Made by a program: the position numbers and the translations under genes
In this document: in pieces, positions 1-45,690 of the stretch
Layout of the letters: each line of letters opens with the position of its first letter
Position numbering within the stretch: position 1 is the first letter of the stretch
Notes under the pieces: generated by a model
What the model saw: only the letters and a program-made list of their open reading frames with translations
What the model was told of the DNA's origin: nothing
The model's database searches: none
From: an uncultured Patescibacteria group bacterium
Lineage (GTDB): Bacteria; Patescibacteriota; Patescibacteriia; UBA2591; CALHIP01
NCBI GenBank assembly: GCA_938030745.1
Contig: CALHIP010000012.1
Coordinates: forward strand, 1-45,690
Direction of reading: 5' to 3'
Length of the DNA: 45,690 nt

Positions 1-399
1 ATCTCTTTCAGCAAAAACAATTATTCTTGAATTTTCTGGCATTTTCATTTCAAAAATATCTTGGTCATCAAAATCAATTAATTGTAAAGAGTTATAATTA
101 GATAAATGTTTTAATTGATTAAGCAAAGGGCTGGAAATATCTCTTTTAATTTCCAAAAAGATCCATTTACTTTCTTTAAGGGCATTAATGATTTTTCTAA
201 TTATATCTTCATCAATGGCCGATTGGTCATAAACAATCCTTTCAATATCAAGTTTGTTTTTTAATTCTTCAAAGATTATTTCTGGCTTTGCTTTACTATT
301 TGGTTCTTTAACAATTAAACCTAAATCAAAGAGGTTTTTCGGTACTCTTTTGACCTTTTTAAGAAGTTGAATAAATGTTTGTAATTCTTCTTTGCCCAT
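1..399 (-). CDS. Uncharacterised protein, C-terminus cut by the window edge
   Basis: Open minus frame from ATG at 399: MGKEELQTFIQLLKKVKRVPKNLFDLGLIVKEPNSK...KWIFLEIKRDISSPLLNQLKHLSNYNSLQLIDFDDQDIFEMKMPENSRIIVFAERD; no stop up to base 1. It lies downstream of the VWA gene on the same strand. Confidence 0.75.
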   Translation of the reverse strand, partial: MGKEELQTFIQLLKKVKRVPKNLFDLGLIVKEPNSKAKPEIIFEELKNKLDIERIVYDQSAIDEDIIRKIINALKESKWIFLEIKRDISSPLLNQLKHLSNYNSLQLIDFDDQDIFEMKMPENSRIIVFAERD

Positions 400-451
400 A
401 ATTATTTAAAGTTTACCATAAAATTTAGTTTTAGTCAATACCTATTTTTAT

Positions 452-2845
452 TTAATACTTTCCTGGATGTTTAATCATATCTTCTAATAATTCAGCTAAG
501 GCTTCGGCAAAATCTTTTTTGCCTTGGCGACGTTCTTCTTCAGTGACTTTTATTTTTGGAAGAGAAAAAGCCGCTTTATAGAAATCTTTTACAAATTCTG
601 TGTCGGGTCCTAATCCTATCCCGAATAATCTTACTTTCTTTTCTTTTGTAATTTTGTTTAAAACTTTTTTGAGACTTTTTGAATCATCTGGTTTTCCATC
701 AGTTAAAGTAATAAGGAAATTGTCCTTGCCTAAATTCTTGAGGAAACTTTTATAAGTTTCATTTGTTGCTTCAGTCGTATTTGTACCTCCGCCACCCCAA
801 GATTTCATTGCCGCCAGCCTATCTCTTACTTTTTTGTTTAATTTTTCTTTCCATCTTTTAAAAGTTTTTACCGAGTCACTAAAGCCAATAATCTCATATT
901 GAATTCCTAATTTTTCTAATACTTCAGCCAATACTACCAATCCTTTAAATGTTTCTTCTATTTTTTCTCCTTTCATTGAACCTGAAAGGTCAACTAAAAT
1001 AGAAAATCGATAATCAAACTTGTGGGGAATGGTTTTTCTTTCCCAGATTTTTCCCAAATATCTTTTATCAGCTTCAGCCTGCATTGCCATTTCTAAATCA
1101 ACTCTTGAACCAGTTGGATAACCCTTTTTCCATTTGGGATGGCGTTCTGGTAAGAAAAATCGCTTGAGCCGAATATAAAGAGAATTAATAATATCAGCCA
1201 CTTCTTCATAAGTTTTATCATATTCAGTCATTTTTTCTTTACGCATTTGTTCTAATTTTTTTTCTAATTCTTTTCTCTCTTTCTCTGTTTTTTCCCTCTC
1301 TTCCTCTGCTTTTTTTTCTTTTTCTTCTCTTTCTCTTCTTTCTTTATGACTTTCAGGTTTATCTTCGTTTAATTTTCCTTCCATTGCTTTATTAACTGCG
1401 TCTTCAAAATCTTCAAGTGTTTCTTGAGCTTTTTCTTTTAACTCTTCTTGTTTTTTTCTTGGTAATTTTTTAAAGAGTTTATCCAGTTCCTGTTTTGTTT
1501 TATCAGATAATTTATCTTCTGGGTAAGGCATTTCTTCACCTGATTCTATTTGCTCTAATGAATCTTGGATATTTTTGAGTTCTTCTTCGGCTTGCTTTTG
1601 CTTCATTTCTTGAGACAGTTTTTCTGCTTTCTTTTCTTGAAGTTGCTTTTCTAATTCTTCTTTTTCTTTGCCGCTGGCTTTTTCTGTTTTTTCTTCTAAT
1701 TCTTTGATTTCTTTCTCTAATTCTTCTTGTCTTTGTCTTGCCCCTTCAATTTGTTTTTCCTTTTCTTCAATCTCTTGATTTAATCTTTCAATTGCTTCTC
1801 TGATTGCTTTATCAATTTGTTCCTGAAGTTCTTTTCTAACATCTTCTGGCAATCCGTTAAATGGATCTAATTCTTTTTCTAAACCTTCAATTTCTTTTTG
1901 AAGTTCTTCTTCTCTTTTTTGGTCTCCTTGATCTCTAGCTTGTTTCAATTCTTCTCTTTTTTGTTCTATTTCTTTTTGTTTTTGCCTAAACTCTTTCATC
2001 ATCTGTCTTTGTTCTTCAGTATGCAAATCCATTTCTACCAATTTTTTCACTTCTGGCCAGATATAATCATGGTATTGTTTAAAGCATTTTTGAGCTATTT
2101 CTATCACCTCTTTTTCTTCAAGACTCCTGTCGGTCGGCGGGATATTGTTTTGATACTCAATAGCGTCTTTTTGGACCCTTTGCAAAAATTTGTGTATTTC
2201 CGGTTTTAGATTTTTGCTGTACACTCCCTTATGCCAAAGACGCACAAGTTCGGAGGCGGCTTCGGCATAACGAGGATATCGACCCAATTTAGAAATTATC
2301 AAATTAACCTCCGGCGCAATAAACTGAGCGTTTTCTTCCTTTAATTGTTCATCATAAAGTTCTTTATTTAATTCGATAAGGGCGGGGAATTTTCGCGTAT
2401 CCCAGTTGTTTACCCTCGGATCTTCCAAACCGATATTTCTGAAAGAATGAAATCCTATATATTCCGACGAGGAAAGTTTTTTGACCTGCTCTTTTGATAA
2501 GCCTATTTCGTGTTCCCCCCTAGTAATCGCCCGATGGCTTCCTTCGTGTGCCGCAATTCTTTTCGCCTTTCGCGGATTTTCTTTTACAAATAAAGGATTA
2601 AAAGTAATACTTCTTTCTGCTACATTTTCAAAAGCAACATAAGGAATTTTTTCTTCCTGGCCGGTTAAAGGATTTATCTCTTTAAGATACGGGGGGCCCT
2701 GTTCAACTTTCATTCCAAAATCACCACCCACTCTTTTGGCAATAATTTCCAAGATTTCCCATTCTTCTTTTGGGATTTCAATTTTTACCTCTTCTTCAGG
2801 CTTTTTGACTTCTTGACTATGAATTTTTTCAAATTCTTCTGACAT
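452..2845 (-). CDS. VWA-domain protein with N-terminal HExxH motif and long Glu/Lys-rich coiled coil (CobT/NorD-like architecture)
   Basis: 797-aa ORF; MIDAS motif VDLSGSM, then GGGGTNTTEA and LTDGKPDD; N-terminal AAHEGSHRA (HExxH); charged heptad-rich middle. Confidence 0.85.
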   Translation of the reverse strand: MSEEFEKIHSQEVKKPEEEVKIEIPKEEWEILEIIAKRVGGDFGMKVEQGPPYLKEINPLTGQEEKIPYVAFENVAERSITFNPLFVKENPRKAKRIAAHEGSHRAITRGEHEIGLSKEQVKKLSSSEYIGFHSFRNIGLEDPRVNNWDTRKFPALIELNKELYDEQLKEENAQFIAPEVNLIISKLGRYPRYAEAASELVRLWHKGVYSKNLKPEIHKFLQRVQKDAIEYQNNIPPTDRSLEEKEVIEIAQKCFKQYHDYIWPEVKKLVEMDLHTEEQRQMMKEFRQKQKEIEQKREELKQARDQGDQKREEELQKEIEGLEKELDPFNGLPEDVRKELQEQIDKAIREAIERLNQEIEEKEKQIEGARQRQEELEKEIKELEEKTEKASGKEKEELEKQLQEKKAEKLSQEMKQKQAEEELKNIQDSLEQIESGEEMPYPEDKLSDKTKQELDKLFKKLPRKKQEELKEKAQETLEDFEDAVNKAMEGKLNEDKPESHKERREREEKEKKAEEEREKTEKERKELEKKLEQMRKEKMTEYDKTYEEVADIINSLYIRLKRFFLPERHPKWKKGYPTGSRVDLEMAMQAEADKRYLGKIWERKTIPHKFDYRFSILVDLSGSMKGEKIEETFKGLVVLAEVLEKLGIQYEIIGFSDSVKTFKRWKEKLNKKVRDRLAAMKSWGGGGTNTTEATNETYKSFLKNLGKDNFLITLTDGKPDDSKSLKKVLNKITKEKKVRLFGIGLGPDTEFVKDFYKAAFSLPKIKVTEEERRQGKKDFAEALAELLEDMIKHPGKY

Positions 2846-3051
2846 AATTATATTATAGCAATATGTTTAGAAAAAGGAACTGATATATCTTAAGTTATAC
2901 TATTCAGGATTTGTCAAAGGCTGCAAAAGGTTGTTTGTTAAATAAATGAAGTAAAATTCAATAATATTAATTTTAGCCTGATTTTTGGAAAAATAGAATT
3001 GGAAATAAAGGTGATTTCCATTTTTATTTTTATACTCCTGATCATTTTTAA

Positions 3052-3207
3052 CCTTCCGCGTTTTTGTCCGCTAAAAATGAATTGTCTGAGCAACAGACCG
3101 CCGCGAATGGCGAGCAGGCTTCAATGTTTGGCGCCGATAAAGAAAAATTAATTTCTCTTAAAAATAGTGAGTTTGAAGCGAATAATGCTGCTGTCTATCC
3201 TGAATAA
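3052..3207 (+). pseudogene. Remnant of a short secreted protein (frameshifted signal peptide)
   Basis: Frame 3052-3207 reads PSAFLSAKNELSEQQTAANGEQASMFGADKEKLISLKNSEFEANNAAVYPE*. Directly upstream, another frame reads KVISIFIFILLIIFNL, a signal-peptide-like segment. Base composition differs from flanks. Confidence 0.4.
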
Positions 3208-3256
3208 AATCCGAACTTTTTTCCACGAAAATCCCGACGCTGAATTTTGATAATTT

Positions 3257-3269
3257 TCGCTCGGGCGGG
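3257..3269 (+). repeat. Inverted repeat, left copy (tcgctcgggcggg)
   Basis: Exact reverse complement of 4812-4824; similarity continues imperfectly inward. Confidence 0.6.
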
Positions 3270-3360
3270 CAAAAGAGAAGAGGTTGGGGGGAAGGAATTT
3301 TTACCCGCCATCGCTTTCGCCGCCGAATTTCGTGCTAACGAAGTTGGTGCGCCATATCTG

Positions 3361-4470
3361 TTATTTTAATCCATTTCCAAAATTTATTCCAACAAAAATT
3401 TTTAATTTATAGCCGAGTGAAACATGCTTTTTCAAAACACTAACATCGGCTTTTAGCTTTTCGTACTTTGTATTCAGATTATTGCCAGCGACACGGATTT
3501 TTTCTTCATACTGCTTAATTGTGTTAAAAAGACTTTCGTTGTAATGATTTAGATTTTGAACGAAATTGTTAAATTGTTTTAGCTCATTTTCAGTTTGACG
3601 AACCGTTTGCTCAAATTCGTCTATATATCCTACCTGATGAAAAGTTGATATTTTGTGTCCGTCTTCTTGGGACATTTTACGGTTTAAATTTTTATCAACA
3701 TATTGAAGATATTTTTGGAAGTAGACCATCATTTTTTTATTCTTTTTCAATTTTTTAGTCAATTCTTTAATCTCGCTGATTAGTTTTTCCTTTGCTTGTT
3801 TATACCTGTTTAGTATTTCCTGAATTTTATTAAAAGCAAAATTAAAATTTTCGTCCGACAAATATCCATAAGTAGTAGTTTCGATTGTAGTTGTCGTCAT
3901 ATTAGATAAAAACCCGTAATCGGTTGAACTATTTGTTTTAATAACTTTCCTTCCGTTTTTTATGACATTGGAAAACCCCAACATCATAGCCGTAATGTCT
4001 GTATAAATTTCGTTATCTTTTTCTTTATGCCAAAGTGAGTGCAAAACAATATGCGAAAGCTCATGAGCCATTACGGCTATAAAGGTCGCTGGATTATCTG
4101 CGCAATCTTCACTAACCCTTACACTTATCGGAAAATTATTTAACCCAGAAGTGCCATACATTGGCAAATATCCAGGTATAGAAACTTGAGCGATTATACC
4201 TTCGCTTCCCCTTCCTCTCCAATCGGTCTTTACCAGATGTGTGCTATGAAAGGCATTCGTATTGCCGGGGTGATAACCCTTCGGCACATACGAAAGATTT
4301 ATTTCTATTGGTAACTTCAAATATTTAGCAATTTCTTTTATGCCTTCCTTAACTTTTCCTTGGCGAATAAGAGATATTATTTTTTGATCGTCTACATTAT
4401 CTTTAATGCCGATCAAATCAGAGAGTGTTTTAATGGCTTCTTCTATGTAATCTTTGCTTATGTTTTCCAT
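3361..4470 (-). CDS. Putative zinc metallopeptidase (HELSH motif) with C-terminal coiled coil
   Basis: 369-aa ORF; AVMAHELSHIVLHSLWHKEKDNEIYTDITAMMLGF is gluzincin/ImmA-like; ATG is a few nt after the end of the shifted XRE frame. Confidence 0.7.
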   Translation of the reverse strand: MENISKDYIEEAIKTLSDLIGIKDNVDDQKIISLIRQGKVKEGIKEIAKYLKLPIEINLSYVPKGYHPGNTNAFHSTHLVKTDWRGRGSEGIIAQVSIPGYLPMYGTSGLNNFPISVRVSEDCADNPATFIAVMAHELSHIVLHSLWHKEKDNEIYTDITAMMLGFSNVIKNGRKVIKTNSSTDYGFLSNMTTTTIETTTYGYLSDENFNFAFNKIQEILNRYKQAKEKLISEIKELTKKLKKNKKMMVYFQKYLQYVDKNLNRKMSQEDGHKISTFHQVGYIDEFEQTVRQTENELKQFNNFVQNLNHYNESLFNTIKQYEEKIRVAGNNLNTKYEKLKADVSVLKKHVSLGYKLKIFVGINFGNGLK

Positions 4471-4477
4471 AAAAGTT

Positions 4478-4680
4478 TTATTTCAATAATTCATCAGCCG
4501 AAACTCCAAGAGCTTCAGCTAATTTTTGAATTGTCGCAAGGGTTGGATTTTTTTCCCGTTTTCAATTCCGCTAATATAAGCTCGGTGAACTTCTAATTTG
4601 CGAGATATTGCGCCTTGCAACAATTTTTTAACGGTTCTTATCCGCTTTAAGTTTTTGCCGAGTTTTGTTGATATTTCCGC
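4478..4680 (-). pseudogene. XRE-family HTH regulator interrupted by a frameshift
   Basis: LGKNLKRIRTVKKLLQGAISRKLEVHRAYISGIENGKK then, in another frame, NPTLATIQKLAEALGVSADELLK*. The switch is at an A7 tract (T7 at plus 4548-4554). The start codon is unclear. Confidence 0.75.
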
Positions 4681-4811
4681 TGAACAAAGGGAGTAAAATT
4701 GTTGGGTGTGTACGGATGGGTGGGGCAAACACAACCCCATATTTTTCCGCGGAGCATTTCGCAAAGCGAGGGTGGGGGTGGAAAGTTCTTTTTCCCAAAC
4801 CCCTTTTCCTT

Positions 4812-4824
4812 CCCGCCCGAGCGA
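4812..4824 (-). repeat. Inverted repeat, right copy (cccgcccgagcga)
   Basis: Exact reverse complement of 3257-3269. Confidence 0.6.
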
Positions 4825-4849
4825 GGTAGGAAACCAAAACTTTATAAAT

Positions 4850-4923
4850 TGGCTGCGGGGCTTGGACTCGAACCAAGATAAGAAGCTCCAAAGGCTTCTG
4901 TCCTACCATTAGACGACCCCGCA
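4850..4923 (-). tRNA. tRNA-Gln (anticodon UUG), CCA encoded
   Basis: Minus strand TGCGGGG TC GTCT AATGGTA GGAC A GAAGC CTTTGGA GCTTC TTAT CTTGG TTCGAGT CCAAG CCCCGCA G CCA folds as a complete cloverleaf; G73 fits Gln. Confidence 0.93.
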
Positions 4924-4962
4924 ATTTCTATCTAATAATGATAACAAATTTTTGTAATTTTT

Positions 4963-5862
4963 TCAAGAAAAAATGGTTAAAATAAAAAGACCAAGACAGA
5001 TTGAAAAAATACCGAAGATTTTTTGAATAATAACTCTCTTTTCTAACTCCTCTTTAAAAAGATAAGGAAATTTAAAAGAAATTAATAAACTTAAAATAAA
5101 AACAAAAACATATTGGATACCAATTAAAGCATTAATTAAAGCAACGTTGCCTAAAGAAATAGCTGAATTTAAAAGAAAAAAAGCAATAGCTGAAAATCCT
5201 TGATTTGATAGGAAAAGAAAAGAAATTTTTTTTTCAGTTTTTTTCAAAGAATTTAAAATAATTTTTCTTGATTGATTAAAAATTAAAAATCCTAAAGCGA
5301 AAAGGAAACTTCCTAGTCTTATCCAAATAAATCCATTAATAAATGATAATTGCTGATAAACAACCTTAGTTAAAATAAAAAAGAGACTAAAGAGAAAAGA
5401 ACATAAAACAATTAAGGGCCAGTCTTTGATAAAAAATTTTTTCTTTTTTTCTTTAATGACAGTCATTAAAAATCCACCAGAAAGAAGAAAGAAAATAGCA
5501 ATGAGAATTAAAGGAGAAAATTTTTCTTTTAAAATAAGATAACTTAAAGGGATGGAAAAAACAGAAGTAAAACTACCAATTAGAGGAATAACTCGAGAAG
5601 CTTCATTGATTTTTAAGGAAGAAAAAAATAATAAGAGAGCAGCAACAGATAATCCACCAGTAAAGAAAGAAATTATTAAATAATTAAATGATGGTAAGAC
5701 AAAATTGTCAGCAAAAATAAGAAGTAGAGAAAAAATACTAAGAATACTAATATAGAAGGTATAAACAATTGGTTGTGGAATTTTTTTTGAGACTAAAAAT
5801 TTATCAATTAAGACAACGACAGCGCTAAAAAAATAAGAGAGAATAGTAAGAATAAGCCACAT
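4963..5862 (-). CDS. EamA/DMT-family transporter-like membrane protein
   Basis: 299 aa, about 10 hydrophobic segments; FFSAVVVLIDKFLVSKK and IPLSYLILKEK are DMT-like. Confidence 0.75.
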   Translation of the reverse strand: MWLILTILSYFFSAVVVLIDKFLVSKKIPQPIVYTFYISILSIFSLLLIFADNFVLPSFNYLIISFFTGGLSVAALLLFFSSLKINEASRVIPLIGSFTSVFSIPLSYLILKEKFSPLILIAIFFLLSGGFLMTVIKEKKKKFFIKDWPLIVLCSFLFSLFFILTKVVYQQLSFINGFIWIRLGSFLFALGFLIFNQSRKIILNSLKKTEKKISFLFLSNQGFSAIAFFLLNSAISLGNVALINALIGIQYVFVFILSLLISFKFPYLFKEELEKRVIIQKIFGIFSICLGLFILTIFS

Positions 5863-5866
5863 ATTT

Positions 5867-6676
5867 TTAATTTTTTGGTTTATAAAATTTCCACTTTAAA
5901 AAATATTTAATAGCACTTAAAATGTGAATCCAGGTGATCTTAGAAAATAGGGCAAAAATTCCTTCTTGGTCAGCTGATGCTCTTTGATAATAATGGACCA
6001 TACAAGAATCGGGAAAATAAAAAATTTTCCAGCCAGCATTTTTAGCTCTTCGACATAAGTCAACATCTTCAAAATAAAGAAAGAATCTCTCATCAAAAAA
6101 ACCGATCTCATCTAATGTTTTTCTTCTAATCATTAAACAAGCGCCTAAAAGCCAATCAACCTCTTTTTTCTCTAAATGATTAAAATCAGCCATTAAATAT
6201 TCATTAATTTTCTTTTTCGCCCAAGAAAATTTTCTTACAAATGTTCTTCTTAAAATTGGTGTATACCATTTTGGAAAACGAAAACAAGATGGTTGAATAC
6301 TTTTATCAGGATTGATTAATTTTGGCCCACAAATTCCAACTTTTTCATTCTCTTCCATAAACTGATAGAGTTTTTCAATTGAATTCTCTAAGACAACAAT
6401 GTCAGGGTTTAAAATAAGAATGTATTTACCTAAAGAATTTTTAATTCCTAAATTGTTAGCTTTAGCAAATCCTAAATTTTTATTGTTTAAAATAATCTTT
6501 AATTTTTCATTTTTATTTTTTAATTGGCGTAAAAAATCAGGACTACTATCAGCTGAATTGTTATCAACAACAATTATTTCATAGTCTAATTTTGGTTTAA
6601 CTAAATCAATTCCTTTAAGAGATTGTTTTAAAAGATTTTTTTGATTGTAATTAACAATAATAATAGATAAATCCAT
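5867..6676 (-). CDS. Family 2 glycosyltransferase (rhamnosyltransferase-like)
   Basis: MDLSIIIVNYNQ, VVDNNSADSS, ILNPDI, FFLYFEDVDLCRRAKNAGW. Confidence 0.92.
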   Translation of the reverse strand: MDLSIIIVNYNQKNLLKQSLKGIDLVKPKLDYEIIVVDNNSADSSPDFLRQLKNKNEKLKIILNNKNLGFAKANNLGIKNSLGKYILILNPDIVVLENSIEKLYQFMEENEKVGICGPKLINPDKSIQPSCFRFPKWYTPILRRTFVRKFSWAKKKINEYLMADFNHLEKKEVDWLLGACLMIRRKTLDEIGFFDERFFLYFEDVDLCRRAKNAGWKIFYFPDSCMVHYYQRASADQEGIFALFSKITWIHILSAIKYFLKWKFYKPKN

Positions 6677-6680
6677 ATTT

Positions 6681-7703
6681 TTAGTGATAAAATTTTCTTA
6701 TTTCATTTGAAGTAATCAATCTATTTTTCATAATATACTTTCTTTTTTTAAGCATTTGAGGCAATTTTTTAATAATCTCTAAAATTGCTTTTAATGTTGA
6801 TTGTTCAAAAAATAAAATATAAAAAAATTTTTTTAATTCGTAGAAAAAAATAAATGGCAAATCTTTTAAAAAATTTTCAAACGATTCATTTTTAATTAAA
6901 GAAAAAAGATGGTTCCGATAAGAAAGATAATTAATTAATGGTGATTTTTCTCTTCTTCTTTTAATTATCTCTTTAATTTTAAATTTTGTGCCAAAAATTT
7001 GACGATAATGATAAGCAATAGCATTTGGTAAATAAATTATCTTCCAACCACGCCATCTTAAACGATAAGAAAGATCAAAATCTTCTTTATAAGCAAAAAA
7101 ATCTTCATCAAAATATTCATAATACGATCTTAAGTCTTTAGAAATCTTTATATCTTCAAGAGCTTGACGTCGAAAAAGAACACAAGCACCGGAAAGGCCA
7201 AAAACTTCTTCGACTTTATCATATTGTCCTTTATCTAATTCTCCTTCACCTCGATTAATGACTCTTCTTGATTTGAAAATTTTTAGACCAGTTGAATCAA
7301 TAATTTTTGTTTTTACTCTCTCTTCTATTTCTGGCTCAGATGTATAAATTTTTAAAATTTTACCAGAAATTGCTCCAATTTTTTCATCTTTTTCTATTTC
7401 TGATAAAATTTTCTCTAAAAAATCTTCTTTTAAAATAATATCTGGATTTAAAATTAAAACAAATTCAGACTTGGTTAAATTAATTCCCTGATTGTGCGCT
7501 TTAGCAAAACCTAAATTTTTATTATTTTTAAAAATTTTAACTTCTGGAAAATTTTTTTGAAGAAATTCTATTGTTCCATCATTTGATGCATTATCAATTA
7601 CTAAAACAGAAAAATTTTTATATGTCTGAGAAAAAATCGATTTTAAGCAATCAGGCAAAAATTTTAAAGAATTCCAGCTGACAATATGAATAGAGACTTT
7701 CAT
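6681..7703 (-). CDS. Family 2 glycosyltransferase
   Basis: MKVSIHIVSWNS, VIDNASNDGT, LILNPDI, FFAYKEDFDLSYRLRWRGW. Confidence 0.92.
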   Translation of the reverse strand: MKVSIHIVSWNSLKFLPDCLKSIFSQTYKNFSVLVIDNASNDGTIEFLQKNFPEVKIFKNNKNLGFAKAHNQGINLTKSEFVLILNPDIILKEDFLEKILSEIEKDEKIGAISGKILKIYTSEPEIEERVKTKIIDSTGLKIFKSRRVINRGEGELDKGQYDKVEEVFGLSGACVLFRRQALEDIKISKDLRSYYEYFDEDFFAYKEDFDLSYRLRWRGWKIIYLPNAIAYHYRQIFGTKFKIKEIIKRRREKSPLINYLSYRNHLFSLIKNESFENFLKDLPFIFFYELKKFFYILFFEQSTLKAILEIIKKLPQMLKKRKYIMKNRLITSNEIRKFYH

Positions 7704-9157
7704 CGTTTTAAGTTATCAATTTTTTGATTAAAAATTATAACACAAAGAATTAGATAACCAATACCTAAAGGATGGTTAAGATAGGGAGAAGTAAAATGAG
7801 TAACAACTAAAGCAATTAAGCCAAACAATAAACCAAGAATTAAAGATTTTTTAAATTTATTTTTCTCAGACGTTAAAGGAATTTTTTCAATCGCCTTCCA
7901 TCCAGATTTAAAAATTTTCCAAATTAAAAATAAGAAAATGAAAAGTCCAACCAGGCCTATTTTTAGCCATAAATCAAGATATCCCCATTCAAAAGCATAG
8001 GTTGTATAATAACCTAAAATTCTTGGATCATTAGAAAAATAAGTAACTGTTTTACCGAAACCGGAGCCAAAAAATGGTTTTTTTAAAATTGAATTAAGTA
8101 AAGAAGGAAGTTGTAAAATTCTTGAAGAAGCTGCTGGTTCTTCTAGTTCCATTCTTTTTCCAATTAAACTGCCAAAATCAATAACTACTTTTGGTGGAAG
8201 TTTCAAAGAAAGCCAGATAAAGAAAAAAGAAATAAGAAGAACAAAAAGAATGATAAGAAATTTTTTAAATATTTCAAAAAAAGAAAATTTTTCTTTTATT
8301 TTTAGAAAAATAAGAAAGGTCAATAAAGTAAGAATAAAACTTAACCAATAACTTCGAGAGAAACTAATTATTAAAGGAAATATTGGTATAAGAAGATAAT
8401 AAAAGTTTTTGTTTTTTTTAAGGAAGACAATTAATGAAAGAATAACAAAAAAGCCAATAAGAGAATAAATTTGTGATTGAAAAAAAACTCGATAGAAAGA
8501 ATCAAGAGCAGTAATCTCGCCTAACCCTCTTGTTCTAATCCAATAATAAAGGTCTATTATTACTACTTTAATTTGGTGAGTAAAAAGGAAAAAAACAATA
8601 AATGTTTTAATAGCCAACCAAGAAAGAGAGGCTGTTAAGATTTTAAGAATATTTTCAATTATCTTTTCTTTAATAATTAAATCAAAAAGTGGAAAAATTA
8701 ATAAAAAATAAAGCCAAGCATTAGCATCAAAAAAGATTAAATCTTTTTGATTTTTATAAATAAATCCAGCTAGAACACCCCAAATTAAAAAAATAAAAAA
8801 TAAAAAATAAAAAATAAAAAATTTTGATTTAATAAAAGATAATTTATATTTTCTGGAAAGTAAACCAATAAACCAAACAAGCATTATCACTGTAAATAAA
8901 ACCATTCTGATAGAAATTCTTATTGAACCTATTTCAAAAAAGAAAAGATGACCTTTTGAACCAATAAAAAGTTCAGCCAGTAAAACATAAATTCCATATT
9001 CTAAATTGATCAAACAAAGGATTAAGAAAGCAACAGTAATAATAAAAAAAGAAAAAGTATTAACAAAAGGAACAAGAAATCCTAAAAAGGAAAGAAGATC
9101 AAATAAAATAATTAATAGCAAAAAAATTCGAAATTGTTTTTGAAAAAGAAAATTCAT
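7700..9157 (-). CDS. O-antigen ligase/polymerase-like polytopic membrane protein
   Basis: 485 aa, many TM segments; late loop FFGSGFGKTV...YAFEWGYLDLWLKIGLVGL is typical of the Wzy/WaaL family; sits inside a GT cluster. Confidence 0.8.
   Translation of the reverse strand: MNFLFQKQFRIFLLLIILFDLLSFLGFLVPFVNTFSFFIITVAFLILCLINLEYGIYVLLAELFIGSKGHLFFFEIGSIRISIRMVLFTVIMLVWFIGLLSRKYKLSFIKSKFFIFYFLFFIFLIWGVLAGFIYKNQKDLIFFDANAWLYFLLIFPLFDLIIKEKIIENILKILTASLSWLAIKTFIVFFLFTHQIKVVIIDLYYWIRTRGLGEITALDSFYRVFFQSQIYSLIGFFVILSLIVFLKKNKNFYYLLIPIFPLIISFSRSYWLSFILTLLTFLIFLKIKEKFSFFEIFKKFLIILFVLLISFFFIWLSLKLPPKVVIDFGSLIGKRMELEEPAASSRILQLPSLLNSILKKPFFGSGFGKTVTYFSNDPRILGYYTTYAFEWGYLDLWLKIGLVGLFIFLFLIWKIFKSGWKAIEKIPLTSEKNKFKKSLILGLLFGLIALVVTHFTSPYLNHPLGIGYLILCVIIFNQKIDNLKR
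8786..8821 (-). repeat. Heptanucleotide tandem repeat (TAAAAAA on plus, TTTTTTA on coding strand), about 5 units
   Basis: taaaaaaa taaaaaa taaaaaa taaaaaa taaaaaa read directly; it encodes FFIFYFLFFIF of the Wzy-like protein. Confidence 0.9.
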
Positions 9158-9624
9158 TAGAGACCTATAAAAAGAAGAAAAAGACCTAAAATTAAACTAA
9201 GAGAAAGAATAAAGCCGGCGATTCTTACTAGTTTTACCTTTGGTTCAATTGAGTATTTTGAAAGGGCATAGATTTCTTTTAGATACTCTCGAGCAATTTT
9301 TTCTTGAGAATTTAACTCCTCTTTTATAATTCTTTCATATTCGTCCTTTCTTAATCCTTTAAAACCAGACCAACAAAGAAGACTAAAAACTCTCTTTTTA
9401 GTTCTATGGAAGGGAAAACTTACTGCCCAAACAGAAAGAATAAGAGATACCAAAGCAAAAATAGCAATAACAAGAAAACCAACTTTTTCTATTCGGTTAA
9501 CACTTAAAGCAAAGATAATGCCTGAAACACCGACTAAGAAAGATGCTTTATTATCAAAAATCGTCCTTTGCTCCCTCTGATGAAGATAGGCGTCACGAAT
9601 AAAGTTTAATTGTTCATTAGTCAT
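9157..9624 (-). CDS. Small membrane protein, Pycsar-effector-TM (PycTM)-like
   Basis: 155 aa: IFDNKASFLVGVSGIIFALSV, a second hydrophobic segment, charged linker, then a C-terminal TM (VKLVRIAGFILSLSLILGLFLL). Overlaps the next gene by 1 nt. Confidence 0.5.
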   Translation of the reverse strand: MTNEQLNFIRDAYLHQREQRTIFDNKASFLVGVSGIIFALSVNRIEKVGFLVIAIFALVSLILSVWAVSFPFHRTKKRVFSLLCWSGFKGLRKDEYERIIKEELNSQEKIAREYLKEIYALSKYSIEPKVKLVRIAGFILSLSLILGLFLLFIGL

Positions 9625-9643
9625 ATTGGTGAATTACAAGAAG

Positions 9644-10516
9644 TTATAGTTTCTTAAATTTTCTAATCAAAGGAAAAATTGAGACAATAGCAGACAAAAT
9701 TAAGCTAAAAGGAGAAATAATCAAAAGAATAAGATAGCTTAAAAAAGAATGATTTTTCTTAAAATAATATAGCAAAGATTTATTAAATTGCCATTGATTC
9801 TTAAAAGGTGAAACCTGAGAAAAGCTACCTGCTTTTTGGTGAATGACCTCAGTTTCTGGATAATAAAAAATTTGCCAACCTTTATTTTTTACTCTTTTAC
9901 AAAAATCAACTTCTTCAAACCAAAGGAAAAAATTTTCATCAAATTGACCAACTTCATCGATGACTTTCTTTCTGATCATAAAAAAAGAACCCATCACCTG
10001 TTCAACTTCTTGAGTTTTTCTATAATCAAAATCTAAAGCAAAATATCTTTTAATTGGCAAAAAATTTTTAAAGAAATGGTGTAATTTCAATAAAACAAAA
10101 ATCTGTGAGATAAGATCAGGAAATTTTCTAACTGAAAGTTGAATTGAACCATCAGGATTTAGAATTTTGCCACCAACAATTCCAACTTTAGGATTTTCTT
10201 CCATAAAATCAATCATTTTTCTTAAGGTATTTTCTTTAATTTCAATATCTGGATTAAGAAGTAAAATATATCTGCCATTAGCTAATCTAATTCCTTGATT
10301 AACAGCTTTAGCAAAACCATTATTTTGATTATTTAAAATAACAGAAGATTTATCATGAGTAAATCCTAATAAAAATTCTTTGCTTGAATCAGTTGAATTA
10401 TTATCAATGATAATTAATTCATAATCAACATTTTTTCCATATCGAAAAATTGATTCAAGACATTTTTTAAGTAAATTTTTTGTTTGCCAATTGACAATAA
10501 TGATTGATAAATCCAT
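9644..10516 (-). CDS. Family 2 glycosyltransferase (rhamnosyltransferase-like)
   Basis: MDLSIIIVNWQ, IIDNNSTDSS, LLLNPDIEI, FFLWFEEVDFCKRVKNKGW. Confidence 0.92.
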   Translation of the reverse strand: MDLSIIIVNWQTKNLLKKCLESIFRYGKNVDYELIIIDNNSTDSSKEFLLGFTHDKSSVILNNQNNGFAKAVNQGIRLANGRYILLLNPDIEIKENTLRKMIDFMEENPKVGIVGGKILNPDGSIQLSVRKFPDLISQIFVLLKLHHFFKNFLPIKRYFALDFDYRKTQEVEQVMGSFFMIRKKVIDEVGQFDENFFLWFEEVDFCKRVKNKGWQIFYYPETEVIHQKAGSFSQVSPFKNQWQFNKSLLYYFKKNHSFLSYLILLIISPFSLILSAIVSIFPLIRKFKKL

Positions 10517-10596
10517 AAATTATTTATTCTATCATAAAAAATACTCTTGACAAGTTTCAGAAAATGTGTTAAAAACAGAATTAAAAAGGAGGAACA

Positions 10597-11277
10597 ATGC
10601 GTTTGTTTAAATTTAAGACTTTATTGATTTTAGTAGCTATACAGTTATTAGCTGTATTCCTATTCGCCCTTCTTGAAATCTCGATCGAAGGAATAAAACC
10701 ATGGGGAGCTGGATTGCCTTCTCAATTTGGTAAACAACAAACTGTTTGGATTTTGACTCAATACCATGTTCTTAAAGATTTATTTATTCTCATCTTAGTT
10801 ATAACAGGTATTTTTCTTGGCACAACTGGTACGACAGGAAAAATTTACTTCAATTGGAGACTACTGATGGTTTTATTTTCTTTTATTATTCTAATTTGGG
10901 TTGGTGAGGACTTCTGGTGGAATATTTTGCATCCTTGTTGGAATTGGGCTTTATACAGGTTAACTTATCAAACAAAGTTTATTAGGAATTGTTGGATAGG
11001 TTCTATTCCGGCTGACTATATCGCTGGTTTGATATTAATATTTCTTTTTCATTTTCTTAGTGGTATCGGAAAAAAAGAATTATTTTATCAAGCTATAAGA
11101 AATGGTGGAGTAACCATTCTCGGATTAATTGTAATAACTTTTTTTCTCATCTTAGTAACAGGTTTTCATACCAGAAAACTCGAACCAGCAACAACTAAAG
11201 AAATTCTTAATCTTTTTTATCCTCAAGAATCGAATGAAATCATGAGGCAGCTACTAGAAAAAGGATTATTAAAATAA
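10597..11277 (+). CDS. Uncharacterised polytopic membrane protein
   Basis: 226-aa ORF with strong SD (aaaggaggaaca-atg); WVGEDFWWNILHPCWNW; followed by a terminator hairpin. Confidence 0.8.
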   Translation: MRLFKFKTLLILVAIQLLAVFLFALLEISIEGIKPWGAGLPSQFGKQQTVWILTQYHVLKDLFILILVITGIFLGTTGTTGKIYFNWRLLMVLFSFIILIWVGEDFWWNILHPCWNWALYRLTYQTKFIRNCWIGSIPADYIAGLILIFLFHFLSGIGKKELFYQAIRNGGVTILGLIVITFFLILVTGFHTRKLEPATTKEILNLFYPQESNEIMRQLLEKGLLK

Positions 11278-11283
11278 TCAAGA

Positions 11284-11333
11284 CCGGCGGCAATTAATTT
11301 CTAATATTTTAAAATAGTTGCCGCCGGATTTTT
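11284..11333 (+). terminator. Rho-independent terminator
   Basis: ccggcggcaa ... ttgccgccgg (10-bp stem) followed by attttttat. Confidence 0.85.
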
Positions 11334-11367
11334 TATAAAACCAATTAGGCAAAATTCCTTTAGGTTT

Positions 11368-11406
11368 TCAATTTTTCTTATTGACAATAATAATTGATAA
11401 ATCCAT
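11368..11406 (-). pseudogene. 5' remnant of a GT2 gene (MDLSIIIVNKKN*)
   Basis: ATGGATTTATCAATTATTATTGTCAAT is near-identical to the start of the GT2 at 10516, then a stop. Confidence 0.6.
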
Positions 11407-11408
11407 AA

Positions 11409-12890
11409 TTATTCTCTCATTTTTTCTTCAATAACTTTATCAGTTTTTATACCTAAAGATGATTTGATTAAAGATTGAATTTCTTTTATATCTTCTTTTT
11501 TTATCCCACCGATTAAGTAAAGAGTAAGGAAATAAGAAATTATCCCTAACAAAAAGGAAAAAAGAAGATGAATTTTCTCTTTAAAAATATAGATTAAAAT
11601 ACTCATCACTAAAGATGAAAAAATAACTGAAAATATTTTCTTTAATATCCTTGAAAATTTTATTCTAATTAACATTGAAACTAAATTAACTTGAATAATA
11701 AAAAAAATAAGCCAACCAATGACGAAAGCAATAGCTCCTCCTAAATAAGTAAATTTTGGAATAAGGAGAAAACAAAATAAAATGTTGACTGTCAACCCTA
11801 TTCCTCGAGCAATTGCATTTTGAATTTGTTTATCAAAAGCAGTCAATAAAGAACTAAAAAGAAAATCTAAGAAAGTAAGAGCAAGGGTTCCAATTAAAAT
11901 TTTAAAGGGAACAATAGCGGCAATAAATTCAGGGCCATAAACAAAATGAATTATTTTTTCTCCTTCTATAATCCCACCAAAAATAAGGGGTATTGAGATT
12001 AAAATAAGAGAAAAAAATACTTTTTCAAAAATATAAGAAAGTTTTTCTTTATTCTCTTCTTTAACTAAATAACTGAAAACAGGGAAAATTGACGCGCCAA
12101 AAGCAGCAGGAAGAAAAAGAAGAGCCATTGGAATTCTAAAAGCAGCAGAAAAGATACCGGCTGAATAATCAGATGAAAGATATGAAACAAGAACAGTGTT
12201 AATATAGTTAAAAAGCATAAAGAAAACACTTCCAAAAAATAAAGGTAAAGAGATTTTAAAGAAAAAAGAAATGATTTTTTTATCAAGAACTGGTTTGAAA
12301 ACAAAAATTTCTCTTAAGGGAAGAAAAGAATAAATAAGATACAATAACCCGCCAATAATTAATGGAATAGCAAAAGCAATTAAATGAAGTTTTAAAAAAA
12401 TAAAAAGAAAACCAAGTAAAACATAAGAAAATTTGTTAAGGATAAGACCTATTGATTCATAACGAAGATTCTGCCAGCCCCTGATTGAAGCATAAAAAGT
12501 TGATCCAAATGATTCAAGAATTATCCAAAGAGTTGCTAAATAAACAAAAAAACGAGTAGAGAAAGGATAGTTTAAAAAATTGATTACTAAAACAATAAGA
12601 AGAATGGTAAAGAAAGTAGTAATAAATTTAAAAGTCAAAAGATTATTTAAGTAATCTGTCATTTTTTCTTTGGCTTTAGCTGTTTCTCTAACTAAAGCAG
12701 TAGAAAAACCAAAATCTAAAAAAACTGAAAAAATAGCGACAAAAGAAATAGCAAATGAATAAATGCCAAATTTTTCTGGACCTAAATAACGAGCTAAAAA
12801 AATGAAATAAAAAAAGACGAGTAATTTCTCGACAATATAAGCTATCATTAAATAAAGGGTGTTTTGGGAAAAAGGATAGGACTTAATCAT
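11409..12890 (-). CDS. Polysaccharide flippase (Wzx/RfbX, MATE-like superfamily)
   Basis: 493 aa, 12+ TM; N-term ARYLGPEKFGIYSFAISFVAIFSVFLDFGFSTALVRE. Confidence 0.9.
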   Translation of the reverse strand: MIKSYPFSQNTLYLMIAYIVEKLLVFFYFIFLARYLGPEKFGIYSFAISFVAIFSVFLDFGFSTALVRETAKAKEKMTDYLNNLLTFKFITTFFTILLIVLVINFLNYPFSTRFFVYLATLWIILESFGSTFYASIRGWQNLRYESIGLILNKFSYVLLGFLFIFLKLHLIAFAIPLIIGGLLYLIYSFLPLREIFVFKPVLDKKIISFFFKISLPLFFGSVFFMLFNYINTVLVSYLSSDYSAGIFSAAFRIPMALLFLPAAFGASIFPVFSYLVKEENKEKLSYIFEKVFFSLILISIPLIFGGIIEGEKIIHFVYGPEFIAAIVPFKILIGTLALTFLDFLFSSLLTAFDKQIQNAIARGIGLTVNILFCFLLIPKFTYLGGAIAFVIGWLIFFIIQVNLVSMLIRIKFSRILKKIFSVIFSSLVMSILIYIFKEKIHLLFSFLLGIISYFLTLYLIGGIKKEDIKEIQSLIKSSLGIKTDKVIEEKMRE

Positions 12891-12899
12891 AATAAATTA

Positions 12900-13331
12900 T
12901 TATCGTTTCTGCCATTGAGGTGCTCGACGAGCTCTTTTTAAACCTGGTTTTTTTCTTTCTTTTATTCTTGGATCACGAGTTAAAAAACCGGCTGATTTTA
13001 AAATCGGTCTTAATTCAGGATTATATTTTACTAATGCTCTTGAAATACCTAAACGAATACTTTCTGCTTGGGCATTAACACCACCACCTTTAACTTTAAC
13101 TTCAATATCAAAATTTTTAAAATCAGTAAGAGTTAATGGATCAGTAACTATTTTTTGCCAAACAAAAAATGGAAAATATTCTTTAAAATCTTTTTTATTA
13201 ACAATAATTCTTCCTTCACCTTCAGGCAAAAATTTTATTTGAGCAATAGCAGTTTTCCTTTTTCCTGTTGCAGAAATATATTCTTTAGTTTCTTTAATTT
13301 TTTTATTTTCTAATTTTTCTTTTTTTGCCAT
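12900..13331 (-). CDS. rpsI: 30S ribosomal protein S9
   Basis: ATGKRKTAIAQIKF; C-term DPRIKERKKPGLKRARRAPQWQKR. Confidence 0.97.
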   Translation of the reverse strand: MAKKEKLENKKIKETKEYISATGKRKTAIAQIKFLPEGEGRIIVNKKDFKEYFPFFVWQKIVTDPLTLTDFKNFDIEVKVKGGGVNAQAESIRLGISRALVKYNPELRPILKSAGFLTRDPRIKERKKPGLKRARRAPQWQKR

Positions 13332-13335
13332 AATT

Positions 13336-13701
13336 TTATTCTATTTTTAATTTTTTCATTCTTAATTTCCTCAATTTATTTTTTGGCAGCATATGATAAA
13401 CTGCTCTTTTTAAAACTTCCTTTGGATTTTTTTCAAACAAATCCTTAAGCCTTCTTATCTTTAAACCACCAGGATAACCAGAATGATGGTAATATTTCTT
13501 TTGTTGAAGTTTGCTTCCGGTAAATTTTATCTTATCAACATTTTTTACAATAACTAAATCGCCAGTATCTTTATAAGGAAGAAAATCTGGTTTATGTTTA
13601 CCTATTAAAATTTTAGCAATCTCTGAAGATAATCTTCCTAATGGTTTTCCTGTTGCATCAATAATGTAGGTTTTTCTTTCCATAGATTTATAATTAAACA
13701 A
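13336..13701 (-). CDS. rplM: 50S ribosomal protein L13
   Basis: IDATGKPLGRLSSEIAKIL; KKYYHHSGYPGGLK. Confidence 0.97.
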   Translation of the reverse strand: MFNYKSMERKTYIIDATGKPLGRLSSEIAKILIGKHKPDFLPYKDTGDLVIVKNVDKIKFTGSKLQQKKYYHHSGYPGGLKIRRLKDLFEKNPKEVLKRAVYHMLPKNKLRKLRMKKLKIE

Positions 13702-14044
13702 ATTTTATCACGGCCATCTTTGCTCCATCATTTTTTCTTATCCTTGTTTTTATAATTTTTGTATAACCACCCTTTCTCTCTAAATAACGAGGGGACAACT
13801 CGTTTAAAATTTTTTTTACCAAATCTCTATTTTGGAAAAATGCCATTAATCTCCTGTATGTTGAAAGATTATTTTTTTTCCCAATAGTAATAAGTTTTTC
13901 TATTTTTGGCTGTAAAAATTTTGCTTTAGCAAGAGTTGTTTCTATTTTTTCATGTTTAACTAAAGAAGAAGCAAGATTTCTTAAAAGTTGTTTTCTTTGA
14001 TCTTTATTTCTATCTAAAATTTTTTTCTTTTTCCGATGTCTCAT
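13694..14044 (-). CDS. rplQ: 50S ribosomal protein L17
   Basis: MRHRKKKKILDRNKDQRKQLLRNLASSLVKHEKIETTLAKAK. Confidence 0.97.
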   Translation of the reverse strand: MRHRKKKKILDRNKDQRKQLLRNLASSLVKHEKIETTLAKAKFLQPKIEKLITIGKKNNLSTYRRLMAFFQNRDLVKKILNELSPRYLERKGGYTKIIKTRIRKNDGAKMAVIKFV

Positions 14045-14106
14045 AAATATTTCCCTAAAATTAAAAATTTAAATATAAAATCTTTTAAAAATTAGTTATT
14101 AATTTT

Positions 14107-14880
14107 TTATTTCTTCTTAGATCTACCCTTTTTCTTTTTTTCTTTCTTCTCTTTCTCTTCTTTTTTTTCTTCCTCTGGTTTAAGTGAGATCCCTTTATCT
14201 GTTAAATAAGAGAATTGATCTTTCAACATTTCAGCAGCTTTGATAAATGCTTCCAATGGAGTAATTGTTTTATCTGTCTCAATAGAAAGTGTTAAGCGAT
14301 CAAAATTTGTTTTCTCTCCAACCCGGACATTTTCTATTCTCATCCCTACTCTTTTTATCGGAGAAAAAACAGAATCAATTAGAATCTTGCCTATTTCTCT
14401 TGCTTCGCCTCTTCTTTCTTCAACTGGAACATACCCTCTTCCTTTTTTAACAAAAATTTCCATCTCTAAATCTGCCTTTTTATCAGTTAAAGTAGCAATC
14501 AATAAATCGGGATTCACTATTTCAACCAAAGCATTTTTTTCTATATCTTTAGCATAAACTTTTTTCTCTCCTTTTGCCTTTAGACTGAGTCTGATTTCTT
14601 CATCAGTAAAGATTTTCATTCTTAATTGTTTTAAATTTAAAATAATTTCTAAAACATCCTCTTTAACAAAAGGAATTGTGGAGAATTCATGTTTAACGCC
14701 TTTTATTTTCACTGCTGTCACTGCTGCTCCTTCCAGTGAAGAAAGAAGTACTCTCCTTAAAGCATTTCCCCAAGTGGTTCCATAACCAGGATAACATGGC
14801 TCAATAACGATCGTTCCTTTATTTTTTTCTTCTTTATCTTCTTGGTATTCAATTTTTGTTGGTAAAAGAATTGGTTCCAT
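14107..14880 (-). CDS. rpoA: DNA-directed RNA polymerase subunit alpha (no recognisable alpha-CTD)
   Basis: PCYPGYGTTWGNALRRVLLSSLEGAAVT...; 257 aa ending in a Lys/Glu-rich tail. Confidence 0.96.
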   Translation of the reverse strand: MEPILLPTKIEYQEDKEEKNKGTIVIEPCYPGYGTTWGNALRRVLLSSLEGAAVTAVKIKGVKHEFSTIPFVKEDVLEIILNLKQLRMKIFTDEEIRLSLKAKGEKKVYAKDIEKNALVEIVNPDLLIATLTDKKADLEMEIFVKKGRGYVPVEERRGEAREIGKILIDSVFSPIKRVGMRIENVRVGEKTNFDRLTLSIETDKTITPLEAFIKAAEMLKDQFSYLTDKGISLKPEEEKKEEKEKKEKKKKGRSKKK

Positions 14881-14905
14881 AAAATTTACTTAAATAATTA
14901 TAATT

Positions 14906-15535
14906 TTATCGACTATAAAATTCAATGATTAATTTAAGATTAATATCTTTTGGTAAATCATCAGCCTCTGGTTTTCTTAAAACTTTAATTAATAATTTAT
15001 CTTTGTCAACTGAAAGCCAGCTCGGTACTATTTTTCCCTCTTTCTTAATTGAATTGAGTTGATTTCTTACTTTTTCTATCATCTTACTTGTCGGTTTTAA
15101 AGTAATCTCATCACCTGGTTTAACCTGAAAAGATGGAATATCAACTCTTCTTCCATTCACTCTGATATGACCATGATTAACTAATTGTCGAGCAGAAGAA
15201 AGAGATGGAGTAAATCCTGATTTAAAAACAACATTATCTAATCTCTGTTCTAATAATTTTAATAAATTTTCTTCAGCGTTGCCTTTTAATCTAATTGCTT
15301 TTCGATAATAAATTTTTAATTGTCTTTCTAAAACACCGTAGATTCTTTTTAATTTTTGTTTTTCTCTTAATTGAATACCATATTCAGTCAGTTTTGGATA
15401 ACCTTTTGGTCCATGAATTCCGGGTGGATATTTTCTTTTAATCAAAGGACATTTGGAGGAATAACATTTTTCTCCCTTTAAAAAAAGTTTTACTCCTTCT
15501 CTTCGACAAATTTTACATTTTGGACCTTTTTTCAT
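14906..15535 (-). CDS. rpsD: 30S ribosomal protein S4
   Basis: CKICRREG...; LEQRLDNVVFKSGFTPSLSSARQLVNHGHIRVNG. Confidence 0.97.
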   Translation of the reverse strand: MKKGPKCKICRREGVKLFLKGEKCYSSKCPLIKRKYPPGIHGPKGYPKLTEYGIQLREKQKLKRIYGVLERQLKIYYRKAIRLKGNAEENLLKLLEQRLDNVVFKSGFTPSLSSARQLVNHGHIRVNGRRVDIPSFQVKPGDEITLKPTSKMIEKVRNQLNSIKKEGKIVPSWLSVDKDKLLIKVLRKPEADDLPKDINLKLIIEFYSR

Positions 15536-15539
15536 AAAA

Positions 15540-15941
15540 TTATACTCTTCTTACTTTAGGTGGTCGACAACCATTATGAGGAATAGGAGTAATATCTTTA
15601 ATCGAAACAATATTTAAACCAGAATAAGCAATTGTCCTTAAAGCTGTATCTCGGCCAGTACCTATTCCTTTAACAAAAATTTTTACTTCTTTAAGATTAA
15701 ATTTTTTTATTTTTTCTAAAACATCATTGGCAATAATCCCAGCTGCATGAGGAGTTGCTTTTTTTGGACCAGAGAAACCCATTTTTCCAGCACTTGAAGA
15801 AGCAATTACGTTGCCATTCTCATCAGTTGCTGTGATTATTGTATTATTGTAAGTTGAATAAATATAAATCCTACCTTTTGGAACTTCCTTGTAGACTTTT
15901 TGTTTTTTTTCTGTTTTTGTTTTACTAACTTCTTTTGCCAT
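15540..15941 (-). CDS. rpsK: 30S ribosomal protein S11
   Basis: SSAGKMGFSGPKKATPHAAG; DITPIPHNGCRPPKVRRV. Confidence 0.97.
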   Translation of the reverse strand: MAKEVSKTKTEKKQKVYKEVPKGRIYIYSTYNNTIITATDENGNVIASSSAGKMGFSGPKKATPHAAGIIANDVLEKIKKFNLKEVKIFVKGIGTGRDTALRTIAYSGLNIVSIKDITPIPHNGCRPPKVRRV

Positions 15942-15951
15942 ACATCTAAAA

Positions 15952-16341
15952 TTATACTTTCTTTGGCGCTGGTCTTCGGCCAGAACCTAAGGTTTTACGA
16001 ACATTACCTCGAACAGTTCTTGAATTTGTTCTTGTTCTTTGACCTCTGACTGGTAGTCTTTTAATATGTCTTATTCCTCGATAGCAACCAATTTCTTTAA
16101 GTCTTCTAATATTAGCCATAATTTCTCGACGTAGTTCTCCTTCAACTTTATATTCTTTCTCAATGATATTTTTTAAAATGTCTACTTCTTTAGGAGTCAA
16201 ATCTTTCACTCTTTTATTTGGATCAATTTCTGCTTCTCTTAAAATTTTATTAGAAAGAGTTTTGCCAATACCAAAAATGTAGGTCAATCCTATTTCGACC
16301 CTTTTATTAGGAGGTAAATTTATTCCAGCGATTCGAGCCAT
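15952..16341 (-). CDS. rpsM: 30S ribosomal protein S13
   Basis: [40 protein letters not shown]. Confidence 0.97.
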
Positions 16342-16361
16342 AAATTTTATTATAATAAAAA

Positions 16362-16475
16362 TTATCCTTGACGTTGTTTATGTTTTGGGTTTTTACAAAT
16401 AACGTAGATTCGTTTTTTCCGGCGAACAATTTTACAAAACCGGCAAATTTTTTTAACTGAAGAACGTACTTTCAT
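16362..16475 (-). CDS. rpmJ: 50S ribosomal protein L36
   Basis: Read from sequence (not in ORF track): [37 protein letters not shown]. Confidence 0.95.
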
Positions 16476-16505
16476 AAGATCTCTGACTAAATCTTTTATT
16501 TTTTA

Positions 16506-16724
16506 TTAATATCTATAAATAATTCTTCCTTTTGTTAAATCATAAGGACTTATCTCTACTTTCACCCGATCTCCTGGTAAAATCTTAATTTTATTTAGTC
16601 TCATTTTTCCACAAAGATAAGCAAAAATTAATCTTCCCTCATCTAATCTTACCCTAAAAGTAGCGGATGGTAAGAGCTCTTCAACAATCCCATCAACAAG
16701 AATAAAGTCCTTCTTCTTTACCAT
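16506..16724 (-). CDS. infA: Translation initiation factor IF-1
   Basis: 72 aa OB fold: [63 protein letters not shown]. Confidence 0.97.
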
Positions 16725-16825
16725 ATTTACTTTAAAACTTTAAATTTTAGCAAAAAGAAGTAACAAAGTCAAGATTTGACTTATTGATATTTAAGAGTTA
16801 ATATTATAACAAAAGGAGGTGAAAA

Positions 16826-17266
16826 ATGAAAATTGAAGAAATTAAGGAAATATTAGAAATAATAAATAATTATTTCAACAAACAAAAAGATAAAACAGAA
16901 ATTCGGATTAAAATTTTTATTCTTGGAATAAAACTGGAAATTGTTGGTCAAAGTCTTTCTCCAGCAGAAGAAATGGAGGTCAAACAGGTCAAACAAACAG
17001 ATTTATACCTGCCAAAACAACAGGGAAAGGAAACACCAGAAGGAGAGTTAGTGATTATTAGATCATCGGAAGTAGGACAATTTACTTCATTTGTAAAAAT
17101 TGAAGAAAAAGTGAAAAAAGGTGAAAAAATCGGACTTCTTGAAGTTCTCAGTTTAAAAATGGAGATTGTTTCTCCCTGTGATGGAGAAATTATTTATTGT
17201 ATAACATCGGAAGAAAAGATTCCGGTCGAATTTGGCGAGATTCTTTTTAAAATTAAAATGATTTGA
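16826..17266 (+). CDS. Biotin/lipoyl-attachment-like protein (AccB-like, modifiable Lys not conserved)
   Basis: 146 aa, SD aaaggaggtgaaaaatg; VKKGEKIGLLEVLSLKMEIVSPCDGEI aligns to EAMKMxNEI...P..G. Confidence 0.75.
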   Translation: MKIEEIKEILEIINNYFNKQKDKTEIRIKIFILGIKLEIVGQSLSPAEEMEVKQVKQTDLYLPKQQGKETPEGELVIIRSSEVGQFTSFVKIEEKVKKGEKIGLLEVLSLKMEIVSPCDGEIIYCITSEEKIPVEFGEILFKIKMI

Positions 17267-17298
17267 AGTCCGCCAATTAAAATAAGGGCGGGCTTCAA
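17263..17298. terminator. Hairpin between convergent genes
   Basis: ttgaagtccgcc ... ggcgggcttcaa, 12-bp stem with one G.U. Confidence 0.6.
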
Positions 17299-18071
17299 CA
17301 TTTTAACAAATTTTTTAATTCTAAAGCATTTTCAACTGCATAACCATAAGCATCATTATCGAAATAAACATAAACCGATTCTCCTGTTTTTAAAAATTTA
17401 TTTATTTTCTTAGCGTAATCTTCTAATTGTTTTTTTGTGTATTTTGAAGCATAGAGTTGTTGATGACCATGCAGACGGAGATAAAGATAATCAGCAGTCA
17501 CAACTTCTTGATATGGATAACAAGGGGTATCAGCCCAGCAAAGAGCTAGATTATAATTCTTTAAAATTTTATAAATTGATTTATCAAACCAACTCTGATG
17601 CCGAAATTCAAAGCCAGCTGGTTGGTCTTCTCCTACTAGTTTTCTAAAATTTTTGCAAAATTTTTCTAAGCGTTTCTTATTATTTTTAAAACTTGGTGGA
17701 AATTGAAAGAGTAGAGGCCCCAATTTTTCCTTTAAAACTAAACATCTCTGCCAAAAAGTTTTTAAATCTTCTTCAATCTGATTTAATTTTTTCAAATGGG
17801 TAATCCGACGCCAAACTTTAATAGAAAATAAAAAATTTTGTGGGACTTTTTCTTGCCAATTTAAAAATGTTGTTTCTCGAGGTAGATGATAAAAAGAAGA
17901 ATTAATTTCTACTGTAGAAAAATATTTAGTATAATAAGAAAGCAATTCAGAAGATTTTAAATCTTGAGGATAAAAAACTCCTTTCCAATGATAATAATTC
18001 CAACCGGATGTGCCAATGAAAATTTTATTTTTCATCTTCTTATATATTATCATCTTTAGATGAACTATCAA
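17295..18071 (-). CDS. DUF72 family protein (YecE-like)
   Basis: IFIGTSGWNYYHWKGVFYP; SVEINSSFYHLP; QFPPSF; YVYFDNDAYGYAVENA. Confidence 0.95.
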   Translation of the reverse strand: MIVHLKMIIYKKMKNKIFIGTSGWNYYHWKGVFYPQDLKSSELLSYYTKYFSTVEINSSFYHLPRETTFLNWQEKVPQNFLFSIKVWRRITHLKKLNQIEEDLKTFWQRCLVLKEKLGPLLFQFPPSFKNNKKRLEKFCKNFRKLVGEDQPAGFEFRHQSWFDKSIYKILKNYNLALCWADTPCYPYQEVVTADYLYLRLHGHQQLYASKYTKKQLEDYAKKINKFLKTGESVYVYFDNDAYGYAVENALELKNLLKC

Positions 18072-18106
18072 CTTTACTCATTTTTAAAATAAAATAAAAT
18101 AATAAT

Positions 18107-19483
18107 ATGATTATTAAACTCTTCAATTCTCTTACTCGTCGAAAAGAAATTTTTAAACCTATAAAAGATAAAATAGTTAGTCTTTATACTTGTGGACCAA
18201 CTGTTTATAATTATCCTCATTTGGGTAATTTAAGAACTTATATTTTTGAAGATATTTTGAAACGAGTTTTAATCGCTAATGGCTATAAGGTAAAACATGT
18301 CATGAACATTACTGATGTTGGTCATTTAACCTCAGATGCTGATACTGGCCAAGATAAAATTGAAGAAGCAGCAAAACGGGAGAAAAAAACTGCCTGGGAA
18401 ATTGCTAATTTTTATACCAAAGAATTCAAAAGAAATCTTAAAGCATTAAACATTTTATTTCCAAATCGATGGGTTAAGGCTACCAAAACGATTAAAGACC
18501 AAATCGAATTTATCAAAAAATTAGAGAAAAAGGGGTTTACCTATCTTATTGAAGACGGTGTTTATTTTGATACTTCGAAATTACCAACTTATGGAAAACT
18601 TTCAACTTTAAAAAAGGAGGAAATTTTACCGGGAGCAAGAATAGATGTCAAGGGAAAGAAAAATCCAACTGATTTTGCTCTTTGGAAATTTTCGCCTAAA
18701 GGAATTAAAAGACAGATGGAATGGAATTCTCCGTGGGGAGTTGGTTTTCCTGGTTGGCATACTGAATGTGTAGTTATGAGTATAAAAAATTTAGGTATTC
18801 CATTTGATATTCACTGTGGTGGTGTTGATCATCTTTCAATTCATCACCCAAATGAAATTGCTCAAGCAGAAGCGGTTTATCAAAAACCATTAGCTAATTT
18901 TTGGCTCCATGGCGAATTTCTTAATTTCGGTCAAGAAAAAATGGCTAAATCAACTGGTAGATTTATTATCTTGAAAGATTTAATCGAAAAAGGTTATGAT
19001 CCACTCGCTTTTCGCTATCTTTGTCTGACAACTCATTATCGATCAAAATTAAATTTTACCTGGTCATCGCTTAAAGCAAGTCAAAATGCTTTAAAAAAGA
19101 TTTATCAGAAAATCTCAGGTTTTAAAAAGGGGAAAGTTGGTTGTGCTGATTATGAAGAAAAATTTTTAGCGGCAGTTAATGATGATTTAAATTTACCAAA
19201 AGCTTTAGCTATAACTTGGAATTTAATTGATTCAAATTTACCAGATCAAGTAAAATTAGTTTCTCTTTTTAAATTCGATCAAATTTTAGGCCTTTCTTTT
19301 GAAAAAATTTGGCATCAGAGTCAAAGAATTCCTTATAAAATTAAAAGATTAGTTGAACAAAGAGAGAAATTAAGGCAAGAAAAAAAATGGTCTGAGGCTG
19401 ATGAGATTCGTGAAGAGATAAAAAAACTTGGCTACCAAATTGAAGATACAAAAGAAGGTCCGATAATTAAGAAGATATTTTAA
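18107..19483 (+). CDS. cysS: Cysteinyl-tRNA synthetase
   Basis: [54 protein letters not shown]. Confidence 0.97.
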
Positions 19484-20838
19484 AACTCTTCTTTAGTTGG
19501 CAAAGCAAACGGTGGTTCGCCTTTTTTTGAACCTGTTTTTTTCACTAAAGGTGCCTCAACTGTTACTACTGGAAAATGATAAATTGTTGCTAATTCTTCA
19601 ATATTTAAAATATAACCGTTTGTCCCTCTTCTGAAACTCCTTTCTTTATATGCCTTTAAAATTTCATTTTGTTTTTTAATAATTTGGCGATTGGGAGTAA
19701 GACAGAAACCTGATGGCATTGTCTTTACATGATCATCTGGTTTAAAACCATTCATATCTAAAGTATTGAACTGATTAAGTGCTCCTAAAATCCCTGGTAT
19801 CGCTCGATGAACATCATAAACATCCTTTTTTGCTAAATAAATAATTCTAATTTTTGTTCGAAAACCAATTTTAGAAATTTTTCTTTGAATAGCAGCTACC
19901 ACTTCTTTTTCACCTGGCGAAAGGAAGGAAATTAAAGATGGTGGTTCTTCTTTTTCAATTGCTTTTGTCTCACCGCCGGTAATTGTTTCACCAAAGAATA
20001 TCTCGTAAATAAAATTAGATAAAGCTCCAAAAATTTTTGGAATTAAACTGCTTAAAAAATCGCTAAGTCCTCCTCCAGTTTTTTCTTTTGGTTTAGCACC
20101 AATTAATTTATTAACTAATTCTTCACCTCTTTTTTTCCAAGTTAAACCACCGAAAGTAATAAGAATTTGAATCCATATTTGTTCTCCTTCACGAATTTTA
20201 TTTAAAACTTCTAAAAGATTTGAAATTGGATCTTTAAATTCGCCAGATAAAGAGTGTTCAAAAGAAGGATAGGTCCTAATTGGATAAGCTTCTTTGTTAT
20301 AAAGAACAATTTCTGTTCCCCAAAGATTGTATTCTGGATGAGGAAATCTATCAGGAGCATCTTTTGTATAATCTTCGACTTCATAAATTTCAATGTTTGG
20401 ATATTCTCCGTAAAAGGCTGCTTCAACTAGGTTTCGATATTCCAATGGCGTCCGGACTAAAAATTGGATATTTCCTTCTTTACTAATGATTTCAAAAGAA
20501 AAACGCGGTCGGTTAAAAATTGAAGAATCTTGGACAAAACCACGAGCTGAACCAGCAGTCGCTAAATGAGCAAATAATCGCTCTGTGACCTCTGGACCAT
20601 GAGGATTGTCTCTTGGCACATCAAGGGCTAAAAGCACATATTTAGTATTCTTTTCTTTAATTATTTCAGATCGATAATTAAGAATTTGAGTTATACCCCA
20701 GATAATTAAAAAAACAAAAATCAGCCAACCACCATTTGTTATCAAACGCCAAATAAGAGCAAAAAATGGTAAATTTGCCCAATTCAATATTTCTTCTAAA
20801 TTAATGGTAAATTTTGGAATATTTATTTCCAAAGGCAT
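19480..20838 (-). CDS. Conserved membrane-anchored protein (resembles the DUF8128 type found in Patescibacteria)
   Basis: 452 aa, one N-terminal [39 protein letters not shown]. Family name is a recollection, not searched. Confidence 0.6.
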
Positions 20839-20844
20839 ATTATT

Positions 20845-21981
20845 TTATAATCCTTCTTTTTCAAGTTCTTCTAATAATTTTCTTTGTTTTTTTGTCAAAA
20901 CTTTAGGTATTTTTATATTGATAGTTACTAATTGATCTCCTCTTCCTTTTGTTCTTAAATATGGAACACCTTTGCCTTTTAATCTGAAAACTTGGCCAGA
21001 ACGAGTTCCGGGAGGGATTTTTAAAATCACCTCTCCTTCTAATGTTTTAACTCTTAATTTTCCACCTAAAACTGCTGTTGAAATAGGGATTTCTTCTTCA
21101 GATAAAATATCATGACCTTTCCTTTTAAAAAATGGATCTGGTTTAATATGAAAAGTTAAATATAAATCTCCTGCTTGACCTCCCTTTATTCCTGCCTCAC
21201 CTTGACCTCTTAAAACAATTGTTTCTTTTTCATCAATACCAGCAGGAATTTTGACTTTTAAAGTTTTTCTTTCGAAAATCCTTCCTTCGCCGGCACATCT
21301 TAAACATTTTTTCTCTGGAACCTTCCCCTCACCTCCACATTTAGGACAAGTTATTGTTGTTCTAATTTGACCGAAAAAAGTTGATCGAACTTTTAAAATT
21401 TGACCAGAACCACGGCAGTTTGAACAAGTAATAAATTTAGAATCTTTAGCTACTCCACTGCCATTACATTCTGGACAAATAACAAGTTTATCTAAAGAAA
21501 TTTCTTTCTCACCACCAAAGATTGCCTGACGAAAGTCTAAAGTTACATTAAGATGAAGATCTCGACCTCGCTTGGCTCTTGGTTTGGCTCTTGTTTTTAT
21601 TCCAAAAAAGTCTTCAAAAAGATCCTCTAAATTAGTAAAACCCCATTCTCCCTCTTCAGAAAAATCACCAAAAATATCTTTCATTGCCTCAGCATAATTC
21701 ACCCAATCTCTAAATCCTTCAAAGCCAGCAAAACCGCCAGCTGCTTGCGCCTGTTCGAAGGCCGAACCATACTGATCATAAAGCCTTCTTTTTTCTGGAT
21801 CAGAAAGAACTTGATAAGCCTCGTTAATTTTTTTAAATTTTTCGTTCATTTCTTTGTATTCTGGTTTGCCATAAAATTTATCCGGATGATACTTTTGAAC
21901 CAATTCCCTGTAAGCCCGCTTAATCTCTTCTGGCGAGGCATCTCTTTTTACACCTAAAATTTTATAATAATCTTCACTCAT
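20845..21981 (-). CDS. dnaJ: Chaperone protein DnaJ
   Basis: J-domain with HPD; four CxxCxGxG-type zinc motifs. Confidence 0.97.
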   Translation of the reverse strand: MSEDYYKILGVKRDASPEEIKRAYRELVQKYHPDKFYGKPEYKEMNEKFKKINEAYQVLSDPEKRRLYDQYGSAFEQAQAAGGFAGFEGFRDWVNYAEAMKDIFGDFSEEGEWGFTNLEDLFEDFFGIKTRAKPRAKRGRDLHLNVTLDFRQAIFGGEKEISLDKLVICPECNGSGVAKDSKFITCSNCRGSGQILKVRSTFFGQIRTTITCPKCGGEGKVPEKKCLRCAGEGRIFERKTLKVKIPAGIDEKETIVLRGQGEAGIKGGQAGDLYLTFHIKPDPFFKRKGHDILSEEEIPISTAVLGGKLRVKTLEGEVILKIPPGTRSGQVFRLKGKGVPYLRTKGRGDQLVTINIKIPKVLTKKQRKLLEELEKEGL

Positions 21982-21985
21982 ATTT

Positions 21986-22414
21986 TTATAAATCTTCTTC
22001 AGAAAATATTTTGATTTTTTTCTTTTTTAACAATTTAGTTGTTATCCCATTTCCTTCAATTAGTTTACCTGAGAAAGTGCCATCATAAATTTTGCCATAA
22101 CCACAAGATGGACTTTTTTGTTTTAAAATAGCTTCTTTGATACCAAAAAATTTAACAATCTTTAAAACTTCTTTTGCACCTTTTAAAAAATATTTTGTTA
22201 CATCTTTACCAGATTTTGTAAATACTTTATTTCCTTTCTGCTCAGCTGGTTCTCTTGGTGTTGGTAATCCACCAAATTGTTCTGGACAAACTGGAATTAA
22301 AATTGCTTTTTTTGTCAAATCCAAAACCTTTTTATTTAGATTATTCTTACCATCATATCGACAGTTTATTCCTAGTAAACAGGCACTACAAATAATTATA
22401 TTTTTATTTTTCAT
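21986..22414 (-). CDS. DUF523 family protein
   Basis: CSACLLGINCRYDGKNN; PVCPEQFGGLPTPREPAE; LKQKSPSCGYGKIYDGTFSG. Confidence 0.95.
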   Translation of the reverse strand: MKNKNIIICSACLLGINCRYDGKNNLNKKVLDLTKKAILIPVCPEQFGGLPTPREPAEQKGNKVFTKSGKDVTKYFLKGAKEVLKIVKFFGIKEAILKQKSPSCGYGKIYDGTFSGKLIEGNGITTKLLKKKKIKIFSEEDL

Positions 22415-23451
22415 ATCGAAATATCCTCTCCCTCTTTCATTACTTTTTCTATTCGAACAAAATGGAAAAGAATAAGAATTTGAAAGATCAAAAGAGAGAA
22501 AAATAAAACAAGCCAGGAAAATGGAATAAAAATGATTCTTAGAACAAAGAAAACAAAAATTGCAGAAATAATCGGCAGATATTTAAGATAAGGACCAAAT
22601 AATCTAGTTAATTGTTTATTAGCTAATTTATTAATTACTTCAGCAATTTTTTCATTACCTTTTAATTCAATTCCTAAATTTTTTGCCAATTCATTTCTCT
22701 TTTGAGCTAAATCTTTTGGGTCAATATTTTCTGCCTGTTTTTTTACTAGATTGTTAATTTCTGGATCTTTTAAAAGTTCATCAAAATTAATTTCTTTTAG
22801 ATTCTTGCCTTGAAACTTTTTATTTTTAATTATTTCTGGTGAAAGGTTATCAAGATCAATCTTTTCTAAGGCTAAATTTATTTTTACCATCTCATCAATT
22901 GTCATTTCTAACTCAAAAAATGGCAAAACTTTAACAATTGTTCTTTTCAATGGCTTTAAAATCATTTCTAAAATCTGAGGTGATAAATTTATTCCTTCTT
23001 TATCAATTTTTGTTAATGGATAAAAATAACTAATCAAAGCAAAGAAAAAAGCTAAGAATGTTGTCATCAATGGCATCCCTTTTTTAAAGATCATTATTAA
23101 TGAAATTTTTAATCTTTCATTTCTTTCTTTTTGCATCAAGGATCGAGACAGAATGAAAATCAAAAAGAGAATGACCAAGCCAATTAAAAGATAGTAATGA
23201 AATTTAAAAAATAAAAAGAAAATCGCTAAGCTAAAAAAATAGGTAATTATAGCAATAGATTTTGGAACTAACAGAGAAAAGATTAACCAGAAAACTAGAA
23301 AAAGGAAAAGCCAGATACCTAACCAAATTAAAGATCGCCAAGAAAAATCTTGTTTAAGAAAAGTATGATTCAATTTTTGCCAAAGTAAGAAGGTAATTGC
23401 CAATATTAAAACAGAGAGAATAAATACTTTTATTGTTTTAGAACTTGGCAT
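22411..23451 (-). CDS. Uncharacterised membrane protein
   Basis: 346 aa, multiple N- and C-terminal TMs; in line with the chaperone genes. Confidence 0.75.
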   Translation of the reverse strand: MPSSKTIKVFILSVLILAITFLLWQKLNHTFLKQDFSWRSLIWLGIWLFLFLVFWLIFSLLVPKSIAIITYFFSLAIFFLFFKFHYYLLIGLVILFLIFILSRSLMQKERNERLKISLIMIFKKGMPLMTTFLAFFFALISYFYPLTKIDKEGINLSPQILEMILKPLKRTIVKVLPFFELEMTIDEMVKINLALEKIDLDNLSPEIIKNKKFQGKNLKEINFDELLKDPEINNLVKKQAENIDPKDLAQKRNELAKNLGIELKGNEKIAEVINKLANKQLTRLFGPYLKYLPIISAIFVFFVLRIIFIPFSWLVLFFSLLIFQILILFHFVRIEKVMKEGEDISI

Positions 23452-23468
23452 GTCAATTTTTTAATTTA

Positions 23469-25298
23469 CTATTTTTCCTCCGTATATTCTCCTTCTATCG
23501 GCTCTTCTTTATCTTTATTTTTTTCTGAAGATTTCTGTTCTTGTTGGCGATATAATTCTGCCCCAATTTTCTGAATTTCTTGTGATAGTGCTTCCATTCC
23601 TTTTTTAATTAAATCAGCATCATTACCAGTTATGCTCTTTTTTAATTCGGCAATTTTTTCTTCAATTACTTTTTTATCTTCATCTTTAATTTTATCAGCA
23701 AAATCTTTTAATGTTTTTTCAGAACTATAAATCAAAGCATCAGCTTGATTTTTTAATTCAGCTAATTCTCTCTTTTTTCTATCTTCTTCAGCAAATTTCT
23801 CTGCTTCTTTTCTCATTCTTTCAATTTCTTCTTTTGAGAGTGCTTTTGAATCACGAATAACAATATGCTGTTCTTTTCCAGTAGCTTTATCTTTTGCTCT
23901 AACTGTTAAAATACCATCAGCATCAATATCAAAAGTAACTTCAATTTGAGGAACACCTCGAGGAGCTGGTGGAATTCCATCTAAAATAAATCTACCAAGT
24001 GTTCGATTATCTGCTGCCATAGGTCTTTCACCTTGAAGAACATGAATTTCAACTGATGTCTGATTATCACTCGCAGTAGAAAAAATCTGAGTTTTTGAAG
24101 TTGGAATAGTTGTATTTCTTTCGATCAATGGCGTCATTATTCCACCTAGAGTTTCAATTCCTAAAGTCAATGGTGTAACATCTAACAATTGAACTTCTCT
24201 CACTTCAGTGTCACCAGCTAAAATAGCTGCTTGAATAGCTGCACCCATCGCTACACATTCCATTGGATCAATACCTCTTTCAATTTTTGGTCCAAAATAG
24301 TCTTCTAAAAATTTCTGAACAATCGGCATCCGTGTTGGTCCGCCAACTAATATAATTTTTTCAATATCAGCTGGAGTTAATTTAGCGTCAGCAAGAGCTC
24401 TTTCTATTGGACCACGACATCTTTCAATTACTGGTTTAACTAAATTTTCTAATTTAGCCCTAGTTATTTTCATTAGTAAATGTTTTGGACCTTCTGAAGT
24501 AGCAGTAATAAATGGAAGATTAATTTCTGTCTCTAAAACAGAAGAAAGCTCAATTTTTGCTTTTTCTGCTGCCTCGCGAATTCTTTGCATTGCCATTTTA
24601 TCTTTCCTTAAGTCAATCCCTTCTGATTTTTTGAATTCTTCAATAATATAATCAATCAAAATGTTATCCATATCTGTTCCGCCAAGTTGGGTATCGCCAG
24701 CAGTTGAGAGAACTTCAAAAACACCACCGCCAAAATTCATAATTGTTACATCTAAAGTTCCTCCACCAAAATCAAAAACTAAAACTTGCTGATCTTTTTC
24801 TTGAATTTTATCAAGACCATAAGCTAAACAAGCAGCAGTTGGTTCATTAATAATTCTAATCACTTCTAAACCAGCAATAGCACCTGCATCTTTCGTTGCT
24901 TGCCTTTGAGCATCGTCAAAATAAGCTGGAACTGTAATAACTGCTTTTTCAACTTTATCACCTAAATATAACTCAGCATCTCTTTTAATTTTCTGTAAAA
25001 TAAAAGCTGAAATTTGTTGAGGAGTATATTCTTTACCAAAAATCTTATACTTAAAATCAGTACCCATTTTTCTTTTCACGCCAGTAATTGTTCCTTCTGG
25101 ATTAGCTACTGCTTGACGTCGAGCTGGTTCGCCAACAAGTAATTCGCCATCTTTAGTAAAAGCAACATAAGACGGAAAAGCCTTACCGCCAACTAAAGTT
25201 GTTCCTTCTGCTGAAGGAATCATTTTCGGTCGACCAGCCTCAACATAGGCTGCAGCTGAGTTTGATGTACCAAGATCTATACCAATGATCTTAGGCAT
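23469..25298 (-). CDS. dnaK: Chaperone protein DnaK (Hsp70)
   Basis: [32 protein letters not shown]; start placed at [10 protein letters not shown] rather than the longer ORF start. Confidence 0.97.
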
Positions 25299-25374
25299 AT
25301 GGGTTATGTTAATAAATTCTAAATCTTTTATCCTAATTCTAATATCCAAATTTAAAGAATTTAGATATTAGAAT

Positions 25375-25842
25375 TTAGGATTTTTTTGATTTCTTTACTT
25401 TGATTTTTATTTTTTTCGCCTTAGCTACTGGTGCCTTGGGAATAACAATTTTTAAAAGTCCATCTTCATAAGTAGCCTGAGCCTTATCGCCAATTACTTT
25501 AGTTGGCAAACCTACTACTCGATAAAAGCTTCCATAACGAACTTCTTTACGGTAATAATCTTTTTCTTCAACTTCTGATTTTTTCTCACTTTTTCCTTTT
25601 AAGATCAATTTATCATCCTCTACTGAAATATCAACTTTTTCTGGCTCAATTCCAGGAACTTGTGTTTCAACAATAACATTATCTCCTTTTTCATAAACAT
25701 CAACTGGAGGAATAAATTCAGCTTCTTTTATTTCTGGCCATTCTCTTTCAATCAATTTATACCATCGATCAATCCATTTATCAACTTCCTCCCAATCTTC
25801 CCAAGGTCGCCAAAGCCAAGGTCGCCAAGGAATAAGTGGCAT
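25375..25842 (-). CDS. Hsp20/alpha-crystallin family small heat-shock protein
   Basis: PPVDVYEKGDNVIVETQVPGIEPEKVDISVEDDKLILKGK; YEDGLLKIVIPKA. Confidence 0.95.
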   Translation of the reverse strand: MPLIPWRPWLWRPWEDWEEVDKWIDRWYKLIEREWPEIKEAEFIPPVDVYEKGDNVIVETQVPGIEPEKVDISVEDDKLILKGKSEKKSEVEEKDYYRKEVRYGSFYRVVGLPTKVIGDKAQATYEDGLLKIVIPKAPVAKAKKIKIKVKKSKKS

Positions 25843-25898
25843 ATGTTTTAAATTAAAATCTTATCTAAAAATTTTCGACCTTTTGTTTAAAAAGTTTT

Positions 25899-26384
25899 TT
25901 ATTTTACTATAACCTTAGCCACTTTTATTACTTTGCCATTCATTTTATACCCAGTACTTACTTCTTCCACGATTTCATCACTTTCTCCTCTTTTTTCAAC
26001 AGCTTCATGTAACTCAGGATTGAATTTTTCACCAAGAGTCTTTATTTTTTCTATTCCTAGATCTTTTAAAAACTCATCAAATTGTTTTTTTATTTGTTTT
26101 AGTCCTTCTATTAGTGCCTCTTTCTGAGTTTCTTGATACTCTAATGATTTATTTAGATTTTCATAAATTGGCAAAATTTTTAAAACTAAATCTTTAGTTG
26201 CAAATTCTATCCATTCACTTTTTTCCTTTTCAATTTCTCTTTCTCGATTAATATAATCTGCCTTAGCCCTTTTCCAACCATCTAAATATTCTTTATTCTG
26301 TTTTTTTAATTCTTCAATTTCCTTCTTTAACTGATTTATTTCTTCTTTTAACTTATTAATATCTTCTTTTTTTCCGAAAATCAT
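25899..26384 (-). CDS. grpE: Nucleotide exchange factor GrpE
   Basis: Coiled-coil N-term; DGWKRAKADYINREREIEKEK; FNPELHEAVE; YKMNGKVIKVAKVIV. Confidence 0.95.
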   Translation of the reverse strand: MIFGKKEDINKLKEEINQLKKEIEELKKQNKEYLDGWKRAKADYINREREIEKEKSEWIEFATKDLVLKILPIYENLNKSLEYQETQKEALIEGLKQIKKQFDEFLKDLGIEKIKTLGEKFNPELHEAVEKRGESDEIVEEVSTGYKMNGKVIKVAKVIVK

Positions 26385-27061
26385 ATAATTTTTTTAATAG
26401 ATTTTATTAAACTCAGATTTTTATTATAATCCATTCTTATTGGACCTAATAAACCAATAACAATTTTTTCATTATCTATTTCAATTTTATCAAATATTGT
26501 TGCACATTTATCACCGAAAGGATTTTCATCACCAATTAAAATTTTTACTTCATTTATCTTATCAAAAATATTTCTCATTGTCTCGTCTAGATGGTCAATT
26601 ATTTCAGAGAAATTTTTGACTAAAGATAAATCTTTAAATTCTGGTTGATGGAAAAGATAAGAAAGACCAGTATAATAAAAATCTTCTTTTGAGAATGCTA
26701 CTACTACTGCCTCTTTTGAAAGTTCAGCTAATTTTTTAGCTAAATTTTTCACTCTTTCTCTTTTTCCTTTCTTTTTATTATCGATTTCAAAGAACTTCTC
26801 TATCAAGAAATTATCTTCTTCTTTTAAAAAATTATCAAGAAAAAATTTAAAACCTTTAAGGGTAGGAATTCTTCCGGCTGAAGTATGAGGTTGAAAAAGC
26901 AAACCCATTTTTGTTAAATCAAGCATCTCATTACGAAGAGTTGCTGAACTTAATTTCGGGAAATCTTTTTTTGCTAACATTCTAGAACTAATTGGTTTTG
27001 CTTTCTTAATATATTCTTCAATTACTTTTTTTAAAACTTTCTTTTTTCTTTGAGTAAGCAT
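26381..27061 (-). CDS. hrcA: Heat-inducible transcription repressor HrcA (short form)
   Basis: PISSRMLAKKDFPKLSSATLRNEMLDLTKMGLLFQPHTSAGRIPTLKGFKFF; GPIRMDYNKNLSLIKSI. Start placed at MLTQRKKK because the longer ORF would run into CIRCE. Confidence 0.93.
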   Translation of the reverse strand: MLTQRKKKVLKKVIEEYIKKAKPISSRMLAKKDFPKLSSATLRNEMLDLTKMGLLFQPHTSAGRIPTLKGFKFFLDNFLKEEDNFLIEKFFEIDNKKKGKRERVKNLAKKLAELSKEAVVVAFSKEDFYYTGLSYLFHQPEFKDLSLVKNFSEIIDHLDETMRNIFDKINEVKILIGDENPFGDKCATIFDKIEIDNEKIVIGLLGPIRMDYNKNLSLIKSIKKII

Positions 27062-27093
27062 AGGTTTTATTTTATATTCCAATTTTATCAAAA

Positions 27094-27120
27094 TTAGCAC
27101 TCTTGTGTCAAGAGTGCTAA
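27094..27120. promoter_or_regulatory. CIRCE element (HrcA operator)
   Basis: TTAGCACTC-TTGTGTCAA-GAGTGCTAA, exact consensus inverted repeat with 9-nt spacer, upstream of hrcA. Confidence 0.97.
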
Positions 27121-27139
27121 CCTGTGGATAACTTAAGTT

Positions 27140-28123
27140 TTATCTATCGAACCCTTTTGGATAATTCTGATAAAATTGCCAAGCGGTTTTAATGATTGTT
27201 TCTAAATCAGAGTATTTTGGTTGCCAGCCAAGCTCTTTTTTTATTTTATTCGAGCTGGCAATTAAAATTGGTGGATCACCGATTCTTCTTGGTTTTATTT
27301 TAGCTGGAATTTTCTTGCTAGTGATCTTTCTTGCCATTTCTAAAACTTCTTTAACAGAAAATCCTTTTTCTGAACCCAAATTATAAATTTTTGATTTTTT
27401 ATTTTTTAATAAAAATTTTAGAGCTAAAATATGGGCATTTGCTAAATCACTAACATGAATATAATCTCTGATACAAGTTCCATCTTTAGTTGGATAATCA
27501 TTACCATAAATTTCTAAATATTTTTTTTGAGAAAGAGCAACTTTCAAAATGTTAGGAATCAAATGAGTTTCTGGCCGATGGTCTTCACCAATTAAGCCAG
27601 ATAAATCAGCACCGGCAGCATTAAAATAACGAAGAGAAATAAATTTTAAACCGTAATTTTTGTCAAAATATTCTAATAATTTTTCAAAAAGATATTTTGT
27701 TTGGCCATAAACGTTGAATGGTTTTAAAGGAGAATCTTCTTTTAATGGAAATTTTTGTGGCTGATAAACTGCTGCTGATGAAGAAAAAATAATATATTTA
27801 ATTTTATTTTTGATCATTGCTTCAAGTAAATTTATCCCATTTAAAACATTATTTTTGAAATATTTTTCTGGTTTTTTCATTGACTCCTCTGCCTCAATAA
27901 AACTAGCTAAATGAATAATAACTTTTGGCTTATATCTTTTAAAAACTTGATTAAGTTTATTTTTATCTTCTAAATCACCTTTAATAAAAAAACCACCTAA
28001 AACTGCTTGGCGATGACCAGAAGATAAATTGTCATAAACAAAAATTTGATGATTTTTTTTAAGTAATTCTTTAACAACATGAGAACCAATATATCCAGCG
28101 CCACCAGTAATAAAAATACGCAT
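27140..28123 (-). CDS. galE: UDP-glucose 4-epimerase
   Basis: MRIFITGGAGYIGSHVVKELL; SSSAAVY; YGQTKYLFEKLL; RYFNAAGAD. Confidence 0.95.
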   Translation of the reverse strand: MRIFITGGAGYIGSHVVKELLKKNHQIFVYDNLSSGHRQAVLGGFFIKGDLEDKNKLNQVFKRYKPKVIIHLASFIEAEESMKKPEKYFKNNVLNGINLLEAMIKNKIKYIIFSSSAAVYQPQKFPLKEDSPLKPFNVYGQTKYLFEKLLEYFDKNYGLKFISLRYFNAAGADLSGLIGEDHRPETHLIPNILKVALSQKKYLEIYGNDYPTKDGTCIRDYIHVSDLANAHILALKFLLKNKKSKIYNLGSEKGFSVKEVLEMARKITSKKIPAKIKPRRIGDPPILIASSNKIKKELGWQPKYSDLETIIKTAWQFYQNYPKGFDR

Positions 28124-28158
28124 ATTAGTTATAAATATAAAATTGTAGATTAAAAAGT

Positions 28159-29051
28159 CTATTCTTTCAAAGATTCAATTTCTTCTGCAATACGGTCAAG
28201 ATAAGAATAGTCTGATTTTTCTTTTATTTTTTTTGGAATAATCACATCTTTGATAAGTGTGATTAGTCCCATCTTCCAATCTTTTTTAGATTCTTCATCA
28301 CCTCCCATAGTCTCAATAATAGGAATTTTTTTTCTCTCGCATATTCCAATATTTGCTTCAATTTCATTCCATGATGACCTAAAGAAGTAACAATTACTGT
28401 AGGCACTTTCTTCAATTCTTCTAAAATTTTTATTCCTGGTGTATTTTCTCTAAGTTTTTTATCAATTTCTTTTTGCAAATCATCTTCAGGTATTATTTCT
28501 AAAAGAGAACTATATTTTCTTATAAGTGCCAACTCATCTTCTTCAGAAACGTCCTTTAATTCTTCTTCTATAGTTCTCTCTCCTATTTTTAATCCTGAGA
28601 TTATCGAGAAAAATTCTTTCAATTCTTCAAGAATTCTTTTTTTCTTTTCTTTATCGGTTTCACTAAGAAATTTCATTAAAAGTTGGGAAGGGTGATTTTC
28701 TTCAAACTCTTTTTGTTTTTCTTTGTCAAAGGGATGAAGTGTTGTTCTTCCTTTCCATTTATAAATCTTTTCAAATTCTCCCATCATCCCTAATTTTTTT
28801 TCATCTTCTGGTATAAAAACATCAACTAAAACACCAGACCACCCCTCTTTTTTCTTCTCTTCAAATTCTTTCATATTCTTTACCTTTTCAAAAATAATCG
28901 GTAAATTTAGTGTTTTAATTTTTTCCTCTAATTTCTCGAAGTCTTTAATATATTCTTGATTATCTTCAATGACCAAAATCTTAATTAAAAATTCTTTTTC
29001 TTTTTCTTCTCTTGATGGTATCCCTTCCTTTGATAGAAATCCAAATGGCAT
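28159..29051 (-). pseudogene. Receiver (CheY-like) domain protein with inserted helical region, frameshifted at A8
   Basis: KILVIEDNQ, GVLVDVFIP, PTVIVTSLGHHG. At A8 (plus 28326-28333) the frame changes; the other frame continues KKIPIIETMGGDEESKKDWKMGLITLIKDVIIPKKIKEKSDYSYLDRIAEEIESLKE* to 28159. Confidence 0.65.
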
Positions 29052-29106
29052 AAATTTAAAAATAATAAAATTTATAATAAAATTTCGACCTTTAAAAATT
29101 TCTTTT

Positions 29107-29310
29107 TTAACTATTCAATTTTTCAATTTTCCCACATCCTATTTTATGGCCGCATTTAGGACAAATCTTCCCTTTTTCAATTGTTTCCATCGCCTCTAAT
29201 ATATCTCCCACCTCTTCTCTATAGCCACATTTATTACAGACCAACAGAACCTTTTCTTTTTTTTCTGGTTCTGGAATCTTTAAAGATTCTTTACTTTCTT
29301 TTCCACTCAT
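29107..29310 (-). CDS. Small zinc-ribbon protein
   Basis: 67 aa; VCNKCGYREEVGD...ICPKCGHKIGCGKIEKL. Confidence 0.7.
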   Translation of the reverse strand: MSGKESKESLKIPEPEKKEKVLLVCNKCGYREEVGDILEAMETIEKGKICPKCGHKIGCGKIEKLNS

Positions 29311-29335
29311 ATCATTAAATAATAAACTTTTTTAA

Positions 29336-29464
29336 AAAATTGGTCAAGTGAAGTTTTATCACATTACCGCCAAGAGAGCTAAACTAAATGGTCTTTGTTT
29401 TCTCAATTCTTTTAGACTGTACCAATCTTTCAATAAAGCTAGAGCTTTAAAAACTTTTGGCTAA
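29336..29464 (+). pseudogene. Possible transposase/integrase-core remnant
   Basis: Frame KIGQVKFYHITAKRAKLNGLCFLNSFRLYQSFNKARALKTFG*; ITAKRAKLNG resembles the PKRAKLNG stretch before the last acidic residue of rve-type DDE integrases. Confidence 0.3.
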
Positions 29465-29502
29465 AGATTTTTCTCTTGAAGAAATCTTTCTCTTTTAAAT
29501 TA

Positions 29503-29538
29503 AAAAAGGGGTGGAAAGAAAGCCACCCCTTTTTAGTT
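29503..29538. terminator. Strong bidirectional terminator hairpin
   Basis: aaaaaggggtgg aaagaaag ccaccccttttt. Confidence 0.85.
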
Positions 29539-29539
29539 T

Positions 29540-29752
29540 TTAATAATCCATTTTTAATAATCCATGATAAATTTCTCGCTGAACTAGATTGTCCATTGAC
29601 GCCTGCAAACTCTCTTTTATTAAATCATTGTAGATTTCATCTAATCCTCGTATCAGTTCGGGATTCTCCGAAATAATTTCTGAAAGTGATTTTCCTTTTC
29701 CTAATAATTCCCTAATTTTCTTTGCTGCTTCTTCTGGAGTTAAATTATTCAT
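29540..29752 (-). CDS. Small uncharacterised helical protein (70 aa)
   Basis: Strong SD (aaaggaggtgaaat-atg); 12 nt after the 533-aa gene; MNNLTPEEAAKKIRELLGKGKSLSEIISENPELIRGLDEIYNDLI...; followed by a terminator. Confidence 0.75.
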   Translation of the reverse strand: MNNLTPEEAAKKIRELLGKGKSLSEIISENPELIRGLDEIYNDLIKESLQASMDNLVQREIYHGLLKMDY

Positions 29753-29764
29753 ATTTCACCTCCT

Positions 29765-31366
29765 TTAGAAATTATAAATTTTTTTTAATTTCTTCAATGA
29801 TTTTAAAATTTTCAGAGTTTTAAGAACTTGTGGATGTGGGAACTCTTCTTTATTAAGAACTTCTAAGCATTTTTCAGCAAATGAAGAAAGTTTACTTTCT
29901 TGAGGAAAATTCTTACTTATTTTATCTATTACCGCAAGTAAAACATTCGCTAAGGCCATCTGGAAAAATCCAACCTGAGCTAACTCTTCAGTAAATTCGA
30001 ATGTCTTAAAATATCCTATCGCTGTATCACTTATTGCTCCCCAACCTACTGAGAATAAAGGATTTATCACTTCAAGGACTGGATGAACTATTTCACCCCT
30101 TTCTCTGGCTTTATCAAACCAATCGAATATTTTAAAATAACCTACATAATGATACAAAGTAATAATTTCTTCAATAGCTCGTTTTAATCCATTTTCTTTT
30201 ATAAACAATAATAATTCGGATGAATCATTTTTAGAGGAGATAAAAGCGCGAATAATGGCATCTGATTCGCTTAATTCATAAAGTAGATTAACTAGCTGGG
30301 AAGAATTTTGAGTTTCCTTTAATTTCATTTCAATATTTTGAGACTGCTTTAACAAATTTTGGAATTCTTTAATTTTATTTTTGAGTTGGTTATCAAGACT
30401 GCTACTCTTTAAAAGAAGAGATAAACCTGGATAAGTCTTGTTATATTTTTGAAGGAGTGTATCTATCTTTTTCATCTGTTTTTGCATATCCGAAGGTAAT
30501 ATCCCCCAGCTTATTCCGTATGGATCAATTAAAATCCAGTCACCATCTGAAAGTTGAACAAGTAAACAAGTATGAAATCCGAGTTCTTTTTCTAATCTGA
30601 TTTCTGCTACCTCTTTATTTATTTTAAGACTCTGCTCAAAAGCTTCATCATTCTTAATTTCTCGCTCTGAAAGATCGTTATTGATAATTTTATTTAGAAA
30701 CAAGGTAAGATTACATTCAATTTCTGTAAGTGATTTTAGGACGAAAGCACTATAAAATTTGGCTGAACACCGAGAAAAGAATGAAGCTAACTGAATTTCT
30801 TTACCTAGACAATTTAACTCAGAACCGGATTTTTTAATCTGCCTTGGAAGAAATCGGGTAATACCTTGTTTGACATTGAATTCTTCTTCAAACTTTTTCA
30901 ATTCCTGAAGCCCTTCTTTCGTTGTCGGAATAAGTTTTTGTGCTTTTGAACGAAGGAGTAAGAAAAGGGATTCCACTACCTTGATCTGATTTTCTTTGTC
31001 TCCACTTTTCCATTGTTTAACTAAATTTTCTAATTTTGGAAGTAATTCTTTTCCCGCTTTAATTAACTCATAACCAATGGTTTCTATTAATATGGAGAGT
31101 TGCCATTTCTTCAGAGAGAAAGGGAAGGAAGATTCTGTTATTTTACTAATTGCTTCTTCATCATTGTTGTATTTCCGCAAGATTCTTCCTAAGGAAAAAA
31201 GATCAGGGAATATATTCCCATATTCATCGATTGAAGGAAAATTATCACCTCCTATGCGCTTTCTCCAATACTTCGAAGAAAAAATCTTTTCAAGAGAGAG
31301 AGAAGGATTGATACCTTCTTGTAAAACAAAGTCTATTATTTCGTTAAGATTCTTTTTTTTGTCCAT
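29765..31366 (-). CDS. Large uncharacterised protein with transglutaminase/cysteine-peptidase-like Cys-His-Asp pattern
   Basis: 533 aa; ELNCLGKEIQLASFFSRC ... GFHTCLLVQLSDGDWILIDPYG; SD aaaggaggaaaaatg. Confidence 0.7.
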   Translation of the reverse strand: MDKKKNLNEIIDFVLQEGINPSLSLEKIFSSKYWRKRIGGDNFPSIDEYGNIFPDLFSLGRILRKYNNDEEAISKITESSFPFSLKKWQLSILIETIGYELIKAGKELLPKLENLVKQWKSGDKENQIKVVESLFLLLRSKAQKLIPTTKEGLQELKKFEEEFNVKQGITRFLPRQIKKSGSELNCLGKEIQLASFFSRCSAKFYSAFVLKSLTEIECNLTLFLNKIINNDLSEREIKNDEAFEQSLKINKEVAEIRLEKELGFHTCLLVQLSDGDWILIDPYGISWGILPSDMQKQMKKIDTLLQKYNKTYPGLSLLLKSSSLDNQLKNKIKEFQNLLKQSQNIEMKLKETQNSSQLVNLLYELSESDAIIRAFISSKNDSSELLLFIKENGLKRAIEEIITLYHYVGYFKIFDWFDKARERGEIVHPVLEVINPLFSVGWGAISDTAIGYFKTFEFTEELAQVGFFQMALANVLLAVIDKISKNFPQESKLSSFAEKCLEVLNKEEFPHPQVLKTLKILKSLKKLKKIYNF

Positions 31367-31468
31367 TTTTCCTCCTTTGAAGGGTGGTTTAAAATCCCTT
31401 CATTATAAGGATAATTTATTTTTTAAAATTTGTCAATAATTAATGTGTTAACACCTTGAAACAGATTT

Positions 31469-31945
31469 TTATCCGCCTTGTTGAACGAAATTTGGCCAAC
31501 GAAATGGAATTTTTTCAGTATTCCAAGGTATTCGATATTCATCTGGCTTCTTATAGTTATAAGTTTTTGTCGGAATATTTAAAATTTTTGCTCCTTTTTT
31601 TGTTAAGGCAGTAAAACCATGAACAACGCCTTTAGGAATTTTTAAAACTATATGCTCTCCCCTTTCCTCTGGTGCTGATAAGATAAATTTAGCTGTCTTA
31701 CCATAAGTTTTTGATTTTTTTCTTGCATCATAAAGCCCGATCAAGGCTTTTCCATCAAGACAGACAAAATAATCATCTTGTAATTTATGATAATGCCAAG
31801 CCTTAGCTATCCCGTATTTGCAGAAAGTTATATAAACTTGACCAAATTTTTTAAAAATTTTGTCATCAGAACGTAAAATTTCCATCAAAAAACCGCGACT
31901 ATCTTTAATAACTTTTAATTTTTTTATTTTTACTCCTTCAATCAT
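31469..31945 (-). CDS. dTDP-4-dehydrorhamnose 3,5-epimerase-like cupin
   Basis: DSRGFLMEILRSDD; AWHYHKLQDDYFVCLDGKALIGLYD; PKGVVHGFTAL. Confidence 0.85.
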   Translation of the reverse strand: MIEGVKIKKLKVIKDSRGFLMEILRSDDKIFKKFGQVYITFCKYGIAKAWHYHKLQDDYFVCLDGKALIGLYDARKKSKTYGKTAKFILSAPEERGEHIVLKIPKGVVHGFTALTKKGAKILNIPTKTYNYKKPDEYRIPWNTEKIPFRWPNFVQQGG

Positions 31946-31949
31946 AAAA

Positions 31950-33350
31950 TTATCTTAATTTATCAATTATTTTATAAATATCACCAGCACCCATAATTAA
32001 TAAAACATCATCATCTTGTAAATTTTCTAAAATAAATTTTTTTGTTTCTTTTAAATCTTTAGCATAAATAATTTTTTTACCAGTCCTTTTAATAATCTCT
32101 TTAACAAGATCTTTTGAACTAATATCTTGATCTTTTTTTTCTTCCCTTCCAGCTACACTATAAATCTCTGAAATAATAGCTAAATCTACATCGTCAAAAC
32201 TTTTGACGAATTCGTTAAAAAGTGTTTTCGTCCGATGGTGATGATGTGGTTGAAAAACAACAAAAATTCTTTTTTTAGGATAAAATTCTTTAGCGGCAAC
32301 AATGGTATTTTTAACAGCAGTTGGATGATGGGCATAATCTGAAACAATTTTTAATTTTAAATTTTTAATTTTTAAATCATGAACTTCAAATCTTCGCCAA
32401 ACGCCGGAAAAGTTTTCTAAAACATCTTTAATAATTTTTGGATTAACACCTAAAGCTAAAGCACAAGTTGAGGCAGCTAAAAAATTATAAATATTAAAAA
32501 TTCCAGGGATTTTTGAATTCAAATTATTAATTTTTAATTTTAGATCATAAAAATTTGAGTCAGCAACTAAATCAAATTTTTGAAAACCAGCACCAATTTT
32601 AATATTTTTTGCCATAACATCAGCTGGTTTTTTAATACCATAACTAATAACCTTCCGATGGGGTAAAAGTTTTTTTAATAAATTTTCATCATCAATATTT
32701 AAAATTATTTTGCCATCAATTGGTAATTTATCAATATATTTTTGAAAATGAAAAATAATATCATTAAGATCTTTATAATAATCTAAGTGATCTTGTTCTA
32801 AATTCGTTAAAACAATAATTTTTGGCTTAAGTTTTAACATATGAGCCCGCCATTCACAACCTTCAACAATCAAATATTTACTTTGACCAAAACGAAGGTT
32901 TCCGTAAGAAAAATTTTTTACTAATGAACCGACAATAACAGTTGGATCAAGACCTGCTTTTTCTAAAATTAATCCAATCAAAGCAGTAGTTGTTGTCTTA
33001 CCATGGGTACCGGAAACAGTAATAGTAAAATAATTTTTTGATATTTCACCTAAAAATTCTGGATAAGAAAATTGAGGAATTTTTAATTTTTTTGCTTTTT
33101 CTCTTTCTGGATTATTTTTGGGAACAGCTGGCGAATAAATCACTAAATCAACATCTTTTTTTAAATTTTTCTTTTGATGACCAATAAAAATTTTTGCTCC
33201 TTTCTTTTTTAAATCATTAGTAATTTCTGAGGATACTAAATCAGAACCGGAAACTTTTTTATTTAATAAAATCATCATCTTTGCAATAGCAGAAACGCCA
33301 ATTCCGCCAATACCAATAAAATGAATTTTTTTTATTTTATTTAAATTCAT
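31950..33350 (-). CDS. murC: UDP-N-acetylmuramate-L-alanine ligase
   Basis: KKIHFIGIGGIGVSAIAKMM; VSGTHGKTTTTALIG; FQPHHHHRTKTLFNEF. Confidence 0.97.
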   Translation of the reverse strand: MNLNKIKKIHFIGIGGIGVSAIAKMMILLNKKVSGSDLVSSEITNDLKKKGAKIFIGHQKKNLKKDVDLVIYSPAVPKNNPEREKAKKLKIPQFSYPEFLGEISKNYFTITVSGTHGKTTTTALIGLILEKAGLDPTVIVGSLVKNFSYGNLRFGQSKYLIVEGCEWRAHMLKLKPKIIVLTNLEQDHLDYYKDLNDIIFHFQKYIDKLPIDGKIILNIDDENLLKKLLPHRKVISYGIKKPADVMAKNIKIGAGFQKFDLVADSNFYDLKLKINNLNSKIPGIFNIYNFLAASTCALALGVNPKIIKDVLENFSGVWRRFEVHDLKIKNLKLKIVSDYAHHPTAVKNTIVAAKEFYPKKRIFVVFQPHHHHRTKTLFNEFVKSFDDVDLAIISEIYSVAGREEKKDQDISSKDLVKEIIKRTGKKIIYAKDLKETKKFILENLQDDDVLLIMGAGDIYKIIDKLR

Positions 33351-33357
33351 AAAATCC

Positions 33358-34437
33358 TTAAATTTGACAAATTTTTAGAATTTCTTTAACAATCTTCTCT
33401 TTAGCATCGAAAGGAATAATTTTTTTAATATTCTCTTGAAGTTGATTTTTTAATTTTTCATCAAAGATCAATTTCCTAATTTCATTTAATAATTTTTGAC
33501 TAGTTAATTCTTTTTGATTTAAAACTATAACTGCATTTTTCCCGGCAAAATATTTTGCGTTTGCTTCTTGATGAGAATCTGGAATAGGAATAATAATTGC
33601 TGGTTTACCTAAAACAGCTAATTCAGATAAAACATTCATTCCAGCTCGTGAGATAACTAAATCAGCAACCGCATAGGCATCAGCTATCTCTTCAGTTAAA
33701 AATTCATAAAGATGGTATCGATAATTAATTTCTGATTTCCAATTTCTAATTTCTAATTTTCCTTTTCCAGTAAGATGAATTATCTGACAAAAATCAAGTA
33801 ATTGATCAAGGCTTTGCCAAACTAAATTATTAAGAAAAGCTGCTCCTGTTCCACCACCTAAAATAAAAACAACTGGTAAATTTTTTTCTAAATCAAACCT
33901 TTCTCTTGCTCTCTCCTTATCGCCTTTAAATATAACCTCTCTAACTGGATTGCCAACCAAAACTGTTTTCTTTTTTGGAAAATCATTAAGAGATTTTTCG
34001 AAAGTAACAGTAATTTTTTTAGCAAAAGGAGCTAAAATTTTATTGCTTAGGCTTGGAATAATATCTTGTTGATGAATTAAAGATGGAATTTTTAAAAGCC
34101 AACCAGCTAAAACTACTGGAACAGAAACATAACTACCAGCACTAATAATTATTTGAGGACGAAATTTTATTAACAAAAAAATTGATTGGAAAAAACCTAA
34201 TAAAATAAAAATTGGGTCGATAAAATTTTGCCAAGAAAAATAACGACGAAGCTTGCCAGAAAAAATTTGTTTAAAATGAAAATTATAATCTTTAATCATT
34301 TCTTTTTCTGGCTGACCCTTTTTTGTTCCAATAAAAATAAATTCAGCTTCTGGTTTTTTCTTCTTAATCTCTTCGGCAATAGCTAAAAGAGGAGCAACTG
34401 AACCACCAGTACCACCGCCAACTAAAAATACTTTCAT
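33358..34437 (-). CDS. murG: MurG glycosyltransferase (lipid II synthesis)
   Basis: VGGGTGGSVAPLLAIAEEI; SAGSYVSVPVVLAGWL; VLVGNPVR; ISRAGMNVLSELAVLGKPAIIIPIP. Confidence 0.96.
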   Translation of the reverse strand: MKVFLVGGGTGGSVAPLLAIAEEIKKKKPEAEFIFIGTKKGQPEKEMIKDYNFHFKQIFSGKLRRYFSWQNFIDPIFILLGFFQSIFLLIKFRPQIIISAGSYVSVPVVLAGWLLKIPSLIHQQDIIPSLSNKILAPFAKKITVTFEKSLNDFPKKKTVLVGNPVREVIFKGDKERARERFDLEKNLPVVFILGGGTGAAFLNNLVWQSLDQLLDFCQIIHLTGKGKLEIRNWKSEINYRYHLYEFLTEEIADAYAVADLVISRAGMNVLSELAVLGKPAIIIPIPDSHQEANAKYFAGKNAVIVLNQKELTSQKLLNEIRKLIFDEKLKNQLQENIKKIIPFDAKEKIVKEILKICQI

Positions 34438-34447
34438 AAGTTATAAA

Positions 34448-35542
34448 TTAAGAAATATACTTTGAAATATTAATCAAAAGTCCAAGAGCAGCTAAATTCA
34501 TACTCATTGCACTACCACCATAGCTAATTAAAGGTAAAGGAACACCAGTTAAAGGCAAAATTCCTAACATCGAACCAAGGTGAATAAAAAATTGAAAACC
34601 AAACCAAGAAACAATTCCAACTATTACTAATTGAGAAAATAAATCAGGAGAATTTTTTGCTAGTTTAAGTCCTCGAAAAATAAAAAGAAAAAATAAAAAA
34701 ATAATTAATGTTGCACCAATAAAACCTAATTCTTCGGCAATGATTGAAAAAATTGAATCACTAAAAACCTCAGGTAAATAGAAAAACTTTTGACCGGAAA
34801 GACCTAATCCTCGACCAAAAAGACCGCCTGAACCAATAGCAATTAATGATTGTTGAAGATGATAAGAAATTCCTTTTGGTTCTATTTGTGGATAAAGAAC
34901 TGCTTTCAATCGGTTTTCTAAATAAGGAAATTTTTGGATAAAAAGTGGAAGAAGAAGGCAAATGATTAATAAGAATAAAAACAAATAAATTAAGTTTCCG
35001 CCAGCGACGAAATAGATCGTTAAAGCAATTAAAATTACCATTATTAGCCCACTAAAATTTGGTTGAAGAATAATTAAAAAAGAAATAAAACCTAAAATTA
35101 AAATAAATGGTAAAAAGGTTAAAGAAAAACTTTTTATTTCTTTTTCTTTCTTAACAAAAAAATTAGCTAAAAATAAAATCAGAGCAAATTTTAAAAATTC
35201 AATAGGTTGAAAAGAAAAGAATTTAAAATCAAGCCAGCGACGAACTGGTCCAGCTGTTTTAAAAGGTGGAAGAAAAACAGCAATTAATAAAATTAAAGAA
35301 AAAATAAAAATAAAAGAACTTAATTTTTGCCATGATTTGTAATTAATAAAGAAAAAAAGGAAGAAAAAGATCAAACCAGGAATTAGTCCATTTAAAACTT
35401 GATGTTTAAGATAGTAATAAGGATCTTTAAAATTTTTATAGCCAAGTGGTGCACTAGCTGAATTAAGAAAAATTAAGCCAATAATTAAAAGAAAAAAAAC
35501 AAGAGTAAGAAGAAAATAATCTGGTTGATGAACCTTCTTCAT
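34448..35542 (-). CDS. ftsW: FtsW/RodA-family lipid II polymerase
   Basis: SEDS protein; position in dcw cluster; IAIGSGGLFGRGLGLSGQKFFYLPEVFSDSIFSIIAEELGFIG; GVPLPLISYGGSAM. Confidence 0.95.
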   Translation of the reverse strand: MKKVHQPDYFLLTLVFFLLIIGLIFLNSASAPLGYKNFKDPYYYLKHQVLNGLIPGLIFFFLFFFINYKSWQKLSSFIFIFSLILLIAVFLPPFKTAGPVRRWLDFKFFSFQPIEFLKFALILFLANFFVKKEKEIKSFSLTFLPFILILGFISFLIILQPNFSGLIMVILIALTIYFVAGGNLIYLFLFLLIICLLLPLFIQKFPYLENRLKAVLYPQIEPKGISYHLQQSLIAIGSGGLFGRGLGLSGQKFFYLPEVFSDSIFSIIAEELGFIGATLIIFLFFLFIFRGLKLAKNSPDLFSQLVIVGIVSWFGFQFFIHLGSMLGILPLTGVPLPLISYGGSAMSMNLAALGLLINISKYIS

Positions 35543-35544
35543 AT

Positions 35545-36864
35545 TTATTTTATTAATTTAACACATTGAATAAATTGATTAGCACGATCGTAGGCATTCT
35601 TGAAAAGACCAAAGCTAGCACAACCAGGTGAAAGTAAGACAATATCTCCTTGCTGAGCTTCTGCTGTTGCTAATCTGACAGCCTGTTTCATTGTTTTAGC
35701 AAAAATTATTGGTGAATTATAACCACTCATTAATAACTGGCGATGGATTTTTCTTGTTGCCGTCCCAGGTAAAAGAATTACTGCTTTACATTTTTCTTTT
35801 ATTTTTTTAGCCATTTTTAAAAAATCAAGTTTCTTATCAGCTCCACCAGAAATTAAAATAATATTTTTCCTTGAATTAAAAGAATTAAGAGCTAAAATTG
35901 TTGATTGAGGAACAGTCGAAGCGGAATCATTATAATATCTAATACCATTTTTTTCTCCGATAAATTCCAAACGATTAGGTAAACCATGAAAGGTTTTTAT
36001 TGCCTTCTTAACAATTGAAGATGGAATTTTTAAAACTGAAGCAATAGCGGCAGCAGCTAAAATATTTGTTTTGATCATTTTTCCTTTAATCTTTTCATGA
36101 CTTAAGAACTTATAAGGAGGTGATTCCTGAGAAAAATATATAATTTTACTTTTTGCTTCTTTAGCAAATTTTCTAGTTATCGGATCATCAGCGTTTAAAA
36201 TTAAAAAATCTTTTTTTGTTTGCCATTTAAAAATAAGTTTTTTAGATTTTACATATTCATTAAAATTTTTATAACGATCGAGGTGATCAGGAAAAACTGT
36301 TGTAATACAAGCAATATTTGGACTTTTTTTTAAATGGGCCATATCTTCTAATTGCCAAGAAGAAATTTCTAAAATTGCTAATTGATAATTTTTATCTAAA
36401 TAATTCAATGGTGATTGACCAATGTTGCCACCAAAAATAAATTTTTTCTTGGCGGTTCTTAAAATATGAGAGATAAGACTTACAGTCGTTGATTTACCCT
36501 TAGTTCCCGTGACTCCAACAATTTTACCTTTAAATAATCTAAAAAAAATTGAAAGATCACTTTCGATTGGAATTTTGTTTTTTTTAGCAATTTTAAGATA
36601 CTTTGAGTCGCGTGGAACAGCTGGGTTTTTAATTATCAAATCAGCCTGGGCAAAATCCTTTTCTCTATGTTTTCCTAGGACATATTTAACTGGTAGATGT
36701 TTTAATTTATTTAAAGAATCTTTTAACTCTTTTTTTGTTTTTAAATCAGTAACTAAAACATGAGCACCTTTTTTAACTAACCATTTCACCGTTTCAACTC
36801 CACCACCTAACAAACCTAAGCCCATTACCACTACTTTTTTGTTTTTAAGATTTTGAAAATCCAT
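35545..36864 (-). CDS. murD: UDP-N-acetylmuramoylalanine-D-glutamate ligase
   Basis: VMGLGLLGGGVETVKWL; VTGTKGKSTTVSLI; LPNRLEFIGEKNGIRYYNDSASTVPQST; LSPGCASFG. Confidence 0.96.
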   Translation of the reverse strand: MDFQNLKNKKVVVMGLGLLGGGVETVKWLVKKGAHVLVTDLKTKKELKDSLNKLKHLPVKYVLGKHREKDFAQADLIIKNPAVPRDSKYLKIAKKNKIPIESDLSIFFRLFKGKIVGVTGTKGKSTTVSLISHILRTAKKKFIFGGNIGQSPLNYLDKNYQLAILEISSWQLEDMAHLKKSPNIACITTVFPDHLDRYKNFNEYVKSKKLIFKWQTKKDFLILNADDPITRKFAKEAKSKIIYFSQESPPYKFLSHEKIKGKMIKTNILAAAAIASVLKIPSSIVKKAIKTFHGLPNRLEFIGEKNGIRYYNDSASTVPQSTILALNSFNSRKNIILISGGADKKLDFLKMAKKIKEKCKAVILLPGTATRKIHRQLLMSGYNSPIIFAKTMKQAVRLATAEAQQGDIVLLSPGCASFGLFKNAYDRANQFIQCVKLIK

Positions 36865-36891
36865 TTTAAAGTATAATTTTATCTTTTTCTT

Positions 36892-37941
36892 TTAAATAAA
36901 TAGTTTTTCAATCAGAAAGATCATTAAGCCAAAAGCAGCTGAAAGGCCACCAATCAACCAAAAACGCATCACAATTTTTGGTTCTTCTAATCCTTTTGCT
37001 TCAAAATGATGATGGAGTGGTGTAGAAAGAAAAATTTTGCGATGGAAAATTTTTTTAGAAATAATTTGAATAATAACTGAGAGAGATTCTATCACAAATG
37101 GAAAACAAATAATTGGTAATAAAATAACAGTGTTTGTCAGCATCGCCATCACTCCTAAGGTTACACCCAATCCCATTGCTCCTGTATCTCCCATAAAAAA
37201 TTTTGCCGGATAGATATTGTGCCACAAAAAAGCAATTAAAGCACCAACAATTACACCAGAAAAAGCAGCTAAATTTGTTTTTCCTTGAAGAAAAGCAATA
37301 ACTCCATAACTGACAAAAGCAATTAGTAAAAGCCCGCCAGCCAAACCATCAAGGCCATCAGTTTCATTAACAGAAAAAGCAGTAGCAACAATAACAAAAA
37401 TAAAAAGTGGAACATACCACCAACCAATTTCAAAATCACCAAGAAAAGGAATATGAATGATACTCCATTCTAATTTCCAGAAAAACCACCAGGCACCGAT
37501 AATCGCAATTAAAGTATAAAGAATTAAACGTTCGCGAATTTTAAGACCACCTCTACCTAATTCACCTTTTCTAATATCGACTAAATCATCAATTAAACCA
37601 ATGATAGCTGAACCAATTAAAACGCCTAAAGGTAAAAATGTTTCTTTTCGGACCAAAAAATTTAAAATTTTAAAAATCTCATGGCCAGTAATTTGCCAAA
37701 GAAAAAAAATAGCTAAAATTAAAAAAAGAGTTGTCAACCAAACAAGTAAACCACCCATTGTTGGTGTTCCCTCTTTTTTCTTATGAATTTGAGTATAAAT
37801 AGGAGTAGTTCCATTATTTCTGATTTTTTTACCTAATTTATATTTATAAAGAAAACGAACTAAAAATGGCAACCAACTAATAGCTAAAAGAAAAGAAATA
37901 ATAGTAAGAAAAATAATTTTGATGATAGCAAGCAGTTCCAT
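36892..37941 (-). CDS. mraY: Phospho-N-acetylmuramoyl-pentapeptide transferase
   Basis: GTPTMGGLLVW; NETDGLDGLAGG; FMGDTGAMGLG; PLHHHFEAKG. Confidence 0.97.
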   Translation of the reverse strand: MELLAIIKIIFLTIISFLLAISWLPFLVRFLYKYKLGKKIRNNGTTPIYTQIHKKKEGTPTMGGLLVWLTTLFLILAIFFLWQITGHEIFKILNFLVRKETFLPLGVLIGSAIIGLIDDLVDIRKGELGRGGLKIRERLILYTLIAIIGAWWFFWKLEWSIIHIPFLGDFEIGWWYVPLFIFVIVATAFSVNETDGLDGLAGGLLLIAFVSYGVIAFLQGKTNLAAFSGVIVGALIAFLWHNIYPAKFFMGDTGAMGLGVTLGVMAMLTNTVILLPIICFPFVIESLSVIIQIISKKIFHRKIFLSTPLHHHFEAKGLEEPKIVMRFWLIGGLSAAFGLMIFLIEKLFI

Positions 37942-37956
37942 ATCGCTAATTAATCG

Positions 37957-38955
37957 TTATATTTTTGAAGCAATATATTCGGTCATCTCAACTAAACGAC
38001 AAGCATAGCCCCATTCATTATCATACCAGGCAACAACTTTTATTAAATCATCAATAACCATTGTTAAAGAAAGATCGATAATAGCCGAATGAGAATTTCC
38101 TTTTAAATCAGTTGAAACAACTGGTTCATCGGTTACTTCTAAAATTCCTTTTAATCTTCCTTGAGATTCTTTTTTAAATAAATCATTTAATTCTTCTTTG
38201 CTTGTCTTTTTTTCAACCTGACAGATAAAATCTAAAAGACTAACAGTTGGAGTTGGTACTCTTAATGAAATTCCATCCAATTTTCCTTTCATTTCTGGTA
38301 TAACTTGAGAAATTGATTTTGCTGCACCTGTTGAAGTTGGAATAATTGAAAGAAGAGCTGCTCTGGCTCTCCTTAAATCTTTATGGGGAAGATCTAACAA
38401 TCTTTGGTCATTAGTATAAGCATGAGTAGTGGTAAAAAATCCTTTTTTGATTCCAAAATTTTCATAAATAATCTTAACAATTGGTGCTAGACAATTAGTA
38501 GTACAAGAAGAATTAGAAATAATCAGATCTTTTTTTGGATCAAATTTTTCTTCATTAACACCTAAAATATAAGTTGGAATTTCTGGATCTTTTGGTGGAG
38601 CAGAAATAATAACTCTTTTTGCGCCTGCTTTCAAGTGTTTTTTTGCTCCTTCTTTATCAGTAAAAACACCTGAAGATTCTATCACAATGTCAATTTTTAA
38701 TTCTTGCCAAGGTAAATTAATCGGATCTTTTTCAGCAAAAACTCTAATCTTTTTGCCATTAATAATCAAATTTTCTTCATCAAAACTAACCTCTTTTTCA
38801 TATTTTCCATAAAGAGAATCATACTTTAAAAGATGAGCTAAAGTTTTTGTGTCAGTTAAATCATTAATTGCAACAATGTCAAGACCTTTTTCTAAAGCAA
38901 TTTTAAATGTTGGTCGGCCAATCCGACCGAAACCATTGATTGCTATTTTTACCAT
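37957..38955 (-). CDS. gap: Glyceraldehyde-3-phosphate dehydrogenase
   Basis: MVKIAINGFGRIGRPTFK; ISNSSCTTNCLAPIVK; WYDNEWGYACRLVEM. Confidence 0.97.
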   Translation of the reverse strand: MVKIAINGFGRIGRPTFKIALEKGLDIVAINDLTDTKTLAHLLKYDSLYGKYEKEVSFDEENLIINGKKIRVFAEKDPINLPWQELKIDIVIESSGVFTDKEGAKKHLKAGAKRVIISAPPKDPEIPTYILGVNEEKFDPKKDLIISNSSCTTNCLAPIVKIIYENFGIKKGFFTTTHAYTNDQRLLDLPHKDLRRARAALLSIIPTSTGAAKSISQVIPEMKGKLDGISLRVPTPTVSLLDFICQVEKKTSKEELNDLFKKESQGRLKGILEVTDEPVVSTDLKGNSHSAIIDLSLTMVIDDLIKVVAWYDNEWGYACRLVEMTEYIASKI

Positions 38956-38959
38956 AATT

Positions 38960-39760
38960 TTAAGTTTTAATTTTTAATTCTTTTAATGGTACTTTTATAA
39001 TTGTATCTTCATCTATTTTTAAATCAACTGTTTCTTCTAAAATATGCCAACCAACAACCTCGCCTGATTTGTCTTTTGTTTCAACTTTTGTGCCAATCGA
39101 AGGAAATGATTTTGTTAATTCTTTATAAAGATCTATTTCAAAAGAAAGACAACATTTAAGTCGACCACAAGGACCAGAAAGTCGATCTATCCCTCGATGG
39201 GTAAGTTGCTGTTCTTCTATCAGATCGGTAGAAACCCCACCCAAAATCTTAAGAAAAGAAAGACAACAAAGCCTTCTTCCGCAAGGACCGATACCAGAAA
39301 AAATTCTCATCTCTTCTCGAGGATTGATTTGGTGAAGCCGAATTGAACGATGAAATTCTTGAGAGAGTTTTTTTACTAATTCTCTAAAATCAACTCTTTT
39401 TGGAGAAATAAAAGCAAAAACAATTTGACCACCATCAAGAGAAAGATGAGCATCAACTAATTTCATTGGTAAAGAAGAATCTTTAACAATTTCGATTGCC
39501 CTCTTTAAAAACTCATTTTTTCTTTTTTCTTTTCTTTCCATTTTTTTGAGGTCTTCTTTAGTTGCTTTTCTAAGAATAATAACTTTTTCATTCCTTTTAT
39601 CTTTATCTGGTTTTTCTAAAAGATTGATAATTTTAGCTAAATCAGTATGAGAATCAATTCTGACAACAAGGTCCTCTCCAATTTTATATTGAGTTTTTTT
39701 ATTCTTTGTTTCAGCTTCAAAAATTTTATCCCAATGAGCAATTTTTAGTTGGATGATCAT
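38960..39760 (-). CDS. PSP1-domain protein (YaaT/RicT-like)
   Basis: DFRELVKKLSQEFHRSIRLHQINPREEMRIFSGIGPCGRRLCCLSFL; SGPCGRLKCCLSFE. Confidence 0.92.
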   Translation of the reverse strand: MIIQLKIAHWDKIFEAETKNKKTQYKIGEDLVVRIDSHTDLAKIINLLEKPDKDKRNEKVIILRKATKEDLKKMERKEKRKNEFLKRAIEIVKDSSLPMKLVDAHLSLDGGQIVFAFISPKRVDFRELVKKLSQEFHRSIRLHQINPREEMRIFSGIGPCGRRLCCLSFLKILGGVSTDLIEEQQLTHRGIDRLSGPCGRLKCCLSFEIDLYKELTKSFPSIGTKVETKDKSGEVVGWHILEETVDLKIDEDTIIKVPLKELKIKT

Positions 39761-40338
39761 ATTTCAAATCTGATAAATCTTTTTACTTGAATATTTTCTC
39801 TCAATTTAGTAATTTTTGATTGGATTAAATCTTCAATTTTGATATTTTGATCTTTAATAAATGGTTGTTTTAAAAGACAAACATTTTCATAAAATTTTTC
39901 TAATTTCCCTTCAATAATTTTTTCTATAATATGAGGTGGTTTTTTCTCTTGAGCCATTTCTTTTCGGTAAATCTCTTTTTCTTTTTCTAAAACCTCTTCT
40001 GGAATATCTTCAGGCTTTAAATATAAAGGATTTGTTGCTGCTACCTGCATAGCTAAATCATGAGCTAAATCCTTAAATTCTTGGTTGCGAGCGACAAAAT
40101 CTGTTTCACAATGAAGTTCTACTAAGGCAGCAATTTTTTCATTAGAATGAATATAAAAACCAATCACTCCAGCCTTTGTTTCTCTATTAGATTTAGTTTC
40201 AACAATTTTTTTTCCTTTTTTTCTTAAAATCTCAATTGCTTTTTCTAAATCACCTTTTGCTTCTTCTAAAGCCTTCTGACAATCAACAAAGCCAGCACCA
40301 GTTTTTTCTCGGAGTTTTTTAATAAGTTCAATGTTCAT
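39757..40338 (-). CDS. tsf: Elongation factor Ts
   Basis: IKKLREKTGAGFVDCQKALEEAKGDLEKAIEILRKKG; HCETDFVARN. Confidence 0.97.
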   Translation of the reverse strand: MNIELIKKLREKTGAGFVDCQKALEEAKGDLEKAIEILRKKGKKIVETKSNRETKAGVIGFYIHSNEKIAALVELHCETDFVARNQEFKDLAHDLAMQVAATNPLYLKPEDIPEEVLEKEKEIYRKEMAQEKKPPHIIEKIIEGKLEKFYENVCLLKQPFIKDQNIKIEDLIQSKITKLRENIQVKRFIRFEI

Positions 40339-40346
40339 AAAATTAT

Positions 40347-41663
40347 TTAAAAAGGCAGATTTTCTTTAATAAGCTTAATAGTTGATTTATCAAATTCATT
40401 TTTTACTCTAACAATTGGTTTATTAGATTTAATTAAAAAATTAAGATTAGCTGAAGTAACAGCTAAAACTGAATCACATTTTGCTCGATTAATTGTTTTT
40501 TCTAAATCATTAATCTGTTTTTTGCTATAACCCATTGTTGGAATAACTTGAAGATATGGATATTTTTCTAAAGTTTTTTTAATCTCGCCTATTGCTACTT
40601 TTTGAGGTTCAATAATTTTTTTGGCTTTAAATTTCTTAGCTAAGAAAATTCCATAACTTTTTGCTTCGCCATGAGTTACTGTTGGCGCATCTTCAACGAT
40701 AAGAATTGTTTTTCCTTTTATTAATTCAGGTTGAGAAACTGTTGAAAGAGATTTGGCTTTAATAATCTTTGCTTTTTTATTAAATAACCGAATATTTTGA
40801 ATTATTTTTTTGATTGATTCTTTTGGAGCGGTTCCAGTTTTTGAAATAATAATTAAGTCACTTAATAAAAGATTAATTACACTTGGCCAATATGAAATTT
40901 CATCGCCAACCCGATGCGGATCAGCAACTGTAATATAAAAATCTGCTTTAATAAAAGAAAAATCATTGTTACCACCATCCCACAAAATAATTTCTGAATC
41001 TTTTTCTGCTTCTCTTAAAATTTTTTGATAATCAACACCAGCATAGATTGAAGCACCAATTTCTAAATATGGTTCGTATTCTTCTCTTTCCTCAATTGTC
41101 GCTCGATATTTTTCCAAATCACTGAAATTAGAAAATTTCTGGATTTCTTGAATTTTTAAATTCGGATCATATGGCATCGGATGACGGATAGCATTAATTT
41201 TATAACCCTTTTCTTTTAAAATTTTTAAAATTGTTTTTGAAACCATTGATTTACCAGCTCCAGTTCTGGTAGCACAAATAGCAATAACTTTTCTTTTTGA
41301 TTTTAGCATCGTCTGATTTGGTCCTAACAATCTTAAACTAGCTCCAGCTGCCATTGCAGAAGAAGCAAGATTCATTAAATATTGATAAGAAACATCAGAA
41401 TAAGAAAAAACAATTTCATCAACTTTGAATTTTTTAATTAGTTTAACTAAATCTTTTTCTGGATAAATAGGAATACCTTTTGGATAAAATTTGCCAGCTA
41501 AAGAAGCAGGATATTTTCTTTTTTCAATCCCTGGAATTTGAGCACCGGTAAAGCAAACAACTCGATATTCAGGATTATCTTTAAAATAAATCAAGAAATT
41601 ATGGAAATCCCTTCCTGCTGCACCAACAATAATTACTTTTTTAATTTTTTTAATCTTCTCCAT
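40347..41663 (-). CDS. Cyclic 2,3-diphosphoglycerate synthetase-like P-loop protein (COG2403-like)
   Basis: VVCFTGAQIPGIEKRKYPASLAGKFYPKGIPI; CATRTGAGKSMVSK; EDAPTVTHGEAKSYG. Confidence 0.85.
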   Translation of the reverse strand: MEKIKKIKKVIIVGAAGRDFHNFLIYFKDNPEYRVVCFTGAQIPGIEKRKYPASLAGKFYPKGIPIYPEKDLVKLIKKFKVDEIVFSYSDVSYQYLMNLASSAMAAGASLRLLGPNQTMLKSKRKVIAICATRTGAGKSMVSKTILKILKEKGYKINAIRHPMPYDPNLKIQEIQKFSNFSDLEKYRATIEEREEYEPYLEIGASIYAGVDYQKILREAEKDSEIILWDGGNNDFSFIKADFYITVADPHRVGDEISYWPSVINLLLSDLIIISKTGTAPKESIKKIIQNIRLFNKKAKIIKAKSLSTVSQPELIKGKTILIVEDAPTVTHGEAKSYGIFLAKKFKAKKIIEPQKVAIGEIKKTLEKYPYLQVIPTMGYSKKQINDLEKTINRAKCDSVLAVTSANLNFLIKSNKPIVRVKNEFDKSTIKLIKENLPF

Positions 41664-41668
41664 AATTT

Positions 41669-42358
41669 TTATTTTTTATTTTGTCCTTCTTTAATTGCCT
41701 CAACCAATGTTTTCGTAATTATCTCAATAGAGGCAATGGCATCATCATTACCTGGAATAGGATAATCAACTAAATTTGGATTACAATTTACATCAACCAA
41801 ACCTACAGTTTTTATTTTTTTCATTCTTGCTTCTTTAACAGCTGTTTTTTCTTTTCTTAAATCGACAATATAAATTGCCTCAGGAATTTTCTCCAAATTT
41901 TCTATCCCGCCAACCAAACTATTTAATCTATCTAGTTCTTTTTCTAGATTTAGTTTCTCTTTTTTTGGATATTTCTCCCATTCTCCTTTCGCTTTTTCTT
42001 CTTTCATCTTTTTTAATTTTTTTATTAACTCAAAGATAACAGAAAAATTTGTTAAGGTTCCACCAACCCATCTTTCAACAACATATGGCATATTAACCTC
42101 TTGAGCATATTTTTTAATAACCTCTTGAGCAGATGGTTTTGTTCCAACAAATAAAATCTTTCCTCCGTTTGCGACTGTTTCTTTAACAAAATCAGCTGCT
42201 TTTTGAAGACAATCCCTTGTTTTTTCCAAATCGATTAAATAAACGTTATTTCTTATTGAATGAAGGTATGGCTCCATTTTTGGATGGCGTTTGCCAACTT
42301 GATGGCCAAAATAAACCATCGCCTCAAATAATTCTTCGGTTGAAGGAATATACACCAT
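41669..42358 (-). CDS. rpsB: 30S ribosomal protein S2
   Basis: FGHQVGKRHPKMEPYLHSIRNNVYLIDLEKT; VERWVGGTLTNF; VDVNCNPNLVDYPIPGNDDA. Confidence 0.97.
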   Translation of the reverse strand: MVYIPSTEELFEAMVYFGHQVGKRHPKMEPYLHSIRNNVYLIDLEKTRDCLQKAADFVKETVANGGKILFVGTKPSAQEVIKKYAQEVNMPYVVERWVGGTLTNFSVIFELIKKLKKMKEEKAKGEWEKYPKKEKLNLEKELDRLNSLVGGIENLEKIPEAIYIVDLRKEKTAVKEARMKKIKTVGLVDVNCNPNLVDYPIPGNDDAIASIEIITKTLVEAIKEGQNKK

Positions 42359-42427
42359 AAGATTGAGTTATTATAACTTAAATTAAAAGACTTGTCAAAA
42401 AAGGTAAATAGAGTATAATAAAAATAT

Positions 42428-42688
42428 ATGGCTAAGAAAAATAAAGAAAAAATTCCATACTATCCTTATCCTGAAGCAAAGATTATCTGTAGTTGTGGTA
42501 ATATAATGAAGGTTGGTTCAACAGTTAAAGAGATGTTTGTTGAAATTTGTTCGAAATGTCATCCTTTCTTTACTGGTGCTCAAAAATTAATTGATACTCA
42601 TGGTCGATTAGAAAGATTCAAAGAAAGATTAGCAAAGAAAATGGAAATAGATGCGAAAAAAAAGAAAAATAAGAAATCATCTGATTAA
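42428..42688 (+). CDS. rpmE: 50S ribosomal protein L31
   Basis: [56 protein letters not shown]. Confidence 0.95.
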
Positions 42689-42695
42689 TAATCAT

Positions 42696-43577
42696 ATGGA
42701 TGTTGAAGAATTAAAAAATAGATTGAAAGAAATAGAAAAGGATTTCTCTAATCCAGAAATTTTTAATTTTCCAGAAAAGTTAAAAGAACTACAAAAAGAG
42801 TATCATTTGATTAAAAAAGAGTTAGCAAAGGCAAAATCATCCTTTAATGATAAAGAAAACAATAAAAATATAATAATGGAAATTCGAGCTGGAACAGGTG
42901 GTGAAGAAGCAGCTCTTTTCGCTGCTGATTTATTTAGAATGTATTCAAAATTTGCTGAAAAAAAGGGTTGGTCAACTGAATTACTTTCTGCTAGTCGAAC
43001 TGATCTCGGTGGTTTAAAAGAAATTATTTTTAAAATCTCTGGTAAAGATGTTTTAAAAACTTTAAAGAATGAAGCTGGTGTTCATCGCGTCCAAAGAATT
43101 CCAGTTACAGAGAAATCTGGTCGAATTCACACATCTACTGCATCAGTCGCAGTTTTACCAGAAGCAACAGAGACAGAAATTAAAATTAGGCCAGAGGATT
43201 TAAAAATTGAAACTTTTCGCGCCTCATCGAAAGGAGGTCAGAATGTCCAAAAAGTTGAAACAGCAGTAAGAATTACCCATTTACCAACCAATTTGGTTGT
43301 TTCTTGTCAAGAGGAAAGATCGCAAGCACGAAATAAAGAAAAAGCATTAAAAATTTTAATGGCTCGACTTCTTGCTCTCGAGAGAGAAAAAAAAGAAAAA
43401 GAATTAATTGAAACGAGAAGGTCTCAAATAAAAAAAGCTGAAAGGGCAGATAAAATCAGAACTTATAATTTTCCACAGAACCGAGTTACTGATCACCGTC
43501 TTAACAAATCCTGGTATAATCTTTCTGAAATTATGGAAGGAAAATTAGATGAAATTGTTGAAAGTTTCAATCAATAA
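42696..43577 (+). CDS. prfA: Peptide chain release factor 1 (short N-terminus)
   Basis: VHRVQRIPVTEKSGRIHTSTASVAVLPE (RF1-type PxT); SSKGGQNVQKVETAVRITH; start placed at MDVEELKNRL. Confidence 0.95.
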   Translation: MDVEELKNRLKEIEKDFSNPEIFNFPEKLKELQKEYHLIKKELAKAKSSFNDKENNKNIIMEIRAGTGGEEAALFAADLFRMYSKFAEKKGWSTELLSASRTDLGGLKEIIFKISGKDVLKTLKNEAGVHRVQRIPVTEKSGRIHTSTASVAVLPEATETEIKIRPEDLKIETFRASSKGGQNVQKVETAVRITHLPTNLVVSCQEERSQARNKEKALKILMARLLALEREKKEKELIETRRSQIKKAERADKIRTYNFPQNRVTDHRLNKSWYNLSEIMEGKLDEIVESFNQ

Positions 43578-43596
43578 TTTTTGAGTGAATATATAA

Positions 43597-43627
43597 AAAG
43601 AGGGATTTTATCTCCCTCTTTTTTTCT
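43597..43627 (+). terminator. Rho-independent terminator after prfA
   Basis: aaagaggga tttta tctccctctttttttt. Confidence 0.85.
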
Positions 43628-43749
43628 TTTACCTCAATAGCTACAGTGACTATGTGGTCACCCACAAACTTTAGCTCCTTGATCCAATCATATGGTTTAC
43701 TTCCTTTGACGATATAATCATTTTTTAAAAGTCAAGTGAAAAGTTTTAA

Positions 43750-44787
43750 TCAATAATAATTAACCAGATTTTTATTAGAAATTAGAGCAATCCAGGTTTT
43801 GCCAGAAAGAAGTTTTATTTCTTCACCATTTTCATTATAGAAACGTGTTCGGCCGGCTTCTTTCAACCATTTTCCCTTGATAACTTGACCATTTTGAAAA
43901 ATTAAAGCTTCTCCTTGACCAGTTAGATTAATTTTTCTTCGACCAATCTCATCAATAATATTTATTTTTGTTATTTGAACAATTAAATTTTTTACTCTTA
44001 ATTCTTGGCCTTCTTTATCTTTAAAAATCCGAGCGTTTTGCCAATATTGATATTCATTATTTTGGAAGTCGTATTGCCATTTTGTTTGATAAAACTGGGA
44101 AAATGTTACTTCGATTTTCTTCGCTGAAATCTTAGCCAAAGGAGATATATCAACTTTCTCACTAAAAAGCCAAGGTTCAAATTCTGCTTTCTGACTAATT
44201 TTTCGATCATTTAAGAACTTCTCAATTGATTCTTTTTTAATATAAAGATTATGAGGAGCTGGTTCATCACTCCGATAAAAATATTTACCCATCCAACTAA
44301 TCTCATCTAGATCAAATAATTGATAAAAACCTTGTTTTAGTTTAAAAAGAACATCATTTGAACCACCAGCATGAATAAAAAGTGATTTATATTCTTCAGC
44401 AATTTCAGCAAAATATGAACGAGCTGAACGAAGAGGTCCTAAATTTTTCGGCAATTCTTCTAAATCAAAAATTCCTAAAAATCTAGTAAAACCGCCTTCA
44501 ACTGGTGCTTCATAAATAATTGAAGCTTTAGCTATTGTTGGCTTCGGAGCGCTGGTTAAATTTTCTAAAACAACTGCAATTGGTAATAAATTTTCTTTCC
44601 CTTTTTCTACTATTGATCCATCTAAAAAACGAGTTGTTTTTTCTTTTTTAACTTCCTGATTAATTATTAACTCTTCATTTTCTAATTTTTCTTTATTGTT
44701 CAAAAAAACTGGTTTCTGCTCTGATCGACAACCGGTAAGTAAAAAAAGAAGAAAAATTGCTAAAATGAAAAGAAAAAATTTTTTCAT
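43750..44787 (-). CDS. DUF3048-family lipoprotein (YerB-like)
   Basis: Lipobox LLTGC; PIAVVLENLTSAPKPTIAKASIIYEAPVEGGFTRFLGIFD; GPLRSARSYFAEIAEEY. Confidence 0.88.
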   Translation of the reverse strand: MKKFFLFILAIFLLFLLTGCRSEQKPVFLNNKEKLENEELIINQEVKKEKTTRFLDGSIVEKGKENLLPIAVVLENLTSAPKPTIAKASIIYEAPVEGGFTRFLGIFDLEELPKNLGPLRSARSYFAEIAEEYKSLFIHAGGSNDVLFKLKQGFYQLFDLDEISWMGKYFYRSDEPAPHNLYIKKESIEKFLNDRKISQKAEFEPWLFSEKVDISPLAKISAKKIEVTFSQFYQTKWQYDFQNNEYQYWQNARIFKDKEGQELRVKNLIVQITKINIIDEIGRRKINLTGQGEALIFQNGQVIKGKWLKEAGRTRFYNENGEEIKLLSGKTWIALISNKNLVNYY

Positions 44788-44792
44788 ATCTT

Positions 44793-45413
44793 TTATTCTT
44801 CTTTTTTACTTGATTCTTCTGGCTTAACTTCAGCTGGTTTTTCCTCGATTTTTATTTCTTCTTCAATTTTTGGCGCTGAAATACTAACTACTACATCTTC
44901 TAAATCATGAAGAACTTTAATCTGATGAGGTATTTTAAGATCTTTCACTCTAATTAAATCATTAAATTCTTTTAACGAAGAGAGATCAACCTCTATCTGA
45001 TGGATCAAATCTTTTGGTAAACATTCTATTTTAATTTTTGTTAAATTATAGATAAGAATCCCACCTTTTTCTTTAACAACTGGTGCTTCATTAATAAATT
45101 TTAATTCTACCTCAGCTGTCAATTTCTCTTTTTCTTTGATTTGATAAAAATCAACATGAATAATGTCGTCTTTTATAGGGTCACGTTGGACATCGTGAAT
45201 TAAAACTTTTATTGGTTTTTTATCAACGATTAACTCAATAATAGTCGATTCACCAGCTTCCTGGAAAATTTTTTCAAAACTTTTTCTTTCAATCTCAATA
45301 CTTTCTGAAGGAATGTTATGGCCATAAATGACGGCTGGAATTATACCTTTCTTTCTCAATTTTTTAACTTTTTTACCTAAAATTGTTCTTTTTTTTGCTT
45401 TGAGTTGAAGCAT
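44793..45413 (-). CDS. rplY: 50S ribosomal protein L25 (TL5/CTC type)
   Basis: LKAKKRTILGKKVKKLRKKGIIPAVIYGHN; VLIHDVQRDPIKDDIIHVDFYQI; acidic C-terminal tail. Confidence 0.95.
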   Translation of the reverse strand: MLQLKAKKRTILGKKVKKLRKKGIIPAVIYGHNIPSESIEIERKSFEKIFQEAGESTIIELIVDKKPIKVLIHDVQRDPIKDDIIHVDFYQIKEKEKLTAEVELKFINEAPVVKEKGGILIYNLTKIKIECLPKDLIHQIEVDLSSLKEFNDLIRVKDLKIPHQIKVLHDLEDVVVSISAPKIEEEIKIEEKPAEVKPEESSKKEE

Positions 45414-45431
45414 AAAAGGCTTAAGTTTTGG

Positions 45432-45690
45432 CTATAAATTTAATTTATAAATCTTTATTTCATTATTCGGCAATTTGTATTGAAGCTCAGAATCAGAAAT
45501 CCATTCTGCTTCAAACCACCACAATGGTTCATCAGTTTCAGCAATAAGGATTTTTTCTTTGGTAAAGAGATTGTAGATATAAAGAGATGATTTTTTACCT
45601 TCTTTTCGATATTTTTCTTTTAATTCTTCTTCGATGTCAGAAAATCCTGTCCATATTTGACCAGGTTGAATTGTTAGATAACCAGTGTTG
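45432..45690 (-). CDS. Uncharacterised protein, N-terminus cut by the window edge
   Basis: Open minus frame NTGYLTIQPGQIWTGFSDIEEELKEKYRKEGKKSSLYIYNLFTKEKILIAETDEPLWWFEAEWISDSELQYKLPNNEIKIYKLNL*. Confidence 0.75.
   Translation of the reverse strand, partial: NTGYLTIQPGQIWTGFSDIEEELKEKYRKEGKKSSLYIYNLFTKEKILIAETDEPLWWFEAEWISDSELQYKLPNNEIKIYKLNL

Follow-up and report, generated by a model that had tools for sequence, protein, structure and literature searches.

The segment between about position 3189 and the tRNA-Gln gene in the window (the whole 45,690-nt stretch analysed here) is probably a decayed, recombinase-less and non-autonomous copy of a Patescibacteria-wide family of tRNA-targeted integrative cassettes. 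The proposed family layout runs from a tRNA 3′ end through an optional large serine recombinase (LSR) module to a P end, an XRE regulator, cargo and a D end. The sequences show terminal repeats with P/D polarity, the XRE, turnover of cargo and LSR genes beside the ends. They also show LSR genes that converge on tRNA or tmRNA 3′ ends, and inverted repeats that surround LSR modules starting from the tRNA 3′ end; mobility of the family is inferred.

A probable degraded element at the tRNA-Gln 3′ end

The first-pass annotation, made from the window alone, described an exact 13-nt inverted repeat (3257–3269 and 4812–4824) with imperfect inward extension and GC-rich boundaries. All of this was confirmed. 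The repeat is unique within the 760-kb genome, where its arms have no further copy, and extends to ∼61 nt at 73% identity (E = 0.0019 genome-wide), with an alignment score of 57 compared to a maximum of 49 in 500 shuffles. The GC content is 0.52 at the left end and 0.49 at the right, against 0.29 in the window overall. The 13-nt repeat represents the eroded middle of far longer terminal repeats, and the left edge had been placed ∼65 nt too far in, as the repeat reaches ∼3189.

The left end was typed as D (50 vs. 19) and lies on the plus strand. It consists of an outer arm (3189–3256), a terminal-repeat core (3257–3333) and, directly past the cargo stop codon, an inner hairpin (3334–3355; GCTAACGAAGTTGGTGCGCC). 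Positions 3189–3360 align with the D end of L073, a locus from another genus of the same class, at 155 of 172 positions (90%), and positions 3199–3353 with that of L070 at 139 of 155; the left-end alignment scores 227 against a shuffled maximum of 29. The right end was typed as P (38 vs. 12) and lies on the minus strand, with its core at 4752–4824 and an inner module and leader at 4681–4769, upstream of the XRE gene. The latter matches the P end of L137, which has an adjacent LSR, at 76 of 89 positions. The two cores face each other and score 83.4 bits (left, E = 2e-22) and 53.4 bits (right, E = 2.8e-13) with the covariance model R2 (see below); both were among its training sequences, and independent support comes from the alignments to the L073, L070 and L137 ends.

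Beyond the P core, the outer arm is missing and is replaced by the tRNA trailer (4825–4849, minus strand, from CCA to core), as in L074 at tRNA-Ala. Over 34 nt, this trailer shares 91% identity with its tRNA-Gln counterpart in G005. The presumed attachment gene, tRNA-Gln (TTG; 4850–4923, minus strand), was identified by ARAGORN and Rfam, and its encoded CCA end points towards the element. The segment thus abuts the tRNA 3′ end, as previously noted, a position that is one hallmark of tRNA genomic islands. A 23-nt search with up to three mismatches detected no displaced tRNA-Gln fragment at the D side, the repeat test gave nothing significant there, and the window element has no LSR gene.

In the congener G001, the EamA–tRNA-Gln neighbourhood is kept with another gene in between and no repeat, and the 3′ side of its tRNA-Gln could not be aligned to the window. 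In the congener locus L021, a 344-aa glycoside-hydrolase-like ORF (5699–6733) separates EamA from tRNA-Gln; the window lacks this ORF. Near the contig start, the window encodes a 797-aa VWA protein with an HEGSH motif (452–2845, minus strand), absent from the other 25 genomes searched, which is possibly another island gene.

XRE regulator and peptidase

Between the repeats, both on the minus strand, lie an XRE/HTH_3 regulator gene (4478–4690) and a gene for a 369-aa HELSH zinc-peptidase-like protein with a long coiled coil (3361–4470). The previously proposed gene pair is therefore present, but its XRE member is not intact. This gene has the family position beside the P end, and 20–28 of ∼60 residues are identical to the XREs of other elements, but a one-base frameshift in an A-run near 4549–4554 and the absence of an ordinary in-frame start codon indicate that it is probably a pseudogene.

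The idea that the two genes form an XRE–ImmA/IrrE regulatory pair found no support. Searches of Pfam, NCBIfam, PADLOC and PHROGs gave no match connecting the peptidase with ImmA/IrrE, and the XRE is the constant part of the family while the peptidase is one of many interchangeable cargoes. Its sole relative found (60% identical, full-length) is encoded at a contig end in a Dehalococcoidia MAG (L028:125–1249), which suggests inter-phylum transfer or misbinning. No terminal repeat was detected with R2 at this locus, though the gene sits at the contig end. The peptidase gene is absent from the other 96 relatives and 379 genomes of the phylum, and searches of viral, phage and plasmid sequences found no relatives; a weak match in G027 looks by inspection like ribosomal protein L25. 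A single-sequence AlphaFold model of the peptidase had a pLDDT of 42.6, too low to use.

A family of cassettes with polar terminal repeats

BLASTN of the window's right arm against 97 relatives recovered similar sequences (77–79%) in four other genomes. A covariance model built from six repeat copies (R1) matched 32 of 286 genomes of the class, with the matches coming as facing pairs, and one built from 23 copies (R2) matched 48 of 380 genomes of the phylum. Six sequences were used to fit the R1 consensus structure, and single folds were ordinary relative to shuffles; neither was taken as evidence of RNA function. In total, 25 loci have facing repeat pairs 1.5–7 kb apart (24 of 58 fetched loci and the window). 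Pairs in the opposite order in G038 and G146 involve a partial core match or a weak score, and their orientation is uncertain because the core is nearly palindromic. The loci are from metagenome assemblies, and many element ends coincide with contig ends.

These results bear on two outcomes that would have spoken against an element: the repeats are specific and paired rather than ubiquitous low-information sequence, and the window's genes are not syntenic in relatives. Dozens of homologous elements, several with an adjacent LSR, lend strong support to the proposal of a small, integrase-less element that lies at a tRNA 3′ end between inverted repeats. A pattern search for the repeat core in viral contigs found nothing, and the open-licence papers searched contain no description of this XRE-led cassette family.

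The two arms of an element are usually 95–100% identical over 95–245 nt (189/190, 119/119, 142/142, 95/95, 149/150, 152/153, 140/140 and similar). Exceptions are the window (49/58), L105 (144/166) and L072 (153/165), and alignments were short in L096, L147 and L152. All 19 pairs with typable ends combine one P end, on the XRE side, with one D end past the final cargo stop codon. An XRE gene lies inside 21 of the 25 paired elements and, in those with two typable ends, always adjoins the P end; none was found by profile in L096, L102, L143 and L144. In L073, an rve-type transposase gene lies between the XRE and the P end.

The cargo is diverse and includes EcoRI-type and other DNA methyltransferases, CfrBI and ICEA nucleases, HNH proteins, a radical SAM protein, a serpin (L105:9225–10490, Pfam E = 1.8e-116, in a Patescibacteria element), a queuosine salvage protein (L137:134–1096) and an LD-carboxypeptidase with LysE. 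Judged from sequence only, the cargo of L072 (751–6874) combines a proline-tRNA-ligase-like protein with a downstream Liv-type ABC transporter operon. Several cargo proteins have no Pfam family match.

Large serine recombinase genes converge on tRNA ends

The recombinases of L068 and L069 have the Resolvase, Recombinase and Zn-ribbon domains of LSRs. Together with the relatives found using them as queries, LSR genes or remnants occur in 14 loci (L068, L069, L072, L075, L083, L095, L100, L135, L136, L137, L139, L144, L145 and L146). In eight (L068, L069, L100, L136, L139, L144, L145 and L146), the LSR frame reaches or crosses the 3′ end of a tRNA or tmRNA gene that converges with it. The LSR gene of L136 (490–3476) is in two pieces around a 395-aa ORF (2007–3194), possibly an insertion.

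In the seven of these eight loci covered by the test (all except L100), the tRNA end and its flank recur in inverted orientation on the far side of the LSR, beside or within 42 nt of the element end. These inverted repeats begin at the last 4–7 nt of the tRNA or tmRNA and span 91–135 nt at 94.7–100% identity (130/132, 133/134, 91/91, 93/93, 135/135, 108/114 and 107/107), with scores of 182–270 compared to shuffled maxima of 24–33. A similar pair surrounds an eighth module, in L095 (134/135). Around the LSR of L083, we found only a 24-nt inverted match, and in L137 and L135, where the recombinase sides are cut by contig ends, no notable inverted repeat. In several loci, the inverted repeat around the LSR and the P end are immediately adjacent. 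Of the LSR-side element ends that could be typed, seven are P and one, in L083, is D; that of L095 is untyped.

We tested 20 loci for a copy of the tRNA end at the D side. Only three had scores above the shuffled maxima: L145 (55/57), L084 (31/33) and L092 (16/16). The copy in L092 is at the D boundary. In L145 it lies 75–132 nt beyond the D end and so may derive from an earlier event, and the stretch repeated in L084 is tRNA flank, not tRNA. Scores merely equalled the shuffled maximum in L105 (16/18, at the D boundary) and in L074, where the match is the terminal repeat itself. The remaining loci, including the window, have no D-side tRNA-end repeat above shuffled scores. D-side junctions consist of the terminal repeat, a short core (CCACCA in L146, CAAC in L145) and unrelated flank, and no target duplication was seen when element ends and flanks were inspected by eye.

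Proposed mechanism and alternatives

We propose that the LSR acts as the integrase. It would recombine two copies of a short core (CCACCA, CCGCCA or the like), one located at the tRNA 3′ end, where we infer the crossover bases to lie, and the other on the outer edge of a terminal repeat. A circular form would then integrate without target duplication. The inverted flank around the LSR is most simply explained by a circle with two inverted sites, each comprising a terminal repeat, tRNA-end core and LSR flank, one of which would recombine with the tRNA. The XRE may control the cargo, by analogy with the controller proteins of restriction-modification systems. Copies that lack an LSR would depend on a recombinase acting in trans, or be dead. 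Mobilisation of the window copy in trans is plausible, but given its broken XRE and truncated P end, we favour the view that it is dead or dying.

Several observations do not sit easily with tRNA-targeted cassettes. In the window copy, an LSR is absent, the P end is cut short and the D side shows no clear copy of the tRNA-Gln end; elsewhere, most loci lack a D-side tRNA-end repeat above shuffles, and the LSR is beside a D end (L083) or an untyped end (L095). One could instead suppose a transposon family with terminal inverted repeats, moved in trans by a DDE transposase, with LSR elements simply sharing the tRNA hot spot. Such transposons typically have long, near-identical terminal inverted repeats, and L073 carries an rve-type transposase. 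We consider this unlikely, as that transposase was found in one element only, no target duplication was seen by eye and at several loci the P end lies immediately beside the LSR inverted repeat.

It is quite improbable that the repeats are dispersed hairpin sequences between which cassettes are swapped by homologous recombination after DNA uptake. The core is indeed GC-rich and hairpin-forming, and 28 of the first 38 loci have a lone copy, but several lone copies are near contig ends, where assembly would lose an identical partner, and the strict polarity of the typed pairs (19/19) and the constant XRE argue against this scenario. An earlier reading of the repeats as merely dispersed was dropped once the covariance model revealed facing pairs. 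Near-identical inverted repeats beside a serine recombinase might also bound an invertible, phase-variable segment. We regard inversion as highly improbable, since the LSR-side end is nearly always P where it could be typed, and flipping would not obviously switch an XRE whose leader is inside the segment.

For tRNA-targeted cassettes, a complete element can tentatively be pictured as a small circle in which two near-identical inverted sites part the LSR module from the exchangeable XRE-led cargo, an arrangement resembling that of the yeast 2-micron plasmid, and in which the tRNA-targeting LSR would integrate at many tRNA genes. This detailed picture is possible, though we would not yet bet on it.

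Comparison with known systems

Gene acquisition by Patescibacteria is poorly understood. A family found in 11–13% of sampled genomes, with restriction-modification and other cargo, would be a concrete vehicle for it, and the many different tRNA targets could serve genome engineering.

The tRNA and tmRNA islands of the 2014 Islander survey, which have tyrosine integrases, resemble the cassettes in their insertion at tRNA 3′ ends and, in a few loci, in the tRNA-end copy at the far side (PMC4383910). The family differs in that the associated enzyme is an LSR and the cargo lies between long inverted repeats. According to the survey, tRNA genes are not known targets of serine integrases (PMC4383910), whereas the family suggests that LSRs can do so. 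LSR integrative elements share the three-domain recombinase and the lack of an evident target duplication. In contrast to them, the cassettes are small, their LSR module is flanked by inverted repeats and their XRE-led cargo by P/D terminal repeats. MITEs and cargo-bearing non-autonomous transposons likewise have terminal inverted repeats and no transposase, but in the cassettes no target duplication was seen and the inner parts of the P and D ends are unlike. Finally, as in restriction-modification units with a controller (C) protein, a small XRE comes first and is followed by a methyltransferase or nuclease in several elements; unlike in those units, family XREs of the same subfamily also stand ahead of cargo such as radical SAM, queuosine-salvage and LD-carboxypeptidase genes.
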